From the NCBI GenBank assembly GCA_028278525.1, contig JANQEE010000039.1, positions 124,001-188,000 on the forward strand: DNA of 64,000 nucleotides, given 5' to 3'. The position numbers and the translations under genes were made by a program. Below the pieces are notes generated by a model. The model had not been told where the DNA came from and did not search any database. It worked only from the letters and a program-made list of their open reading frames with translations. This document shows positions 1 to 64,000 of this stretch, one piece after another. Numbering within the stretch: the first letter of the stretch is position 1; each line of letters begins with the position of its first letter. This stretch comes from Minwuiaceae bacterium. GTDB lineage: Bacteria > Pseudomonadota > Alphaproteobacteria > Minwuiales > Minwuiaceae.

Positions 1-2
1 TT

Positions 3-164
3 GTCGAAAAGAACCGGCCGGCGACGTTCACCTATCCCCGCTGGTCGCTGATCAGCGATTTTAGAATGTATTTCCTGTGGCTCTCCGGCCGGCTGGACAA
101 AGAATTGAGACTGGCCGGCGTTCACGCGGACGGAACGGTCGACGCGGAGAACCAGGCCGCTTGA
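3..164 (+). CDS. C-terminal end of an unidentified protein (partial)
   Basis: Open reading frame entering from the left edge and ending at TGA 162-164; 53 residues are visible. The tail is rich in aromatic and hydrophobic residues (motif [19 protein letters not shown]) and then becomes acidic. High-GC third positions match the neighbours, so it is probably the true end of a gene that starts outside the window. I do not recognise the family. It is followed at once by the PAS gene on the same strand. Confidence 0.5.
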
Positions 165-239
165 TTTTATGGCTCGGGTAATCCCGCCGACGCCACGAGG
201 AGCTTGAATCAGAGTCCGCCGCGCAGGGTGGATGGAACC

Positions 240-758
240 ATGGCAACCACGCTTGCCGATTTCGCGCATGTCAAAGATACACGGCTGCGAACGCTGCTCT
301 CGGTCTGGCTGGAGGCGCGCGGCGACCGGATGATGCCGACCCGCAACGATATCGACCCGGCGGCGGCAGAAGCGCTCGGCTCTTTTCTTTGGCTCTGCGA
401 CTACGAGCACCGGGAACGGCGCTTCCATTACCGCATGGCCGGCGCCGGCATCGCAAACCGATACCGGGACATCGTTGTCGGAAAGTATCTGGATGAGTTG
501 CTGACCGGCAGGGCTCTCACCCGCGTGACGGCTTACTTTTCCAAAGTCTTGGATGAACCCAGCATCGGCTTCATCGGCGGTCGGCTCTATTCGGACTCGA
601 AAGCGCCGACGCAGGGCGAGCGCCTTGCCCTGCCTCTGTCCGACGACGATGGTTCGGCGCATATGATTCTCGGCGCCACGGTCGAGACCGAGAGTGAATC
701 GGACACAGATGCCGACGTCCCCGACCGGCAGATCATCGTCTTCACGCCCGTCTATTGA
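240..758 (+). CDS. PAS-domain protein (PAS_5-like, single domain)
   Basis: A soluble protein of about 172 residues made almost entirely of one PAS-like fold of the alphaproteobacterial PAS_5 type (PF07310-like): the entry motif RNDIDPAAAEALGSFLWL is followed by FHYRMAGAGIANRYRDIVVGK and a C-terminal ALPLSDDDGSAHMILG strand pair. Proteins of this class have no output domain and their role is generally unknown. ATG 240 was preferred over TTG 204 because the purine run at 226-233 is well placed for it, while GAGGAG sits almost on top of TTG 204. Its last 17 bases overlap the end of the convergent histidine kinase, which hints at paired sensing functions. The family call is by motif memory. Confidence 0.75.
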   Translation: MATTLADFAHVKDTRLRTLLSVWLEARGDRMMPTRNDIDPAAAEALGSFLWLCDYEHRERRFHYRMAGAGIANRYRDIVVGKYLDELLTGRALTRVTAYFSKVLDEPSIGFIGGRLYSDSKAPTQGERLALPLSDDDGSAHMILGATVETESESDTDADVPDRQIIVFTPVY

Positions 759-2838
759 CCGGCAACGCCTGATTCAACATCACGATGTCCTCGACGGACG
801 CGATGGGAACGGTGAACGAAAACACCGTGCCACCGCCCGGATTGGCTTCGGCCCACAAACGTCCGCCATGCGCCTGAACGATGGACCGGCAGATCGACAG
901 CCCGATTCCCATGCCGTTCGCCTTGGTGGTAAAAAACGGCTGGAACAGATGGGCCCTGGCCTCGTCGCTCAAGCCGCTGCCGGTATCCGATACGGAAACC
1001 TCGATCGCGTCGCCCGATACCTCGGCCGTCTTGACGGATAACTTCCGCACCTCAGAAGCGCCCATCGCCTCGATGCCGTTGCGGACGAGATTCAGGACCA
1101 CCTGCTGTATCTGAATTCTGTCGATCAAAACCGGCGGCGCCTCCACATTCTGGTCGAGCGAGACTTCGATGCCCTGGCCTTCGGTACCCGCCAGCGCCAG
1201 CGTGCAGGCTTCCTCGATCACCTGATTGACGTCTTCCTGGGTACGCTCCGTTTCGCCCTTTTCCAGGAAAGCGCGCAGATGCCGAATGATTTCGCCGGCG
1301 CGATCCGCCTGGACGATCGCTTTTTCCATGACGTCGGCAAGACTCAGCCCGAAATCCTTGTCCGACGCTTCCAGCAGCCGCTTCGCGGCCTGTACGTAGT
1401 TCATGATCGCGGAGAGCGGCTGGTTCAACTCGTGCGCCAGCGCCGACGACAATTGTCCGACCGTGCTGACGCGCGATACATGCAGCAATTCAGCCTGCAG
1501 CTCTTTCAATCGCGCGTCTCGCTCGCGCAACGCTTCCTGCGCGCGCACGCGGTCGCTGACGTCGCGGCCTTCCGGGATCAGCAAAATGACGTTGCCGGCA
1601 TCGTCGAATATGGGCTTGAGTGAAAAGTCGATCTCGATCGACCGCCCCGACGTTCCGACCATCGTATCCTCGTACCGGACGAATTCGCCGGCCGCCGCCG
1701 ACGCGATGGCAAGTTTCAGACGCTCTCGGGAATCGGAAGACCCGGACCACCAGGCCGTTTCCCAAAACGGGCAGCCGACCACGTCCTGCAAATGCTGTCC
1801 GGTGAAATCCAACGCCGTCTGGTTGACTTCCAGTACCGTGCCGTCGGGCTCCAGCAGCCCGATGAACTGGAAAGTCAGGTTGAAGATGGCCTGGAACCGC
1901 CGCCGGCTCTCGCGGAACCGGCCTTCCACCTGCTCGCGCTCGGCGATCTGCTCCCGCAGGCGGTCGTTGCTCGCAGCCAGCTCCGCCGTCCGTTCCCGAA
2001 CCCGTTGCTCCAGCAATTCGTGGCTGTCCCGCAGGATCTGTTCGGCCATCTTCCGTTCGGTAATGTCGGTCGCCGTGCCCTGATAGCCGACGAATCCGCC
2101 GGCGTCGTCGAACTGCGGCGAGCCGCTGGTCGAAAACCAGCGAACGTCGCCGTCAGGAAAGCGGATCGCGTAGGCAAAATCGCGAAACTCCCGGCGGTTG
2201 TCCAAATCGTCCAAATGTTGCCGCCATGCCGCCCCGTCGACCTGGCCGTCCGATAATTCGAAGCGTGTCTTGCCCATGACGTTGCTCGGGGATTGCCCGG
2301 TGGACCGCTCATAGCTCTCTGAAAAGTAGATGAACCGATGGTTTTCATCGGTTTCCCACTGCCAGTCGGATGCCAGTGCGGCGAAGTTCCGGTGGCGCTT
2401 CTCGCTGGCCTGCAAAGCGGCCTCGCGGCGTTTCAATTCGGTCACGTCCGCATGGATGGTAATCGTACAGCCGTCGGGCGTGCGCCACTCCGTGGTCCGC
2501 AGCCAGCGGCCGTCGGTCAGGCGCCGTTCCTCCGAACCGCCAGGATTCCGGTGCGCCTCCAACCGGTCGCGGATGCGTTGCGTGGGCTTGTCGTCGGCCG
2601 GCCGAAACACGCCGGCTTCGACCGTTGCGTAGACCATATCGGTGAATGTCAGGCCCGGCTCCAGGATCGGGGCCACCGAGGCAAAGATCTCTCGGTAGCG
2701 CGGATTGCAGACGACCAACCGGTCGTTTGCGTCCCACAACGCAAACCCCTCAGAGATGCACTGCATTGCTGCAACAAGCAACGCGTCCGACGATTCCGAT
2801 CGCCTGTCCATATCCCACAAGGCCCGACGCCGCCCCAA
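742..2838 (-). CDS. Multi-PAS sensor histidine kinase (HPK4/FixL-DctB type)
   Basis: A 698-residue soluble kinase with no clear membrane helix. In order: PAS_7-like domain (about 20-125), second PAS (about 145-265), a coiled coil around residue 280, third PAS (about 310-430), a dimerisation domain with the H-box AHELNQPLSAIMNY (phospho-acceptor His about 469), then the ATPase with N-box QQVVLNLVRNGIEAM, G1 DTGSGLS and G2 GMGIGLSI. HELNQPL is typical of the FixL/DctB class, so the trigger is likely cytoplasmic (redox, gas or metabolite), but no haem- or flavin-binding residue can be named with certainty. TTG 2838 has AAGGAC nine bases upstream; ATG 2811 is an alternative start. No response regulator is adjacent. 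Confidence 0.9.
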   Translation of the reverse strand: MGRRRALWDMDRRSESSDALLVAAMQCISEGFALWDANDRLVVCNPRYREIFASVAPILEPGLTFTDMVYATVEAGVFRPADDKPTQRIRDRLEAHRNPGGSEERRLTDGRWLRTTEWRTPDGCTITIHADVTELKRREAALQASEKRHRNFAALASDWQWETDENHRFIYFSESYERSTGQSPSNVMGKTRFELSDGQVDGAAWRQHLDDLDNRREFRDFAYAIRFPDGDVRWFSTSGSPQFDDAGGFVGYQGTATDITERKMAEQILRDSHELLEQRVRERTAELAASNDRLREQIAEREQVEGRFRESRRRFQAIFNLTFQFIGLLEPDGTVLEVNQTALDFTGQHLQDVVGCPFWETAWWSGSSDSRERLKLAIASAAAGEFVRYEDTMVGTSGRSIEIDFSLKPIFDDAGNVILLIPEGRDVSDRVRAQEALRERDARLKELQAELLHVSRVSTVGQLSSALAHELNQPLSAIMNYVQAAKRLLEASDKDFGLSLADVMEKAIVQADRAGEIIRHLRAFLEKGETERTQEDVNQVIEEACTLALAGTEGQGIEVSLDQNVEAPPVLIDRIQIQQVVLNLVRNGIEAMGASEVRKLSVKTAEVSGDAIEVSVSDTGSGLSDEARAHLFQPFFTTKANGMGIGLSICRSIVQAHGGRLWAEANPGGGTVFSFTVPIASVEDIVMLNQALPVNRRA

Positions 2839-2936
2839 CCGCGGCCGGTCCTTAAGAATAACCCAATAAAATCAATAGGCCACGGATTTTGTTGTGGATT
2901 TCTGATTCTAATCTAACTGTTGGTGCATTTTTCGGA

Positions 2937-3134
2937 TCAGGTGTCCAGATCGCGCCGCGCGGTTTCAACCGCGGCTTCAATTTCGTTGAAATCACTGATC
3001 CGATGCGCGAGAGCGAGCACCAGTTTCGAAAGGAACAGCGTCTCGTGCTCCTCCCCAACCTGATCGATTGCATCGGCAATCACATCGAACGCCCGCTCCA
3101 GGTCGTCAAATTGCAGTCTTTCCGCCACGCTCAA
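2937..3134 (-). CDS. DUF2783 small protein
   Basis: A 65-residue helical acidic protein matching the DUF2783 family (PF10932-like), which is characteristically encoded right after MhpA-like FAD monooxygenases. Here the start codon overlaps the monooxygenase stop by 4 bases, so the two are translationally coupled. No catalytic motif is visible; an accessory or stabilising role for the hydroxylase is an inference from conserved synteny. Confidence 0.85.
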   Translation of the reverse strand: MSVAERLQFDDLERAFDVIADAIDQVGEEHETLFLSKLVLALAHRISDFNEIEAAVETARRDLDT

Positions 3135-4831
3135 GCCTCCCCGGGCTGGCCCAGTGCGATCCGAATCGCCTGTTCAACCTCCGTCGCGATGACGTCGGTC
3201 CATCGCGCCGCGACATGGCCGTCCGGCCGAACCAGATAGAATGACCCTGCGCCGGCGCCATAAACCGCTGCCAAATGGCCGTCCGAATCCGCCAACACGG
3301 TCGCGCCTTCGATGTCGACGCGCTCTTGCGTAACGACGATGGGCGCGAACAGACCCGCCGCAAAAAGGTCCCGCACCGTTGGCGGAAGATCGCCGTCGCC
3401 GTGAAAGTACAATCCGTTGAAACCGGGCCGCAGCAGGTCCAACAGGAACCGCGGCCGGTTGTCGCCGAAGCCGGAAAGCCGAACGTTCCGCAGCGGCGCG
3501 CCGGCACGCGGACCGGCGTCGAACCCGCTCTCCCGTTCTTTGAATGCGGTCAGCGGCCCATCGGTGTAATCGTACGGTGCAGACTGTCTCGGATTGATCA
3601 GGCCTTTGGTGAAGTCTTCGCTCAACGCGATCGACAATGCGGCATCCCGCATCAACCGGTAGCCCCGGCTCGGCGGCGTCATGAAGATGGTGCTCTTCCG
3701 CGCCTCCCGAATGATATCGAGCGTCGCCTCCCGCCGCTCCGGCGTATAACTGTCGAGCAGGTCTTCCCCTGCATCCCCCCGCAGCACGTAGGCGAGTTTC
3801 CAACCGAGATTGTTGGCGTCCGCAAAGCCGGAATTCAGGCCGCGCACGCCGAAAATCGGAACCAGATGCGCCGCGTCGCCGGCGAACAGCACGCGGCCGG
3901 ACCGGTAGTCGTCCAGCGCCAAGCAATGTGCCTTGTACAGGCTGTACCACTCCAGTTGCCAGGGCGTCTTCTCGCCAACCAGATCCAATTGCGCCTGGAT
4001 CCGCGCGCGGATCCGGTCCTCGCGCAGCTCTTCGTCCGGGTCGTCCTCGTCGTGCAACTGATAATCGATGCGCCAGATATCGTCCGGCTGTTTATGCATC
4101 AGCACCGTGGAGCCGGGGTTCGAACGCGGATCGAAGAACGCGCGCCTTTCGATCGGGTGCGGCGAAGCCATCTTGATATCGGCGATCAGGTAGCGGCCTT
4201 CGTAAGACGTCCCGTTCAGTTGCAGCCCAAGCAACTGCCGGACCATGCTACGCGCCCCGTCGGCGGCAATCACATAATCGGTCTGCAGATCGTAGGCGCC
4301 TTCCGGCGTTTCCACTGTCAGCGTCACGCCGTCGGCGTCCTGCTGCAGCCCTGTCGCACGACTCTGCCAGCGGACGTCGATCCACTCGTTCCCATCGATC
4401 GCATCGACCAGGAATTTCTCGATGTAGCATTGCTGCAGGTTTGTCATCGGATGAAACCGCTCGTCGTCCGAATGCGGCATCTCCAACTCGTACACTACCT
4501 TGTCCTTGTAGAAAGACCGGCCACCCGTCCAGACCAGCCCTTTCTCCAGAAACCTGTCGGCGACTCCCAGGCCCTGTAGGATTTCCATGCTGCGTCGCGC
4601 GATACAGACCGCGCGGCTGCCGTCCGCGACGGTGTCGTCGTCCTCGATCACAACGGCGGACGCCCCGTGTCGCGCCAGTTCCATGGCGCAGGCCAGGCCG
4701 ACCGGCCCGCCGCCGACGATCGCGACCTGATGCCTGGGCGTTTGCCCGCTCATTTCCGGCGGGCGCACGAACGGGTAATGCGGATAGTCAAAGTAAAGCG
4801 AACTGAACTTGGATCTGAGTCCCGTCGTCAT
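3131..4831 (-). CDS. FAD-dependent aromatic monooxygenase (MhpA-like)
   Basis: A 566-residue class A flavoprotein hydroxylase. The N-terminal dinucleotide-binding motif VAIVGGGPVGLACAMELA, the DG motif VIAADGARSMVRQLLG and the GD motif VLFAGDAAHLVPIFG are all intact, and the C-terminal thioredoxin-like extension expected of phenol/3-hydroxyphenylpropionate hydroxylases is present. It uses NAD(P)H and O2 to hydroxylate an aromatic ring in the cytoplasm. ATG 4831 is chosen because the family has a short YPxxPFVRPPE leader before the Rossmann fold. The gene lies 12 bases after the VOC dioxygenase gene and is coupled to DUF2783: hydroxylation followed by ring cleavage is the probable pathway logic. 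The exact substrate cannot be read from sequence. Confidence 0.9.
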   Translation of the reverse strand: MTTGLRSKFSSLYFDYPHYPFVRPPEMSGQTPRHQVAIVGGGPVGLACAMELARHGASAVVIEDDDTVADGSRAVCIARRSMEILQGLGVADRFLEKGLVWTGGRSFYKDKVVYELEMPHSDDERFHPMTNLQQCYIEKFLVDAIDGNEWIDVRWQSRATGLQQDADGVTLTVETPEGAYDLQTDYVIAADGARSMVRQLLGLQLNGTSYEGRYLIADIKMASPHPIERRAFFDPRSNPGSTVLMHKQPDDIWRIDYQLHDEDDPDEELREDRIRARIQAQLDLVGEKTPWQLEWYSLYKAHCLALDDYRSGRVLFAGDAAHLVPIFGVRGLNSGFADANNLGWKLAYVLRGDAGEDLLDSYTPERREATLDIIREARKSTIFMTPPSRGYRLMRDAALSIALSEDFTKGLINPRQSAPYDYTDGPLTAFKERESGFDAGPRAGAPLRNVRLSGFGDNRPRFLLDLLRPGFNGLYFHGDGDLPPTVRDLFAAGLFAPIVVTQERVDIEGATVLADSDGHLAAVYGAGAGSFYLVRPDGHVAARWTDVIATEVEQAIRIALGQPGEA

Positions 4832-4843
4832 CGCACCCTGCCG

Positions 4844-5398
4844 TCAGGAATTGGAATCTCCGGCCGCGAGCCGGTCGGCCAACTCCGCACGCCAGTCGGC
4901 CATCGGCCGGAAACTCGGCTCACCTTTTACCCGCGCTTCCGTATCCGCCAGGATCCGGTCGTCCGGCAGGCTGAGATCCAGCGGTTCGCGAACCGGCTGC
5001 GCGATGTACCAGGGGCTGTCGACGAAGATCTCGATCCGGTTGCCCTCGGGGTCCTTGCAATAGACGCTCCACGCGATTCCGTGCGTCACCGCGACGAGCT
5101 CGGCGGCGTCCTCGTCCGACAGGATCCGATGAATGGACCGCAGGTCCGTCAGCGAGCCGGCGCGTAGCGAGATCTGGTTCACCACGTTGAAGGACAGTTC
5201 GGCCGGACGGCCGGTGGCTAGCACGATCTGGTGGTGTTCGCGGGGGTCGCGACTGAGGAACACCAGTTTAACCGGCCCCAAATCGCCCACGTCGGTCACC
5301 TGGAACCCCAGCAGGCGCGTGTAGAAGTCGCGCATCCCGTCCAGGTCGGTAACATAGATGCCGATATGGCTGAATTCCAGCGCTGGAGGTGTGCTCAT
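4844..5398 (-). CDS. VOC-family dioxygenase (extradiol type)
   Basis: A 184-residue single-module vicinal-oxygen-chelate protein. The first strand SHIGIYVTDLDGMRDFY carries the expected metal His, a second His pair appears in EHHQIVLATG, and the closing Glu is in NRIEIFVDSPWY, giving the 2-His-1-Glu set of extradiol dioxygenases and glyoxalases. As first gene of a leftward operon with a flavin hydroxylase and DUF2783, it most likely cleaves the catecholic product of that hydroxylase. Lactoylglutathione lyase or fosfomycin-resistance functions are less likely in this context. The 197-base gap to the divergent TRAP operon must hold both promoters and contains AATTA-N10-TAATT near 5445-5464. Confidence 0.85.
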   Translation of the reverse strand: MSTPPALEFSHIGIYVTDLDGMRDFYTRLLGFQVTDVGDLGPVKLVFLSRDPREHHQIVLATGRPAELSFNVVNQISLRAGSLTDLRSIHRILSDEDAAELVAVTHGIAWSVYCKDPEGNRIEIFVDSPWYIAQPVREPLDLSLPDDRILADTEARVKGEPSFRPMADWRAELADRLAAGDSNS

Positions 5399-5595
5399 GG
5401 TCCGATGCTACCTACCGTCTCGGCGGCCCGCCAGCCGGGCAAAATTAGTTTCATATGTAATTAAACACTGGTAGGGTGCAGCACATCGTGGCGGCTGTCC
5501 AGCCTGACGACGAAGCCGCCGAAAAGCATCGTCGCGGATCGCGCCCGGGCCAACCGGGCCTTGCCGCCGAGAGATTGGTTACGGGAGGTAAAACA

Positions 5596-6615
5596 ATGAA
5601 AAAGCTGAGTGTGTTGGGCGCCGCTCTGGCGCTGTCGGTCGCTTGGTCCGCGACGGCTTCGTCGGAGACCGTGCTGAGGATTTCCAGTTGGGCCTCGCCC
5701 AAACACGGCATCAACTCGATTGTCTGGCCGACCTGGGGCAAGATGATCGAAGAGGCGACCCAGGGTCGCGTCACCACCAAGATCGAATACAACTTGGGAT
5801 CGCCGGTCGCCCAGATGGACCTGATCCGCGACGGCGTCGCCGACGTGATGTGGACCTTCCACGGCTATAACCCGGGACGCTTCTTTCTGACCCATCTGGT
5901 CGAGATGCCGGGCCTCGGCACCAGTGCGGAGGCGGCCTCCGTCGCCTATTGGCATATTCACGAAAAGTATCTGAAGGACAAAGGCATTCATCCTGGGCTC
6001 AAGGTCGTCGGGCTCACCTCGCACGGCCCGGGCATCATTCACACAAAACAGCAGATCACGAGCCTGTCCGATCTCAACGGCATGAAGATCCGGATCGGCG
6101 GCGGCGTCTCGGCGGATGTCGGCAAGGTGTTGGGCGTGGTCGGTGTGCGCGTGCCGGCGCCCAAGGTGTATGAGACCGTGGCGCAAGGCGTCGCCGACGG
6201 CGTGTTCATGCCGATGGAGACCAAGAAAAGCTTCAAGCTGAAGGAAGTGGCGCCCTTTTCGCTGATCATGCCCGGCGGCCTCTACTACGGCAGCTTCGTC
6301 TTCGCGATGAACCCAGACCGCTTTAACGGCTTGGACAAGGCCGATCAGGACGCGATCATGAGCGTGTCCGGCGAAGTCCTGTCGAAGCTGGCCGGTAAGA
6401 TGTGGGACGATGCCGACGCGATCGGGCTGGAGGATGCGGTAGCCTACGGCAACACCATCACCACCGCCAGCGACGCAATGGCGGCCAAGTACATGAAGAT
6501 GGTCGCGCCGATCGAACAGGCGTGGATCGAAAAAGCCAACGGCAAGGGGCTCGACGGCGCCGCCGTGCTGGCCGAATTCCGAGCCATGGCCCGTGAGTAC
6601 GACAAGAATAAATAA
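5596..6615 (+). CDS. dctP: TRAP transporter substrate-binding protein (DctP family)
   Basis: A 339-residue periplasmic binding protein with a signal peptide (MKKLSVLGAALALSVAW..TASSE). The DctP signatures are visible: an early WPTWGKMIEEATQGR helix, LNGMKIRIGGG in the middle and the hinge Arg within it. ATG 5596 has GGGAGG at 5583-5588, which settles the start against the longer open frame. It binds an organic acid, typically a carboxylate, and hands it to the DctQM permease encoded immediately downstream. Divergence from an aromatic-degradation operon suggests an aromatic or carboxylic acid substrate, but this is inference. Confidence 0.93.
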   Translation: MKKLSVLGAALALSVAWSATASSETVLRISSWASPKHGINSIVWPTWGKMIEEATQGRVTTKIEYNLGSPVAQMDLIRDGVADVMWTFHGYNPGRFFLTHLVEMPGLGTSAEAASVAYWHIHEKYLKDKGIHPGLKVVGLTSHGPGIIHTKQQITSLSDLNGMKIRIGGGVSADVGKVLGVVGVRVPAPKVYETVAQGVADGVFMPMETKKSFKLKEVAPFSLIMPGGLYYGSFVFAMNPDRFNGLDKADQDAIMSVSGEVLSKLAGKMWDDADAIGLEDAVAYGNTITTASDAMAAKYMKMVAPIEQAWIEKANGKGLDGAAVLAEFRAMAREYDKNK

Positions 6616-7152
6616 GTGACGGACGGTCCGCTGACAGCCGGCGGGGCCGAAAACGACAGCCGGGTGGGCCGATGGCTCACCCGGCTGCTTGAGTTTCTGG
6701 CCGCCGCCACGCTTTTTTCCCTGATGGCGATGACCTGCATCGACGTTGGCGGGCGCTATCTGTTCAACGCGCCGCTGGATGGCGCCACGGAGCTGACCCG
6801 GCTGATGATGGCGATGGTGATCTTTTCCGTCCTTCCCCTGGTCAGTTGGCGGGAAGAGCATGTCACCGTCGACCTGATCGACCTGATCTTTCCTCGCCGC
6901 CTGATTAACCTCAGGCAGATCCTGATCAACCTGATCGGCGCCGTCGCGCTGTCGGTGGTCGCCTGGCGGGTCTGGATCCTGGCCGCCCGGGCCGCCGAGT
7001 ACGGCGACTTCACCGAATACCTCGAAATTCCGCTTGCGCCGTTCAGCTATTTCATGAGCTGCATGAGCGCGATCACGGCCGTCGCGCTGGTCCTGAACGC
7101 CGTCCGCTATATACGCGGCACGGGACCAATGTCGCCGCGCACGCCGCGCTGA
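6616..7152 (+). CDS. dctQ: TRAP transporter small permease (DctQ family)
   Basis: A 178-residue inner-membrane protein with four predicted helices and the DctQ hallmark region GGRYLFNAPLDGATELTRLMMAMVIF followed by the charged REEHVTVDLI segment. It starts at GTG directly after the TAA stop of the binding-protein gene, so the two are tightly coupled. It forms the membrane complex with the large subunit encoded 20 bases downstream. Confidence 0.93.
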   Translation: MTDGPLTAGGAENDSRVGRWLTRLLEFLAAATLFSLMAMTCIDVGGRYLFNAPLDGATELTRLMMAMVIFSVLPLVSWREEHVTVDLIDLIFPRRLINLRQILINLIGAVALSVVAWRVWILAARAAEYGDFTEYLEIPLAPFSYFMSCMSAITAVALVLNAVRYIRGTGPMSPRTPR

Positions 7153-7171
7153 CGGTTCGGAGACCTCGGCG

Positions 7172-8467
7172 GTGACGGAAGCGCTAATCGGATTTGCCGC
7201 GTTGCTGGTGCTGGTCTTCCTGCGCATTCCGATCGCCTTCGCGATGGGACTGGTCGGCCTTGTCGGTTTCGGCATTATCAGCGGCTGGACGCCGTCGCTG
7301 GCGATGACGGCCCGGCTGGTGATCGACACCGGGCAGGACTATGGCCTTTCCGTCATTCCCCTGTTCATTCTGATGGGCAATTTCGTCAGCCGCGCCGGCC
7401 TGTCGGCAGAGCTGTTCGCCGCATCGAATGCGTTTCTCGGCCATCGGCGCGGCGGTCTGGCGATGGCGACCATTGTCGCCTGTGGCGGCTTCAGCGCGAT
7501 CTGCGGGTCCAGCCTGGCGACCGCGGCGACGATGGCCAAGGTGGCGATGCCGTCGATGCGCAAATACGGATACGGCGACAGCCTCGCCGCCGCCTCCATC
7601 GCCGCCGGCGGCACGCTCGGCATCCTGATCCCGCCGAGCGTGATCCTGGTGATCTACGGCCTGATCACCGAACAAAGCATCGGCAAGCTGTTCGCCGCCG
7701 GTATCCTGCCCGGCCTGATCGGCATCCTGTTCTACTTAGGCGCGGTGCAGTTCGTCGTCGCGCGCCGGCCCGGCGACGGCCCCAAAGGCGAACGCCTGAG
7801 CTGGCCGGATCGGATGCGCGCCCTCAGTGGCGTGTGGGGCACTGTCCTGCTGTTCGTCATCGTTCTCGGCGGCATCTATGGCGGTGTGTTTACGCCGACC
7901 GAGGCGGCCGGTTTCGGCGCCGGCGGCGCCTTCGTGATCGCGCTTGCCAGAGGCACCCTCACTTGGCGCGCCTTGTTCGACGTGCTGGTCGACAGCGCCC
8001 GGACCACGGCGATGCTGTTCACCGTTTTGATCGGCGCGCTGATTTTCTCGAACTTCGTCAACCGCGCCGGCCTGCCCGATGGCCTGCTGGACCTGGTCAC
8101 CGGCTTCAATGTCCCGCCGATGGTGGTGATCCTGCTGATCCTTGCTGTCTACATCGTCCTCGGCTGCGTGTTCGAGAGCCTGTCGATGCTGCTGCTGACG
8201 GTGCCGATCTTCTTTCCCCTGGTCGAGAGCCTGGGCTTCGACCTGATCTGGTTCGGTATCATCGTCGTTGTCGTTACGGAGATCAGCCTGATCACGCCGC
8301 CGGTCGGCCTGAATGTCTTCGTTCTAAGCGGCGTCCTCCCGGACGTATCGACCGGAACGATCTTCCGCGGCGTCACGCCGTTCTGGTGCGCCGATATCGT
8401 CCGGCTGGCCCTTCTGGTGTTCGTTCCGGGGCTGTCATTGTTCCTGCCGGGACTGATCGGTCCGTAA
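7172..8467 (+). CDS. dctM: TRAP transporter large permease (DctM family)
   Basis: A 431-residue polytopic protein with about 12-13 hydrophobic segments. DctM motifs include FLRIPIAFAMGLVG near the N-terminus, GGTLGILIPPSVILVIYG in the middle and EISLITPPVGLNVFVL near the C-terminus. It is the Na+-driven channel of the TRAP system and completes the dctPQM operon. GTG 7172 follows GGAGAC at a suitable distance. Length and helix number are normal; nothing suggests truncation. Confidence 0.95.
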   Translation: MTEALIGFAALLVLVFLRIPIAFAMGLVGLVGFGIISGWTPSLAMTARLVIDTGQDYGLSVIPLFILMGNFVSRAGLSAELFAASNAFLGHRRGGLAMATIVACGGFSAICGSSLATAATMAKVAMPSMRKYGYGDSLAAASIAAGGTLGILIPPSVILVIYGLITEQSIGKLFAAGILPGLIGILFYLGAVQFVVARRPGDGPKGERLSWPDRMRALSGVWGTVLLFVIVLGGIYGGVFTPTEAAGFGAGGAFVIALARGTLTWRALFDVLVDSARTTAMLFTVLIGALIFSNFVNRAGLPDGLLDLVTGFNVPPMVVILLILAVYIVLGCVFESLSMLLLTVPIFFPLVESLGFDLIWFGIIVVVVTEISLITPPVGLNVFVLSGVLPDVSTGTIFRGVTPFWCADIVRLALLVFVPGLSLFLPGLIGP

Positions 8468-8539
8468 AACCGCTGATCGAGTATCTTTATTGCATCAGGC
8501 TCTATCTATTCGACAACTAATTGCCGGCACGGTTGTTTC

Positions 8540-8570
8540 TTGACTTCAAAAAGACCCGGCTCCGTACCAT
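8540..8570 (+). promoter_or_regulatory. Possible sigma-70 promoter of the TauE/SafE operon
   Basis: In the gap after dctM, TTGACT at 8540-8545 is followed 19 bases later by TACCAT at 8565-8570. The spacing is longer than ideal, so this is only a candidate. It lies about 90 bases before the TauE/SafE start and would make that pair a unit separate from the TRAP operon. Confidence 0.3.
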
Positions 8571-8661
8571 AATCCGCCGCGCCGGCGCGAATCTCATAAA
8601 GAGGCCAGGACTGTCGCGCCGCGAAGCGTTTTGAGTCGCCGGCCTCATGACATAACAATTG

Positions 8662-9588
8662 ATGCAGATTTACCTGCCGATCGCCGAGATGTCCGTCAGC
8701 ATCTTCCTGCTGCTGGGCATGGGCGGGATGGTGGGATTCCTGTCCGGCATGTTCGGTGTCGGCGGCGGCTTCCTGATGACGCCGCTGCTGATCTTCATCG
8801 GCGTGCCGCCCCCTGTCGCCGTGGCTTCCGAAGCCAACCAGATCGTCGCCGCCAGCACCTCAGGCGTGCTGGCCCATTGGCGCCGCGGCAACGTCGATTT
8901 CAAGATGGGCAGCGTATTGCTGGCCGGCGGCATCGTCGGCTCGATAATCGGCACCTGGATCTTTACGGCATTGAAGGCGATCGGTCAGGTCGACTTGCTG
9001 ATCTCGCTTTCCTATGTCGTCTTCTTAGGCTTGGTCGGCAGCCTGATGTTTTTGGAGAGTCTGTCGGCAATGCTGCGCAGCCGGTCCGGCACGCGCCGCC
9101 GCCGCAAGCTGCATCAGCATAACTGGATGCACGGCCTGCCGTTCAAGATGCGCTTCCGCAAGTCGAAGCTCTACATCAGCGCGATCATGCCGCTGGCGAT
9201 CGGCTGCCTTGTCGGCATCCTGGCCGCCATTATGGGCGTCGGCGGCGGCTTCGTGATGGTCCCGGCGATGATCTACCTGTTGGGCATGCCGACCAGCGTG
9301 GTAGTCGGCACGTCGCTGTTCCAGATCATCTTCGTTACCGCCACGGTTACGGTTTTACATTCGGCCAATACGCAGACCGTTGACGCCATGCTCGCCCTGC
9401 TGCTGTTGAGCGGCGCGGTGATCGGCGCACAGTTCGGCACGCGCTTCGGCACCAAGCTGCGCGGCGAACAGCTGCGCGGCCTGCTGGCACTGATGGTCCT
9501 CGGCGTTTGCGGCAAACTCGCCTGGGGGCTGGTCGCGACCCCGGAGGATCTGTTCACGCTGACCACGCTGGGCAGGGTCGGCGGATGA
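8662..9588 (+). CDS. TauE/SafE-family (TSUP) membrane transporter
   Basis: A 308-residue membrane protein built of two homologous halves, each with the TSUP glycine-rich motif: GFLSGMFGVGGGFLMTPLL in the first half and GILAAIMGVGGGFVMVPAM in the second. Family members export sulfite, sulfonates or other small anions. A positively charged loop (SRSGTRRRRK) separates the halves. ATG 8662 is preferred to the TTG one codon earlier. Its stop overlaps the start of the next gene (ATGA), and that TIGR02186 partner is a conserved companion of this TSUP subtype. Confidence 0.9.
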   Translation: MQIYLPIAEMSVSIFLLLGMGGMVGFLSGMFGVGGGFLMTPLLIFIGVPPPVAVASEANQIVAASTSGVLAHWRRGNVDFKMGSVLLAGGIVGSIIGTWIFTALKAIGQVDLLISLSYVVFLGLVGSLMFLESLSAMLRSRSGTRRRRKLHQHNWMHGLPFKMRFRKSKLYISAIMPLAIGCLVGILAAIMGVGGGFVMVPAMIYLLGMPTSVVVGTSLFQIIFVTATVTVLHSANTQTVDAMLALLLLSGAVIGAQFGTRFGTKLRGEQLRGLLALMVLGVCGKLAWGLVATPEDLFTLTTLGRVGG

Positions 9589-10361
9589 CGGTCGGGGCGC
9601 TGCCAAGACAACGCATCAACCGCCTTGCCGGCAGCGCCGTGTTGGCGGCCGGCTTGGCAAGTAGTACCGCTTCCGCGCAACAGGCCGCGTTGGTCACCGA
9701 CCTGTCGGACCACCTGATCTCGATCACCTCCAGCTTCTCGGGCACCGATCTGCTGCTGTTCGGTGCGGTCGACGGTGGCCCTGGCGATATCGTCGTGGTG
9801 GTGCGCGGCCCGGAGCTGCCGGTGGTAATGCGCCGCAAGGACAGGGTGGCCGGCATCTGGGTCAACCGGGTATCCGAGGAATTCCAGGGCGTGCCGGCCT
9901 ATTACGCCATGGGGTCCAATCGGGTCTTACGCGATATCGCCTCGGACACCCTGCTCGCCCGCTTGCAAATCGGACTCGATAATCTGCGCTTCGAGCCGAA
10001 GGAAGACCTGTCGGACGCGGAACGGAAGATTTTCTCCGACGCGATCGTCCGCGCCAAACTGCGTGAAGGCTTGTACAGACTGGAAATCGCCAAGGTCAAT
10101 TTTCTCGGCGACAAACTGTTCCGAACCCGCATCCAGTTTCCAGCCAACGTGCCGGTCGGAAACTACATCGTGCAGGTCTACCTGATACGCGACGGTCGCG
10201 TGGTCGGCGCGCAGACCACGCCTTTGTTCATCAAGAAATTCGGTATCGAACGGGCGATCTTCGACTTCGCCCACAACCAGCCGATCATCTATGGCATCGC
10301 CGCCGTGATATTAGCGCTCCTCGCCGGCTGGGCCGCGGGCGTCATCTTCCGCCGGCCCTGA
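9585..10361 (+). CDS. TIGR02186-family membrane-anchored protein
   Basis: A 258-residue protein with an N-terminal signal sequence, a soluble periplasmic body beginning DLSDHLISITSSFSGTDLLLFG, and one C-terminal membrane helix (IYGIAAVILALLAGWAAGVIF). It matches the conserved alphaproteobacterial family TIGR02186, usually encoded after a TSUP permease as here, with a 4-base ATGA overlap. Function is unknown; a role as periplasmic partner of the exporter is inferred from synteny. It ends 15 bases from the convergent LysR gene. Confidence 0.85.
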   Translation: MTVGALPRQRINRLAGSAVLAAGLASSTASAQQAALVTDLSDHLISITSSFSGTDLLLFGAVDGGPGDIVVVVRGPELPVVMRRKDRVAGIWVNRVSEEFQGVPAYYAMGSNRVLRDIASDTLLARLQIGLDNLRFEPKEDLSDAERKIFSDAIVRAKLREGLYRLEIAKVNFLGDKLFRTRIQFPANVPVGNYIVQVYLIRDGRVVGAQTTPLFIKKFGIERAIFDFAHNQPIIYGIAAVILALLAGWAAGVIFRRP

Positions 10362-10376
10362 AGTATCGGGCCGACT

Positions 10377-11264
10377 CTACGTATCGGCGACTTCGGCGAG
10401 CAGCCAATCCCGAAAAGCGTTGATCTTCGGCACTGCCGCCGTCGCCTCCGGACAAACCAGGTAATGCGCAAACGCGCTCGGCATAGCGACGTCGAACAGT
10501 CGAACCAACCGACCTTCGGCAATGTCCCGCTCCACCAGCGTCGTCCGGCCGAGCGCCACGCCCTGCCCTTCGATCGCCGCCTGCAGCATCAGGGCTTCGT
10601 CGCTGAACGTGAGGCCCCGTTTCGAATTCACGCCCTCCGTCCCGGCGGCCTGCAGCCACATCGTCCAGTCTCTGTGATCCTGGTCGTGCAGCAGGGTGTG
10701 ACGCTTCAGGTCGCCCGGTTGTTTCAAAGGCAACTCGCCTATCGCCAAAGTCGGACTGCAGACCGGGCTGAGGTCCTCGCTCATCAACCGCCAGCTACAC
10801 AATCCCGGATACTGGCCCAGCCCATGGCGGATGGCGACATCGACATTCTCCCGGTCGAAGTGGACCAGGCGGCCGGTGGTCGTGACCCGCACGTCGATAT
10901 CCGGCCAGCGCTCGCGAAACCGGCCAAGGCGCGGCACCAGCCATTTGATCGCGAACGAAGGCGGTAGGCTGACCGTGACCGTCTCGAAGTCGGAACTGGC
11001 TTCCACCCGCTTCGTGGCGTCTGAGATCTCCTGGAAGGCACTGCGGACGACCGGCAGATAGACCCGGCCCGCCGCCGTCAGCTCGACCGATCGCGTTAGA
11101 CGCCGAAACAGCGGAGTCCCCAGATCGGCCTCCAGGCGCGATATCTGCTGGCCGACGGCGCCCGGCGTCACGTGCAACTCGGCTGCCGCCTGCTTAAAAC
11201 TCAAATGCCGGGCCGCCGCTTCGAACGCACGCAAAGCCTTCAACGGAGGGAGGCGATAATCCAT
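10377..11264 (-). CDS. LysR-type regulator, GcvA-like
   Basis: A 295-residue LTTR. The N-terminal winged helix (LPPLKALRAFEAAARHLSFKQ through AVGQQISRLEADLGTPLFRR) is of the GcvA/TrpI class, followed by a standard periplasmic-binding-like effector domain. ATG 11264 is chosen over the codon two upstream. The gene is divergent to the molybdopterin oxidoreductase gene, and a perfect LTTR-type dyad lies between them, so it probably controls that gene and itself. The inducer is unknown. Confidence 0.92.
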   Translation of the reverse strand: MDYRLPPLKALRAFEAAARHLSFKQAAAELHVTPGAVGQQISRLEADLGTPLFRRLTRSVELTAAGRVYLPVVRSAFQEISDATKRVEASSDFETVTVSLPPSFAIKWLVPRLGRFRERWPDIDVRVTTTGRLVHFDRENVDVAIRHGLGQYPGLCSWRLMSEDLSPVCSPTLAIGELPLKQPGDLKRHTLLHDQDHRDWTMWLQAAGTEGVNSKRGLTFSDEALMLQAAIEGQGVALGRTTLVERDIAEGRLVRLFDVAMPSAFAHYLVCPEATAAVPKINAFRDWLLAEVADT

Positions 11265-11294
11265 TACCACAGGCCAGTTTTTCTATCCTATGAC

Positions 11295-11319
11295 TCGACG
11301 ATTTGTGATTTGTCGTCGA
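11295..11319. promoter_or_regulatory. LysR-type operator (7-bp dyad, 11-bp spacer)
   Basis: TCGACGA at 11295-11301 and TCGTCGA at 11313-11319 are perfect inverted repeats separated by 11 bases, containing the T-N11-A core expected of LTTR boxes. The site is 30 bases upstream of the LysR gene and 142 bases upstream of the divergent oxidoreductase gene, the usual place for autoregulation plus activation. Confidence 0.6.
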
Positions 11320-11461
11320 CGGTTCGATTATGAAATTATCCTTGCAACGCGGATACACTTAACTTTCGGCTCGGTGTGATATCTGCCGCGCCTTTCGGAG
11401 TGAGTGTAATTTTTCTTGCCCATCACGCAACGGCGCGGTTCAGGAAAGCAGGGTCGTCACC

Positions 11462-13525
11462 ATGTCGAAAGAAAAGACGCAGATTGTTCGCGGCGCTTGC
11501 CCGCTGGATTGCCCGGACACTTGCTCGTGGGAAGTCACCGTCGAGAACGGGCGCGCGACCGATCTGCGCGGCACCCGCGACCATCCGTTCACCCGCGGCA
11601 ATCTTTGCGTCAAGGTGAACCGATACCTGGAGCAGATGGCCGCGCCCGACCGCCTGCTCTATCCCATGCGCCGCGCTGGCGCCAAGGGCGAAGGGCGGTT
11701 CGAACGGATCACCTGGGACGAGGCCCTGACCGAGATCGCGGAAAAACTGGGCGCGATCTCCAAAACCCATGGCGCGGAGGCGATCCTTCCCTACTACGGC
11801 ACAGGGACCCTCGGCTTCATTCAGGGCATTGAAGGCGGCGGCCAGCGATTTTGGAATGCGATCGGCGCGACCCGCCACCTGCCCAACATCTGTTCGATTG
11901 CCGGTACGCTCGGCGCCAAATTCTCGGTCGGGACCGGCTTCGCGATGGACCCGGAAACCCTGCCCCACGCCAAGCTGATTATCCTATGGGGCACCAACCC
12001 GCTGAGCTGCGGCAACCACATCTGGCGCTTCATCACGGAAGCGCGCCGCAACGGCGCGCATGTGATCACCATCGACCCGATCCGCACCCGCAGCGCGGCG
12101 CAAGTGGATGAACACCTGCCTATCCTGCCAGGTACCGACGCGGCGTTGGCGCTTGGCCTGCTCCATGTCGTCGTCGGCCAGGGCGCCGAGGACACAGCGT
12201 TCCTGAAGCAACACACCGTCGGCTGGGAGGAATTCCGCCAGCGCATTCTCGACTATCCGCCGAGCCGCGTGGCCGAAATAACCGGAATCCCCGAAGGCCG
12301 GATCGTCGCGCTAGGCGAACGCCTGGCCTCAACGCGCCCGACGGCAATCCGCCTCGGCATCGGCATGCAGCGGCACTCCGGCGGTGGTACCGCCGTTCGC
12401 ACCATCATGGCGATCCCCGGCGTCACCGGCGACTGGCAGCATCTCGGCGGCGGCGCGACCTATTCGACGGGCGGTGTCTTTCCCGGCAACACGCAGGCCC
12501 TGGTACGGCCGGATCTCAGTCCGCCGGGCACGCGCGGCCTCAAGATGACGCAGCTTGGCGAGAGCCTGCTTAGTGTCGGCGACCCGCCGATCCAAGCCCT
12601 GTTCGTCTACGCCGCCAACCCTGTCACCAGCACACCGCATCAGCATAAGGTGCGGCAAGGGCTGGCCCGCGACGACCTGTTCACCGTCGTGGTCGAACAC
12701 TTCCAGACCGACACAGCCGATTATGCCGACATCCTGCTTCCATCGACGATGCAGCCCGAACATGCCGACATCCACAACGCCTACGGCCATCTGTATCTGA
12801 TGTGGAACGAGCCGGCCGTAGCGCCGCCGGGCGAATGCCTGCCCCATTCGGAAATCTTCCGGCGCCTGGCCCGGACGATGGGCCTGAACGAACCCTGCCT
12901 CTACGACAGCGACGAGGAACTGGCGGAAGCCTTGCTGGACTCCGACGACCCGGCGCTGGAGGGCGTGACCCTGGAAGCGTTGAAGCGCGAGGGCTGGCTT
13001 CGGCTGAACCTCGCCGATCCGTTCATGCCCCTGGAGCGCGGCCTGAAGACACCGTCCGGCAAGATCGAGTTCCTGTCCCACGCCGCGGAACAGGCCGGCC
13101 ACGATCCGTTGCCCACATACGTGCCGCCGAAGGAAGTCGCCGATCCCGACCTCGCCAAGCGCTACCCGCTGGCGCTGGTGTCGCCGGGCAATCACTACTT
13201 CCTGAATTCGTCCTTCGCCAACAACCCGACCCTGCGGAAACAGGCCGGCCCGATCACGGTATCGCTGCATCCGGACGACGCTTCTGCGCGTGGGCTGGCT
13301 GACGGCAACCGCGTTCGCGTCTTCAACGACCGGGGCGGTTTCGACGCCGAGATCCACGTCAGCGACATCGTCCAACCCGGCATCGCGGCCAGCGACAAGG
13401 GGCATTGGCCGAAACTGTTGGAAGCGGAGAACAACATCAACATCACTGTCGACGATCGCGGGTCCGACATGGGCGGCGGCGCCGTCTACCACGACAACCG
13501 CGTCGAGATCGAAGCTGCGCCATGA
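11462..13525 (+). CDS. Molybdopterin-dependent oxidoreductase (DMSO reductase superfamily)
   Basis: A 687-residue catalytic subunit. The N-terminal [4Fe-4S] cluster has Cys13, 17, 21 and 49 (motif CPLDCPDTC ... GNLC). The body has the expected molybdopterin segments, including LILWGTNPLSCGNHIW and VVVEHFQTDTADYADILLPS, and the C-terminal cap domain begins around LALVSPGNHYFLNSSF. There is no Tat signal, so it acts in the cytoplasm. It resembles uncharacterised relatives of the polysulfide/thiosulfate-reductase group; no electron-transfer subunits are adjacent. Its stop overlaps the start of the next gene. Context with CoA-transferases suggests a role in organic acid or CoA-thioester metabolism, but the substrate is unknown. 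Confidence 0.9.
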   Translation: MSKEKTQIVRGACPLDCPDTCSWEVTVENGRATDLRGTRDHPFTRGNLCVKVNRYLEQMAAPDRLLYPMRRAGAKGEGRFERITWDEALTEIAEKLGAISKTHGAEAILPYYGTGTLGFIQGIEGGGQRFWNAIGATRHLPNICSIAGTLGAKFSVGTGFAMDPETLPHAKLIILWGTNPLSCGNHIWRFITEARRNGAHVITIDPIRTRSAAQVDEHLPILPGTDAALALGLLHVVVGQGAEDTAFLKQHTVGWEEFRQRILDYPPSRVAEITGIPEGRIVALGERLASTRPTAIRLGIGMQRHSGGGTAVRTIMAIPGVTGDWQHLGGGATYSTGGVFPGNTQALVRPDLSPPGTRGLKMTQLGESLLSVGDPPIQALFVYAANPVTSTPHQHKVRQGLARDDLFTVVVEHFQTDTADYADILLPSTMQPEHADIHNAYGHLYLMWNEPAVAPPGECLPHSEIFRRLARTMGLNEPCLYDSDEELAEALLDSDDPALEGVTLEALKREGWLRLNLADPFMPLERGLKTPSGKIEFLSHAAEQAGHDPLPTYVPPKEVADPDLAKRYPLALVSPGNHYFLNSSFANNPTLRKQAGPITVSLHPDDASARGLADGNRVRVFNDRGGFDAEIHVSDIVQPGIAASDKGHWPKLLEAENNINITVDDRGSDMGGGAVYHDNRVEIEAAP

Positions 13526-14001
13526 GCGCGGCGCCGCTGGAATCTTATCGGCCGCGTCCTTTCGGCTATCTCGGTCTTTGGCAGGACGGGGACTGGGCCT
13601 TCAAAGCTTATGGCATCCATCACCGGCAGTCGGAGGCGGGCGAGCCTTTGATCGATCCGGCAGTTTCCAAGGCCGCCCAACGAATGGTGCACGGCCTGCT
13701 GCCGCAGGCGGCGGAAGGCGACCACTACGGCATGGGATACGTCGTGCTGCATCAGGGCACGGCCGGCAACTGGCTGCTAATGCAGTGGTGGGCCCATACC
13801 GACATCCGCTGTCAGATCCTTGCCCGCTCGGAGCCCGCCTCGCCCGAGCGGTTCGAGGTCGTGACGCGGCCGCTGATGGCCTGTGTCTGGGAACTGGTCG
13901 TCATTGATTTCGAGCGGCGCGCCTGGGTGGAGACGGCGCTTACCGGGTCGGCAAATCGCGGCGCCTACCTGGATCGGATCATGCCGGACGGGCTCTATTG
14001 A
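13522..14001 (+). CDS. Conserved hypothetical protein coupled to the oxidoreductase
   Basis: A 159-residue soluble protein starting at ATG 13522, which overlaps the preceding stop (ATGA). It contains no recognised motif; notable segments are GYLGLWQDGDWAFKAYGI, WLLMQWWAHTDIRCQI and ACVWELVVIDFERRAWVE, giving an unusually Trp-rich beta-structured core. Translational coupling and unchanged codon usage argue that it is real and works with the molybdoenzyme or the downstream CoA enzymes. I do not recognise the family. Confidence 0.75.
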   Translation: MSAAPLESYRPRPFGYLGLWQDGDWAFKAYGIHHRQSEAGEPLIDPAVSKAAQRMVHGLLPQAAEGDHYGMGYVVLHQGTAGNWLLMQWWAHTDIRCQILARSEPASPERFEVVTRPLMACVWELVVIDFERRAWVETALTGSANRGAYLDRIMPDGLY

Positions 14002-14089
14002 GCCGGCCATTGGCCCGCAACTCTGCATAGCTGGGCTGCCCTTACGCCGTCGCCCGATTCCTGCTATCAAATAGTCAGGAGGGCCAGCC

Positions 14090-14935
14090 ATGACCGCTAA
14101 CCGTATGTTTACCACCGTCGACGATTTGGCTGCCCGGATTCCGGATGGCGCCACCGTCGCCGTGCCGCCGGACTATTCCGGCACGGCCATGGCCTTGACC
14201 CGCGCCCTGGTTCGGCGTGGCGCGCACGATCTGCATCTGGTCGCGGTGCCGGCAAGCGGCCTGCAGGCCGACATGCTGGTCGGCGCCGGCTGCATCGGCA
14301 CCCTGGAAGTGGCCGCGGTGACCATGGGTGAGTTCGGCCTGGCGCCGCGCTTTTCGGCGGCGGTAAAAGCCGGCTTGATCAAGCTGAAAGATGCGACCTG
14401 CCCGGCTATCCATGCGGCGATCCAGGCGGCCGAAAAAGGCCTGCCCTTCACGCCGCTGCGAGGCATCCTCGGCGCGGACCTCATCGATCACCGCGACGAC
14501 TGGAAGGTAATCGACAACCCGTTCAACGACAGCGGCGAGGCGGACCCGATCGTGCTGCTGCCGGCCATCAAGCCGGATGTCACCATCTTCCACGCGACCC
14601 TCGCGGACCGCGACGGCAATGTCTGGATTGGGCGCCGGCGCGAATTGATGACCATGGCCCATGCCGCCCGCCAGACGCTGGTCACGGTTGAAGCGATCAC
14701 CGACGACAACCTGCTGGCGACGGACGAGACCGCGGCGGGCACCATTCCCGCGCTTTACGTCACAGCCGTTGCCGAGGCCAAACAGGGCGCTTGGCCGGTC
14801 GGTTTCCTGGACGAATATCCGGTCGACGAGGCGCATATGGCCGAATACATGCAGATGGCCCGCACCGAAGAAGGCTTCGCCGAATATGTGGCCCGCTACG
14901 TGACGGCCGAACCGGCCGCTGCCGCAGCGGAGTAG
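14090..14935 (+). CDS. CoA-transferase family I, subunit A-like (GctA/IpdA-like)
   Basis: A 281-residue alpha subunit of the glutaconate CoA-transferase/IpdA group. Visible features are the early VAVPPDYSGTAMALTRALVRRG strand-helix, the LPFTPLRGILGADLI segment and IKPDVTIFHATLADRDGNVWIG, shared with the family. The N-terminus lacks the usual GGF-like glycine loop and has PPDYSG instead. It pairs with the subunit encoded 8 bases downstream. Whether the complex transfers CoA or hydrolyses a ring is uncertain, see the B subunit. Confidence 0.85.
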   Translation: MTANRMFTTVDDLAARIPDGATVAVPPDYSGTAMALTRALVRRGAHDLHLVAVPASGLQADMLVGAGCIGTLEVAAVTMGEFGLAPRFSAAVKAGLIKLKDATCPAIHAAIQAAEKGLPFTPLRGILGADLIDHRDDWKVIDNPFNDSGEADPIVLLPAIKPDVTIFHATLADRDGNVWIGRRRELMTMAHAARQTLVTVEAITDDNLLATDETAAGTIPALYVTAVAEAKQGAWPVGFLDEYPVDEAHMAEYMQMARTEEGFAEYVARYVTAEPAAAAAE

Positions 14936-14943
14936 CCTGACAA

Positions 14944-15696
14944 ATGACAACATCGACCGACTTCGGCCGTGAGGAACTGCTGATCGTCACCGTCGCCCGC
15001 TTGCTGGAAGGCTGCGGCCATATCGCGGTCGGCGCGTCCTCGCCAATACCGGGCTCCGCCGCCCTGTTGGTGCGCGAACGTTCCGCCGGCGCGACCAAGG
15101 TCAGCGTGCTGGGCAGTCGCAAGAACAATTTCTTCACCAACGGCGGCGTCGAACTGTTCGACTGCGCGGCCCAGGGCCGGATCGACGCCTTTTTCCTGGG
15201 CGGCGGCCAGATCGACGGCCAGGGCAACATCAATCTGGTCGGCACCGGCGACTATCCGACCAACCAGGTCCGCTGGCCCGGCTGTTTCGGTTCGTCCTAC
15301 CTTTATTTCCTGGTGCCGCGCGTCATCCTGTTCCGCGAAGAACACAGCCGTCGCGTGATGGTGCCGAAGGTCGATTTCATCAGCGCGCCCGGGACCAGCC
15401 CGTCCAACCATTACCGGCCCGGCGGCCCGCATGCGATGGTAACCAACCTGGCCCTGTTCGATTTCGACAAGCAGAAGCAGCGCTTCCGCCTCGTCAGCGT
15501 GCATCCCGGCCACACGGCTGAGGAAGTGGCCGACAATACCGGCTTCGACTACGACCAACCGGAGAACGTGCCGATGACTGTCGGTCCGGACGCGGAAACC
15601 CTCGCCCTGATCCGCGGCCCCGTCGCCGCCGAGATAGCCGAAACCTATCCCCGGTTTGCGGAGCGTGTGTTCCCCGGCGCCGTCGCAGCCGCCTGA
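14944..15696 (+). CDS. CoA-transferase family I, subunit B-like, catalytic Glu apparently missing
   Basis: A 250-residue beta subunit. Fold markers are intact: LLEGCGHIAVGASSPIPGSAALL at the N-terminus, DAFFLGGGQIDGQGNINLVGTGDY in the centre and VPKVDFISAPG later. In classical family I enzymes the active-site Glu sits in an ESG/ENG turn shortly before the centre; the aligned stretch here reads KVSVLGSRKNN, with no Glu. The same loss is known in IpdB, part of IpdAB, a ring-opening CoA-ester hydrolase of steroid degradation. I therefore call it CoA-transferase-like with possible hydrolase activity. The alignment is from memory and should be confirmed. Confidence 0.8.
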   Translation: MTTSTDFGREELLIVTVARLLEGCGHIAVGASSPIPGSAALLVRERSAGATKVSVLGSRKNNFFTNGGVELFDCAAQGRIDAFFLGGGQIDGQGNINLVGTGDYPTNQVRWPGCFGSSYLYFLVPRVILFREEHSRRVMVPKVDFISAPGTSPSNHYRPGGPHAMVTNLALFDFDKQKQRFRLVSVHPGHTAEEVADNTGFDYDQPENVPMTVGPDAETLALIRGPVAAEIAETYPRFAERVFPGAVAAA

Positions 15697-15723
15697 CTTA
15701 AACCCGACAAGGAAAGACCGACC

Positions 15724-16917
15724 ATGAGCGAGAGCGCCCTGACCGGCCTCAAAGTGATCGACTTAACGCGCGTGCTGGGCGGCCCCTATTGCACGCAGAT
15801 CCTCTCCGACCACGGCGCCGAGGTGATCAAGGTGGAGCCGCCGCAGGGCGACGAGACCCGCGACTGGGGCCCGCCGTTCAAGGACGGCCTGTCAGCCTAC
15901 TTCTCCGGCGTAAATCGCAACAAGCGCTCGCTCGCCCTGGACCTGTCGCGCGAGGAGGGCCGCGCGGTGCTGTTCCGGATGCTGGAAGGCGCCGATGTCG
16001 TCATCGAGAACTTCAAGACCGGCACCCTGGAGAAATGGGGCCTCGGCTACGAAGAGGTGTTGAAAGAACGCTATCCCCGTTTGATCCATTGCCGCATCAC
16101 CGGATTCGGCGCCGATGGTCCTTTCGGCGGGCTGCCCGGCTACGACGCGGTAATCCAGGCCTGGGCCGGTCTGATCTCCGTCAACGGCTCGCAGGATTCC
16201 GGACCTATGCGGCTCGGCATCCCCCTGGTCGATCTCGGCACCGGTCTCTATGCCGCCATCGGCATCCTGGCTGCGGTGGCCGAACGGGCGCGCTCCGGCA
16301 AGGGCCAGTTCCTCGACGTCACGCTCTACGATTGCGGCTTCGCGCTGATGCATCCGCACGCACCGAACTTCTTCATGTCGGACAAGGCGCCGAAACTCAC
16401 CGGCAACGCCCATCCGAACATCTCGCCCTACGACCTCTACGACACCAAGGGCCGCAAACTGTTCATCGGCTCCGGCAACGACCGCCAGTTCCGCTGGCTC
16501 TGTGCCGAGCTCGGCAAGCCTGAACTTGCCGAGGACCCGCGGTTCAAGACCAACCCGGACCGGGTGGTCAACCGCGACGAACTGACCGCCGAATTGCAGG
16601 CACTGCTGGCAGATTATGACGGTGAGGAGATCGCGACCCGTCTGATCAAGGCCGGCGTGCCGGCCGGCGCGGCGCTGACCGTGCCCGACGTCGCCGAACA
16701 TCCGCACACCCTGCATCGAGAGATGGTGGTCGAAAAGGACGGCTACAAAGGCACCGGCATCCCGGTGAAGATGAGCCGCACGCCGGGCACGGTAAAGGCG
16801 AAACCGCCGCTGTTCGGCCAACATAGCCGGGCGGTCCTCGCCGATTTCGGCTTCGCCGAGGCCGAAATCGATGGCCTTGTGGCGGATGGCGTGGTTCTGG
16901 AGGAACGGCGCGGCTGA
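15724..16917 (+). CDS. CaiB/BaiF family (class III) CoA-transferase
   Basis: A 397-residue family III CoA-transferase. The N-terminal motif LKVIDLTRVLGGPYCTQILSDHGAEVIKVE, the HCRITGFGADGPFGGLPGYDAV segment and the catalytic-Asp region IPLVDLGTGLYAAIG are typical. Such enzymes move CoA between carboxylic acids such as carnitine, formate/oxalate, mesaconate or bile acids; the substrate cannot be assigned. It begins 27 bases after the subunit B gene and probably closes the operon that starts with the molybdoenzyme. Confidence 0.93.
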   Translation: MSESALTGLKVIDLTRVLGGPYCTQILSDHGAEVIKVEPPQGDETRDWGPPFKDGLSAYFSGVNRNKRSLALDLSREEGRAVLFRMLEGADVVIENFKTGTLEKWGLGYEEVLKERYPRLIHCRITGFGADGPFGGLPGYDAVIQAWAGLISVNGSQDSGPMRLGIPLVDLGTGLYAAIGILAAVAERARSGKGQFLDVTLYDCGFALMHPHAPNFFMSDKAPKLTGNAHPNISPYDLYDTKGRKLFIGSGNDRQFRWLCAELGKPELAEDPRFKTNPDRVVNRDELTAELQALLADYDGEEIATRLIKAGVPAGAALTVPDVAEHPHTLHREMVVEKDGYKGTGIPVKMSRTPGTVKAKPPLFGQHSRAVLADFGFAEAEIDGLVADGVVLEERRG

Positions 16918-17116
16918 CAGTTATCAACCGGATGTTTGTAGATATATCGAAACAACTTTGTAGATAATCCACCGAACGACGCGATCTTGCCGCATATATG
17001 TCACATAAGTGATATTGCGCAACACTGCTGAGATAATTATCTTCGCTCCGATTTCAGTTGGGCGGGCGATCCGTTGAGGGACGCTTGTTCGCGACACTGA
17101 CTCCACGGAGCCGCTT

Positions 17117-18094
17117 ATGCCGACGAACGCGCCTGCCGACGCACTCGAAGACTTCCATGACGATGGTGACACGGCCGAAGATTTCCGCAAGGCGGTTCTG
17201 AACGGCCTGTCCCAGCCCCAGAAACGGCTACCATCGAAGTTCTTTTACGATGCCAAGGGCTCGGCCCTGTTCGACCGGATCTGCACCCTCGAAGAATACT
17301 ATCCGACCCGAACCGAGACGGCCTTGCTGGAAAGCTGCGGCAAGGAAATCGCGGTACTGGCGGGGCCCAACGCCAACCTGATCGAGTTCGGCAGCGGCTC
17401 CAGCGTCAAGACACGCATCCTGCTGGATGCGCTTGATCGGCTTACAGCCTACGTCCCCATCGACATTTCCCGAGACCACCTGCTTGCCGCCGCCAAAACC
17501 CTCGCCCAGGATTACCCGGAAGTCGCCGTGACACCCGTCTGCGCCGACTTCGTCCAGCCCCTGGACCTGCCGAAACTGGCCGGCACGGGCGTCAATCTCG
17601 GCTTCTTTCCGGGCTCGACCATCGGCAACTTCAGGCCGGCGGACGCCGCCGCCTTCCTGAAGAACGCCGCCCGCGCGGTCGGGCATGGCGGCGCCATGGT
17701 GATCGGCGTCGACCTGGTCAAGGATCCGGCCACCCTACATGCGGCGTACAACGATGCCAGCGATGTGACCGCCGCCTTCAACCTCAATCTTCTGGAACGC
17801 ATCAACCGGGAACTCGATGCCGACTTCGGCCTCGACGGTTTCGCCCACTACGCCCCCTACAATCCGGCGCGGGGCTGCATCGAGATGCATTTGGTGAGCC
17901 GCCGCGCCCAGCAGGTTCGAATCGCGGGCAAGACCTTCGACTTCGCCATCGGCGAGACTATCCACACCGAAGACTCGCACAAATACACCATCGAAGGCTT
18001 CCACGAACTGGCCCGACGTGGCGGCTGGACGCCGCGAGAAGTCTGGTGCGACGCCGACAGTCTGTTCAGCGTCCACTTCCTGGACGTCGCCTAG
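17117..18094 (+). CDS. egtD: L-histidine N-alpha-methyltransferase EgtD
   Basis: A 325-residue SAM-dependent enzyme that trimethylates histidine to hercynine, the first step of ergothioneine synthesis. Family markers are LPSKFFYDAKGSALFDRICTLEEYYPTRTE, the SAM loop IEFGSGSSVKTRILLDAL and GFFPGSTIGNF. Its length fits the family. The sulfoxide synthase gene egtB, frequently adjacent, is absent on both sides. The gene stands alone, 199 bases after the CaiB gene and convergent with the alcohol dehydrogenase gene 5 bases away. Upstream, 16930-17000 is AT-rich and repeats TTTGTAGATA. Confidence 0.93.
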   Translation: MPTNAPADALEDFHDDGDTAEDFRKAVLNGLSQPQKRLPSKFFYDAKGSALFDRICTLEEYYPTRTETALLESCGKEIAVLAGPNANLIEFGSGSSVKTRILLDALDRLTAYVPIDISRDHLLAAAKTLAQDYPEVAVTPVCADFVQPLDLPKLAGTGVNLGFFPGSTIGNFRPADAAAFLKNAARAVGHGGAMVIGVDLVKDPATLHAAYNDASDVTAAFNLNLLERINRELDADFGLDGFAHYAPYNPARGCIEMHLVSRRAQQVRIAGKTFDFAIGETIHTEDSHKYTIEGFHELARRGGWTPREVWCDADSLFSVHFLDVA

Positions 18095-18098
18095 CGGA

Positions 18099-19232
18099 TC
18101 AGCGTATCGCTTCGCGGAACAGCGCCAGATAGTCTTCTTCCGTGGCCGGCCGCGGATTGGTCGGGTTGCAATGGTCCAGCGTCGCCTGCCGCGCCATCTC
18201 CGGTAGCATGTCTTCTTCCACCCCCATCTGACGAAGGTTTTCGGGCAACCCGAGCCGCTGGTTCAGCGCCGCGATATGCACCGGCAGATCGGCATCCGGA
18301 GCCAACCCCATGGCCACGGCCATACGCCGATACTTGTCGTCCGTATGGTCCGCGTTAAAACGCAACACAGCCGGCATGACGACTGCGTTGAGCGTGCCAT
18401 GATGCAGCTTTAAATGCTGCAGACTGCCCAGCGGGTGCGACATGGCGTGCACCGCGCCCAAGCCTTTCTGGAACGCCATCGCGCCCATCATCGACGCCAT
18501 CATCATGTTCCAGCGTGCGTCCCGGTCCAGGCCGTCGGCGACGGCCCGCTCGATATTCGCGCTCGCCCGTCTCAGGCCCTCGATCGCAATGCCTTCCGCC
18601 GGTGGGTTCTCGACCGGCGAGATGAAGGTCTCTATGCAATGCGCCATCGCATCCATGCCGGTCGCCGCGGTAAGCCCGGGCGGCAGATCCAGCGTCAAAT
18701 CGGGATCGCAGATGGCGACGCTCGGGATCATATAAGGACTGACGATTCCGACCTTGCGGCCGTCGTCCAGGATGATGATGCCGCCGCGCCCGACTTCGCT
18801 GCCTGTGCCCGCCGTGGTGGGAACGGCGATCATCGGCGCGACGTTCGCCTGAATGCGCGCGGCCCCACCTTCGATCATGGCATATTGCGCCAGCGGCGGC
18901 TCGTGCGTCGCCAGCAGGCGAACGCCCTTGGCCAGGTCGATCGAGGAACCGCCGCCGACCGCAACCACACCATTGCAGTCAGCCTCTTTATACAGGGCCA
19001 GGGCGTCGCGCACCGCCGGTTCGGTCGGGTTGGCTGGTGTGCCGTCATAGACGGCGACCGTCATGTCCGACGGCATCGCCTCCCGGACTCGGTCCAGGAG
19101 ACCGGCGGCCACGATGCCGGTATCCGTCACGATCAGCGGCCGCTCGATACCGAGCGCGGTCAGTTCTTCGGCGAGAAGTCGAACGGCGCCGAAGTCGAAA
19201 TGGATTTTCGTCAGGTAAGTAATCAACGCCAT
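18099..19232 (-). CDS. Iron-containing alcohol dehydrogenase
   Basis: A 377-residue group III (Fe-ADH) enzyme. The NAD-binding loop VAVGGGSSIDLAKG is present, followed by the family signature TTAGTGSEVGRGGI and the metal-binding region: Asp/His in GMDAMAHCIETF and the two His of GAVHAMSHPLGSLQHLKLHHG. It oxidises or reduces short alcohols, aldehydes or hydroxy acids in the cytoplasm. It lies 33 bases after the globin gene on the same strand, probably co-transcribed. Confidence 0.93.
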   Translation of the reverse strand: MALITYLTKIHFDFGAVRLLAEELTALGIERPLIVTDTGIVAAGLLDRVREAMPSDMTVAVYDGTPANPTEPAVRDALALYKEADCNGVVAVGGGSSIDLAKGVRLLATHEPPLAQYAMIEGGAARIQANVAPMIAVPTTAGTGSEVGRGGIIILDDGRKVGIVSPYMIPSVAICDPDLTLDLPPGLTAATGMDAMAHCIETFISPVENPPAEGIAIEGLRRASANIERAVADGLDRDARWNMMMASMMGAMAFQKGLGAVHAMSHPLGSLQHLKLHHGTLNAVVMPAVLRFNADHTDDKYRRMAVAMGLAPDADLPVHIAALNQRLGLPENLRQMGVEEDMLPEMARQATLDHCNPTNPRPATEEDYLALFREAIR

Positions 19233-19265
19233 CTCATCTCCTCCCCGGGTTTGCTGACCGCCGTC

Positions 19266-19673
19266 CTAGTGACCGGCATGGCGCATGACGCCGGATATCA
19301 AAGCGTAGGCCTCTGCCCAGGCCTCCTTCGCTTCCGGCGTCCAGTCCGGCCCAAGCCCCTGTTCCAACGCCCACAACAATGCGGCGCCGACCGAGTCGTA
19401 GTGGTCGTCGGTCACCCCATAGTCCGCATGGCGGCGGCCCAGGTCTTCCAGCACCGGGACCAAGGCGTCCGGCGCATCCAAACCCTGCACGGCATCGGAC
19501 AGCGCCTGCAACAGTTTCGTGCGCTGCTTCCGCAGGTCGACATCCTGGAACAGCGGCCGGCTGCTCGGGTCGATTTCGAAAAGACGATTATAGAAAAGCT
19601 GCGCCGCCATATCGCCCTGCGGCGCCACCTCTTGCCAGGTATTCCGTACGATCTGTTTCTGCTCCGGGCTCAT
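19266..19673 (-). CDS. Single-domain globin
   Basis: A 135-residue three-on-three globin with no flavin reductase domain. Helix A starts SPEQKQIVRNTWQEVAPQ; LFYNRLFEIDPSSRPLF is the B-C-E start; the proximal His is in LGRRHADYGV; and the H helix has WAEAYALISGVM. Proteins of this kind bind O2 or detoxify NO. It heads a two-gene unit with the iron alcohol dehydrogenase and is divergent to a LysR gene 122 bases away, which may regulate it. Confidence 0.88.
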   Translation of the reverse strand: MSPEQKQIVRNTWQEVAPQGDMAAQLFYNRLFEIDPSSRPLFQDVDLRKQRTKLLQALSDAVQGLDAPDALVPVLEDLGRRHADYGVTDDHYDSVGAALLWALEQGLGPDWTPEAKEAWAEAYALISGVMRHAGH

Positions 19674-19795
19674 TGCTGATCACTCCCGTTTCTCAGGATC
19701 GGTTTGACGCCCAATACAGACTGCGACGCTTTACCGGCAAAATTTGATCACGTAAAATGAATAATCGAGATAATTTCGTTCTTGGATGGAGATAT

Positions 19796-20728
19796 ATGGA
19801 CCTCTCCGACCTGCGGATATTCAGCGCCGTCGTCCGGGAAGGTGGCGTGACCCGGGCTGCGGAGCGGCTCAACCGCGTGCAGTCCAACGTCACGACCCGG
19901 GTACGACAGCTGGAACAGGATCTCGGCGTCGACCTGTTCATTCGCGAAGGCAAGAAACTGCATTTGGCGCCTGCGGGCCAGACGCTGATCGACTACGCGG
20001 ACCGGCTACTCGCCCTTGCCGACGAGGCCCGCAATGCCGTTCAGGACCCGAAGCCCTGCGGCCTGTTCCGACTGGGCGCCATGGAAAGCGCTGCGGCGGT
20101 GCGCCTGCCCGGACCCTTGAGCGAGTACATCCGCCGCTATCCCGAGGTCACGTTGGAGCTGCGCACCGGCAACCCGCAACAACTGGCCACGGCCATCCTG
20201 GCCGGCGAAATCGAAGCCGCTCTGGTGGCCGATCCGGTGGCCGACACGCCGTTCGAGAAGGCCAAGGCGTTCGACGAAGAGTTGGTTATCGTCGCCCCCC
20301 TGGGCCATCCCCCCGTCGACAACCCAAAGACCGTGCCGAAGACAGCCATCGCATTCGAAGTCGGCTGCCCGCATCGGCGGCGGCTGGAAAAGTGGTACGA
20401 AAACCGCGGCGAGATGCCGACGCGAACGATCGAGATGTCGTCCTACCACGCCATACTCGGCTGCGTCGTCGCCGGCATGGGCATCTCGTTGCTGCCGAGC
20501 AGCGTGCTGACCACGTTCCCTGAACGGAAACGCCTCAGCGTACATCCCCTGCCGCCGGGACAAGACAGTGCGGAAACCCTGCTGATTTGGCGCAAGGGCG
20601 CCAAATCGCCGAAGATCGGCGCCTTGATCGAGATCCTGAAGCCGCCAGGAAGCGCAAAAGCTCAGCGAAAGGCCGGCAGCGTTACCTCCAGCAATTCAAC
20701 GTCGTCCGTACAGCCGGAGATCCCATAG
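19796..20728 (+). CDS. LysR-type regulator (GltR/CynR-like)
   Basis: A 310-residue LTTR with the N-terminal helix-turn-helix MDLSDLRIFSAVVREGGVTRAAERLNRVQSNV (read in two parts) and an effector domain of the GltR-like class (CGLFRLGAMESAAAVRL). ATG 19796 has GGAGA five bases upstream, settling the start. The last 67 bases overlap the end of the convergent VOC-cupin gene, so the final 22 residues read through the other gene's tail. It is divergent to the globin/alcohol-dehydrogenase pair. Confidence 0.9.
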   Translation: MDLSDLRIFSAVVREGGVTRAAERLNRVQSNVTTRVRQLEQDLGVDLFIREGKKLHLAPAGQTLIDYADRLLALADEARNAVQDPKPCGLFRLGAMESAAAVRLPGPLSEYIRRYPEVTLELRTGNPQQLATAILAGEIEAALVADPVADTPFEKAKAFDEELVIVAPLGHPPVDNPKTVPKTAIAFEVGCPHRRRLEKWYENRGEMPTRTIEMSSYHAILGCVVAGMGISLLPSSVLTTFPERKRLSVHPLPPGQDSAETLLIWRKGAKSPKIGALIEILKPPGSAKAQRKAGSVTSSNSTSSVQPEIP

Positions 20729-21735
20729 CCGGGCCCCGCCGGCAGCACGACGGAGTCGCCCGCTTTGAGGATGTGATTTGCCTCCGCCTGCAGGGTCATG
20801 CCGCCATCGAGGACGAACAGGAAAGCGAACTCGCCGTCGTGCCGGTAGATTGCCGGCTCCGCCGGCGACAGCCCGGCAAGGCGCGCGACCTTCGCACCGG
20901 CAAGACCGTCCGTGGCCGTACCGATGCCCGTATCACGCGCTTCAAACCCGTCGAGCCGCCATGGATGCCACGTCGCAGACGCGGCTTCGTGGCGGACGAA
21001 TCGCTGCCCGCCGAAATCGCGCGTCGGCCGCAGCTCAGCCGTCGGCAACATCAATTCATGATCCACGCAGGTCATATGCTCAGCCGGAACGCCAATCTCG
21101 ATCACTTCCAAACCCGCCGAGGACTCCAGCACCCGGTGGCGGATCTCCGGCGGTTGCAGCACGCAGTCGCCTGCTTGCATCACGAAGGGCGGGCCTTGGT
21201 CCTCGTAGACGACGCGCACCCAGCCCCGATAGCAGAAGATCATCTGGAAATGGATCTTGTGGAAATGCACGTAGTCCGGCACCGGCCCACCGTCCGGGAT
21301 ACGGATGTGGGAGGCGATGACCCGCCCGCCCTGGCGGTCCGGGATCAGGTCGCGATAACGCATACCGGCCCGGCCGACGCCCCAGGCCGCCTCGTCCGCC
21401 ATCTCGGTGACCACGAAGCTCTGCCGAACCGGCGGCAGCACCAGCGGCGGATCGGCCGGCACCAGCTCGACCCGCGTCCCGTTCGGCGCGGTAAGCTGGT
21501 TCGCCACGGGTTCGCGGCAAAGAATGCGAAGGCTACCGGGCTCGGCATCCGCGTTGCGATCCAATCGAATGTTCAGGCCGTGGCCGGAGAGCTGCGCCAC
21601 GGCGGGATCGTCGGCCGGAAAGATGGTGTCGATCCGAAAGCCCAGTTCACCGGTGAAGAACGCTAGCGTCTCGTCCAAATCCCGGCACGGCAACAACACC
21701 TCGGCCGACACCGGCTGCGCATCCTGCACGGTCAT
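20662..21735 (-). CDS. VOC domain fused to a bicupin
   Basis: A 357-residue fusion. Residues about 8-115 form a glyoxalase/VOC module (AEVLLPCRDLDETLAFFTGELGF); two cupin barrels follow, the first with metal-type His residues in YVHFHKIHFQMIFCY and the later PPEIRHRVLES, the second more degenerate (HDGEFAFLFVLDGGMTLQ, AGDSVVLPAGPGYG). This suggests a mononuclear-metal dioxygenase or isomerase with a built-in binding module; I know of no characterised homologue. Its start overlaps the P450 stop (ATGA), so they are co-expressed in the order RraA-P450-fusion. Confidence 0.8.
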   Translation of the reverse strand: MTVQDAQPVSAEVLLPCRDLDETLAFFTGELGFRIDTIFPADDPAVAQLSGHGLNIRLDRNADAEPGSLRILCREPVANQLTAPNGTRVELVPADPPLVLPPVRQSFVVTEMADEAAWGVGRAGMRYRDLIPDRQGGRVIASHIRIPDGGPVPDYVHFHKIHFQMIFCYRGWVRVVYEDQGPPFVMQAGDCVLQPPEIRHRVLESSAGLEVIEIGVPAEHMTCVDHELMLPTAELRPTRDFGGQRFVRHEAASATWHPWRLDGFEARDTGIGTATDGLAGAKVARLAGLSPAEPAIYRHDGEFAFLFVLDGGMTLQAEANHILKAGDSVVLPAGPGYGISGCTDDVELLEVTLPAFR

Positions 21736-22970
21736 GCCGCCTGTTTCACCGGCCGGAACGATACGTTGAGCGCATGCACGCCGCGCACGATGATCGAATC
21801 CGACCAGTCCAGCTTGGGCTGTTCCATCGTCCAGTCGTCGAACCGCCGCATCATCGTGGTCAGCGCGATCTCACCCTCCAGCCGCGCCAGCGGCGCGCCG
21901 ATACAGAAGTGGATGCCGTAGCCGAAATTGACGTGCCGGCCTGCTTCCTTACGCCGAATGTCGAAGCGGTCCGGATCGGGAAACAGCTCGGGGTCGCGGC
22001 CGGCGGCGGCATTGAACAGGAACAGCCGCTCGCCCTTTTTGATCCGTTTGCCGCGGATCTCGACATCTTCCCCCGCGACGCGTACCCCGGCCAGGCTCGG
22101 CCCGTCCCAGCGCAAAATTTCCTCGACCGCATTCTGTACAAGCTTCTGATCCTGCCAGTTCTCCCTCAAATCGGCGAGTTGGTCGGGGTGTGTCAGCAGG
22201 GCGTATAGCCCGTTGCCGATCAGATGCGTCGTTGTCTCGTGCCCGGCGAACAGCAGCAGAATGCAGTTGGAGACCATCTCGTCCGCCGTCAGGCGGTCGC
22301 CCTCCAGATGCGCTTCGATCAGGCCCGACGTGACGTCGCCGCCCGGGTTGCGCTCCCGTTCCGCGATCAGGTCCTGGAAGTACTCCGTCATCTCGCGAAT
22401 GCCGTGCGCGGCCAGCCGGTACTTATCCGGATTGACCCGGCTGGTCAGGACGAAGGTGCCGAGGTCGTCCGACCACTTTTTCAGGTTGTCGACATCGCGG
22501 CGCGGTACGCCCAGCATGTCGGCAATCACCGTCGCCGGCAGCGGATAGGCGAAGTCGCGGATCACGTCCATCCGGCCCGCCGCCTCGACGTCGTCCAGCA
22601 GGTCGTCGACGATCCCCTGGATATTCGGGCGCAACCCCTGGATCGCTCGCGTCGTGAACGCTTTGTTCATCAGACCGCGCAGCCGGGTATGCACCGGCGG
22701 ATCGTTGAACACCGCCCAGTGGCCCAGGCTCTCGCCCAGTTCGTCGACCAGCGCCCGGTCCTCGCCGTCCATGTGATCGACGAACGGCCGGATCCGGTCC
22801 GACGACAGCCGCTTGTCACGTAGCCCCTGGCGCACGTCATCGTGACGGGTGAGAACCCAGCCGCCCAGGCTATCGCTCCAATGCACCGGATCGTCGCGGC
22901 GCATCTCGGCCAGCGTCGGAAACGGGTCGGCGATGAACGCCGGCGACCTCAGGTCATACGCAACGGGCAT
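21732..22970 (-). CDS. Cytochrome P450
   Basis: A 412-residue soluble bacterial P450. The I-helix oxygen-activation motif FAGHETTTH, the ExxR motif EEILRWDGP, and the haem loop FGYGIHFCIGAPLARLEGE with its Cys ligand are all intact. ATG 22970 has GGGAG seven bases upstream. Such enzymes need a ferredoxin and reductase, none of which is nearby. It sits between RraA (16 bases upstream) and the VOC-bicupin, so a small oxidative catabolic pathway is likely; the substrate is unknown. Confidence 0.95.
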   Translation of the reverse strand: MPVAYDLRSPAFIADPFPTLAEMRRDDPVHWSDSLGGWVLTRHDDVRQGLRDKRLSSDRIRPFVDHMDGEDRALVDELGESLGHWAVFNDPPVHTRLRGLMNKAFTTRAIQGLRPNIQGIVDDLLDDVEAAGRMDVIRDFAYPLPATVIADMLGVPRRDVDNLKKWSDDLGTFVLTSRVNPDKYRLAAHGIREMTEYFQDLIAERERNPGGDVTSGLIEAHLEGDRLTADEMVSNCILLLFAGHETTTHLIGNGLYALLTHPDQLADLRENWQDQKLVQNAVEEILRWDGPSLAGVRVAGEDVEIRGKRIKKGERLFLFNAAAGRDPELFPDPDRFDIRRKEAGRHVNFGYGIHFCIGAPLARLEGEIALTTMMRRFDDWTMEQPKLDWSDSIIVRGVHALNVSFRPVKQAA

Positions 22971-22985
22971 CAACAAACTCCCACC

Positions 22986-23630
22986 TTAAAACACACCATA
23001 CTTCTTATAGGCCTCCTGCGGGTCCATGCCGTCCAGTATCGCGCGGCGCAGATCGCTTTCCGTCGAGATGATCCGTTCGGTCTCGGTCACCACGTCCTCG
23101 ACGATCTCCGCCGGCACGATCACCACGCCATCCCGATCGGCCAGCACGTAGTCGCCGGTCGCGATCCGGATACCGCCAATCTCGATCGGTTCGCCCATAC
23201 TGTCGACCAGCCAGCGCCCGACGACGTCGAGCGGCGTGTAATACCGGCAGAAGACCGGGAACCGCATCCGCTCGAGGAATTCGACGTCGCGGCTACCGCC
23301 ATCGCAGATATAGCCCAGGATACCGCGCAGCTTCAGCGTCTCGGCCGACAGTTCGCCCATATGGGCGATGGTGGAATCGTTCGGCTGGCAGACCACGACA
23401 TGGCCCGCCGGCGCCGCCGACAGGAGACCGGTCCAGGACAGCAGCGTCTCGTCATGGCCGGCGCCGTCCGCCTGTCGGCCCGCGGCGGTCCAAACCGGGC
23501 CGGCCAGCTTGATCGTCGGGTCGATCGGCCGGATGGTGTTTGGCAGCACGCAATCGCGCCGGCCCATATCGCGCATAACGTCGTAGACCGCGCCGGTGTA
23601 GCAGGCCTTCAGGCGATCGGCCAAACTCAT
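22986..23630 (-). CDS. RraA-family aldolase-type protein
   Basis: A 214-residue member of the RraA/4-hydroxy-4-methyl-2-oxoglutarate aldolase superfamily: AGHVVVCQPNDSTIAHMGE, YICDGGSRDVEFLERMRFPVFCR and TGDYVLADRDGVVIVP match the conserved core, including the Gly-rich and Arg-Asp metal-site regions. In catabolic operons such proteins are pyruvate-type aldolases or oxaloacetate decarboxylases rather than RNase E regulators. As first gene before P450 and VOC-bicupin it may process the ring-opened product. Confidence 0.88.
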   Translation of the reverse strand: MSLADRLKACYTGAVYDVMRDMGRRDCVLPNTIRPIDPTIKLAGPVWTAAGRQADGAGHDETLLSWTGLLSAAPAGHVVVCQPNDSTIAHMGELSAETLKLRGILGYICDGGSRDVEFLERMRFPVFCRYYTPLDVVGRWLVDSMGEPIEIGGIRIATGDYVLADRDGVVIVPAEIVEDVVTETERIISTESDLRRAILDGMDPQEAYKKYGVF

Positions 23631-23717
23631 CGCATCTCTCCTACAGTGCCCAACCGCGCGCTTGCGTCATCCGGGCCACTCCCGCCAGACTACCGGAGAG
23701 CAGCGGAGAGTGAAATC

Positions 23718-24149
23718 GTGTCCCGTGAATACCCGGAGCGTCCCCTGGTCGGCATCGGCGTCGTCGTCTGGCGCGGCGCCGACGTGCTGCTGATCCGGCG
23801 CGGCAAGGAGCCGCGGCGCGGCCAGTGGAGCCTGCCCGGCGGCGCGCAGAAAATCGGCGAGACCGTGTACGAAGGCGCCCGGCGCGAGGTGCGGGAGGAG
23901 ACCGGCCTGGACGTGAAGATCACCGGCCTGATCGATGTGGTCGATTCCATCGTGCCCGACGGCAACGGCAAGATCCAATACCACTACACGCTGATCGACC
24001 TCGCGGCCGAGTGGCAGGCGGGGGAGCCGGTGCCAGGGGGCGACGCGGCGTCCGCCGCGTTCGTGGCTGCCGACGATCTGGACGGCTACGACCTGTGGGA
24101 CGAGACCTTACGGATCATTGCCTTGTCGGCGGCAGGTCGGACCGTCTGA
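23718..24149 (+). CDS. NUDIX hydrolase
   Basis: A 143-residue NUDIX protein with the complete box GGAQKIGETVYEGAR followed by REVREETGLDV. GTG 23718 is chosen because GGAGAG lies seven bases before it; the much longer upstream open frame is only the shadow of genes on the other strand. ADP-ribose or sugar-nucleotide pyrophosphatase activity would be usual, but the substrate cannot be told. Its final 35 bases overlap the end of the convergent patatin gene. Confidence 0.92.
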   Translation: MSREYPERPLVGIGVVVWRGADVLLIRRGKEPRRGQWSLPGGAQKIGETVYEGARREVREETGLDVKITGLIDVVDSIVPDGNGKIQYHYTLIDLAAEWQAGEPVPGGDAASAAFVAADDLDGYDLWDETLRIIALSAAGRTV

Positions 24150-26541
24150 CCGGTGCCATCGCGTCAATTTCGCGTCCGACATCGACGATCACATCGGGAA
24201 TACGCCTGAGGTGTTTCGCCTCCGCCCGTAGAATCGACCGAAACAGAGCCTGCTTGATCGACGTTTGCTCTGCCTCTCCCATAGCCGCACCGGCCGCGCC
24301 GGCTACGATATCGACCAGCCGGTCCGCCCCGTGCAGCCGGCCCCACAGATAATCGTTCTCCCGATACCGACGGCTGAAAAATGCGCCGAAATGGCCAAGC
24401 TCGATCCCTTTCAGGGTTGCCTCCGCCCCGCCTTTGCGGATCGCCTGCGAGTCGTCAGGGCTGATCCGATCGACCTTTATCTCGTCCAACTCGTCCAGGT
24501 CGCGCCAGCGCGTGATCGGCAACGTCAGCACATCGAAAAACGGGAAACCCAGATAGGCCAGCAGCAACTCCCGCCGCATCGCATCAGGCAGGTAGTTCAG
24601 CGCCATGACGCTGAAGATCTCGTCCGCGGCCTGATCCAAAGCGACCAGGTCCATGGCATCGCCAAGTTCTCCGACAAAGGTGCCGAGCGCGCCCGCCTCT
24701 CCACCGGCACCGAATGCCTTGGCCTGTTGCCGCAGCCCCTCCCCGTAGTTGTCCGGCTCGACGCAGCGCAGCAGCCTGTCGCGCACGCCGTATAACACCG
24801 TCTTGAATTCATCCAGGCAGGCGATGTCCGCCTCGGCCTCGGCGCCCGCCGGCGGCGACTGGTAAAGCTCGTTCAGCCGGCGAATCACGAAATGCAGCCG
24901 GCGCAGCCGAAAGCCGACATCGAACCGGCGCAGATAATCCAGCCAGGCCGGAGCTTCCGACGGTTCCGAACCCGGTTCGGCTCGCCGGGCCGGGAACACA
25001 CCGGTCTCGTGCGCCCAGGCTTCCAGTCGCCGGGTCAGGTCGGCCGGCTGGGTTCCACCGGAATGCCCCACGTCGATGCCATGGATCAAGGCGCAGAGGT
25101 CGTCCAGCACGGACATGACCTTGAGCTGCAAATAGCTGTCGTACGCGTAACCGGCCCGTTCGGCGGCCACGTTGTTCAGCGTGTTCCGCCACTGCGCCAG
25201 TGTCGCAATGTTCGGCGCGGTCATCAGGTCGGCGTCGATCAGGCTGTAGACGAGTTCCGAAATCTCCGGCCGGACCGCGTCGACGACTTGTTTCAGCCGC
25301 CGCACCTGCTCGCTTAGCGCATTGGCCCAGTCCAGGTCGTCGCGGATCGGCTCGTTGCGGGGAATATCCGACAGGGCGCCGCGCAGGGTGCGAAGGAATC
25401 CCGGCGGCCGCATGGAAACGGGCTGGTTACCACGGTACGGATTTGGATCGATATAGACGATGCGCCGGTCGACCTGTCGGTGCGCGTGTCTTCCCTGCAA
25501 CGCGCGGATCGCCTCGGCGAACGGTTTGTTGTTCAAAACGCTGCCATCGATGAACGAGGTCGCTGCCGGGTCGTCCCCCGCGGCCGCGTATGGCATGAAG
25601 TTGCGCTCAATAAAATCCGCGCGGCCCAGCCAATCGTGGCCTTGATCGCGCAGCAGGCTGTCGAACTCCGCCAGCCGGGCCGGGGGGAACGCACCGGGGA
25701 ACGACGATGTCGCCCGCGCCGCGAACGCTAAACCCGGCAGGTTGCGATCGTCGAAATCGGTCACCGCCCGGCCGTCGCTGTCGCGCAAATACTGCAGGCG
25801 CAGGATATGGCGATGCTCGCGCTCCTCGATCACCGGCGGATCGTGCAGAGCGATCGTCTGCCGGTAGCCGAAGAAATCGGTCACGCTGACATAGAGGTCC
25901 AGCTTGTGCCCCGCCGGCAGCAGCGATCCGCTGCCCGACCCCCCGCCCATCGCGGCAAACGCCTCCAGCATCATCGCGCTGAACCGGCGGCCGGAGAACG
26001 GCGGCCGGAACCAGCGGGCGCGCAACATCATCAGCACTTTTTCGCGGACTTCCGGATTAGGCGCGAACCGCTTCAGCCGACGTTTCGTGAAGCCCCAAAT
26101 CAACGGCAGCAGATAGAACTTGCTGAACCGGCCGGGCATGTTGCGCGGCTCCATCAGCCTGGTCACGTCGGCAAAGCGTAGCCACATGTCCCGGTGCGCG
26201 TCCAGAGTCAGGTCGTGCGCCAGCGCACGGCCAAGAAAGATCCCGTTTATCCCGCCGGCCGACGCCCCGGCGATCACGTCGACGATCACCCGCAGATCGA
26301 GCTTTCGGCCGATCGTCTGAAGCATGTCGTAGTAGGCGACTTCGCTGTCGGTTTCGCGGTCCGCGCTATCGGCGGCGGAAGCGTAGTCGAGAGAGGCCCG
26401 ATCCGCGGGATCCGGCGCGGCATGGTATACCTTGGACGCACGCGCCAGTTTCTGGATTTCCTTGGTAACGCCGTGCATATAGACGGCAAGGGAGACGCCC
26501 CCGTAGCAAACCAAGGCCAACCGGAGCTCTTTTTCCCTCAT
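24115..26541 (-). CDS. Patatin-related lipase (TIGR03607-like)
   Basis: An 808-residue protein with a patatin phospholipase domain at the N-terminus: oxyanion stretch CYGGVSLAVYMHG, nucleophile elbow GASAGGINGIFLG, and the catalytic Asp in FIDGSVLNNKPF. The remaining ~450 residues are helical and match the long C-terminal part of the patatin-related family with a DUF3376 segment. ATG 26541 was used because the 11 preceding codons look non-coding. No signal peptide is visible, so it is probably a cytoplasmic or peripheral acyl hydrolase. Confidence 0.88.
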   Translation of the reverse strand: MREKELRLALVCYGGVSLAVYMHGVTKEIQKLARASKVYHAAPDPADRASLDYASAADSADRETDSEVAYYDMLQTIGRKLDLRVIVDVIAGASAGGINGIFLGRALAHDLTLDAHRDMWLRFADVTRLMEPRNMPGRFSKFYLLPLIWGFTKRRLKRFAPNPEVREKVLMMLRARWFRPPFSGRRFSAMMLEAFAAMGGGSGSGSLLPAGHKLDLYVSVTDFFGYRQTIALHDPPVIEEREHRHILRLQYLRDSDGRAVTDFDDRNLPGLAFAARATSSFPGAFPPARLAEFDSLLRDQGHDWLGRADFIERNFMPYAAAGDDPAATSFIDGSVLNNKPFAEAIRALQGRHAHRQVDRRIVYIDPNPYRGNQPVSMRPPGFLRTLRGALSDIPRNEPIRDDLDWANALSEQVRRLKQVVDAVRPEISELVYSLIDADLMTAPNIATLAQWRNTLNNVAAERAGYAYDSYLQLKVMSVLDDLCALIHGIDVGHSGGTQPADLTRRLEAWAHETGVFPARRAEPGSEPSEAPAWLDYLRRFDVGFRLRRLHFVIRRLNELYQSPPAGAEAEADIACLDEFKTVLYGVRDRLLRCVEPDNYGEGLRQQAKAFGAGGEAGALGTFVGELGDAMDLVALDQAADEIFSVMALNYLPDAMRRELLLAYLGFPFFDVLTLPITRWRDLDELDEIKVDRISPDDSQAIRKGGAEATLKGIELGHFGAFFSRRYRENDYLWGRLHGADRLVDIVAGAAGAAMGEAEQTSIKQALFRSILRAEAKHLRRIPDVIVDVGREIDAMAPVRRSDLPPTRQ

Positions 26542-26697
26542 ACACAATACCAACCCGGCGACACGCCGGGGCAAGACAGCCGTATCGCCAAGACACCGAA
26601 TCTCCGCCTAGAATATTCGTCAGGGTTTGCCCGAAATTATGGCAAGCGGCAAGCGAAACCGAAGGCTGTCTCGGCGCGGTGCGTATCGACCGGGGTT

Positions 26698-27786
26698 CTA
26701 AAGACGTTCCAGTACGGCGTCGGTGATCGTTTTGGTACCGTCCCGCCCACCGAGGTCATAGGGTAGAGCGGCGCCGTCGGCAAACAGCTTCTCGACCGCC
26801 GCTTCTATAAGCCGCGCAGCTTCCCCGGCGGATTCTGCGCCATGGCGCTCGCCCAGCCATGTCAGCATCATTGCGCCGGATAGGATTGTCGCAAGCGGGT
26901 TGGCCTTTCCCTGGCCGGCGATGTCCGGCGCGCTGCCGTGCGACGGTTGGAACACCGCATGTTTGTCGCCGATATCGGCCGACGGGGCCATGCCCATGCC
27001 ACCGACCAGGGCAGCCGCCAGATCCGACAGGATATCGCCGAACATGTTCTCCGTAACCATGACGTCGAAGTCCCACGGCCGGCGCACCAGGTCCAGCGCG
27101 GCGGCGTCGACATAATGATGCCGGGCCTCCAGATCCGGGAATGCGGTCGCCCGCTCGTCGAAGACCTTGCGAAAGAAGGCCATCGATGTCAGCACATTGG
27201 CTTTGTCGATGCAGGTGACCTGTCCCGGCTGGCCGGCCGCCTTTCGGCTCGCGCCAAGCCGAAAGGTGAAATCGAACAGCTTCTCGCAGGTCGGCCGCGT
27301 TATCTCCATAACGTCGCGCGCGACCCGGTCGCCCTCGATCTTGGCGGTGCCCCGGGTGGAGAACAGCCCTTCCGTCGATTCGCGGATCAGCACGAAATCG
27401 ATATCGGCGGCACGCGGGTCCTTCAGGGGCGTCGGCGCACCGGGAAATAACCTGATCGGCCGCACGCCGGCATAGAGTTCGAAATTGAACCGCAAATCGA
27501 GCTGCGGCGCGATTTCCGTGCCGTCGGGATAGCGGATCTCCGGCCAGCCCATGGCGCCGAACAGAATGGCGTCGGCCTGTTCTGCACCTTTGAACGACTC
27601 GTCCGGTAACGCGGTGCCGGTATCGCGGTAGTGCAGGGCGCCGCCGGGATGTTCTTCGTACGACAGCGCGAAGCCGCCGACTCGCTCGGCCGCGGCGTCG
27701 AGCACAGCCTGCGTCGGCCCCATGACTTCTGTCCCGATGCCGTCGCCCGGCAGCACGGCAATGCGGAATGAATTCGAACTGGTCAT
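26698..27786 (-). CDS. Isocitrate/isopropylmalate dehydrogenase family enzyme
   Basis: A 362-residue beta-decarboxylating dehydrogenase. The N-terminal AVLPGDGIGTEV, the catalytic Tyr/Lys region (CIDKANVLTSMAFF) and the metal/NAD signature MVTENMFGDILSDLAAALVGGMGMAPSA are intact. It is not near leuC or leuD, so tartrate/malate-type dehydrogenase activity is as plausible as LeuB. ATG 27786 is used. It lies 112 bases downstream of the membrane histidine kinase gene on the same strand. Confidence 0.88.
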   Translation of the reverse strand: MTSSNSFRIAVLPGDGIGTEVMGPTQAVLDAAAERVGGFALSYEEHPGGALHYRDTGTALPDESFKGAEQADAILFGAMGWPEIRYPDGTEIAPQLDLRFNFELYAGVRPIRLFPGAPTPLKDPRAADIDFVLIRESTEGLFSTRGTAKIEGDRVARDVMEITRPTCEKLFDFTFRLGASRKAAGQPGQVTCIDKANVLTSMAFFRKVFDERATAFPDLEARHHYVDAAALDLVRRPWDFDVMVTENMFGDILSDLAAALVGGMGMAPSADIGDKHAVFQPSHGSAPDIAGQGKANPLATILSGAMMLTWLGERHGAESAGEAARLIEAAVEKLFADGAALPYDLGGRDGTKTITDAVLERL

Positions 27787-27898
27787 GGCGGCAAGCCTCA
27801 CGTCCTCCCATGCCGCGCAATCGGCGACGCTCTTTGGTAGACGTGCGGTATGGGCGCGTCAAGCGCACATGACGACCGGGATAGTCCCGTCGTGACGG

Positions 27899-29302
27899 TC
27901 AGGCGGAAGCGGAACGCGCCGCTGGGGCGCAAGGGACGGCGCGGGTTTCGGCCGCGTCCTCGATGGCCTGCACCCGGGTGGCGGGGAGAATCAGGGTTAC
28001 GGTCGTGCCCTTGCCAACGGTGCTTTCCAGCACCAGCCGGCCGCTATGCAGTTCCGCGATCTTGCGGGTCAGCGGCAAGCCAAGGCCGGTCCCGCCGCGA
28101 CGCCGCGAAATGGCGCTTTCGACCTGCTCGAACGGTTTCTGAACGCGCTCCAGGTCCGCGCCCGACATCCCGATGCCGTCGTCCGCCACGACGACGATCA
28201 CATCGCCGTTCGCGTCGACGGCGGAACGTACGATCGCGTGCCCGCCGGCGGGCGTGAACTTGACGGCATTGGAAAGCAGGTTCATCAGCATCTGCTTGAA
28301 CAGGCGCTCGTCGGCCCGCAACAGAACGCCCGCGGCATCGTGCTGCACCACCAGGGAGACGCCGGCTTCTTCGGCCATCGGCCGGATCAGGCGAAGCGAA
28401 TCCTCCACGACGACGCCGACCCGAACACTCGCTTCCTGCAGGTCCAGCTTGCCTGCTTCGATCTTCGAAATGTCCAGGATGTCGCTGATGATGTTCAACA
28501 GATGGGTACCGCTATGTTCGATATCCCGGCTGTATGCACGGTATTGTTCGTTGCCGACAGCCCCCAGCACCTCGTTGCCGATCATCTGGGAGAACCCGAT
28601 GATGGCGTTGAGCGGCGTGCGAAGCTCGTGGCTCATGGTGGCCAGGAATTCGGATTTGGCCCGATTGGCCATTTCCGCCTCTTCCTTGGCGCGCCACAAC
28701 CGGTCGAGGCTCCTCTGATACAAGTCGACATAGGACAGCGCCATCGCTGTCGTGTACGCGGCGGCGCACATGACCGAAATGAAGGTGACCACCGGCACGC
28801 CATTGATCGGCAGGTGCTGGGGAAACGAAAAGTCCGTGAAGTAAAGCACCGCCATCAGCGCACAGCCGCCGCCCAGCACCGATAGCCCGATCTTGCGGCG
28901 CCAGCCGTCGAGAAAGAAGACGCAGACGATCGGCGCTGCGATTACCCAGGGCAGCGCCGGCGATATCGCGCCGCCATAGTTGAAAGCGATGAAAAAGATC
29001 AGCAGCGTAAATTGCAGAATGGACGTGAGTTCCAGCAGCGACAGTGCGCCCGTCCAGCGCAGCAGGAATGGATGCACGGCGAGTACGAACACGCCGGCCA
29101 TCGAGATCCACGCGGCCGCCACCGGGTTCCCGTACAACAGGTACCCGGTGATCACCAGGCCGAGCGGCGGGCCGACCAAATGACTGATCACAAATGTCCG
29201 CGTGCGTAAGTTCGCTTCTTCGGTTGCACGCAACCGAGCCGGGATGAACCAGTCGAGAACGCTATGGAATCGACCGGCAGCTCCCCCCAGACCTGCCAAC
29301 AT
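27899..29302 (-). CDS. Membrane sensor histidine kinase, candidate receptor beside the autoinducer synthase
   Basis: A 467-residue kinase. Residues about 35-195 form six hydrophobic segments with short loops and no periplasmic domain; a coiled linker ([23 protein letters not shown]) leads to the H-box [17 protein letters not shown] (His225) and an ATPase with [21 protein letters not shown] and GTGLGLPL. There is no receiver domain. The six-helix sensor plus kinase layout is like CqsS/LqsS, receptors for alpha-hydroxyketone signals, and the gene is divergent to a CqsA-type synthase. However, similar multi-helix sensors occur in unrelated alphaproteobacterial kinases, so receptor identity is inference. 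Confidence 0.9.
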
Positions 29303-29667
29303 GTCCTGGATCTCGTCGGTTATGCTGAGCTAGCTGATTATCGATTCTACGTATAAAACCTACCTTATAGTTAACAAAATAAAACATTGCCGGTGTGTAG
29401 TAGAGATCACACTGATGGCCGGCTGCCCTACACCGCCACGCAGCAGCCGAACGCATCGAATTGAGTAAACCACTACAGACTAACAGTCGCTTAGAAGTAG
29501 TCAATTAATTCTATACACAAATGGTAATCCTGAAGGGTTCTCGTGGCTTTGTTTTCATTATACTCTGATGCGGGGGCTTAACTCTTAGCATTAGTTGGGT
29601 CAATTGCGTTCAATTGAAAGTTGTGGTCAATCGCCCGGCGTTAAGAGGTGTGTTTTGGGGATCAGGG
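29303..29667. promoter_or_regulatory. AT-rich divergent regulatory region between histidine kinase and cqsA
   Basis: This 365-base gap is clearly richer in A+T than the rest of the window. It carries the kinase promoter, a GTGTG-N10-CACAC stem nested in a GC-rich arm (about 29390-29435), a possible -10 TATACT at 29559-29564 for cqsA with no good -35, and several TCAATT motifs: 29501-29506, 29600-29606, 29610-29616 and the shorter TCAAT at 29627-29631. The two copies at 29600 and 29610 are ten bases apart, one helical turn, as expected for cooperative protein binding. No gene was seen inside. Confidence 0.5.
29350..29377 (-). promoter_or_regulatory. Candidate promoter of the membrane histidine kinase
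   Basis: On the minus strand TTGTTA (29377-29372) and TATACG (29355-29350) are separated by 16 bases, a reasonable sigma-70 arrangement. Transcription would begin about 40 bases before ATG 29302. The region is AT-rich compared with all flanking genes. Confidence 0.4.
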
Positions 29668-30894
29668 ATGGCCACCGGCAAGGAAGCGACAACAGGACGG
29701 CATGCAGACAAGTATCTAACCGAGGAAATGCCGCGCCTGTATGCGCGGATGGATCGGTATTTCGCCGAATACGGCAAAGGGCACGTCACATTCGGCAAGG
29801 CACCCGGACCGAATGACGTACACATGGCGACCAACGACTATCTGTCGTTGGCCCAGGACGAACGGATTATCGACAGTCAGATTAGGGCTTTGCAGGATGA
29901 CAAGTCCGACATCTACATGTCCGGTGTGTATGTCCAATATCTCGACATTCAGCGGGATTTCGAACGAAAAATGGCCGCCTACCTCGACAGTGGCGACGCG
30001 GTGCTGTGCCAGTCGGGTTTCGCCGCCAACGAAGGGCTCATCCAGGCAATTGCCGACCCCGAAACCCCGGTTTATCTGGACCTCTATGCGCATGCGTCCC
30101 TGTGGCAGGGCGCACTGGTCGCTCGGGCGCCGGCCCATGCGTTTCGGCATAACAACGCGGGTCACCTGCGGAAGCTGATCGCACGGCACGGCCCCGGCGT
30201 GGTTGCCGTGGACGCGGTCTACAGCACGACCGGCGAATTGTGCAAACTGCTCGACATACTGGAGGTTTGTGAAGAAACCGGGTGCCTGCTGGTGGTGGAC
30301 GAGTCCCACACCGTCGGCGTCCTGGGCGACGACGGGGCCGGATTGGTCAAGAGCCTCGGTCTCTGCGACAGGGTACCGTTCCGCGTCCTGAGCCTGTCGA
30401 AAGCGTTCGTCGGGCGCGCCGGCGTGATTGCCGCGCAGCCGAACTTCACTGAATATTTCCGTTACACCTCGTGGCCGGCGATTTTCAGTTCGGCGGTGAT
30501 GCCGTGGGAAATCGCGCGGTTTTCCAAGACTCTCGACATCATCCAACAGGAGGGATGGCGCCGGGAGCGGCTTTGGCAGGCATCGGCGTTCCTCCGTGAC
30601 GGGCTCGAGGATGCCGGCTACAACCTGGGCGGCAGCGAAACCCAGATCATTTCCCTGGTCGCCGGGCCGGAGCGCAATACGGCGGCACTGCGCGACGCGC
30701 TGGAAGAACGCGGCGTATTCGGCGCCGTGTTTTGCGCGCCGGCGACAGCGAAGAACAAATCGCTGGTCCGGCTCTGCGTCAATCAGGGACTAAGCCAGGA
30801 CAATCTGGAGCAGGTGCTGGATGTCTGCCGGGAGATCCGCGGCGTTCTGGATATCGCCAAATGGCCGGCCGGCAAGCGGCGAGCCGCAGGTTAG
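29668..30894 (+). CDS. cqsA: CqsA/LqsA-type alpha-hydroxyketone autoinducer synthase
   Basis: A 408-residue PLP enzyme of the alpha-oxoamine synthase fold (KBL/BioF/ALAS type I). Diagnostic stretches match Vibrio CqsA closely: AHAFRHNNAGHLRKLIARHG, VVAVDAVYSTTGELCKL, LLVVDESHTVGVLGDDGAG, and GVFGAVFCAPATAKNKSLVR. The PLP Lys is in LSLSKAFVGRAG (about residue 245). CqsA condenses an acyl-CoA with SAM or an amino acid to make CAI-1-type ketones, which diffuse out as signals. ATG 29668 fits the N-terminus of known enzymes; TTG 29614 is an alternative. Confusion with BioF is unlikely: there is no biotin context and the HNN/PATSKNK-type motifs are CqsA-specific as far as I recall. Confidence 0.88.
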   Translation: MATGKEATTGRHADKYLTEEMPRLYARMDRYFAEYGKGHVTFGKAPGPNDVHMATNDYLSLAQDERIIDSQIRALQDDKSDIYMSGVYVQYLDIQRDFERKMAAYLDSGDAVLCQSGFAANEGLIQAIADPETPVYLDLYAHASLWQGALVARAPAHAFRHNNAGHLRKLIARHGPGVVAVDAVYSTTGELCKLLDILEVCEETGCLLVVDESHTVGVLGDDGAGLVKSLGLCDRVPFRVLSLSKAFVGRAGVIAAQPNFTEYFRYTSWPAIFSSAVMPWEIARFSKTLDIIQQEGWRRERLWQASAFLRDGLEDAGYNLGGSETQIISLVAGPERNTAALRDALEERGVFGAVFCAPATAKNKSLVRLCVNQGLSQDNLEQVLDVCREIRGVLDIAKWPAGKRRAAG

Positions 30895-30897
30895 AAG

Positions 30898-30952
30898 GTC
30901 TGGCGGGCAGGCTCCGCTGTCACGCGGGGCCGCGCCCGAAAATCCGTCAGAC
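30898..30952. terminator. Possible bidirectional terminator between cqsA and the SMP-30 gene
   Basis: GTCTGGCGG at 30898-30906 can pair with CCGTCAGAC at 30944-30952 (nine pairs, one G-T), enclosing a smaller CGGGC/GCCCG stem. It lies in the 52-base gap of two convergent genes and includes the SMP-30 stop. No U-tract follows, so termination is only suggested. Confidence 0.3.
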
Positions 30953-31924
30953 CACGCCCCAGTGGGCGGGCTCTACACCGCGCACCGGACTTTCGAACCT
31001 GGCGATCCGGTCGCCGAGCAGACAACCCAGGTAACAGGTGCGCCGGTCCGTGCCGCCGAACGCGAGGCTCGAGATATTGCGCAGCTTGACGCTGGCAATC
31101 TTGTCCAGATGCGGCCGGCCCATTTCACCGGCCTGGAATGCCGCTTCCGCCGCGGCCACATGCTCCGGGTCGCTGTCCGATACGATGATCTGCTGGCTGC
31201 CGTCCGGCGCGACGCGAATGACCTGATTGGCGACCACCGCGGTTACCCAGACGGCGCCCTCCTCGTCGAAGACCATCCCGTCGGGAAACGCGCCGCCGCC
31301 GAATTCAGTCACTGTTTCGCGCGGACCTAGGCTCCCGTCCTCGGACAACGGGAACCGACTGAGCCGGCGGGCGAACGTTTCGTTGCAATAAAGCCATTCG
31401 CCCGAGGGATGGACCTGGCATTCGTTGGTGTAGCCGATGCCGTCGGCCACGATCCGCGCCCCACCCCCGTCGGCCAGCACGATGAAGCCGTCGGCCACGT
31501 CGGCGCGGTAGGCCCGCGCGCGAGGTTCCAAACGCGTGCTGACCGTGACCCAGACGCGCCCCCGGTGGTCGGCCATCGCGAAGTTGGTTGGCGGCAACGC
31601 GGTTCCATCGACCTCCGTCAAGTACGGCGACAGCGTCCCGTCCCGGGCCAGGCGAAACACCCCGCCCGTATCGCCGAGATGCGCCAACAGGAAAGAGCCG
31701 TCGCCCAGCAGAGCGATCCCGTTTGGACGCACTTGAAAACCGTCGTCCGATTTCGCCTCATAGAGCGTCTGCGTGCCGTCGGCGGCGATCTTCATCACGC
31801 CGCCAGCGCCGCTCCAATCGCTGCAATACAGGCTGCCGTCGGCGGTCGCCAACACGCATTCGGGCCGTGTGAGGCCGGTGCCGATGAAATCGATCCGATC
31901 CAGATCGACCGTAAAGTCCGCCAT
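30947..31924 (-). CDS. SMP-30/gluconolactonase family lactonase
   Basis: A 325-residue six-bladed beta-propeller. Metal-ligand regions typical of SMP-30 are visible: Glu in GLTRPECVLA, Asn in GIGYTNECQVHP, and Asp in GAFPDGMVFDEEG. It hydrolyses sugar or other lactones, without a signal peptide here. Convergent with cqsA. Since some lactonases degrade signal molecules a link is tempting, but alpha-hydroxyketones are not lactones, so a sugar-catabolic role is more likely. Confidence 0.88.
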   Translation of the reverse strand: MADFTVDLDRIDFIGTGLTRPECVLATADGSLYCSDWSGAGGVMKIAADGTQTLYEAKSDDGFQVRPNGIALLGDGSFLLAHLGDTGGVFRLARDGTLSPYLTEVDGTALPPTNFAMADHRGRVWVTVSTRLEPRARAYRADVADGFIVLADGGGARIVADGIGYTNECQVHPSGEWLYCNETFARRLSRFPLSEDGSLGPRETVTEFGGGAFPDGMVFDEEGAVWVTAVVANQVIRVAPDGSQQIIVSDSDPEHVAAAEAAFQAGEMGRPHLDKIASVKLRNISSLAFGGTDRRTCYLGCLLGDRIARFESPVRGVEPAHWGVV

Positions 31925-32072
31925 CTGCTTCCCTCCCCGGACGCCGATCGCATCGGCTTGTTCTCAGGCGGCGGAGTTTGCCCGCTCGGACAGACGAAGG
32001 AAAGCCCAGAGCCTATCGGACGGCGGTAGACACTGTGGAAGTCGGTTGTCGGAAAAGAACGGTGGTTAAGGA

Positions 32073-33173
32073 TCAGAACTTGAGTTTGCTGCCGAGGACC
32101 ACGCCGAAGGCGCTGGTTTCGTCCATTTCCTCTTCGCTCAGATCGCTGTAGTCCCACCATTGAAGCGCGCCGCCCAGCATGAAGCCGGCGCCGACGTCGT
32201 AGACGAAAGCCAGTTCCGCCTGCTCAAGCTGATCTTCTTCCAGGCCCTCGGAATCGGCCAAAAGGGCTCGGGCGTAACCAAGACTCACGCCCCAGGGGCC
32301 GGTCTCGTAAGCCACGCCGACGTTCCAGTCTTCGCGGCCCAGCACGCGGTCGACGCCCTGGTGGTCCTGGCCGTAGCCGGCGCCGACCGAAAAGCCCCGA
32401 TAGCTGAGCGCGCCGCCGATATCCCACTGATCCTTTGCCAGGGCCGGATCGTCGTCGCGGTCGATCCGAAGGTGGGAACGGGCGTAACCGGCGAATACCG
32501 AAAAACCCACATCGCTCAGTTCGCCGCCGTAGCTGACCGCCATCTCGACCGCGTCGGAACGGTCGTCTTCCGGCGTGGCCAAATCCAGTTCCTCGACCGA
32601 TTTGGCGCAAGAGCCTTGTTTCTTGTCGCAGTCTTCCGGCGTGAACGAGAGACCGACCTGGAAGCCCGCGACCTGCGGCGAGTAGTAGACGATTTTTTCC
32701 CTGTCGCCGGTCAGCGCCGTCGTCGTCACACTGACTTCGATGGGCGTGTCGGTCTGCTCGGCGACCTGCACCTGCGGTGCATGACCGGACCGTCCCGGCA
32801 ACACGCTGGGCGCACCGACAGTGAAGGCATCGATCGGCCGGGAGTCGTTGCCGAGGCGGATCTGGCCCCAACCGCCTTCGAAGAAAACGTAGGTGTCCTG
32901 GACTTTGGCGTCCGGACCGCCGGATTCGAGCCGGCCATCCAGGCCAACGCTCAGCCAATCGGTAAGCGCGATCTTTCCGGAGAAACGCCGGTCTTCGCTG
33001 AGCCCGAGCGGGGCGAACGCATCGCGCGGCCGATCCGCCGCGGTACTGACCATGAAATTGCGGAATTCGCCGCCCAGGCGCGATTGATGGATGCCGTCGC
33101 CTGCTATCGCAGGCGTTCCAGCCAAGACGGTCGCCGTCAACAACACCGTCGATCCGTAAATGCTACGTCTCAT
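32073..33173 (-). CDS. Outer-membrane porin (Gram-negative Porin_4 type)
   Basis: A 366-residue protein with a signal peptide (MRRSIYGSTVLLTATVLAGTPAIA) and a beta-barrel of alternating hydrophobic residues ending in the terminal Phe of GVVLGSKLKF required for BAM insertion. Internal pieces such as TYVFFEGGWGQIRLGND and GFQVGLSFTPEDC are typical of general porins. A CDKKQGSC loop probably forms a disulfide in an external loop. ATG 33173 is used since residues before it are not signal-like. Divergent to the HlyD-RbbA operon. Confidence 0.88.
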   Translation of the reverse strand: MRRSIYGSTVLLTATVLAGTPAIAGDGIHQSRLGGEFRNFMVSTAADRPRDAFAPLGLSEDRRFSGKIALTDWLSVGLDGRLESGGPDAKVQDTYVFFEGGWGQIRLGNDSRPIDAFTVGAPSVLPGRSGHAPQVQVAEQTDTPIEVSVTTTALTGDREKIVYYSPQVAGFQVGLSFTPEDCDKKQGSCAKSVEELDLATPEDDRSDAVEMAVSYGGELSDVGFSVFAGYARSHLRIDRDDDPALAKDQWDIGGALSYRGFSVGAGYGQDHQGVDRVLGREDWNVGVAYETGPWGVSLGYARALLADSEGLEEDQLEQAELAFVYDVGAGFMLGGALQWWDYSDLSEEEMDETSAFGVVLGSKLKF

Positions 33174-33397
33174 CGACGAGCTCTTTCCCGGAACTGGGTC
33201 CATCCAATCGCACGCGGTCTCGCGGCGGTTTACCTAAAATGCGATGAAAAGTTTAATAAAGCGTTAACGCTTCCGCGTTCCGTCGAGGGTCCGTTCCTAA
33301 GCCTCGAACGATAAGCCTTGGCATTGCTCGTCAATAGCTTATGAAACATCCGGCAAAACGCTTCCGTCATGCCGTCGTCCGAATGTGAATCGCCCGC

Positions 33398-33411
33398 TTG
33401 ATCTAAATCAT
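33398..33411 (+). promoter_or_regulatory. FNR/FixK-like box upstream of the HlyD-RbbA-YhhJ operon
   Basis: TTGAT-CTAA-ATCAT matches the FNR/FixK consensus TTGAT-N4-ATCAA with one mismatch. It is 37 bases upstream of the hlyD start and about 225 bases upstream of the divergent porin gene. It suggests oxygen- or redox-dependent control of the exporter. Confidence 0.45.
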
Positions 33412-33448
33412 ACCGCAGGCAAGCTTGGCTGATAGGAGATTGCCGCAT

Positions 33449-34411
33449 ATGCAATCCAAGCTTCGAGTAGCGCTGGCATTGACCCTGGCCACGGCCGTGA
33501 TCGTGGTCGGCGGCGGCGCCTTTTGGTGGCAGGCGCATAGAGACCGGCTTCCACCCGGGATAGCCAGCGGCAACGGCCGACTGGAAGCCGAAGAAATAGA
33601 CATCGCCGCCCGCTATGCGGGCCGGGTCGTCACGGTCCTGGCCGATGAAGGCGACACCGTCGAAAAGGGCCAGGTCCTGGTGGAGATGGACACCCGGAAT
33701 CTACGCGCCCAATTGCGGCAGGCCGAGGCCGTGACCCGCCAGGCCGAACAGCAGCATCGTGAGGCGCTTGCCGAAGTCGATCAAAGCAAGAGCGAGGCGA
33801 CGTTCGCGGATCAGGAACTGGGACGGGCCCAGTTCCTCGTCCAAAAGGGGCACGCTTCCGTGGAACTGCTGGACGAACGGCGCAACGCCGCGGACACGGC
33901 GAAAGCAGCGCTGAAGGCGGCCGAGGCCCGCTCGGCGGACGCGAAGCAGTCGATCGAGGCGGCGGCGGCCGACGCGGAGCGCATCAAGGTGGAGATCGAC
34001 GAAAGTACGCTGACGGCGCCCAGGGCCGGGCGGGTGCAGTACCGCCTCGCCGAGCCGGGTGAGGTGTTGCCCGTCGGCGGCAAGGTCCTGACGATTATCG
34101 ACCTGAGCGATATGTACATGACGCTGTTCCTGCCGTCGCTCGAAGCCGGCAAAGTACCGGTCGGCGCGGAGGCGCGCATCCTGCTCGACGCCCTGCCGGA
34201 CCGTCCGATCCCGGCCAAAGTGTCTTTCGTTGCCGATGAAGCCCAATTCACGCCGAAGGAAGTCGAAACGACAAGCGAACGCCAGAAGCTGGTGTTTCGC
34301 GTCAAACTGTGGGTGACCAACGGCGACGACCCTGTGTTGAAACCCGGCATGCCCGGCATTGCCTATCTGCGTTATGACGAGGCCACGCCATGGCCGGACG
34401 GAATTCGATAA
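33449..34411 (+). CDS. HlyD-family membrane fusion protein (YhiI-like)
   Basis: A 320-residue periplasmic adaptor: one N-terminal membrane anchor (LRVALALTLATAVIVVGGGAF), a lipoyl half-motif (GRLEAEEIDIAARYAGRVV), a long alpha-helical hairpin (about 80-185, Ala/Gln/Glu-rich) and the second lipoyl half LTAPRAGRVQYRLAEPG. ATG 33449 has AGGAGA at 33434-33439. It links an inner-membrane ABC pump to an outer-membrane channel. Its last 22 bases overlap the rbbA start, forming the conserved yhiI-rbbA-yhhJ arrangement. Confidence 0.9.
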   Translation: MQSKLRVALALTLATAVIVVGGGAFWWQAHRDRLPPGIASGNGRLEAEEIDIAARYAGRVVTVLADEGDTVEKGQVLVEMDTRNLRAQLRQAEAVTRQAEQQHREALAEVDQSKSEATFADQELGRAQFLVQKGHASVELLDERRNAADTAKAALKAAEARSADAKQSIEAAAADAERIKVEIDESTLTAPRAGRVQYRLAEPGEVLPVGGKVLTIIDLSDMYMTLFLPSLEAGKVPVGAEARILLDALPDRPIPAKVSFVADEAQFTPKEVETTSERQKLVFRVKLWVTNGDDPVLKPGMPGIAYLRYDEATPWPDGIR

Positions 34412-37167
34412 CGCCCCAACAGTCGACCGCAGGGACGGCCGCGGCCCGCCTGACCGACGTCGATCACCGCTACGGCGACGTTGTCGCCCTGGACAGCGTT
34501 ACCGTCGACATTCCCGCTGGACAGACCGTCGGCCTGATCGGCCCGGACGGCGTCGGCAAGTCGACCTTGCTGGGGCTGATCGCCGGCGCCCGGAAAATCC
34601 AGTCGGGCAAGGTGGAAGCGCTGGGCGGCGACATGGCCGACAAATCCCACCGCACAAGGGCCTGCGCCGACATCGCCTATATGGCCCAGGGGCTGGGCAC
34701 AAACCTCTATCCCGACCTCTCGGTGTTCGAAAACATCGACTTCTTCGGCCGCCTGTTCGGATTGACGCGGGCGGAGCGGCAGAGTCGGACCGCCGCGTTG
34801 CTCGCCGCGACCGGCCTGTCGCCGTTCGCCGATCGCCGGGCGGCGAACCTTTCAGGCGGCATGAAGCAGAAGCTCGGCCTTTGCTGCGCCCTGATCCACG
34901 AGCCTGCATTGCTGATCCTGGATGAGCCGACGACCGGGATCGATCCGCTCTCCCGGCGCCAGTTCTGGCAGCTTGTGGACACGATGCGCGCCCGCCGTCC
35001 CGGCATGAGCGTGATCGTCGCCACCGCCTACATGGACGAGGCCGAGGGTTTCGACTGGCTGGCCGCCATCCACGCCGGCCGCATTTTGGCGACGGGTTCC
35101 CCGCAGGATCTAAAGGCGCAGACCGGTCGGGACAGTCTGGAGGACGCGTTCGTCGACCTGCTGCCTCGGGTGTCGCGCCCCTCTGGTGTAGCGCTGGCCG
35201 CGCCGGCCCCCACCGCCAGCACGGGCTCGACAGCCATCGAGGCGCACGGCCTGACCCGCCGGTTCGGCGACTTCACTGCCGTCGACGACGTCAGTTTCCG
35301 GATTCGGCAGGGCGAGATTTTCGGCTTTCTCGGTTCCAACGGCTGCGGCAAGACTACCACCATGAAAATGCTGACCGGCCTGCTGCCGGCAACCGAGGGC
35401 CGCGCAGAAATCTTCGGCCATCCCGTCGACCCGCGCGACCTCGAAACCCGCAAGCGCGTAGGTTTCATGTCGCAGGCCTTTTCTCTCTACGGGGAACTGA
35501 CCGTGCTCCAGAACCTGGAGCTGCACGCCCGGCTGTTTCATTTGCCGAAGCAGTTGATCGCAGACCGGGTGGAAACGATGATTGCCCGCTTCGACCTTGC
35601 CGACTATCGGGCTCAGCGCGCACAGAAACTGCCTCTTGGCATCAGGCAGCGGCTGTCGCTTGCGGTCGCCGTCATCCACGAACCGGAACTGCTGATACTG
35701 GACGAACCGACATCCGGCGTGGACCCAGTCGCCCGGGACCGGTTCTGGGACCTTTTGCTGCGCCTGTCCCGCCAGGACGGCGTTACGATCTTCATATCGA
35801 CCCACTTCATGAACGAGGCCGAGCGCTGCGACCGCATATCGCTAATGCATGCGGGCCGGGTTCTGGCGCGGGGCGAGCCGGGCGAACTCGTCGAGCGGCG
35901 CGGTACCCGCAACCTGGAAGACGCGTTCATCGCGTACCTGGAGGAAGCCGCCGAAGAGGCCACGCAGCCTGTGATACCGGCGGAAACCGAATCCTCGTCC
36001 ATCAGCCCGCGGCGCAACGCAACCCAGCCGTCCCGCAGTCCCGCCTTTAGCCTTGGTGCGGCGTGGGCCTATGCCAGGCGCGAGACCATGGAACTGATCC
36101 GCGATCCGATCCGCCAGGCCTTCGCCCTGCTCGGGCCAATTCTATTGATGGCCGTGCTTGGATACGGGGTGTCGTTCGACGTTGAAGACATCGCTTACGC
36201 GGCGCTTGACCGGGACCGGACAGCGGAGAGCCGCGCCTACCTGGATAAATTCGTCGGCTCCCGTTACTTCAAGGAAGAGCCGCCGATCCGGGACTATGTC
36301 GATATGGAGAGGCGGCTGGCTGAGGGTTCCTTGCGCGTTGCCATCGAGGTGCCGCCCAACTTCGGCGCCGATGTGAAGAGCGGCCGCAGCCCGGAAATCG
36401 GCATCTGGCTGGATGGCGCGATGCCGTTCCAGGCGGAAACCAGCCGCGGCTATGTCAAGGGCTTGCATCAAACCTACCTGGATAGCCTCGCTGAAGCCCA
36501 GGGCACGCCGATACGCGAATCGCCGGTCAGAATCGAAAGCCGGTACCGCTACAACCAGGACTTCCAAAGCGTGGTCGGCATGGTGCCCGGCATCGTCATG
36601 CTGTTGCTGGTGCTGATACCGGCGATGATGACTGCGGTCGGCGTCGTGCGCGAGAAGGAAATGGGGTCGATCAGCAACCTGTACGCCACCCCGGTTACGG
36701 GTCTCGAGTTCCTGGTCGGCAAACAGCTGCCCTATGTGGCGCTGGCTATGGTCAATTTCGCCAGCCTCGTTCTGCTCGCGGATTTCCTTTTCGGTGTCTC
36801 CGTCAACGGCAGCATTCCCGCCCTGATAGTCGGGGCCCTGACGTACGTTACGGCGTCGACAGGCATCGGCCTCCTCTTCTCCACCTTCGTCGGCACGCAG
36901 ATCGCCGCGATTTTCGGCACGGCGATCGTCACCACGGTGCCGGCGCTGCAGTTCTCCGGACTGCTCGGTCCCGTCTCCACGCTGTCCGGCGGCGCCAAGG
37001 TGATCAGCCTGGTGTTTCCCAGCAGCTATTTTCAGCAGATCAGCCTGGGCGCCTTTGCCAAGGACCTGGGTTTTGTGGACCTGTATCAGAGCCACCTCGT
37101 ACTGGCCGGGTTCGCAATCCTTTTCCTGGCGGCTGCTTGGTCGCTGCTCAAGACGCAGGAGGACTGA
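34390..37167 (+). CDS. rbbA: RbbA-like double ATPase/ABC-2 permease fusion
   Basis: A 925-residue fusion. First ATPase: Walker A GPDGVGKST, signature LSGGMKQKL, Walker B LLILDEPTTGID. Second ATPase: GSNGCGKTTT, then a degenerate signature LPLGIRQRLSLA and LLILDEPTSGVD. The C-terminal third is an ABC-2 permease with a helix near 575, a large loop, and five to six helices at the end. This is the layout of E. coli RbbA (ribosome-associated ATPase/transporter, YhiH). The first Walker A has Asp-Gly where Asn-Gly/Ser-Gly is common, as in RbbA. With HlyD and YhhJ it most likely exports a drug or small molecule. Confidence 0.9.
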   Translation: MAGRNSITPQQSTAGTAAARLTDVDHRYGDVVALDSVTVDIPAGQTVGLIGPDGVGKSTLLGLIAGARKIQSGKVEALGGDMADKSHRTRACADIAYMAQGLGTNLYPDLSVFENIDFFGRLFGLTRAERQSRTAALLAATGLSPFADRRAANLSGGMKQKLGLCCALIHEPALLILDEPTTGIDPLSRRQFWQLVDTMRARRPGMSVIVATAYMDEAEGFDWLAAIHAGRILATGSPQDLKAQTGRDSLEDAFVDLLPRVSRPSGVALAAPAPTASTGSTAIEAHGLTRRFGDFTAVDDVSFRIRQGEIFGFLGSNGCGKTTTMKMLTGLLPATEGRAEIFGHPVDPRDLETRKRVGFMSQAFSLYGELTVLQNLELHARLFHLPKQLIADRVETMIARFDLADYRAQRAQKLPLGIRQRLSLAVAVIHEPELLILDEPTSGVDPVARDRFWDLLLRLSRQDGVTIFISTHFMNEAERCDRISLMHAGRVLARGEPGELVERRGTRNLEDAFIAYLEEAAEEATQPVIPAETESSSISPRRNATQPSRSPAFSLGAAWAYARRETMELIRDPIRQAFALLGPILLMAVLGYGVSFDVEDIAYAALDRDRTAESRAYLDKFVGSRYFKEEPPIRDYVDMERRLAEGSLRVAIEVPPNFGADVKSGRSPEIGIWLDGAMPFQAETSRGYVKGLHQTYLDSLAEAQGTPIRESPVRIESRYRYNQDFQSVVGMVPGIVMLLLVLIPAMMTAVGVVREKEMGSISNLYATPVTGLEFLVGKQLPYVALAMVNFASLVLLADFLFGVSVNGSIPALIVGALTYVTASTGIGLLFSTFVGTQIAAIFGTAIVTTVPALQFSGLLGPVSTLSGGAKVISLVFPSSYFQQISLGAFAKDLGFVDLYQSHLVLAGFAILFLAAAWSLLKTQED

Positions 37168-37172
37168 GTACA

Positions 37173-38297
37173 GTGCGTCGGCACTTGATCAACATATTCC
37201 GCCTCGGGATCAAGGAGCTTTACAGCTTGCGTCGCGATCCGGTGATGGTGTTCCTGATCGTTTACGCCTTCAGCTATTCTGTCTACGGCGTCGCGACAGG
37301 CGCTGGGATTGAAGTTCGCAACGCCGCGATCGCCGTGGTCGACGAAGACAGGTCGCAGTTATCCCGCCGTATCACCGATGCATTCCTCCCGCCGTATTTC
37401 CGGCCCGCCGCGGAACTGGAAATCGGCGACATCGACGAAGTGCTCGACGAAGGCCGTCATACGTTCGTGCTCGACATCCCGCCTGATTTTCAGGCCGACG
37501 TCGTCGCCGGAAAACGGCCGGCCCTGCAGCTCAACATCGACGCCACGGCCATGAGTCAGGCCGGTATCGGTGCAGGCTACATCAACACCATCGTGGATCG
37601 GGAGGTTGCAACCTTCCTGGCAACCGAAACCGAGGATCCCGCGGCGAAACTCGTCGTGCGGTCGAAGTTCAACGCCAACCTGGTCTCGGTCTGGTTCGAC
37701 AGCGTGATGGAAGTAATCAACAACATCACGCTGCTGGCGATCATCCTGACCGGCGCCGCTCTGATCCGCGAACGGGAACACGGAACGATCGAGCATTTGC
37801 TGGTTATGCCGCTCAGGCCGTTCGAGATCATGTCTGCCAAGGTGTGGGCCAACGGCCTGGTTGTCGTGACCGCGGCAACACTGTCGTTGATCGTCGTCGT
37901 GCAGGGCGTTCTCGACGTACGGATCGCCGGTTCAATTGCTTTATTCGTCGCCGGAACGACCGTCTATCTGTTCTCCGTAACATCGCTTGGAATCCTTCTC
38001 GCGACACTCGCGCGGTCGATGCCGCAGTTCGGATTGCTGGCGATCCTGGTTTTCATCGTCATGAATCTTTTATCCGGCGGCCAAACGCCGCTAGATAATA
38101 TGCCTCACTCAATACAGCTTTTTATGCAGCTTTCTCCTTCTACGCATTTTGTCTCTTTCGCCCAGGCAGTCCTGTTTCGCGGCGCCGACCTGACCATCGT
38201 ATGGCCGCCGCTTCTCGCGGTAGCCGGGATAGGTGTAGTGTATTTCGGTGTGGCTCTCATGCGGTTCCGCCGGGCGATAACGACGATGCGGCTTTAA
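37173..38297 (+). CDS. ABC-2 type permease (YhhJ-like)
   Basis: A 374-residue inner-membrane permease: one N-terminal helix, a soluble periplasmic domain of ~150 residues (IAVVDEDRSQLSRRITDAF), then five C-terminal helices with the ABC-2 signature region MPLRPFEIMSAKVWANGLVV. GTG 37173 is preceded by AGGAGG at 37158-37163. It is the partner of RbbA, 5 bases downstream of it, and ends the operon. Confidence 0.9.
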   Translation: MRRHLINIFRLGIKELYSLRRDPVMVFLIVYAFSYSVYGVATGAGIEVRNAAIAVVDEDRSQLSRRITDAFLPPYFRPAAELEIGDIDEVLDEGRHTFVLDIPPDFQADVVAGKRPALQLNIDATAMSQAGIGAGYINTIVDREVATFLATETEDPAAKLVVRSKFNANLVSVWFDSVMEVINNITLLAIILTGAALIREREHGTIEHLLVMPLRPFEIMSAKVWANGLVVVTAATLSLIVVVQGVLDVRIAGSIALFVAGTTVYLFSVTSLGILLATLARSMPQFGLLAILVFIVMNLLSGGQTPLDNMPHSIQLFMQLSPSTHFVSFAQAVLFRGADLTIVWPPLLAVAGIGVVYFGVALMRFRRAITTMRL

Positions 38298-38436
38298 GGT
38301 CGATGGCGCAGTTCAGGGCGCCCGTTAGACATATTTTAATTCATTACGTACTGAATTTGGCCACACCGTGTAGCGTCCACGTATGGCTCTGAGCCGTCCT
38401 TGCGTACGTCGCCGAAAGAAACGGAAACAGATCCGG

Positions 38437-39576
38437 ATGCACTCATCGAACAACTGGCTCGGCGAGGCCCTTTCCAGCCGTGTGCAGAAGACCGCCGCAA
38501 TGGTCTGTCTGACCGTTGGACCGCTCGCGATCCTCTTCGCGCAGGGAGACGCGATCTGGTCAGCGGCGGCGTTCGAGGTTTGGCCCGCCGCCCTCTTCAT
38601 CGTCGTGTGCTATCTGGCCTCGGTAATCGCCGGTGCGACGGCGCAGTCGGTGGAACGGCCGGACACGGCGGCCGACCCCGATCAACCGTGCGAAGCGGCG
38701 GACACCGACCCAGAGGAAATCGATACGCCGGAGCCGCAGGACGCTCTACCCGACGCACAATCGGTAGCCGTCGGCAAGGCGTTAGAGGAGGCTGCCGAAC
38801 TCACGGAGACGGTTCGTTCCAACGCCAAGCGCGTCAACAACGCGTCGAAGGATCGCCACGCCCTGATCGGGGTAATCGTCGAACAGTCCCAAAACGTCAT
38901 CCAGGAAGTCGTCGCAATTCAGCAGGCGGCAGGCGAAAACAATACCGCTCTCAAGGGCGCCCATTCCGGCTCGGTGCATATCGCCGAACAGGTCGGATCG
39001 CTGGCGTCGGAGATCGATGCCTCGCAAAATCTGAGCCAGGTGGCGGCCGACGCGATTGACCGCTTCAACAGCGACTTCAAGAAGATCGAAGAGATCACGC
39101 GAAGTATCTTCGGCATTGCCCAGCAGACCAATCTTCTCGCTCTCAACGCGACCATCGAGGCGGCCCGGGCCGGCGAAATGGGTAAAGGCTTCGCCGTGGT
39201 TGCCGGCGAGGTAAAAGCCCTCGCCCATTCGTCCGGGCAGTCCGCGTCGGAGATCGAAGGCCTGCTCAACGAACTGGCGGCCTCGGCGTCGAGTGTCGGC
39301 GAGACCATCGGACAATTGGCCGGAACGCTGGCCGACGCGGCCAGCACCAGCGCCGACGCCCGCGACGAGGTCCAGGTCATTACGGAATCGATTGGGCAGG
39401 CCGCCGAAAGGTCCGACCGAACGGCCAATCAGGCGGCCAACCAGGTCACTGAATTCGAGGCGGTCGTCAAAGAACTCGAAACCATCAAGTCGGACACCGA
39501 AGCGGCCATAAAAGGATCGGCCGTGAACATCGAGCTGACCACATCGATCCTGGAGAAGATCGCGGCGCTTAAGTAG
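38437..39576 (+). CDS. Methyl-accepting chemotaxis-like protein without sensor domain
   Basis: A protein of about 379 residues with two close N-terminal membrane helices ([20 protein letters not shown] and [20 protein letters not shown]), an acidic Pro-rich linker, and a chemoreceptor signalling domain whose hairpin tip [33 protein letters not shown] is intact (quoted in parts: [19 protein letters not shown]). No periplasmic ligand domain and no clear HAMP. ATG 38437 is preferred because a purine-rich stretch precedes it; ATG 38383 would add 18 mostly Arg/Lys residues. It may sense internal signals or membrane energy; no other che gene is nearby. Confidence 0.85.
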
Positions 39577-39583
39577 CGGCGCT

Positions 39584-39718
39584 CTAGGGACGCGGCCGCC
39601 ACAGTATCGCAAACGGGCACTTGATCTCGCGTTTTACGGCGCCGCCGCCGGCCGGCCATGAAAGACCGTCCCAAATGCGGCCAGGCAGCCCTTTCACCAT
39701 ATCCAGACCCAATCGCAT
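39584..39718 (-). CDS. Small ORF of 44 residues, unknown
   Basis: ATG 39718 is preceded by GGAAGG with a seven-base spacer, and the frame ends at TAG 39584-39586. The peptide MRLGLDMVKGLPGRIWDGLS..., ending KCPFAILWRPRP, is Trp/Pro/Gly-rich and does not match a family I know. It follows the 181-residue unknown gene by 63 bases on the same strand. A good ribosome site makes it worth listing, but it may be chance. Confidence 0.4.
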   Translation of the reverse strand: MRLGLDMVKGLPGRIWDGLSWPAGGGAVKREIKCPFAILWRPRP

Positions 39719-39781
39719 ATCGCCGCCTTCCGATGCTCGGTTGGAATGAAACGCGGCCGATCTAAATGGCTGCGTCGATGG

Positions 39782-40327
39782 TCACCTGCCGGCGTCGGTC
39801 AACCTGGCGACCTTTGCCGCGTTGTCCACGGCGGCGTCCGCGCAACAGCAGGCCCGGCCGACATCCTGCGGTCGAATAAGCAAAGCGGCATCGGCGAACG
39901 CTTCGGCGAGGTCCAGCGCATAGCGGACCGAAATCGACGCCGCCGCCGGCAGTAGAACTTCGGACAAAATAGCATGCGCCAACCGCGGCTTGTCCGATTG
40001 GCACGCAGCGCAAACGTTCAGCAACCCCAGTTCGTCGGGACTAAGCTCCGGGCACTGTAGGCATCGGTAGTCCATGGGGCGCCGCGCGTTGGCGGCGAAA
40101 TTGCTCATCAGTGCGTCCAGCATCGGCAGCGCGATTGCGACATGGTGCAGATCGAATCCACTGTAGATGCGCCACGTGACGTCGGCCCGCGCCTGGAATC
40201 CCAGAACCCAGGTTCGCGCACCCCACATGAGGAGCTGCCCGCCAGCGCTGACATCACTCAAGTCGACATGCACCGATTGCGGCGCCAGATAGGCCAGATT
40301 CTGGCCGCGATATTCGGAATGCTGCAT
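39782..40327 (-). CDS. Hypothetical protein with paired CxxC motifs
   Basis: A 181-residue protein of unknown family. A CLQC ... CAAC pair 14 residues apart (residues about 90-110) looks like a zinc ribbon, flanked N-terminally by a beta-rich stretch (GQLLMWGARTWVLGFQ) and C-terminally by an Ala-rich helix with a CCC cluster. Codon use resembles real genes in the window and the start follows GTGGGG. A strong hairpin lies 33 bases upstream of its start. I cannot assign a function. Confidence 0.6.
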   Translation of the reverse strand: MQHSEYRGQNLAYLAPQSVHVDLSDVSAGGQLLMWGARTWVLGFQARADVTWRIYSGFDLHHVAIALPMLDALMSNFAANARRPMDYRCLQCPELSPDELGLLNVCAACQSDKPRLAHAILSEVLLPAAASISVRYALDLAEAFADAALLIRPQDVGRACCCADAAVDNAAKVARLTDAGR

Positions 40328-40359
40328 TCGGCCCCACCGTTTTCAGAGCCGGAGAAAAT

Positions 40360-40385
40360 CCCCTGCCCGGTTTACCGGGCAGGGG
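40360..40385 (-). terminator. Terminator-like hairpin
   Basis: Perfect 11-base arms CCCCTGCCCGG (40360-40370) and CCGGGCAGGGG (40375-40385) enclose a 4-base loop. Read on the minus strand it is followed by ATTTTC, a short U-run as in many alphaproteobacterial terminators. It stands in the leader of the 181-residue gene, so it could be an attenuator or could stop antisense transcription coming from the right. Confidence 0.5.
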
Positions 40386-40473
40386 TAAAGTCAGTCTCCG
40401 GGTAAACAGGCCATGGAACGAGGAGGACAGGTGTCCATGACCTGCAACGCTTTTTCAAGGTACGCTTCTTTAA

Positions 40474-40502
40474 TCGCAATTGCAACTCATTCTTAATTGC
40501 GA
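40474..40502. promoter_or_regulatory. Fur-like palindrome
   Basis: TCGCAATT (40474-40481) and AATTGCGA (40495-40502) are perfect inverted repeats around GCAACTCATTCTT. The sequence TTGCAACTCATTCTTAATTG resembles Fur boxes of proteobacterial iron-uptake promoters. It lies about 200 bases upstream of the FbpB-type iron permease remnant on the plus strand, which supports an iron-responsive origin. Confidence 0.45.
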
Positions 40503-40689
40503 GATAAGAAAATTTCGCTCTCGACCCTAAGAACTATTCTCACGTGCAGGAAACGGCGATTCCAGCTCCCACCGGAGTTGCAGCTAATTCAGGAAAGAGA
40601 CCAACGCGGCGTGAAGGAAAACCTGGCGCGAAAATCTCAGGGCAACGACCGCGCGCAGGTCAAAGCGGTCAAGAAAACGTCTGCGACCT

Positions 40690-40983
40690 GGCGCGGTGCT
40701 GCGGCGCGTGTATGTTCGGTTGATGCGCGGCAGCGTGCTCACCGCAGCAATTCTGGTGTTCGCGGACTCGATGAAAGAACTACCGATGACCGTTCTGTTG
40801 CGCCCGTTCAACTTCGAAACGCTGGCCACCTTCGTACATCAATTCGCATCCGACGAATTGCTAGAGGATTCCGCTCTGGCGGCACTAACAATCGTCGCAG
40901 CCGGTGTGCTGCCTGTCGTATTGCTAGCCGTGCGATTGCCGGATCGGAACCCCGACGGAAACCGAGCCAGCACGCCAAAATAG
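40690..40983 (+). pseudogene. C-terminal remnant of an FbpB-type Fe(III) ABC permease
   Basis: The frame from about 40690 reads GAVLRRVYVRLMRGSVLTAA, then ILVFADSMKELPMTVLLRPF and NFETLATFVHQFASDELLED, ending in a membrane helix and TAG 40981-40983. This is the conserved last ~90 residues of FbpB/ThiP-like iron permeases, including the EAA-loop follow-up. The normal protein is over 500 residues; the rest is absent: 40503-40689 has no permease-like sequence in any frame. Binding-protein and ATPase genes are not present. It is a decayed relic of an iron-uptake operon, consistent with the Fur-like site upstream. Confidence 0.75.
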
Positions 40984-41250
40984 TAAATCGAACAAGCGGA
41001 ACCGCCCCAACGGGCACACCGTTTCGGCACCACCGGTTACGTCGGTCGGCAAAGCGTCGAGTATCATGCTAGTAATCTGAATACTAGGGACAATAGTTCG
41101 ACAAAGCATACCCTTCGCCAAGTGTGCGATAGCTTGCTTTTCCTATGCTGTTTGTCTTAAGTTCGAGCTATCCGAACATAGATCGGATGGGGCGATTTCG
41201 CTGGGTGGGCAGGTCTATGTGCATCCATTAGGGATGCGGCTGCCGGAGTA
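40984..41250. other. Non-coding stretch before the response regulator
   Basis: No convincing gene. It contains short dyads: CTAGTA/TACTAG at 41069-41087 and GTTCG/CGAAC at 41161-41177, which could be operators for the response regulator promoter. Base composition is less GC-rich than the coding regions. Confidence 0.4.
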
Positions 41251-41283
41251 ATGGGGGAAGCGCAGTACTGCGCCAGGGAATGA
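41251..41283 (+). promoter_or_regulatory. Leader peptide and palindrome at the response regulator start
   Basis: ATG 41251 opens a ten-codon frame (MGEAQYCARE) whose TGA overlaps the response regulator ATG at 41280 (ATGA), a layout for translational coupling. Inside it lies the perfect 14-base palindrome GCGCAGTACTGCGC (41260-41273), seven bases before the regulator's start, where its ribosome site should be. It could be an operator or an RNA hairpin that controls initiation. Confidence 0.35.
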
Positions 41284-41978
41284 AAATACTAGCCGCAGAC
41301 GATCATTGGGTCTTTCGGGCCGGACTGAAGCATCTCGTAAAACAACTCGATCGCGATCTTGAGGTTCTAGAGGCCGGCGGCTATGTCGACCTGTTCGACG
41401 TCACGGCCCAAAACAACGATATCGACCTCATTCTGCTGGACCTGCTGATGCCCGGCCGGGACATGTTCAGCGGCCTGACGGAGTTGCGTGATTTGGCGCC
41501 GGGCGTTCCGGTGATCGTCATTTCGGCGGTTGAAAACCGGCGCGATGTCCTGCGCGCGATTGAGCTGGGCGCCATGGGTTACATCCCCAAGTCGGCCAGC
41601 GGCGAAGAGATGCTTAAAGCCATCCGTCAGGTGATGGACGGCGACATATATATGCCCCGCGCACTGCTGCAGCGCGTCCAGGAACCCAGTGCGGTCGAAA
41701 CCCCGATCGAACAATCGACGACGCCGGAAACGGCCGAAAGGGTGGGCATGCTGACCCGCCGCCAGAACGATGTCTTCGGTCTGCTTGGCCAGGGTAAATC
41801 GAACGCCGACATCGCCCAAGACCTTGGTATGTCCGAGCATACGGTCCGAATCCACGTGTCGGCCATTTTGCGCACCCTAAAAGTGAGCAACCGGACGCAG
41901 GCCGCCCTGATGGCGGCGACCGCGTACCGTCCGGCCGGCGATTTCGATCGTCTGCCGCCCGGCAGCAACGAACCCTAG
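41280..41978 (+). CDS. NarL/FixJ-type response regulator
   Basis: A 232-residue two-domain regulator. Receiver: acidic pair Asp7-Asp8, phospho-acceptor Asp54 in LILLDLLMPG, Ser/Thr in VIVISAVE and Lys in YIPKSASG. The LuxR helix-turn-helix starts LTRRQNDVFGLLGQGKSNAD and contains the recognition helix MSEHTVRIHVSAI. No kinase gene is adjacent; both kinases in the window lie more than 10 kb away. It is convergent with the enoyl-CoA hydratase gene. Confidence 0.93.
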   Translation: MKILAADDHWVFRAGLKHLVKQLDRDLEVLEAGGYVDLFDVTAQNNDIDLILLDLLMPGRDMFSGLTELRDLAPGVPVIVISAVENRRDVLRAIELGAMGYIPKSASGEEMLKAIRQVMDGDIYMPRALLQRVQEPSAVETPIEQSTTPETAERVGMLTRRQNDVFGLLGQGKSNADIAQDLGMSEHTVRIHVSAILRTLKVSNRTQAALMAATAYRPAGDFDRLPPGSNEP

Positions 41979-41995
41979 GGCCGCAGAGCGCGAAC

Positions 41996-42769
41996 TCAGC
42001 CGCGCCGACGCAGGAATTTGGACATCAGGCGGCTCGGTTCGTCAGTCGTGTAAGCATCGGCCAGATAGTCGATTCCTGCTTCGACCGCGGCTTCCAGCGG
42101 CAGCTCCTCCCATTTACGGATGAGTTCCTTCTGCGACCGAACCGCGCGCGACCCGGACGCAAGGATCGACGCGAGCCAGGATTCGACGGCATCGTCCAAG
42201 CCGCTCATGGGCACGACCCGCTCCACCAACCCGCAGTCTCTAGCTTCGCCGGCATCGATCATATCGCCGGTAAGCAGCAGTTCGTTCGTCTTGCCCCAAC
42301 CGATCAGGCGCGGCAGCAGCGCCGCCTCGATGACCGACGGCAGTCCCACGCGGACCTCCGGCATGCCGAACCTGGCCGTGTCGGCCGCGACACGCATGTC
42401 GCAGCTCGCGGCGATTTCCAGCCCGGCGCCAAGGCAAAACCCGTTGACCCGGCAAATTACCGGCACCGGAACCGCCCGCAACGCAGCATTGGCTTCATGC
42501 AACATGGTGATGAACCGCCGTCCCGTCTCCGGCGTGTTCGCCGCCAGCTCGTTGATATCGGCACCGCCGACAAACGAACGATCGCCGGCGCCCGTTAAAA
42601 CGACGGCGCGCAAGCCGTCGTCCCCTGCCAACGCCAGGGCATGGTCGCGCAGTTGCTCGATCAGGCCGCTGTTCACCGCGTTGAGTTTGGCGTGGTTATC
42701 GATTGTCAGCCAGACGACGCGTCCGTCCGCGCCGCGGTCGTCGATCCGTTGTTGTACTTCCGACGTCAC
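41996..42769 (-). CDS. Enoyl-CoA hydratase/isomerase family protein
   Basis: A 257-residue crotonase. The oxyanion stretch DRSFVGGADINELA and NGFCLGAGLEIAASCDMRVA, and the second Glu in FGMPEVRVGLPS, keep both catalytic acid positions of hydratases. GTG 42769 has AGGAG six bases upstream; the longer frame to 42853 is not needed. It is a cytoplasmic fatty-acid or aromatic-CoA degradation enzyme, with exact substrate unknown. Confidence 0.9.
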   Translation of the reverse strand: MTSEVQQRIDDRGADGRVVWLTIDNHAKLNAVNSGLIEQLRDHALALAGDDGLRAVVLTGAGDRSFVGGADINELAANTPETGRRFITMLHEANAALRAVPVPVICRVNGFCLGAGLEIAASCDMRVAADTARFGMPEVRVGLPSVIEAALLPRLIGWGKTNELLLTGDMIDAGEARDCGLVERVVPMSGLDDAVESWLASILASGSRAVRSQKELIRKWEELPLEAAVEAGIDYLADAYTTDEPSRLMSKFLRRRG

Positions 42770-43182
42770 AGCCTGCTCCTTGCAACCGTTCGATCCTCGT
42801 TTCACAGTCGGAAGACTATAACGGGCGGGGCCGTGTGAGACATCGTAGGGCAACAGAGAATTTCCTGACCGCCACGCCCAGCCAGGTGGCGGACGCGTTG
42901 GGCCGGCTAACGCGCGACGCGGCCGCTTCCGTCGACGGCCTTGCGCCGGGTGGCCTTGTCCTCCTGCTGGAGGAGGCTGAAAGTCTCGATTACCGGACCG
43001 CGCGCCCGGTCATCGGCGAAGGCCGGGATATGCCGGAAATCGGGGCAGGCCCTTCCATTTCCTCCGCGCCGTTACCGGGCTACGCTATAGCTTCGGAATG
43101 CGGCACGACAGCCGAAAAGGCTGACCGGTCCGCGACACGCCGAATTGGCGAAACACGACGACCTTCAGGGAGACAGTCAGAC
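42770..43182. other. Gap before the carboxymuconolactone decarboxylase gene, with open frame but no start
   Basis: The frame of the downstream gene stays open through this 413-base gap. Translation of 42865-43090 looks partly coding-like (SQVADALGRLTRDAAASVDG, GGLVLLLEEAESLDYRTA) but lacks a good start and ribosome site, and the last part is not protein-like. It should hold promoters for the two divergent genes; I see no clear site. Confidence 0.35.
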
Positions 43183-43578
43183 ATGACGTCGGAACTTTAC
43201 GAAACGGGTTTAGGCAAAAGAAAACAGGTACTGGGCGACGCTTATGTCGAGCGGGCCATCGGCGCGGCCGACTCCTTCAACCGCGAGTTCCAGGACATGG
43301 TCACGGAATATTGCTGGGGCGAAATCTGGGGCCGCAACGTGCTGTCCGACAAGCAGCGCAGCATGAACAACCTCTGCATGCTCGCGGCGCTCAACCGGCC
43401 GCACGAATTCAAGATCCATTTCCGCGGTGCCCTGAAGAACGGCTGCAGCCTCGACGAAATCAAGGACACGCTTTTGCAGATCGCCGTCTATTGCGGCATC
43501 CCCGCCGGCGTGGAGGCGTTCCGGCTCGGCCGCGAGGTGCTGAACGAGGAAGGCATCACGCCGGAGCCCGCGAAATGA
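43183..43578 (+). CDS. Carboxymuconolactone decarboxylase family protein
   Basis: A 131-residue helical protein of the CMD family, subtype of 4-carboxymuconolactone decarboxylase (PcaC-like): RKQVLGDAYVERAIGAADSF, VTEYCWGEIWGRNVLSDKQR and the C-terminal DEIKDTLLQIAVYCGIPAGVEAFR. It lacks the CxxC peroxidase motif of AhpD. ATG 43183 fits the family N-terminus. Its stop overlaps the next gene's start, so it works with a hydroxyacid dehydrogenase rather than in a pca operon. Confidence 0.9.
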   Translation: MTSELYETGLGKRKQVLGDAYVERAIGAADSFNREFQDMVTEYCWGEIWGRNVLSDKQRSMNNLCMLAALNRPHEFKIHFRGALKNGCSLDEIKDTLLQIAVYCGIPAGVEAFRLGREVLNEEGITPEPAK

Positions 43579-44456
43579 CGACGCCGGCGAAATTCGGCTT
43601 CATCGGCCTTGGTAACATGGGCGGACCGATGGCGGCCAATATCGCCAAGGCCGGGCACGACCTGACGGTCTACGACAAAGCCGGCGCGGAAGGGCGCACG
43701 CCGCCCGGCGCGGCGGCGGCCGCATCCCTGGCCGACGTTGTCTCCGTCGCGGACACCACGTTCCTCAGCCTGCCGGACGGCAAGATATCCGTCGCGGTCG
43801 CCGGCGATATCGCCGCGCTGTCCGATCGGGCGACGACGACGGTGATCGATCTCTCGACCATCGGAATCGCGGCGGCGCAGGAGGCCGAGAAAATCCTGGC
43901 CGATGCCGACATTACCTATATCGACGCTCCGGTCAGCGGCGGCGCCGCTGGTGCCCGCACGGCGACGATCTCGCTGATGTGGGGCGGCCCGTCCGATGTG
44001 CTCGAACGGCACCGGCCGGTCTGCCAGGCGCTTTCCAAGAACATCTTTCGTGTCGGAGACAGACCGGGCCAAGGCCAGGCGATGAAGCTGGCCAACAATT
44101 TCCTGTCGGCGACCGCCATGGCGGCAACGTCCGAGGCGATAGCCTTCGGCCTGACCCAGGGCCTGGACATGGCGACGATGCTGGACGTGCTGAATGTCTC
44201 CAGTGGCCAGAACAAAGCGACCTCGGACAAGTTTCCGAACCGCATCTTGCCCGGCAACTACGATGCCGGTTTCCACACGGCGCTGATGACCAAGGACGTG
44301 TTGCTTTACCTGGAAAACGTGCGCGCCGCCACGACAGCGGACACCGTCGGGACCGTAGTCGGCGACGTCTGGCAACGCTGCAACGACGCCTTGCCCGGCA
44401 GCGATTTCACTCGGATCTACGATTTCGTCCGCGGCGCTGCGCCCGCTGACGACTGA
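43575..44456 (+). CDS. 3-hydroxyisobutyrate dehydrogenase family oxidoreductase
   Basis: A 293-residue beta-hydroxyacid dehydrogenase. The dinucleotide motif GFIGLGNMGGPMAANIAKAG, the substrate loop DAPVSGGAAGARTATIS and the catalytic Lys in GQGQAMKLANNFLSA are present. It reduces or oxidises small 3-hydroxyacids such as hydroxyisobutyrate, tartronate semialdehyde or sulfolactaldehyde; which one is open. Coupled to the CMD-family gene by an ATGA overlap. Confidence 0.9.
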   Translation: MTTPAKFGFIGLGNMGGPMAANIAKAGHDLTVYDKAGAEGRTPPGAAAAASLADVVSVADTTFLSLPDGKISVAVAGDIAALSDRATTTVIDLSTIGIAAAQEAEKILADADITYIDAPVSGGAAGARTATISLMWGGPSDVLERHRPVCQALSKNIFRVGDRPGQGQAMKLANNFLSATAMAATSEAIAFGLTQGLDMATMLDVLNVSSGQNKATSDKFPNRILPGNYDAGFHTALMTKDVLLYLENVRAATTADTVGTVVGDVWQRCNDALPGSDFTRIYDFVRGAAPADD

Positions 44457-44538
44457 ACCGCCGCCCCGGCCTTGACAGGTCGCGCCGGCGGGTTTCAGCT
44501 ACTGCCTTAAGGGGCAAGGGTCGGGGGATCGACTGATC

Positions 44539-46113
44539 ATGACCACAGGCTGGAATGAAGCAGTCCCGCTGGAGCGGTTGGAGGCCGAAGGCCGTGCGGT
44601 TGCGCGCCTCGGCGACAAGCAGATCGCCCTGTTCGCCACGCCGGACGGCATCAAGGCCTGCAACAACCGCTGCCCGCACGAAGGCTATCCGTTGCGCGAA
44701 GGCAGCCTGGACAACTGCATCCTCACCTGCAACTGGCACAACTGGAAATTCGACCTCACCGACGGCAGCAATCTGTTGGGCGGTGACCGCCTGCGCACCT
44801 ACCCGGTCGAAGTCCGCGACGGGTCGGTCTGGGTGCAGATCGTCGACCCGCCGGAAGAGGCGCGCCGCGCCGAGATCATGGACAGCCTCGGCGACGCGTT
44901 CCGGGATAACGACTACGCCAGAATGGCGCGCGAGCTCGCCCGCTTCGCCAGATTGAGCGGCGATCCCCTGGACACCGTGCGCCAAGCCGTTCTCTGGTCG
45001 TCCGATAGAATGGAGTTCGGTACCACCCACGCCTTCGCGGCGACCGCCGACTGGCTGGCGCTCTATGAAACCCATACCGACGATCCGGAAGCCCGACTGA
45101 TCTGCCTGGTGGAATCGATCGGTCACATGGCCGACGACGTGCTGCGCGAACAACTTTATCCGTTCGTCGAAGAATCCGTTTCCTACGATGAAGCGTCGTT
45201 CGTGGCGACGGTCGAACGGGAAGACGAAGCGGCGGCCGCCGCGATGGTTCGCGGCGCGATGGAGTCCGGCCTGCGCTACCCGGACCTCGAACGCGGCCTC
45301 AGCCGCGCGGCGCTCGCCCATTACAACGATTTCGGCCATTCGCTGATCTACGTGCTGAAGACCGGCCAGTTGATCGAACGGCTCGGCGATGCCGTGGCAC
45401 TGCCGCTCACCCTCGCCCTGACCCGCTCGCTGGTCTACGCCAGACGCGAGGATCAGATCCCGGAGTTCCGTCACTACGCATCGGCCCTGGGAGACTGGGG
45501 CGGCAAGTGCAACGGTGCCGCGCCGTCAGAGGAAGATCTGCGCGGACAGAATATCCGCCATGCCCTGGAGACGGTCGTCGGTTGGTCCGGCGCGCCGGCT
45601 GAAAACCTCTATCGCGTACTGCTGAACGCCAACGCCTGGAACATGCTGCATTACGACGACAGCTATCAGAGCCGGGTCGACCTGCCGCTCAAGGACAATA
45701 TCGGCTGGCTGGACTTCACCCACGGCATCACGTTCGCCAACGCCGTCAGGCGTCAATGCGGCAAGTATCCAGAGCTTTGGCCGGCCGGTTTGCTGCAAAT
45801 GGCCTGTTTCGCCGGACGCAACGCGCCATACACCGATGCGTCGCTCGACGGCGACGAGTGGCGGGTCGCCGACGAAGACGCGTTCTTCACGGCGACGGTC
45901 GACAGGCTGTTCGACCATGGCCAAAATGAGTTCATCGTGTCCGCGCATCTGATCAAAACGGCGCTGGCGGCGCGCGAGGAAACGGCCGCGGGAATGTCGG
46001 ACGGCGGAACCGTCGCGGCGGGCCTCAACCGGTTCCTGAATTCGCCGCTGAAACGCCGGCATGCGCGGCGCACCATGCGTCAGGCTATCGATTTCGTCTC
46101 CCTGGATGGATAG
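44539..46113 (+). CDS. Rieske protein with a large C-terminal domain of unknown function
   Basis: A 524-residue protein. Residues about 5-105 are a Rieske [2Fe-2S] domain with CPH and CNWH ligand pairs and NWKFDLTDGSNLLGG. The remaining ~400 residues are helical, with conserved-looking His/Asp positions (EFGTTHAFAATADWLALYE, AALAHYNDFGHSLIYVLKTG, LDFTHGITFANAVRR) and no Rieske-oxygenase iron facial triad that I recognise. A distant resemblance to questin-oxidase-like proteins is possible but unproven. It is not a classical ring-hydroxylating alpha subunit. Nine bases separate it from the fused ABC exporter. Confidence 0.8.
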   Translation: MTTGWNEAVPLERLEAEGRAVARLGDKQIALFATPDGIKACNNRCPHEGYPLREGSLDNCILTCNWHNWKFDLTDGSNLLGGDRLRTYPVEVRDGSVWVQIVDPPEEARRAEIMDSLGDAFRDNDYARMARELARFARLSGDPLDTVRQAVLWSSDRMEFGTTHAFAATADWLALYETHTDDPEARLICLVESIGHMADDVLREQLYPFVEESVSYDEASFVATVEREDEAAAAAMVRGAMESGLRYPDLERGLSRAALAHYNDFGHSLIYVLKTGQLIERLGDAVALPLTLALTRSLVYARREDQIPEFRHYASALGDWGGKCNGAAPSEEDLRGQNIRHALETVVGWSGAPAENLYRVLLNANAWNMLHYDDSYQSRVDLPLKDNIGWLDFTHGITFANAVRRQCGKYPELWPAGLLQMACFAGRNAPYTDASLDGDEWRVADEDAFFTATVDRLFDHGQNEFIVSAHLIKTALAAREETAAGMSDGGTVAAGLNRFLNSPLKRRHARRTMRQAIDFVSLDG

Positions 46114-46122
46114 GTTCTAGCG

Positions 46123-49100
46123 TTGTATCTCGACCGACGGCTTTGGGCTTTCACCGAGGGCGTGCGCCTCCGCATCGCCTGGGCGGTATTGATCGGCCTG
46201 TTCGCCGCCGCTGCGGGCATCGCGCGGCTTGCTCTGCTCGGCTGGCTGATCGCCAAGATCTTCCAGGGCACCCCGGTAAGCGACCTGCTGGCGCCTATTG
46301 CTATCGTCGCGGCGGCCATGCTGCTGCGCGGCGCGCTGGAATATTGGCGCAACATGGTCGCGCACGAGACCGCGGCAATGGTTCAGCTCCATATCCGGCG
46401 GCAGCTATACGACAAGGTCGTCGCCCTTGGCCCCGCTCATTTCGGGCTGACCCGCACCGGCGATGTCATCCTGTCGATGGTCGATGGCGTCGAACAACTG
46501 GAGACTTTCTTCGGCCGCTACCTGCCGCAGATCTTCGTGGCCGGGCTGACCCCAATCGCGATCTTCGTCTTCGTCGCTTTCCTCGACCTGCCCGTGGCCG
46601 CGGTTCTGCTGGCCTTCGCCCTGATCACGCTGATCGCGCCTTCAGCCTTCCATCATTGGGACCGCAAGAACAGCACCGCCCGGCAGAAAGCCTACGCCGC
46701 CTTCGGCGCCGAGTTTCTGGATTCGATCCAGGGCCTCGCCACCCTGAAAGCCTTCGGCCAGAGCGCCGAACGCGCCAAGCTGCTGGCGGGCAAGGCACAC
46801 GACCTGTTCCGCACCACCATGTGGGTGCTGGCGACCAATTCGCTGTCCCGTGGCATCACCGATACGGGTATCGCGGTCGGCGTCGCCGCGACGCTTGGCC
46901 TCGGCGCCTACCGCGTCACCACAGGCGGCATGAGCCTGGAGGTCCTCCTGGTCATCCTGATGATGGGGATCGAGGTCTACCGGCCGCTGCGAGACCTGCG
47001 CGCCCTGCTGCACGAAGGCATGGTCGGCCAGTCCGCCGCCATCGGCGTCTTTTCGATCCTCGAATCCGTGCCTGCCATCGACGATGCCGCCGCGCGGAAC
47101 ACTCCATCGGCCGAGCTTGCGCCGACCATCGACGTAGAGAATGTCGTCTTCGCCTATCCCGGCGGCCGCCGGCCGGCGCATGATGGCCTCTCCTTCCGGG
47201 CCGCGGCAGGCGAACGGATCGGCATCGTCGGGCCGAGCGGTTCCGGCAAGTCCTCCATCGTCCGCTTGCTGCTTCGGCTGTATGACCCGCAGCAGGGCAG
47301 CATAAAGATCGGCGGTCAGGACCTCCGCGACCTCGGCCTGGAACACATCCGCAGCCAACTCGCGGTGGTCAACCAGGACACCTATCTGTTCCACGGCACT
47401 GTCGAAGAGAACCTGCGTCTCGGCAAACCCGATGCCACCGAGCAGGAACTGGAGGCCGCCGCCCGCGCCGCCAACGCCCATGACTTCATCCGCGGCCTGC
47501 CGCAGGGCTATCGGACGGTGGTCGGAGAGCGCGGCATCCGCCTTTCCGGTGGCCAGCGCCAGCGTGTCGCCATCGCCCGCGCCCTGCTGCGCGACGCCCC
47601 TATCCTGGTCTTGGACGAGGCGCTCTCGGCGGTCGATTCCGAGAACGAGGCGGTCATCCAGCAGGCGCTTGACCGGCTGATGCAGGGCCGCACCACCGTG
47701 ATCTTCGCCCACCGGCTGTCCAGCGTGATCGACTGCGACCGCATCCTGGTGCTCGGCGACGGCCGCGTGGTCGAAAGCGGCAGCCACAAGGAACTGCTGG
47801 CCAAGCAGGGCGCCTATGCCCGGCTGATGGCCGGCCAGGTTCAGGAAGCCGAGACGGAAGAGCTGATCGATATCGGCGCCCGCCCGCTCACCGACCAGGA
47901 CGTGGAGCGGCTGGACCACACGGTGGACGAGATAGAACCGTCGGATTCCATCCTGCGTGCGGAAGGCATGGGCTGGGTCCGCGCGACCGGCGCGCTGCTC
48001 CGCCTCGCCGCGCCGTGGACAGGCAAGCTGACCCTGACCTTCCTGTTCGGCGTCACCCGCGTGGTGGCGTTGATCGGCGTCGGCGTGCTCGGCGCCCTGA
48101 TCGTGGCCGCGGTAAAGAACGGCGACCCTTACGGCGGCCTGCTGATCGCACTGCTAATCGTTGCGCCTCTGGCCGGCATCCTGCACTGGTTGGAATCCTG
48201 GCTGGCCCACGACATGGCGTTCCGGCTGCTGGCGGAGATGCGGATCGACCTGTTCAACAAGCTCGACCGGCTCGCGCCCGCCTACCTGTTGCGGCGGCGC
48301 ACCGGCGACTTGGTGGCGATGGCGACCCAGGATGTCGAAACCGTCGAGTTCTTCTTCGCCCACACCATCGCGCCGGCCTTTGTCGCAGTGCTGATCCCGG
48401 CGGTCGTACTGGCCACCCTCGCGGCGTTCGGCTGGCCCATGGCGCTCGCCCTGCTGCCGTTCCTCGCCTTCGTCGCGCTCAGCCCGATCGTCATGCGCAA
48501 GCGGATCGACCGTCTCGGCTCCCGCGCCCGCGAAGCGCTCGGCGAACTTAACGCCCACGCCGTCGATACCGTGCAGGGCCTGGCCGAGGTCGTCGCCTTT
48601 CAGGAAGCGAAGCGGCGCGGCGGCGTTTTCGTCGATCTGATCCGGCGCCATCACCGCCTCCGGCTGCCGTTCTTCCGCGACCTGACGGCACAGATGGCGA
48701 TGCTGGAGGTGGCGACCGGCCTCGGCGGTCTGGCCATCGTAGTGACCGGCGCGTTGCTGGCCACCGCCGGCCAGTTGGATAGCGGCCTGCTGCCGTTGCT
48801 TACCTTGCTGGCCATGTCGGCCTTCCTGCCGGTCTCGGAAATCGCCTCCATTGGCCGGCAGCTTGCCGACACCCTCGGCGCCACCCGGCGGCTCTATCAG
48901 GTGCATGACGAACCGGTCCCCGTCGCCGACGGACCGGGCGTATCGGTGACGGTCGACGGCGACGCCGCGGCGCTGGGCCTGAAGGCCGTCGACTTCACCT
49001 ATCCCGGTACCGTTCAACCGGCGCTCAGCCACGTTACCCTGTCGGTTCCCGCCGGCGCGACGGCGGCCCTGGTCGGCGCATCCGGCGCCGGCAAAACCAC

Positions 49101-49716
49101 GCTGGCGCATATGCTGATGCGCTATTGGGACCCGGATACCGGCCTGGTTCGGATGCAGGGCCACGACCTCCGCGACTACCGCCTGGACGAACTGCGCGGC
49201 CGGATCGCGCTGGTCGCCCAGGATACCTACCTGTTCAACGACACCTTGCGCGCCAACATCCTGATCGCCCGGCCGTCGGCGACCGACGCCGACATCGAAG
49301 ACGCCGTACACCGCGCCGCGCTGGACGATTTTGTGGCCACCCTGCCCGAGGGCTACGACACCCCGGTCGGCGAACGCGGCATGCGCCTTTCCGGCGGCCA
49401 GCGCCAGCGCGTCGCCATCGCCCGCGCTTTCCTCAAGGACTCGCCCGTCCTTATCCTGGACGAGGCGACATCGCACCTGGACGCCATCAGCGAGCAGGCG
49501 GTACGCCAGGCGCTCGCCGACCTGATGGCCGACCGCACGACCCTGGTCATCGCCCACCGCCTGTCGACGGTGCGCGACGCCGACCTCATCGTCGTGATGG
49601 ACCAGGGCCGCGTCGCCGAGACCGGCCGCCACGCCGATCTGCTGGCCCGAAACGGCCTCTATGCCCATCTGGTGGCGCGGCAACTGGCCGGAGCGGTGGC
49701 GCCGGCGGCGGAATAG
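46123..49716 (+). CDS. Fused CydDC-like ABC exporter
   Basis: A 1197-residue protein made of two complete type IV ABC half-exporters in tandem. Half one: six helices (about 15-290) and an ATPase with GPSGSGKSS, LSGGQRQRVAIARALL and LVLDEALSAVDSE. Half two, from about 610: another six helices and an ATPase with GASGAGKTT, LSGGQRQRVAIARAFL and LILDEATSHLDA. Both sites look competent. The pattern resembles CydDC, the thiol exporters needed for cytochrome bd, but no cydAB is present. TTG 46123 is the start in use. Coupling to a Rieske-X gene suggests a redox or cofactor-related cargo. Confidence 0.9.
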   Translation: MYLDRRLWAFTEGVRLRIAWAVLIGLFAAAAGIARLALLGWLIAKIFQGTPVSDLLAPIAIVAAAMLLRGALEYWRNMVAHETAAMVQLHIRRQLYDKVVALGPAHFGLTRTGDVILSMVDGVEQLETFFGRYLPQIFVAGLTPIAIFVFVAFLDLPVAAVLLAFALITLIAPSAFHHWDRKNSTARQKAYAAFGAEFLDSIQGLATLKAFGQSAERAKLLAGKAHDLFRTTMWVLATNSLSRGITDTGIAVGVAATLGLGAYRVTTGGMSLEVLLVILMMGIEVYRPLRDLRALLHEGMVGQSAAIGVFSILESVPAIDDAAARNTPSAELAPTIDVENVVFAYPGGRRPAHDGLSFRAAAGERIGIVGPSGSGKSSIVRLLLRLYDPQQGSIKIGGQDLRDLGLEHIRSQLAVVNQDTYLFHGTVEENLRLGKPDATEQELEAAARAANAHDFIRGLPQGYRTVVGERGIRLSGGQRQRVAIARALLRDAPILVLDEALSAVDSENEAVIQQALDRLMQGRTTVIFAHRLSSVIDCDRILVLGDGRVVESGSHKELLAKQGAYARLMAGQVQEAETEELIDIGARPLTDQDVERLDHTVDEIEPSDSILRAEGMGWVRATGALLRLAAPWTGKLTLTFLFGVTRVVALIGVGVLGALIVAAVKNGDPYGGLLIALLIVAPLAGILHWLESWLAHDMAFRLLAEMRIDLFNKLDRLAPAYLLRRRTGDLVAMATQDVETVEFFFAHTIAPAFVAVLIPAVVLATLAAFGWPMALALLPFLAFVALSPIVMRKRIDRLGSRAREALGELNAHAVDTVQGLAEVVAFQEAKRRGGVFVDLIRRHHRLRLPFFRDLTAQMAMLEVATGLGGLAIVVTGALLATAGQLDSGLLPLLTLLAMSAFLPVSEIASIGRQLADTLGATRRLYQVHDEPVPVADGPGVSVTVDGDAAALGLKAVDFTYPGTVQPALSHVTLSVPAGATAALVGASGAGKTTLAHMLMRYWDPDTGLVRMQGHDLRDYRLDELRGRIALVAQDTYLFNDTLRANILIARPSATDADIEDAVHRAALDDFVATLPEGYDTPVGERGMRLSGGQRQRVAIARAFLKDSPVLILDEATSHLDAISEQAVRQALADLMADRTTLVIAHRLSTVRDADLIVVMDQGRVAETGRHADLLARNGLYAHLVARQLAGAVAPAAE

Positions 49717-49813
49717 CGCCCGTCAACTCGCATCACCTTGTCGCGAGCGGGCGGCCCTGAGGCTCCGAAACCGGCATGGCCGTGCCATATGATGGCGGCA
49801 GGTAAGCCGAGCC

Positions 49814-50497
49814 ATGATTTCCATCATCATTCCGACTCTCAACGAAGCGGAGAACCTGCCGCGCCTGCTTTCCCACCTGCGGGTCGAGGACGCACCTGCG
49901 GAAATCATCGTCGTCGACGGTGGCAGCGGCGATGGAACGGCGCGCATAGCCATGGACCATGGCGTGCGCCTGTTGTCGTCCGCCGCGGGTCGTGGCCGAC
50001 AGCTGGTCGCCGGGGCCGCCGCCGCCAAGGGCGACGTCCTACTGTTCCTCCACGCCGACTCCCGGTTTCCGAAAGGCGGCCTCGAACGGATTGACGCCGT
50101 CCTCGAATCCGAACCGGACATCGTCGGCGGCAACTTCCGGCTGTTGTTCGACGGCGGTGAGGCCTTCAGCACCTGGCTCAACGGCTTCTACGCCTGGATC
50201 AGAAGCCATGGCGTCTATTACGGCGATTCCGGCATCTTCGTCCGCCGCGCCGTCTATGAGGCGATCGGCGGCATGCGCCCCCTGGCGCTGATGGAGGACT
50301 TCGACTTCACCCGCCGCCTGGAAAAGAGTGGCAAGACCTGCTGCATCCCGGACCCGCCGCTCGTCACCTCGTCGCGGCGCTTCCAATGCCGTCATCCGGC
50401 GGCCATCGTGTTCGGCTGGCTCAAGATCCATGCCCTATTCTACCTGGGCGTTCGCTCGGAAACCCTCGCCCGCCTCTACAATTCCGCGCGGCAGTAA
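49814..50497 (+). CDS. TIGR04283-family glycosyltransferase
   Basis: A 227-residue GT-A family 2 glycosyltransferase: IIIPTLNEAENLPRLLSHL, EIIVVDGGSGDGT, the DxD-like LHADSRFPKG and LMEDFDFTRRLEK. It matches the TIGR04283 group, often named for arsenosugar biosynthesis, though the neighbours here (DUF3047, DUF547) do not include arsenic genes. Soluble, with a hydrophobic C-terminal patch. Confidence 0.88.
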   Translation: MISIIIPTLNEAENLPRLLSHLRVEDAPAEIIVVDGGSGDGTARIAMDHGVRLLSSAAGRGRQLVAGAAAAKGDVLLFLHADSRFPKGGLERIDAVLESEPDIVGGNFRLLFDGGEAFSTWLNGFYAWIRSHGVYYGDSGIFVRRAVYEAIGGMRPLALMEDFDFTRRLEKSGKTCCIPDPPLVTSSRRFQCRHPAAIVFGWLKIHALFYLGVRSETLARLYNSARQ

Positions 50498-50598
50498 CGA
50501 ACCTCGCGCAATCGTGCGTCCCATTTGATTGGTCCGGGCGGGCGCGCCAATCCATCTCTTGATCGGAGGCAATCGGCCTTTCGGCAAGGGGATTAACT

Positions 50599-51288
50599 TT
50601 GTTCAGCTCAGCCCGAATTTCCATGTTCGCCGGACTCGTCATGGCCGGACTGGCTGCGATGGCGAATGCTTCGGCGGCTTCAACGCCCGAGGGCTGGACT
50701 ACGCTGACCTTGCCCGGCAAAGCCGCGACGCGGTTTACAAGGGCCGAAGACGGCTCCATCGCGATCAAGGCGGATAACAGCGCCGCCTTCCTGTTTCGCA
50801 CCGTCCCGGAAGACGACGCGATGCGGCGGTTCCTGACCTGGCGTTGGCGCGTGGATGCCGCGATGGCGCCGACCGACCTGGCATTGAAAGGCGCCGACGA
50901 TCGCCCGCTCGCCTTGCACGTTTTCTTCCCGGCAGACCCGGACCGCCAGAGTGTCTGGCAAAAGCTCGCGCAAGGTCTGCGCGCCAAGGTCGCCGGCGCG
51001 CCGTTTTCCGGCAAGGTGCTCACCTATGTGTGGGGCGGCACACAGCCGAACGGCGCCAGACTGGCGAACCCCTACCTGAAATCGGACGGCATGGTTGTCG
51101 TCCTGCGCTCCGGGCGCACGGCGCAAGGCACATGGCTGACCGAGAAAATCGACTTCGCCGCCGACTTCGAAAATGCCTTCGGCTATCGGCCGCCCAAACC
51201 CGCTTATATCGCGCTTTCGGCGGACGCCGACGACACAGCCGGCCGCAGCATGGGCGCCGTCGCCGACATTCGCTTCACGGATCAATGA
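50599..51288 (+). CDS. DUF3047 secreted protein
   Basis: A 229-residue protein with signal peptide (ISMFAGLVMAGLAAMANASA) and a beta-rich DUF3047 body (TWRWRVDAAMAPTDLALKGADD, LTYVWGGTQPNGARLANPYL). Function is unknown in the family. TTG 50599 has AAGGGG eight bases before it; ATG 50623 is an alternative. Its stop overlaps the start of the DUF547 gene. Confidence 0.85.
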   Translation: MFSSARISMFAGLVMAGLAAMANASAASTPEGWTTLTLPGKAATRFTRAEDGSIAIKADNSAAFLFRTVPEDDAMRRFLTWRWRVDAAMAPTDLALKGADDRPLALHVFFPADPDRQSVWQKLAQGLRAKVAGAPFSGKVLTYVWGGTQPNGARLANPYLKSDGMVVVLRSGRTAQGTWLTEKIDFAADFENAFGYRPPKPAYIALSADADDTAGRSMGAVADIRFTDQ

Positions 51289-52190
51289 CAATATCTGGAA
51301 TGAGAACGATGCCTCACGTCAGTGTCGCCTTCAGATTTATTCCCATGGTCCCGATGGTCTTGGCAGCCATCGCGATCCTTTCCGCCCCGGTCAATGCCGG
51401 CGCGCTGGAGGCCCTGTTCGCACCGAAGGCAAAGCTTTGGGACCGCTGGACGGCGCATGACCCGGCGTCGACGGCGACCATCGACCACGCGGACTGGGAC
51501 AGGTTCCTCGCCGCCTACGTCGTGCCCGACCGATCCGGCGTCAATCGCGTCGCCTACGGCCGTGTCACGGCCGCCGACAGGCAGACGCTGGATGCCTATA
51601 TCGACCGGCTCGCCGCTCTGCCGATCTCCGACTACAGCCGGCCGGAGCAATTCGCCTATTGGATCAACCTGTACAACGCGCTGACCGTCCAGGTCGTGCT
51701 GGACCATTACCCCGTCGCCAGCATTCGCGACATCGACATTTCGCCGGGCTTGTTTGCCGACGGTCCGTGGAGCAAGTCCTTGTTGAAGATCGAAGGGGAG
51801 CGCGTTTCCCTGAATGATATCGAGCATCGCATCCTGCGCCCGATCTGGCGCGATCCCCGAATCCATTACGGCGTGAATTGCGCGTCGATCGGCTGTCCCA
51901 ATCTGCTGCAATCCGCGTTCACGGCGAAGAACATCGACGCCAAGCTCGACACGGCGGCGCGCGACTACGTCAATCATCCGCGCGGCTGGTATGCGAAGGA
52001 GGACGGCCGTATTGTCGTCTCCAGCATCTATGTCTGGTTCAAGCCGGATTTCGGCCGCAGCGACGCCGACGTGATCGCGCATCTGAAAAAATATTCGACG
52101 CCGGAGCGCGCGGCGGCGTTGGAAGCCGCCGACGGCATCGCCGACGACGGTTACGACTGGACCTTGAACGATATCGCCAATTCGTCCTGA
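51285..52190 (+). CDS. DUF547 secreted protein
   Basis: A 301-residue protein, signal peptide near FIPMVPMVLAAIAILSAPVNA, followed by a DUF547 domain with EQFAYWINLYNALTVQVVL, the Cys-containing motif HYGVNCASIGCPNL and KDYV-like RDYVNHPRGW. The Cys/His arrangement resembles papain-like folds, but activity is unproven. Starts with an ATGA overlap after the DUF3047 gene, so both are secreted together. Confidence 0.88.
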   Translation: MTISGMRTMPHVSVAFRFIPMVPMVLAAIAILSAPVNAGALEALFAPKAKLWDRWTAHDPASTATIDHADWDRFLAAYVVPDRSGVNRVAYGRVTAADRQTLDAYIDRLAALPISDYSRPEQFAYWINLYNALTVQVVLDHYPVASIRDIDISPGLFADGPWSKSLLKIEGERVSLNDIEHRILRPIWRDPRIHYGVNCASIGCPNLLQSAFTAKNIDAKLDTAARDYVNHPRGWYAKEDGRIVVSSIYVWFKPDFGRSDADVIAHLKKYSTPERAAALEAADGIADDGYDWTLNDIANSS

Positions 52191-52198
52191 CGTCCCGA

Positions 52199-52423
52199 TC
52201 AGTCGAGTTCGAGGCTTCGGCCCGACGTCGACACGCTTTGCCGCTCTGCCAGGGCGATCAGTTCTTCCACCGACTTTTGCGCGTCGGCTTCCGGCAGGTC
52301 CGGATGTCGGCTGCGGTACACGGCAAGCGCCAGCAGAAAGGCAGGCCGGTCCGATTTTCCGGGCTCGTGAAGCGAGTGATAGACGTCGGCGACCGCCTGA
52401 AAATCCTCATCCGAATTCGGCAT
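52199..52423 (-). CDS. Small hypothetical protein
   Basis: A 74-residue acidic helical protein (DEDFQAVADVYHSLHEPGKS, then SDRPAFLLALAVYRSRHPDL). It ends 9 bases from the convergent DUF547 gene. Composition is protein-like and the start is preceded by AAAGGATGG on the minus strand. No family recognised. Confidence 0.65.
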   Translation of the reverse strand: MPNSDEDFQAVADVYHSLHEPGKSDRPAFLLALAVYRSRHPDLPEADAQKSVEELIALAERQSVSTSGRSLELD

Positions 52424-52555
52424 GGCTCCATCCTTTCGCGGCCAGCTCTGTTGACTGACGCCATGGTGGAACCTCGATGTTTAAGGCGCGGTAAACGAGC
52501 CGATCATTCCCGCGATTTGGCAATTGGTTACCGCAAAGTGAATCGAACGGCCCGC

Positions 52556-52942
52556 TTAAGTCCCTGGATCGAAAAAGCTCACATGAGCGGCAACCACCTT
52601 CCAGCCTTCCGGCAACCGGAGCCAGGTCTGGCTCTGCCGTCCCTCCTTTCCGGTTTCCTTGCGGCGGAACTCGGTATTGGCGGTGGCAAAATCGCGTCCA
52701 TAGGTGGTGATCACCGTCTTCATCAACTCGCGGTCGACCGCAGCCGTGCGCGGCGCGGCGCGAAACGCCGCGATCTCCTTGTGGCCGTACAGGTTTTCAT
52801 GCAACCCGTAGCGCAGCGTCAGCGGGTTGTCCCAGAAGCTGTCGTTCATCACGGCGCCGTCGTTTTCCATCAGCCCCTTCTCATAGCGCTCGAACGCGGC
52901 GGTTACTTCCGCCACGACTTCCGGGATGTTGATCTCATACAT
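52556..52942 (-). CDS. AtzH/HpxZ-like protein (DUF3225)
   Basis: A 128-residue NTF2-fold protein: [40 protein letters not shown] and [20 protein letters not shown]. It matches HpxZ of oxalurate catabolism and AtzH, shown to be a 1,3-dicarboxyurea hydrolase in cyanuric acid degradation. ATG 52942 overlaps the end of the amidase gene by 8 bases; the cluster order G-E-H is the conserved one. Confidence 0.85.
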
Positions 52943-54341
52943 GGGAACTCTCCTCGAACTCTGGAACGGATGCGGATGCGACACCTGACGCTTCCAGCGC
53001 CGCCGCAACGCGCAGCGCATCCGCCTCGCGCCACGGCGCCGCGATAACCTGAACGCCGATCGGCAACGGGCCGACTGTCGCGACCGGCACGACGACAATC
53101 GGTAAGCCGATGAACGACAACGGCTGCGTATAGATGCCGACGCTCGGCCGCTTCGGCACTTCGACGCCGTCGAGCGTGATGGTTTCCCTGCCGATCTCCG
53201 GCGCGACGCAGGGCGTCGCCGGGGCCAGGATGATGTCGACCTCGCGAAACAACGCGAGCACCCGGTCGCGGTACCAGCGCCGGAACCGCTGCGCCTGTAA
53301 ATACCAGTTGGACGGCGTCATGGCGCCGGCCAGCAATCGGTCGCGGATCAGCGGATCGAAATCGCCCGGCCGTTTGCGCAGATTGGCGAGATGCAGGTTG
53401 CCGCTTTCCGTCGTCGTCATAACAAAGGCGCCGGCACGGGCACGCGCCGATTCCGGCAGCTCGACTTGCTTGCTCACACCCAACGCTTTGGCAATCTGTC
53501 CGACCGCGGCGGCAGCCTCCGGCTCGCCGCCTTTGGTGAAGTAGCCGCCGGCAACGGCGAGGCGCAGATCTCCGACTCCCTCGTCCAACGATGCGGTCGC
53601 ACGCTCGACCGGGCGCGGCGTGCAGACCGGATCGCTTGGATCGGGTCCCTGCAAAACGTCGTAGAGCGCGGCAAGATCGCCGACCGACCGCGCGAACGGG
53701 CCGATATGATCCAGGCTCGCCGCAAATAGGAAAACGCCGGCCCGGCTGAGCCGCCCGTAAGTCGGCTTCAAGCCGAAGATGCCGCAGAACGAGGCCGGCA
53801 CCCGGATCGAGCCGTTGGTATCGGTGCCGAGCGAGACCGGCGTCAGTCCGGCCGCGACGGCGGCGGCCGAGCCGCCCGACGACCCGCCGGCCACGCGCTC
53901 CCGGCCATGCGGATTGCGCGTCGGCCCGTAGTGCGAGTTCTCCGTGGTGAATCCATAGGCGTATTCGTCCATGTTCGCCGCACCCAGCAGCACGGCGCCG
54001 GCATCGTGCAGCCTGGTCACGGCCGTTGCGTCGGATGCCGCCGGCGGGTTGTCCGCGTTGATGCGGGACCCGGCCAGCGTCGTCAGTCCGCGCACATCGA
54101 ACAGGTTCTTGACCACATAGGGCACGCCCGCCAACGGGCCGAGGTCGCCGCCGCGCGCCCGTAACGCGTCGACCGCGGCAGCCTCGGCCAGTGCCCGGTC
54201 CGCCGTCACCTCGGTCAGGCAATTGAATTGTTCGTTGCGGGCCACGATACGATCCAGCGCCGCTCGCGCGACTTCCGCCGCCGACACGTCGCCGCGGCGA
54301 ACCTGCGCGGCAATTTCAGTGGCCGTGGCCGTTTCAATCAT
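52935..54341 (-). CDS. AtzE-family amidohydrolase (1-carboxybiuret/oxalurate type)
   Basis: A 468-residue amidase-signature enzyme with the Ser-cisSer-Lys triad: Lys in [12 protein letters not shown], cis-Ser in [15 protein letters not shown] and nucleophile Ser in [13 protein letters not shown]. The Asn in that loop is typical of AtzE. AtzE works with AtzG to hydrolyse 1-carboxybiuret; HpxY is the oxalurate relative. The start overlaps the AtzG-like gene (ATGA). Ring-opening cyanurate hydrolase (AtzD) and allophanate hydrolase (AtzF) are not in the window, so the real substrate is open. Confidence 0.9.
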
Positions 54342-54544
54342 CGTTCGCCCGCGACGCCGGGATCGAACACGAATGCCGGCTCCAGGTCCACCGGCAGTGG
54401 GAAGTCCATCACCAGGTCTGCGATCTCGGCGGTGCGCACCATGTTGGCGATCACCCCGTCGCGGTGCGCCGGGTCCAGGTCGAGGCCCAGCGCCGCGGCC
54501 ATCTGGTCGACATAATCCGCCGCTTGGTCTTCTGTCATGTTCAT
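54338..54544 (-). CDS. AtzG/HpxX-like small subunit (DUF4089)
   Basis: A 68-residue helical protein (NMTEDQAADYVDQMAAALGL, AHRDGVIANMVRTAEIADLV) matching the AtzG/DUF4089 family, which wraps around AtzE and completes its active site. ATG 54544 has AGGGG just upstream. First gene of the leftward three-gene unit; divergent to the qhp operon across 81 bases. Confidence 0.85.
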   Translation of the reverse strand: MNMTEDQAADYVDQMAAALGLDLDPAHRDGVIANMVRTAEIADLVMDFPLPVDLEPAFVFDPGVAGER

Positions 54545-54625
54545 CCGTTCCCCTGGCGACGCTGCCATTTAACAGGGGATTTGCCGCGCGCGCCATATAC
54601 CCCGGCGGCGCTATAGTGCGCTGCC

Positions 54626-55960
54626 ATGGCAACCACGACGGATATCGCGGTCATCGGCGCCGGGCCGGCCGGAACCGCCACGGCGATCGGATTGTCCCGC
54701 CTGGGATACCGCGTGACCGTGCTGTACAAGCCACGCGGATATCCGGCGGCGGAAGGACTACCGGCGCGCGTCTGCGATGGCTTACGCGCCGCCGGCTGCG
54801 GGAACGCGCTCGCCGCAATCGGCGAACCCGCCCGCCGCAAAGCCACCTGGAACGGCAAGACGAACAGCGCGAACCAGGAATACCTGGTTGAGCGGGAGCA
54901 CTTCGACAGCGCCCTGATCGACGACCTGAAACAAGCGGGCATTGACCCGATTCGCTGCCGCGTGGAAAAGATCGAAAATTCAGGCATTGCGGCCAAGACC
55001 GAAAACGGCGAAGCGCTTGTCGTGAATGCATCGTTCGTCGTCGACGCGCGCGGCCGCGCCGCGCCCGCCGGCAGACGCCGCCGCGTCATGGGCCCGCCGA
55101 CAACGGCTTTGGTCCAGAAATGGAAGGAACCGCCCGGTCCACCGCGAACATCCGTCGCAAGTTTCCCCGACGGCTGGGCCTGGTTCGCCGCGCCCGGCGA
55201 CGGAAAATCCTTCCTGCAGATCGCGCTCGACAGTCAGCCGGGCGCACTGCCGAAACGCGCCGCCCTGCAGGAACATTTTCTCAATCACCTCGACGAAGTC
55301 CCCGGCGCGCGCGACTGGCTCGCCGATGCCCGCATCGACGGACCGGTAACCGCGCGCAACGCAACGGCGACCATGACCCGCGCACCGGTCGAAGCCGGCC
55401 TGCTTCGCGTCGGCGACGCGGCCCTCGCCGTCGATCCGTTGTCCGGCCACGGCATGTTCCAGGCTTTATCGACCGCTCTCGCCGCGCCGGCGGTCATCAA
55501 CACGCTGCTCCAACGCCCGGGAGACGCGGCGCTCGCCGAACGGTTCTATCGCGACCGGGTCACCGACATGTTCTATCGCTTCGCCCGGATCGGCCGCGAC
55601 TTCTATCGCCTGGAATCCCGCTGGCCGGACCGCGCGTTCTGGCGCGACCGGGCGGCGTGGCCGGACGACTACGCTTCCCATGCGGCAGCCAAGGCTGGCC
55701 AGGTGACGCTGGCCCGAAAACCCGTGATCGAAGACGGGTTCGTCGCCGAACGCGACGTCGTCGTAACGCCGGACCATCCGCTCGGCGTCTGGCGAGTCGC
55801 CGGGATCGAACTGGCGCCGATCCTCCGCGACCTGCAACGGGAACATAAAAACGGCAATGCGCTCGCCACTCGGATCGCCCTGAGTACCGGTGCGGACGCC
55901 GACGCCGTTCGCATGGTCATCAACTGGCTCGCCTTTCGGGGGGTGATTGCCACCCGTTGA
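54626..55960 (+). CDS. qhpG: QhpG flavoprotein monooxygenase of amine dehydrogenase biogenesis
   Basis: A 444-residue FAD enzyme: DIAVIGAGPAGTATAIGLSRLG at the N-terminus, FVVDARGRAAPAG as DG-like motif and VGDAALAVDPLSGHGMFQAL as the GD motif with the halogenase/hydroxylase signature. QhpG hydroxylates the Trp of QhpC that becomes the cysteine tryptophylquinone. The assignment relies on placement beside all other qhp genes. In Paracoccus qhpG is near the other end of the operon, while here it leads. It ends 136 bases before qhpA. Confidence 0.85.
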   Translation: MATTTDIAVIGAGPAGTATAIGLSRLGYRVTVLYKPRGYPAAEGLPARVCDGLRAAGCGNALAAIGEPARRKATWNGKTNSANQEYLVEREHFDSALIDDLKQAGIDPIRCRVEKIENSGIAAKTENGEALVVNASFVVDARGRAAPAGRRRRVMGPPTTALVQKWKEPPGPPRTSVASFPDGWAWFAAPGDGKSFLQIALDSQPGALPKRAALQEHFLNHLDEVPGARDWLADARIDGPVTARNATATMTRAPVEAGLLRVGDAALAVDPLSGHGMFQALSTALAAPAVINTLLQRPGDAALAERFYRDRVTDMFYRFARIGRDFYRLESRWPDRAFWRDRAAWPDDYASHAAAKAGQVTLARKPVIEDGFVAERDVVVTPDHPLGVWRVAGIELAPILRDLQREHKNGNALATRIALSTGADADAVRMVINWLAFRGVIATR

Positions 55961-56096
55961 TTTTGGGGGCTTCCGCGACAGTCAAACATTCGTGTAGGCT
56001 TTCAGTTACGAAGTTACCTAGCGTCCTTTCGAACAAGCCGTCCAATAAACGGAACGAAAGCGGCGAGTTGTGAACGCACGAAATGGGGAGGTGGCC

Positions 56097-57677
56097 GTGC
56101 GCATCACCGTTCAGGTATTCCTTGCGACCGGATTGTTGAGCTTCGGCTTGATTGGAACTGCCGTCGCCGCGGACGGCGAAGCGCTGCTCGCCGAGAATTG
56201 CGCTAGCTGTCACAGCGTTGAGGGCTCGAAACAGCTGACGCGGATCGACGCTCAACGTAAGACGCCCGAAGGCTGGACGATGACGCTGTTCCGCATGGAT
56301 GTGGTGCAGGGCGTCAAACTCTCCAACGCCGACCGTCGCACCCTGGTCAAGCATCTTTCCGACACACGCGGCATGGCGCCGTCGGAGACCGCCGACTTCC
56401 GCTATATCCTGGAGCGCACGCCCAACGTCGTCGAGAATACAACCAACGAAAACATCTCCGGCATGTGCACACGCTGCCATTCGCTGGCCCGGGCCGGCCT
56501 GCAGGCGCGGACGGAAGAGGAATGGCGCCTGCTTGCCCACCAGCATTTGGGCCAGTGGCCGACCACCGAGTACCAAGCCGGCGGCCGCGACCGCGAATGG
56601 TTCAAGCTGGCGGTCGAACTGGCGCCGACGCTGGCAAGGGAGTACCCGCTTGAGACCGCCGCCTGGACGGAATGGGCGGCGCGCGAGAAGAAAAGCATGG
56701 CCGGTTCGTGGCGGATTGCGGGTTCCGTGCCGAACCGTGGCGTGTTCACCGGCCACATGCTGGTGGACGAAACGGGCACCGATACCTACTCCGTCGAAAC
56801 CATGATCGACTATGCCGACGGGGCTAAGGAGATCGGCACCGGCGGCGCAATCGTCTACACCGGCTTCGAATGGCGCGCACGCATCAACGTCGAAGGCGTG
56901 TCGATGAGCCAGGTGTTTGCCGCGTCGGAGGACGGCGACGCGATGGCCGGCCGGATGTTCCGCACCACGGCTGACGAGCTCGGCTTCCATGTGACTGCCG
57001 TCCGCGAAACGGACGGTATTTCCGAAGTGCTGGCAGTGTCGCCGACGCACATCCGCGCCGGCTCCACCGCGGAGGTCACGGTTTCCGGCACCGGTCTTTC
57101 CGGGGACGTCAGCCTCGGCGAGGGCGTTGTAATCCAGACCGTACTGTCGGCGACGCCGACCCGCATAAAGGTCAAGGCGACCGCCACGGAGGACACGCCG
57201 GTAGGGCCGCGCGCGGTGAAAGTCGGCACCGCCGAAAACGAAGTGTCGATCACGGTCTACGAAAAAGCGGATTCGATCCGGATCGAACCGCCTTTCGCCA
57301 TCGCCCGTGTCGGCGGCGGCTCCACGCCGCGGGTGCAGGCGACCTTCGAGGCCGTGGCCTACGCCAATGGCGCCGACGGCCAGCCCGGCACCGACGACGA
57401 CATCCGTATCGGCGCGATGCCCGCGGTCTGGTCGGTCAAGGCGTTCGACGAGGTCGCGCAGGCGATGGAGGACGCGAAGTTCGCCGGCGTCATGGACGCC
57501 AGGTCGGGAATCTTCACCCCCGCGATGGCTGGGCCGAACCAGGCGCGCCCGTTCAGTACCAACAACGCGGGCAACCTGGCGGTCGTCGCCATTGTCAACG
57601 ACGACGGACAAACACTGACGGGCGAAGGCCAGTTGGTCGTCACCGTACAACGCTGGAACGATCCCCCGATCCGGTAG
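56097..57677 (+). CDS. qhpA: Quinohemoprotein amine dehydrogenase alpha subunit
   Basis: A 526-residue periplasmic subunit. After a signal peptide (TVQVFLATGLLSFGLIGTAVAA) come a dihaem cytochrome c domain with haem motifs CASCH (residue ~35) and CTRCH (~125), then three beta-sandwich domains. It receives electrons from the quinone in QhpC and passes them to a soluble cytochrome or azurin. GTG 56097 has GGGGAGG five bases upstream, better than GTG 56070. It is followed 13 bases later by qhpD. Confidence 0.93.
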   Translation: MRITVQVFLATGLLSFGLIGTAVAADGEALLAENCASCHSVEGSKQLTRIDAQRKTPEGWTMTLFRMDVVQGVKLSNADRRTLVKHLSDTRGMAPSETADFRYILERTPNVVENTTNENISGMCTRCHSLARAGLQARTEEEWRLLAHQHLGQWPTTEYQAGGRDREWFKLAVELAPTLAREYPLETAAWTEWAAREKKSMAGSWRIAGSVPNRGVFTGHMLVDETGTDTYSVETMIDYADGAKEIGTGGAIVYTGFEWRARINVEGVSMSQVFAASEDGDAMAGRMFRTTADELGFHVTAVRETDGISEVLAVSPTHIRAGSTAEVTVSGTGLSGDVSLGEGVVIQTVLSATPTRIKVKATATEDTPVGPRAVKVGTAENEVSITVYEKADSIRIEPPFAIARVGGGSTPRVQATFEAVAYANGADGQPGTDDDIRIGAMPAVWSVKAFDEVAQAMEDAKFAGVMDARSGIFTPAMAGPNQARPFSTNNAGNLAVVAIVNDDGQTLTGEGQLVVTVQRWNDPPIR

Positions 57678-57690
57678 TAGGAGAGCGGAG

Positions 57691-59127
57691 TTGGGCGAAC
57701 TCAGGCTGATCGAACGGAACGTCCACGAAGTGGCGGTCGACGACCGGCGGATGCTGTTCCACGTGCCGACGACCAGCCTGTTCGAACTGGACGGTCTGAG
57801 CGGCGCGGTGCTGGACCTGTTCCGCGACGCTGGACCGGTATCGGCGTCGGATGTCCGCCGGTGTTTCGACGGCCGGTTCCCGCCGCAAGATATTGTCGAC
57901 GCGATCCAGGACCTGATCGACCTGGACATCGTCAACGACGGCCGGCCGCTGAAACCGGAACAGCCGCCGATTAAGATCCAGAACTTCCCGCTGACCACCA
58001 TCGTGCTGAACGTCAATACCGGCTGCAATCTGAGCTGTAGCTATTGCTACAAGGAAGATCTGGCGACGCCGGCCGAGGGCGACCGCATGGCGTTCGAGAC
58101 GGCGAAGAACTCGATCGAACTGCTGTTGTCTGAATCGCCGGACCGCGACCGCTACAACATCGTCTTCTTCGGTGGCGAGCCGCTCAGCAACATGGCGCTG
58201 ATCCGCGATGTCGTGGCCCACGCGGAAGAGTTGTTCCCGGCGCGCGGCAAGCAGGTCGACTTCACCCTGACCACCAATGCCACCCTGCTGACTGAAGAAC
58301 TCGTCGACTATTTCGACGCCCACCGTTTCGGCCTCACCGTCAGCATGGATGGACCGAAGGCGCTGCACGACAGGAACCGCAAGACCGTCGGCGGCAAGGG
58401 CAGCTACGACGTCGTCGCCGCCAAGGCGCGCATGCTGCTGAACCGCTACCGCTCCCGCCCGGTCGGCGCCCGCGTCACGCTCACCGCCGGGGTCACCGAC
58501 GTGGTCCGGATCTGGGACCACCTGTTCAACGACATCGGTTTCCACGAGGTCGGTTTCTCGCCGGTCACCGCCGGCGACATCGAACTGTTCAACCTGAACG
58601 GCGCGGAACTCGCGGAGGTGTTCGACGGCATGAAGCGGCTCGGCCGCCTCTACCAGGACGCCGCGCTGGAGAACCGCAACATCGGCTTCTCCAACATGCA
58701 CCAGTTGATGACCGACCTGCACGAGGGCTCGTCCAAGGCGCTGCCCTGCGGCGCCGGCGTCGGCATGCTGGCGGTCGACAAGGACGGCGGCCTAAACCTC
58801 TGCCACCGCTTTACCGGTTCCGAACTGGATACCTTCGGCACCGTCGAGGACGGCATCGATCGTACCAACCTGTCCCGGTTCATCGAAGACCGCGCCGACC
58901 GCACCCACGTGGATTGCGGGACCTGCCGCATCCGCAATCTCTGCTCGGGCGGCTGCTATCACGAATCCTACGCGCGCTATTCGGACCCGATGCACCCGAC
59001 CTATCACTATTGCGACCTGATGCGCGACTGGGTCGATTTCGGCGTCGGCGTCTATAGCCGGATCATGGCACACAACCCGGCATTCTTTGAGACCTACGTG
59101 ACGCCACGGAGGGCGAACGGAAAATGA
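57691..59127 (+). CDS. qhpD: QhpD radical SAM maturase (SPASM)
   Basis: A 478-residue SPASM-type radical SAM enzyme. The N-terminal part (about 1-100) is a RiPP-recognition-like region, the cluster motif is [25 protein letters not shown] is the SAM-binding GGE, and the C-terminal auxiliary-cluster Cys residues lie in [22 protein letters not shown] and HYCDLMRDW. It installs the Cys-to-Asp/Glu thioether bridges in QhpC. TTG 57691 is used with AGGAGAG upstream. Its stop overlaps qhpC (ATGA). Confidence 0.93.
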
Positions 59128-59459
59128 AGCATCTCAAGCCGATCAACAGGAAAGCGGAAATCGTCGAACGCGCCGTCGAAGGTGGCCAGGTCGAAGAGGT
59201 CGTCGCCATGCAGACGATTGTCGCCGGCTGCTCGGCGACGCTGGACCCGGGCTGGGAGGTCGACCCGTTCGGCGGCGTCGCGGCGCTCTGCCAGCCGATG
59301 GAAGCGGACCTCTACGGCTGCTCCGATCCCTGCTGGTGGCCGGCCCAGGTGCCGGACACCATGAACACTTACCCGGACTGGAACGCCAAGGCCGAGTCGG
59401 CGCCGCGCGACTGGCGGCTGCTCGACACCGTATTCCCAAAGGACGACGGCACCGTCTGA
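59124..59459 (+). CDS. qhpC: Quinohemoprotein amine dehydrogenase gamma subunit (CTQ precursor)
   Basis: A 111-residue precursor: a 29-residue leader ([20 protein letters not shown] onward) and an 82-residue core. Counting from residue 30 as core 1, Cys7/Glu16, Cys27/Asp33 and Cys41/Asp49 (thioether pairs) and Cys37/Trp43 (quinone) fall exactly at the known positions: C36-E45, C56-D62, C70-D78 and C66-W72 of the precursor. All bridging residues are therefore kept. The protein is modified in the cytoplasm, exported by QhpF and cleaved by QhpE. Confidence 0.95.
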
Positions 59460-59497
59460 CCGCCGGACTGAACGACCCAATTCATAAGGGGGAAGCC

Positions 59498-60595
59498 GTG
59501 AAGAAACTCCTCGCAACCCTTCAGGCCACCGCAATCGGCGCCGGCTTGGCGCTCGGCGGCGCGGCCACCGTAACGGCCAAGGACTACATGGTCACGGCAA
59601 GCCGCCCCAACAATCTCTACCTGATCGACCTGGAAGCCCGGAAAGTCGTCAACAATTGCGAGATCCCCGGCGTGTTCAGCCCGGCGGTGATCGTCATGTC
59701 GCCCGACAACACCATCGCCTACATCCTCAACGACCGCTGGGAGAACGTCTACGGCATCGCCGTGGATAGCTGCGAGGTGGTGTTCAGTGCCATCCAGTCA
59801 ACCGAGACGGTCCGGGTCAAGACCATCGCATCCATGGCAATTAGCCCGGACGGCAAAGAGCTCTACACAATCCAGGCGCCGGTCAAGCTGCTGCGCGACC
59901 GCATGGAAGTAATGGACACGAAGTTCGTCGTGTTCGATACGTCCGCCGGACAGAATGCGCAGCCCGTACGCAGCTATCCAGCGCCACGCCGGGTTTCGGT
60001 CATGTCCAGCGGCAAAGACGGTACGGTCTACATGGCCGGCCACGACATCATGGCCATGAACCCGAAGACTGGCGACATAGAGGTCGCCATCGCCAACGCC
60101 AACTGGGACCGGCCCACTTACGGCGCGCCGGACGTGCTCGCCTTCTGGCCGATCGGCACCGTCTCTCGCGAGTTCCTTTTGATGTACACCGCCCCGAAAT
60201 TCACCGACGCCTCGCAGCAGGAACTGGCCGATTTCGTCTGGGGCTATTCGCGCGTTGACCTCGACACCGGCGAGACGGCAATCGACGACTTCGCCTCGGT
60301 CGAAGTGTTGATGTTCTCCGCGGTGACGCACCCTAAAAACAAGGACCTGCTGTACGGCGTCTATTCACAGCTTTCCAAGCACGACCTGAAGAACGATAAG
60401 CTGATCAAACGCATCGATCTGGATCACACCTACTACTGCATCAACATCGCGACCGACGGCAGCGAGATCTATGTCGGCGGCACCAATGCCGATATCGCGG
60501 TCTACGATTCCGAAACGCTGGATCGGATCGCCACCATCGACATCCCCGGCGGCGGCGATATGGGCACCGCGACGATCCAGGTCTTCAGCCGTTAG
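59498..60595 (+). CDS. qhpB: Quinohemoprotein amine dehydrogenase beta subunit
   Basis: A 365-residue periplasmic seven-bladed beta-propeller with a signal peptide (KKLLATLQATAIGAGLALGG) and repeated blades such as SPDNTIAYILNDRWENVYGI, SPDGKELYTIQAPVKLL and DGSEIYVGGTNADIAVYDSE. It packs against QhpC and helps form the active-site cavity. GTG 59498 follows AAGGGGG at 59486-59492. Between qhpC and qhpF as in known loci. Confidence 0.93.
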   Translation: MKKLLATLQATAIGAGLALGGAATVTAKDYMVTASRPNNLYLIDLEARKVVNNCEIPGVFSPAVIVMSPDNTIAYILNDRWENVYGIAVDSCEVVFSAIQSTETVRVKTIASMAISPDGKELYTIQAPVKLLRDRMEVMDTKFVVFDTSAGQNAQPVRSYPAPRRVSVMSSGKDGTVYMAGHDIMAMNPKTGDIEVAIANANWDRPTYGAPDVLAFWPIGTVSREFLLMYTAPKFTDASQQELADFVWGYSRVDLDTGETAIDDFASVEVLMFSAVTHPKNKDLLYGVYSQLSKHDLKNDKLIKRIDLDHTYYCINIATDGSEIYVGGTNADIAVYDSETLDRIATIDIPGGGDMGTATIQVFSR

Positions 60596-60625
60596 CCGTT
60601 TCGGGCCTCACGGCCCGATGATCCC

Positions 60626-62317
60626 ATGAGCCTTGCCGCCGGTGAAGCTGACGCCTTCCGGTGGTTGTTCGGCTTCGTCAAACCGCACGGTTCGCGCCTC
60701 ACCGCCGTGCTCGGTCTGTCGGCAACCGCCAGCGGCCTGGTCCTGCTGCAGCCCTACCTGACCAAGCTCATCATCGACGACGGCCTGCTGGCCAAGGACG
60801 TCTCGGCCCTGGTGTTCTACGCGCTGCTGCTGCTCGGCGCCGGCTTCCTCGGCACAGCGATATCCGGCCTCAACCGCCTGACCCACACCAAGCTCTCCGG
60901 TCTGGTGCTGTTCGCCTTGCGCGAAGCTGTCTACCGTCACGTCCAGACCCTGTCGCCCGCCTTCCTCGGCAAAATGCGGACCGGCGACGTGTTGTCTCGG
61001 ATCGACGGCGACGTGGCTGAACTGCAGCGCTTCTCCGTCGACGGCCTGCTCGCCTTTGTCAACGGCGTGCTGGCGCTCTGTGGTGCGGTCGCCCTGATGT
61101 TGTGGCTGAGCTGGCAGCTATCTCTCCTTGCGGTGCTCCTGCTACCGGCGGAATTCCTGTTCCTGCGCTTCATTCGCCCGCTCGTGGCGGACCGGACCCG
61201 GGCGTTGCGGGAGCGGTCGGCGGACCTCTCCTCCTTCCTTGTCGAGACGCTGGGCGCCATGAAGTTCATCCAATCCGTCGGCGCGGAAACGCGGGAGGCG
61301 CGACGTCTCGGCGCGCTCGGCCACGCCTTCGTCGCCGACCTGATGCGGCTGCAGGTGGTCGAGTTCTTCGCCGCCGCGGTGCCCGGCATGCTGACCTCGG
61401 CCAGCCGCGCCGTGGTTTTCCTTGTCGGCGGCTACTGGTTTATCCAGGGCCAGATGCCGCTCGGCTCCGTCATCGCCTTCTCCACCTATCTTGGCATGGC
61501 CGTCGGTCCGGTGCAGACCCTGCTCGGCCTCTATGTCGGCTTACAGCGCATGCGGGTCAGCCTGACCCGGGTCAAGGTCCTGACCGAAGCCGCGCCCGAC
61601 ATCGATCTGCCCGACCAGGCCCGGGCCTTGCCGGCCGACGGCCGTGGCGAGATCCGGATCGAAGGCGTCAGTTTCCATTACCCCGGCGACGAAGAGCGGG
61701 TCTTGAACGATGTCGACATCGTGCTCCCCGGCGGCGCGAAAATCGGTGTCGGCGGCGCCTCCGGCGCCGGCAAAACCACGCTGATCGACCTGTTGCAGCG
61801 ACATTACGACCCCACCGCCGGCCGCATCACCCTGGACGGCCTGGACCTTCGCGACATTGACCTTACCGACCTTCGCCGCCGCGTCGCCGTGGTCGCCCAG
61901 GACGTGGTGCTGTTCCGCGGCACCATCGCGGACAACATCCGCTACGCCCATCCCGACGCCACGGACGCCGAGCTTCGAGACGCCGCCGAACGCGCCCAGA
62001 TCGCCGGCTTCATCGAAACGCAGCCGCAGAGCTACGACACCCCGATCGGCGAGCGTGGCGCCCGCCTGTCCGGCGGCCAGCGACAGCGCCTCGCCATCGC
62101 CCGCGCCCTGCTGCAAAGGCCGCTGGTTCTGATCCTGGACGAGGCGACCTCCGCCGTCGACCGCCCCGCGGAAGCACTGCTGATGGATGAGATCGACCAT
62201 TTGTTCGGCGGCTGTACCCGTATCGTCATCAGTCACCGCGAAGACCTCATCGCGAACAGCGAGATCCTCGTTCGTGTCGACGCCGGGCGCATGACCGTCG
62301 AGAAGCTACTGAAATGA
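60626..62317 (+). CDS. qhpF: QhpF ABC exporter for QhpC
   Basis: A 563-residue type IV half-exporter: six helices (about 20-300) and an ATPase with GGASGAGKTT, LSGGQRQRLAIARALL and LILDEATSAVDRP. In the QHNDH pathway QhpF carries the modified QhpC to the periplasm; no N-terminal peptidase domain is present, as expected because QhpE is separate. The stop overlaps qhpE (ATGA). Confidence 0.9.
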   Translation: MSLAAGEADAFRWLFGFVKPHGSRLTAVLGLSATASGLVLLQPYLTKLIIDDGLLAKDVSALVFYALLLLGAGFLGTAISGLNRLTHTKLSGLVLFALREAVYRHVQTLSPAFLGKMRTGDVLSRIDGDVAELQRFSVDGLLAFVNGVLALCGAVALMLWLSWQLSLLAVLLLPAEFLFLRFIRPLVADRTRALRERSADLSSFLVETLGAMKFIQSVGAETREARRLGALGHAFVADLMRLQVVEFFAAAVPGMLTSASRAVVFLVGGYWFIQGQMPLGSVIAFSTYLGMAVGPVQTLLGLYVGLQRMRVSLTRVKVLTEAAPDIDLPDQARALPADGRGEIRIEGVSFHYPGDEERVLNDVDIVLPGGAKIGVGGASGAGKTTLIDLLQRHYDPTAGRITLDGLDLRDIDLTDLRRRVAVVAQDVVLFRGTIADNIRYAHPDATDAELRDAAERAQIAGFIETQPQSYDTPIGERGARLSGGQRQRLAIARALLQRPLVLILDEATSAVDRPAEALLMDEIDHLFGGCTRIVISHREDLIANSEILVRVDAGRMTVEKLLK

Positions 62318-62985
62318 ATGTCGGGCTGCTGGATAGCGGCATCGGGCCCGGCTTCGAACACCGGATAGAGGCGGCGCGGACGTTCCGGCTTGCAGCGGAT
62401 GGCGCCGTCGTGGACGGCCCGGCCACGTCGGCCTTCCATGCCCACGGCACCGCTATTGCCACCGTCGTGGCGGAACGCGCGCCCGCCGCCCGCCTGCTGA
62501 TCGCCCAGATCTTCAACGACCGGCTGGTGACGACGGCCGCCCAGGCCGCCGCCGGCCTCGACTGGCTGGTTGGCCGGCAGGCCCGTATCGTCAATATGAG
62601 CTTCGGGCTGAGCGAGGATCGGTCCGTGCTCAGAACCGCTTGCGAGGCGGCGTGCGCGGCCGGCACGATCCTGTTGGCGGCGTCGCCGGCCCGGGGAGCG
62701 CCGGTCTATCCGGCTTCCTATTCCGGCGTACTGCGCATCACGGGCGACGCCCGCTGCGCGCCGGACGAATTCTCCACCCTTGCGTCGGACCAGGCGGATT
62801 TCGGCGCCTGCGTCCGCGGTCCGGACGGCGCTCTGGCCGGCGCCAGCATCGCGGTCGCCTACGCAACCGCCGCTATCGCCGTTTTCCTGGCAAAAAACGG
62901 CCCGTCATCGCACCAGGCCGTCAGAGATCACTTAACGGAAATCGCCGTCTACCAGGGGCCGGAGCGGCGCACCCAGGATAGATAG
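62314..62985 (+). CDS. qhpE: QhpE subtilisin-like leader peptidase
   Basis: A 223-residue compact S8 protease. Asp7 in MNVGLLDSGIG, His44 in FHAHGTAIA and Ser178 in LAGASIAVAYA form the triad. No signal peptide or prodomain is seen, in line with cytoplasmic removal of the QhpC leader. At the place where subtilisins carry the oxyanion Asn (AAGN) the sequence is LLAASPARGAP, so the Asn seems to be lost or moved. Last gene of the qhp operon seen here; regulator qhpR is not in the window. Confidence 0.9.
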   Translation: MNVGLLDSGIGPGFEHRIEAARTFRLAADGAVVDGPATSAFHAHGTAIATVVAERAPAARLLIAQIFNDRLVTTAAQAAAGLDWLVGRQARIVNMSFGLSEDRSVLRTACEAACAAGTILLAASPARGAPVYPASYSGVLRITGDARCAPDEFSTLASDQADFGACVRGPDGALAGASIAVAYATAAIAVFLAKNGPSSHQAVRDHLTEIAVYQGPERRTQDR

Positions 62986-62987
62986 GG

Positions 62988-63245
62988 TCAGCGGACTTTG
63001 CCGTGCCGGGTGGTCAGGCCCTTCTTTTCCAGCCGCCCGACTTCGCCGGGCAAAAGCTCGAAATTCGTCTGCTCAGCCGGAAAGAAGACGTGCTCGCTTT
63101 CGACATTCTCGCCAAGCGTCGCCATCCCGTGGCCGCCGGGCAGGTCGACGATAGAGCCGGATTTGGTCACGGCCTTGCATTGCTCGAAATAGTAATTCCA
63201 GCGCTCGACCTGTGTGGCGTTATCGCCGCCGTTGCCCTTACTCAT
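62988..63245 (-). CDS. Small hypothetical protein
   Basis: An 85-residue soluble protein (QVERWNYYFEQCKAVTKSGS, LPGGHGMATLGENVESEHVF) ending 2 bases after the qhpE stop, convergent. Codon use is GC-rich and protein-like, but the ribosome site is weak and I know no family. Possibly an unrelated gene that lost its neighbours. Confidence 0.55.
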   Translation of the reverse strand: MSKGNGGDNATQVERWNYYFEQCKAVTKSGSIVDLPGGHGMATLGENVESEHVFFPAEQTNFELLPGEVGRLEKKGLTTRHGKVR

Positions 63246-63708
63246 GCGTGAAGCCGACCGCTCTGTTCCGACGCTGCATTGCTACTCGGCACAACCAACA
63301 CTATCCCAAGACAGCGCCCGATTCCGACGCCAATCGCGCCTGCCAGGACGGACGCCAATGTGGATCTATGTGCGCTTCTTACGCCAATCAAGGAACCGTT
63401 TCCAATCAACACGGTAACTCCTCGCCAAGGCTTCCGGCCGGCCATCGACTTGTTACGCCATCCTGGATAACCCAGCAAAATCAGGGCCAGCAGCGCTAGA
63501 TACTCTGTAAATCAATAACTTACGGATTATCAAGCAAATCCGAACGGCGTGGGTTGTAAAAATTCCTGACAGATGAGCCCACGACACCGCCTGCCGGTAG
63601 ACGGCCGTCGGATCTATTAACCGGCAATTATCTAAAATTAACTCTTTCGCGCTACCCGTAGACGCCAATCGAGTGCCGGTCGCAGGGTCCGGGTTAGCGG
63701 GGTTAGGG
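63246..63708. other. Non-coding gap before the lipoprotein protease gene
   Basis: A 463-base stretch with lower GC than the genes and no convincing start or ribosome site. A minus-strand frame (63242-63478) yields a Gly/Val-rich string (TLASVLAGAIGVGIGRCLGI) resembling part of a membrane helix; it may be a gene scrap or chance. The last 60 bases should contain the promoter of the following gene; none is obvious. Confidence 0.45.
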
Positions 63709-64000
63709 ATGAATCCAAAATCGATGCGCCTTACATCGGCGCCGGGTTTTGCGGCCATGCTGTTCGCGGTCGCACTCACCGGTTGTGGCGGCGGCTCGGG
63801 CGGTGGCGTCGCCAGCGGAGGCGGGGGCGGGCCAGCTCCGCTGGCGCCGCCGGCGGCTCCGGCGTCGTTCGAAACAGCCGAATTCTTCTTGAACGGCAGC
63901 CTCGATCAGATCAACGCCCAGGAAGCCTATGCGACGGGGACCAGCGGCCAGGGCGTGACCGTTGCGGTCGTCGATACTGGGATCGATCCGACGCATCCCG
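63709..64000 (+). CDS. Subtilisin-like lipoprotein protease, N-terminal part
   Basis: An open frame from ATG 63709 running off the right edge (97 residues seen). A lipoprotein signal with lipobox LTGC is followed by a Gly-rich and Pro/Ala-rich spacer and then the first S8 catalytic motif GVTVAVVDTGIDPTHP with the active-site Asp. Such proteins are often autotransporter proteases of the outer membrane; the barrel would lie outside the window. It is not part of the qhp cluster. Confidence 0.8.
   Translation, partial: MNPKSMRLTSAPGFAAMLFAVALTGCGGGSGGGVASGGGGGPAPLAPPAAPASFETAEFFLNGSLDQINAQEAYATGTSGQGVTVAVVDTGIDPTHP

What the first reader, a model, noticed from the sequence alone, without database searches (positions are those of the whole stretch)
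27899..30894. CqsA-type autoinducer synthase divergent to a membrane histidine kinase
The gene at 29668 carries CqsA-specific stretches (FRHNNAGHLRKLIARHG, FGAVFCAPATAKNKSLVR), not just the general alpha-oxoamine synthase fold. Beside it lies a six-helix sensor kinase in the arrangement used by CqsA/CqsS and LqsA/LqsS. Alpha-hydroxyketone signalling is best known in Vibrio and Legionella; a two-gene module in a Rhodospirillales-like bacterium may be a little-described quorum-sensing system.
Basis: partly seen in the sequence, partly recalled or inferred. Interest (0 to 1): 0.78.

Follow-up and report, generated by a model that had tools for sequence, protein, structure and literature searches.

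The report
CqsA-type signal synthase with replacement sensor
This bacterium carries a true relative of the cholera-type quorum-sensing signal synthase CqsA, paired head-to-head with a membrane sensor kinase whose sensing part is unrelated in sequence to the known receptor CqsS; the pair recurs in distant alphaproteobacteria, some of which have no CqsS at all, so it looks like a rewired version of this signalling system.

Summary
The synthase (29668-30894, +) is a CqsA/LqsA-family enzyme: above the NCBIfam cut-off, best solved relative V. cholerae CqsA, and separated from BioF, KBL and HemA with full support. The kinase (27899-29302, -) has six predicted membrane helices and an intact kinase core. 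It is not a CqsS/LqsS homologue: its sensor matches no Pfam family, shows no profile similarity to CqsS sensors, and its core is PdhS/DivJ-like. The gene order is also not the Vibrio/Legionella one, which is tail-to-tail; here it is head-to-head. The pair is nevertheless conserved: the same divergent arrangement occurs in six other genomes (one with a broken synthase), five unrelated contexts in all, where only these two genes are shared. In 385 alphaproteobacteria, close relatives of the sensor occur only in CqsA-positive genomes. Four genomes whose only CqsA is this one have no CqsS sensor anywhere. The window's genome also holds a second, canonical cqsA-RR-cqsS cluster. Best reading: an alpha-hydroxyketone-type circuit with a replacement receptor. 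Ligand and output are inferred. New variant of a known kind.

The parts
29668..30894 (+). cqsA-type alpha-oxoamine synthase (alpha-hydroxyketone-type autoinducer synthase), 408 aa
   Evidence: NF005526 501.9 bits vs cut-off 428; phmmer to V. cholerae CqsA 3hqt E 2.3e-92; tree; Schiff-base lysine K245 in SLSKAF and H214 in DESH aligned with V. cholerae K236 and H205
27899..29302 (-). membrane sensor histidine kinase, 467 aa, divergent to the synthase; no receiver domain
   Evidence: HisKA 1.5e-19 and HATPase_c 1.4e-25; phospho-acceptor H225, N-box N345, G1 D374/G376/G378 and G2 glycines invariant among five orthologues
28703..29302 (-). N-terminal six-helix sensor domain (residues 1-200), 'LDWFIP ... 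SHxxGPPxG ... YGGxxSPAL.W ... PIVxxFF' family, no Pfam match
   Evidence: no Pfam family over it in any member; six membrane segments; alignment; no profile similarity to CqsS sensors; found with CqsA
27899..28702 (-). PdhS/DivJ-like histidine kinase core plus short tail
   Evidence: NCBIfam best stretches PdhS 236.6 bits and DivJ 206.3 bits, both below the whole-protein cut-offs; as close to other kinases of the same genome (49-55%) as to the orthologues' cores (49-54%)
29303..29667 (.). shared divergent intergenic region, 45% GC, presumed to hold both promoters
   Evidence: no motif shared with the intergenic regions of the other loci was found

Best explanation
The locus encodes a synthase-receptor pair for an alpha-hydroxyketone-type (CAI-1/LAI-1-like) signal in which the classical CqsS receptor is replaced by another six-helix sensor kinase. 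Proposed steps: (1) P0001 condenses a medium-chain acyl-CoA with an amino-acid-derived substrate on PLP to make an amino- or hydroxy-ketone signal (family and catalytic residues shown; product inferred). (2) The hydrophobic signal crosses or partitions into membranes and binds the six-helix domain of the divergent kinase (inferred from conserved pairing, from co-occurrence, and from the lack of any CqsS in genomes that have only this pair). (3) Binding shifts kinase/phosphatase balance at H225 (catalytic residues shown; effect inferred). (4) Because no response regulator lies nearby and the core is PdhS/DivJ-like, the phosphate most likely goes to a regulator encoded elsewhere, with DivK and PleD (both present on contig C17) as the leading candidates (inferred, weaker). 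In this genome a second, canonical cqsA-RR-cqsS cluster runs alongside.
For: Synthase family. Conserved pair: divergent cqsA and same-sensor kinase in L068, L069 (Oceanibacterium hippocampi), L070, L081, L174 and, with a broken cqsA, L210. Five contexts share no neighbour except these two genes; L081/L174 and L070/L210 are each one context. Co-occurrence: strong sensor hits (E<1e-40) in 5 of 8 CqsA-positive and 0 of 377 CqsA-negative alphaproteobacteria; Fisher p 8e-10 by genome, 1e-6 by genus. Complementary distribution: G194, G364, O. hippocampi G748 and G749 have one CqsA each, the new kinase, and no CqsS sensor by a profile that finds it in Vibrio, Paraburkholderia, Tistrella and G000. No close relative of the sensor (only one weak hit, E 1e-7) was found among the sampled proteobacteria outside the class. 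The conserved element is the sensor: the kinase core is no closer to the orthologues' cores than to unrelated kinases of the genome. DivK-PleD operon.
Against: No ligand binding, product or phenotype is shown. Gene pairing could reflect regulation of cqsA by the kinase instead of signal reception. Distant relatives of the sensor (25-33% identity) occur in genomes without CqsA, so the domain family at large is not CqsA-specific. Tistrella has a closely related CqsA with no such kinase. The pairing rests on seven genomes, several of them MAGs. The assignment to DivK/PleD rests on core similarity only.
Confidence: 0.62

Rival explanations
1. The kinase is not the receptor: it senses something else and its regulator controls transcription of cqsA from the shared intergenic region, while the signal is read by CqsS (where present) or by an unknown protein.
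For: Divergent pairs often are regulator-target pairs (general knowledge). In G000 and G009 a CqsS-type kinase exists that could read both signals.
Against: Four genomes with this pair have no CqsS-type sensor. The conserved part is a six-helix membrane sensor like those that read hydrophobic ketones, and it is the sensor, not the core, that tracks CqsA.
Confidence: 0.22
2. The sensor is a CqsS sensor that has diverged beyond sequence detection, so the system is an ordinary CqsA/CqsS pair.
For: Both have six membrane segments with similar spacing, a short fourth helix and a long signalling helix from the sixth.
Against: Profile-profile probability 0.1-2%, no better than against an unrelated six-helix sensor or reversed controls. 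CqsS motifs such as FPQPYENL and PFFF are absent. The two domains coexist as separate families in G000, G009 and G751. The structure model of the kinase is of low confidence (mean pLDDT 68).
Confidence: 0.18
3. The enzyme makes a ketone that is not a signal (an antibiotic, a lipid precursor), and the kinase pairing is incidental.
For: Pocket changes relative to V. cholerae CqsA (F79Y, F257Y, V32T) allow a different product.
Against: It scores above the equivalog cut-off for the signal synthase, and its nearest relatives recur beside a sensor kinase in five contexts.
Confidence: 0.08

Closest known systems
CqsA/CqsS of Vibrio
   Same: CqsA-family synthase (43% identity to V. cholerae CqsA) beside a six-helix membrane histidine kinase
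   Different: Head-to-head instead of tail-to-tail; sensor not detectably homologous; kinase 467 aa without the receiver domain of the ~680-aa CqsS
LqsA-LqsR-LqsS of Legionella and JqsA-JqsS-JqsR of Janthinobacterium (PMC3376566, PMC3566124)
   Same: Synthase plus non-hybrid membrane kinase
   Different: No LqsR-type regulator; other sensor and other phospho-acceptor class. The window genome's second copy (L006) does have this kind of cluster
PdhS/DivJ/PleC kinases of alphaproteobacteria
   Same: Kinase core (NCBIfam PdhS 236.6 and DivJ 206.3 bits over residues 192-446)
   Different: A six-helix sensor paired with a signal synthase; curated whole-protein cut-offs are not met

Membership tests
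CqsA/LqsA alpha-hydroxyketone autoinducer synthase (NF005526) | Score above the curated equivalog cut-off | tested here: met
   501.9 vs 428 bits; BioF 234, KBL 200 and HemA 134 bits are far below theirs
CqsA/LqsA alpha-hydroxyketone autoinducer synthase (NF005526) | Placement with CqsA, apart from BioF, KBL and HemA | tested here: met
   Branch support 100/100; inside an alphaproteobacterial CqsA clade 99/99. LqsA of Legionella itself was not identified among the rows
CqsA/LqsA alpha-hydroxyketone autoinducer synthase (NF005526) | Catalytic lysine and acyl-tail pocket of CqsA (pocket list from PMC3285556) | tested here: met
   K245 present; 6 of 9 pocket residues identical, F79Y and F257Y aromatic, V32T; E. 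coli BioF keeps 2 of 9
CqsA/LqsA alpha-hydroxyketone autoinducer synthase (NF005526) | Makes an amino- or hydroxy-ketone signal | not testable with these tools
   Needs mass spectrometry or a reporter
CqsS/LqsS receptor kinase | Six membrane helices before the kinase core | tested here: met
   hydropathy; low-confidence model
CqsS/LqsS receptor kinase | Homologous sensor domain (FPQPYENL, PFFF motifs) | tested here: not met
   hhalign probability 0.1-2% with shallow and deep profiles
CqsS/LqsS receptor kinase | Tail-to-tail with cqsA, or cqsA-lqsR-lqsS order | tested here: not met
   68 of 79 named CqsA loci have a CqsS-type kinase nearby and none of those has this sensor; here divergent
CqsS/LqsS receptor kinase | Own receiver domain or LqsR-type partner | tested here: not met
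   No receiver domain; neighbours are isocitrate/isopropylmalate dehydrogenase and SMP-30
CqsS/LqsS receptor kinase | Responds to an alpha-hydroxyketone | not testable with these tools
   Needs a binding or phosphorylation assay
PdhS/DivJ/PleC kinase | PdhS-type HisKA and HATPase core | tested here: inconclusive
   Best NCBIfam stretches are PdhS and DivJ, but below whole-protein cut-offs; many kinases of the genome share this core
PdhS/DivJ/PleC kinase | Phosphotransfer with DivK/PleD | not testable with these tools
   A DivK-like and a PleD gene (656 vs 474 bits) are adjacent in the genome

The most novel reading that the evidence does not exclude
The LDWFIP-type six-helix domain is a second, independently evolved class of receptor for CqsA-made ketone signals, and it plugs quorum sensing directly into the PdhS-DivK-PleD/CtrA cell-cycle and c-di-GMP network of alphaproteobacteria.
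Probability: 0.3. Interest if true: 0.86.

Novelty: new variant of a known kind. Interest (0 to 1): 0.68.

Why it matters
Alpha-hydroxyketone signalling is described in the held literature for Vibrionaceae, Legionella, Burkholderiaceae, Oxalobacteraceae and Chlorobiaceae (PMC5289986), always with CqsS/LqsS-type receptors. A recurrent alphaproteobacterial pair without CqsS would show that the same synthase can be served by unrelated receptors, and would offer a natural test of how six-helix membrane domains read hydrophobic ketones. A culturable organism with exactly one synthase and one such kinase (Oceanibacterium hippocampi) makes the question directly testable.

Tried and rejected
BioF, KBL or HemA identity of the synthase: rejected by scores and tree. 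Kinase as a CqsS/LqsS orthologue: rejected by profile comparison. A shared regulatory motif, including CtrA-type TTAA-N7-TTAA, in the intergenic regions: few hits, no consistent pattern, none in the window. Rfam: no RNA family in the window. Structure search with the kinase model (mean pLDDT 68): only kinase-core matches among the rows shown, nothing on the sensor. The other kinase type seen beside cqsA (type B: L083, L090, L177) was tested as a contrast: its sensor family is widespread at 21-32% identity and much less tied to CqsA (34 of 385 genomes, p 0.003). Laying the whole genome in the Python box was not available. Paper searches for CqsA in Rhodospirillales found nothing; only open-access PMC text is held.

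Full report
OBSERVATION. The two genes are present as stated. The synthase runs from ATG 29668 to 30894 on the + strand (408 aa) and the kinase from 29302 down to 27899 (467 aa), with 365 bases between the start codons. No RNA family matches the window.

SYNTHASE. NCBIfam NF005526, 'alpha-hydroxyketone-type quorum-sensing autoinducer synthase', is matched with 501.9 bits (cut-off 428), while bioF (234), glycine C-acetyltransferase (200) and 5-aminolevulinate synthase (134) stay far below theirs. The best solved relatives are V. cholerae CqsA entries, E about 2e-92. In a 55-row tree all CqsA proteins are separated from E. coli BioF, E. coli KBL, HemA and two further oxoamine synthases of the same genome with support 100/100, and P0001 sits in an alphaproteobacterial CqsA clade (99/99). 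The lysine that binds PLP aligns (K245). Of nine residues reported to line the decanoyl pocket of V. cholerae CqsA (H30, V32, F79, F257, I263, F264, C346, P348, A349; PMC3285556), six are identical; F79 and F257 are tyrosines and V32 is threonine; BioF keeps two. The exact acyl chain therefore cannot be predicted.

KINASE. Six membrane segments are predicted by hydropathy, followed by HisKA and HATPase_c; there is no receiver domain. The catalytic residues are intact. The sensor region has no Pfam match in any member. Profile comparison of this sensor family with CqsS/LqsS sensors gives probabilities of 0.1-2%, no better than reversed or unrelated six-helix controls, with shallow and deep (32 vs 81 sequences) profiles. 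The two predicted models show a similar order of helices, so very distant kinship cannot be excluded, but the model of the kinase is of low confidence (mean pLDDT 68). The core resembles PdhS/DivJ. It is as similar to unrelated kinases of the same genome (49-55%) as to the cores of the orthologous kinases (49-54%), whereas the sensor is 41-47% identical in the orthologues and was found only once in the genome. The sensor is thus the part that travels with cqsA.

NEIGHBOURHOOD. One scan of 84,980 species genomes gave 79 named CqsA loci. In 68 of them a CqsS/LqsS-type kinase lies close by, typically as cqsA> <RR <kinase, and none of those has the window's sensor. The window's sensor type is divergent to cqsA in the four loci L068 (Sneathiellales MAG), L069 (Oceanibacterium hippocampi), L070 and L081, which with Tistrella hold the synthases closest to P0001; also in G364 (L174) and in G751, where the adjacent cqsA is broken while the kinase is open. 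With the window this makes seven genomes and five contexts (L081/L174 share a context, as do L070/L210). Between contexts the shared genes are essentially only the synthase and the kinase (the remaining hits are generic kinase-core matches, one weak hit, and one 68% match of non-adjacent genes between L069 and L174).

CO-OCCURRENCE. In 385 alphaproteobacterial genomes, 8 have a CqsA above cut-off. The sensor gives strong hits (43-46% identity, E<1e-40) in five genomes, all CqsA-positive; weaker hits (25-31%) occur in nine CqsA-negative ones. Fisher p is 8e-10 by genome and 1e-6 by genus, not corrected for phylogeny. Outside the class only one weak hit was found in 398 proteobacteria although 16 others of that sample have CqsA.

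COMPLEMENTARITY. A profile of CqsS sensors finds one in G000 (beside the second CqsA), G009 (likewise), Tistrella, G751, G752 and the Vibrio and Paraburkholderia controls, but none in G194, G364, O. hippocampi (G748) and G749. These four have one CqsA each, and it is the one divergent to the new kinase. There the new kinase is the only candidate receptor recognised by either profile. G287 also lacks a CqsS hit but has two other CqsA copies and only a hybrid relative and a more distant relative of the kinase, so the picture is not perfectly clean.

THE SECOND COPY. G000 carries a second CqsA on contig C15 (48% identity, 527.7 bits) with the canonical order cqsA> <response regulator <CqsS-type kinase <LuxR-type gene with an autoinducer-binding domain (locus L006). 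This is the genome's ordinary Lqs-type cluster; the window's locus is the unusual one.

MECHANISM. Shown: family, intact catalysis on both proteins, conserved pairing, complementary distribution. Inferred: ketone product, binding to the six-helix domain, control of phosphorylation. More speculative: output through DivK and PleD, which lie adjacent on contig C17 (PleD 656 bits, cut-off 474; the DivK-like protein is named from its sequence and its place beside pleD, no NCBIfam model of its own was hit). No response regulator is encoded next to the pair.

STATUS. The synthase is a member of a known family. The kinase fails the defining sequence tests of CqsS/LqsS and should not be filed there, although it probably works like one. 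Papers held here list alpha-hydroxyketone systems in gamma- and betaproteobacteria and Chlorobiaceae (PMC5289986, PMC3376566, PMC3566124); no description in alphaproteobacteria was found, within open-access text only. Verdict: new variant of a known kind; interest 0.68.

Noticed in passing
L076:7649-11224, L083:6439-10026, L090:7631-11224: A second CqsA domain is fused to the C-terminus of an MMPL/HAE3-type RND transporter (1191-1197 aa, one open frame), directly downstream of a free-standing cqsA, in three MAG assemblies. How LAI-1 leaves the cell was open until recently (PMC10692735, which shows vesicles), so a synthase-exporter fusion suggests dedicated export.
   Followed up: partly
L006:9141-13737 (G000 contig C15): Second CqsA of the same genome in a canonical cqsA / response regulator / CqsS-type kinase cluster, followed by a LuxR-type regulator with an autoinducer-binding domain; possible link between ketone and acyl-homoserine-lactone sensing.
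   Followed up: partly
L175:2604-5775 and L176:6756-10015: Hybrid kinases with the same six-helix sensor (904-923 aa; in L175 PAS, HisKA, HATPase, REC, Hpt) followed by a CheY-like single receiver gene, unlinked to cqsA but in CqsA-positive genomes.
   Followed up: partly
L083:3729-5159, L090:4899-6296, L177:7876-9258: A third, different six-helix sensor on a PdhS-like core also lies directly beside cqsA (type B); its sensor family is widespread in alphaproteobacteria.
   Followed up: partly
L210:4271-5363 (G751): The cqsA beside the kinase is broken (part missing and frame changed) while the kinase is open; the genome keeps two other CqsA copies. Could be an assembly fault in this MAG.
   Followed up: partly
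L081:7704-8024, L210:2003-2317, L070 kinase C-terminus: A small domain of unknown function (about 100 aa) follows the kinase as a separate gene in two loci and is fused to its C-terminus in L070.
   Followed up: no
L071 (Tistrella mobilis pTM3) and L211: A closely related CqsA on a 1.1-Mb plasmid has no kinase of the CqsS or window type within 10 kb; a CqsS-type sensor (315-aa frame) and a type-B kinase lie about 35 kb away.
   Followed up: partly
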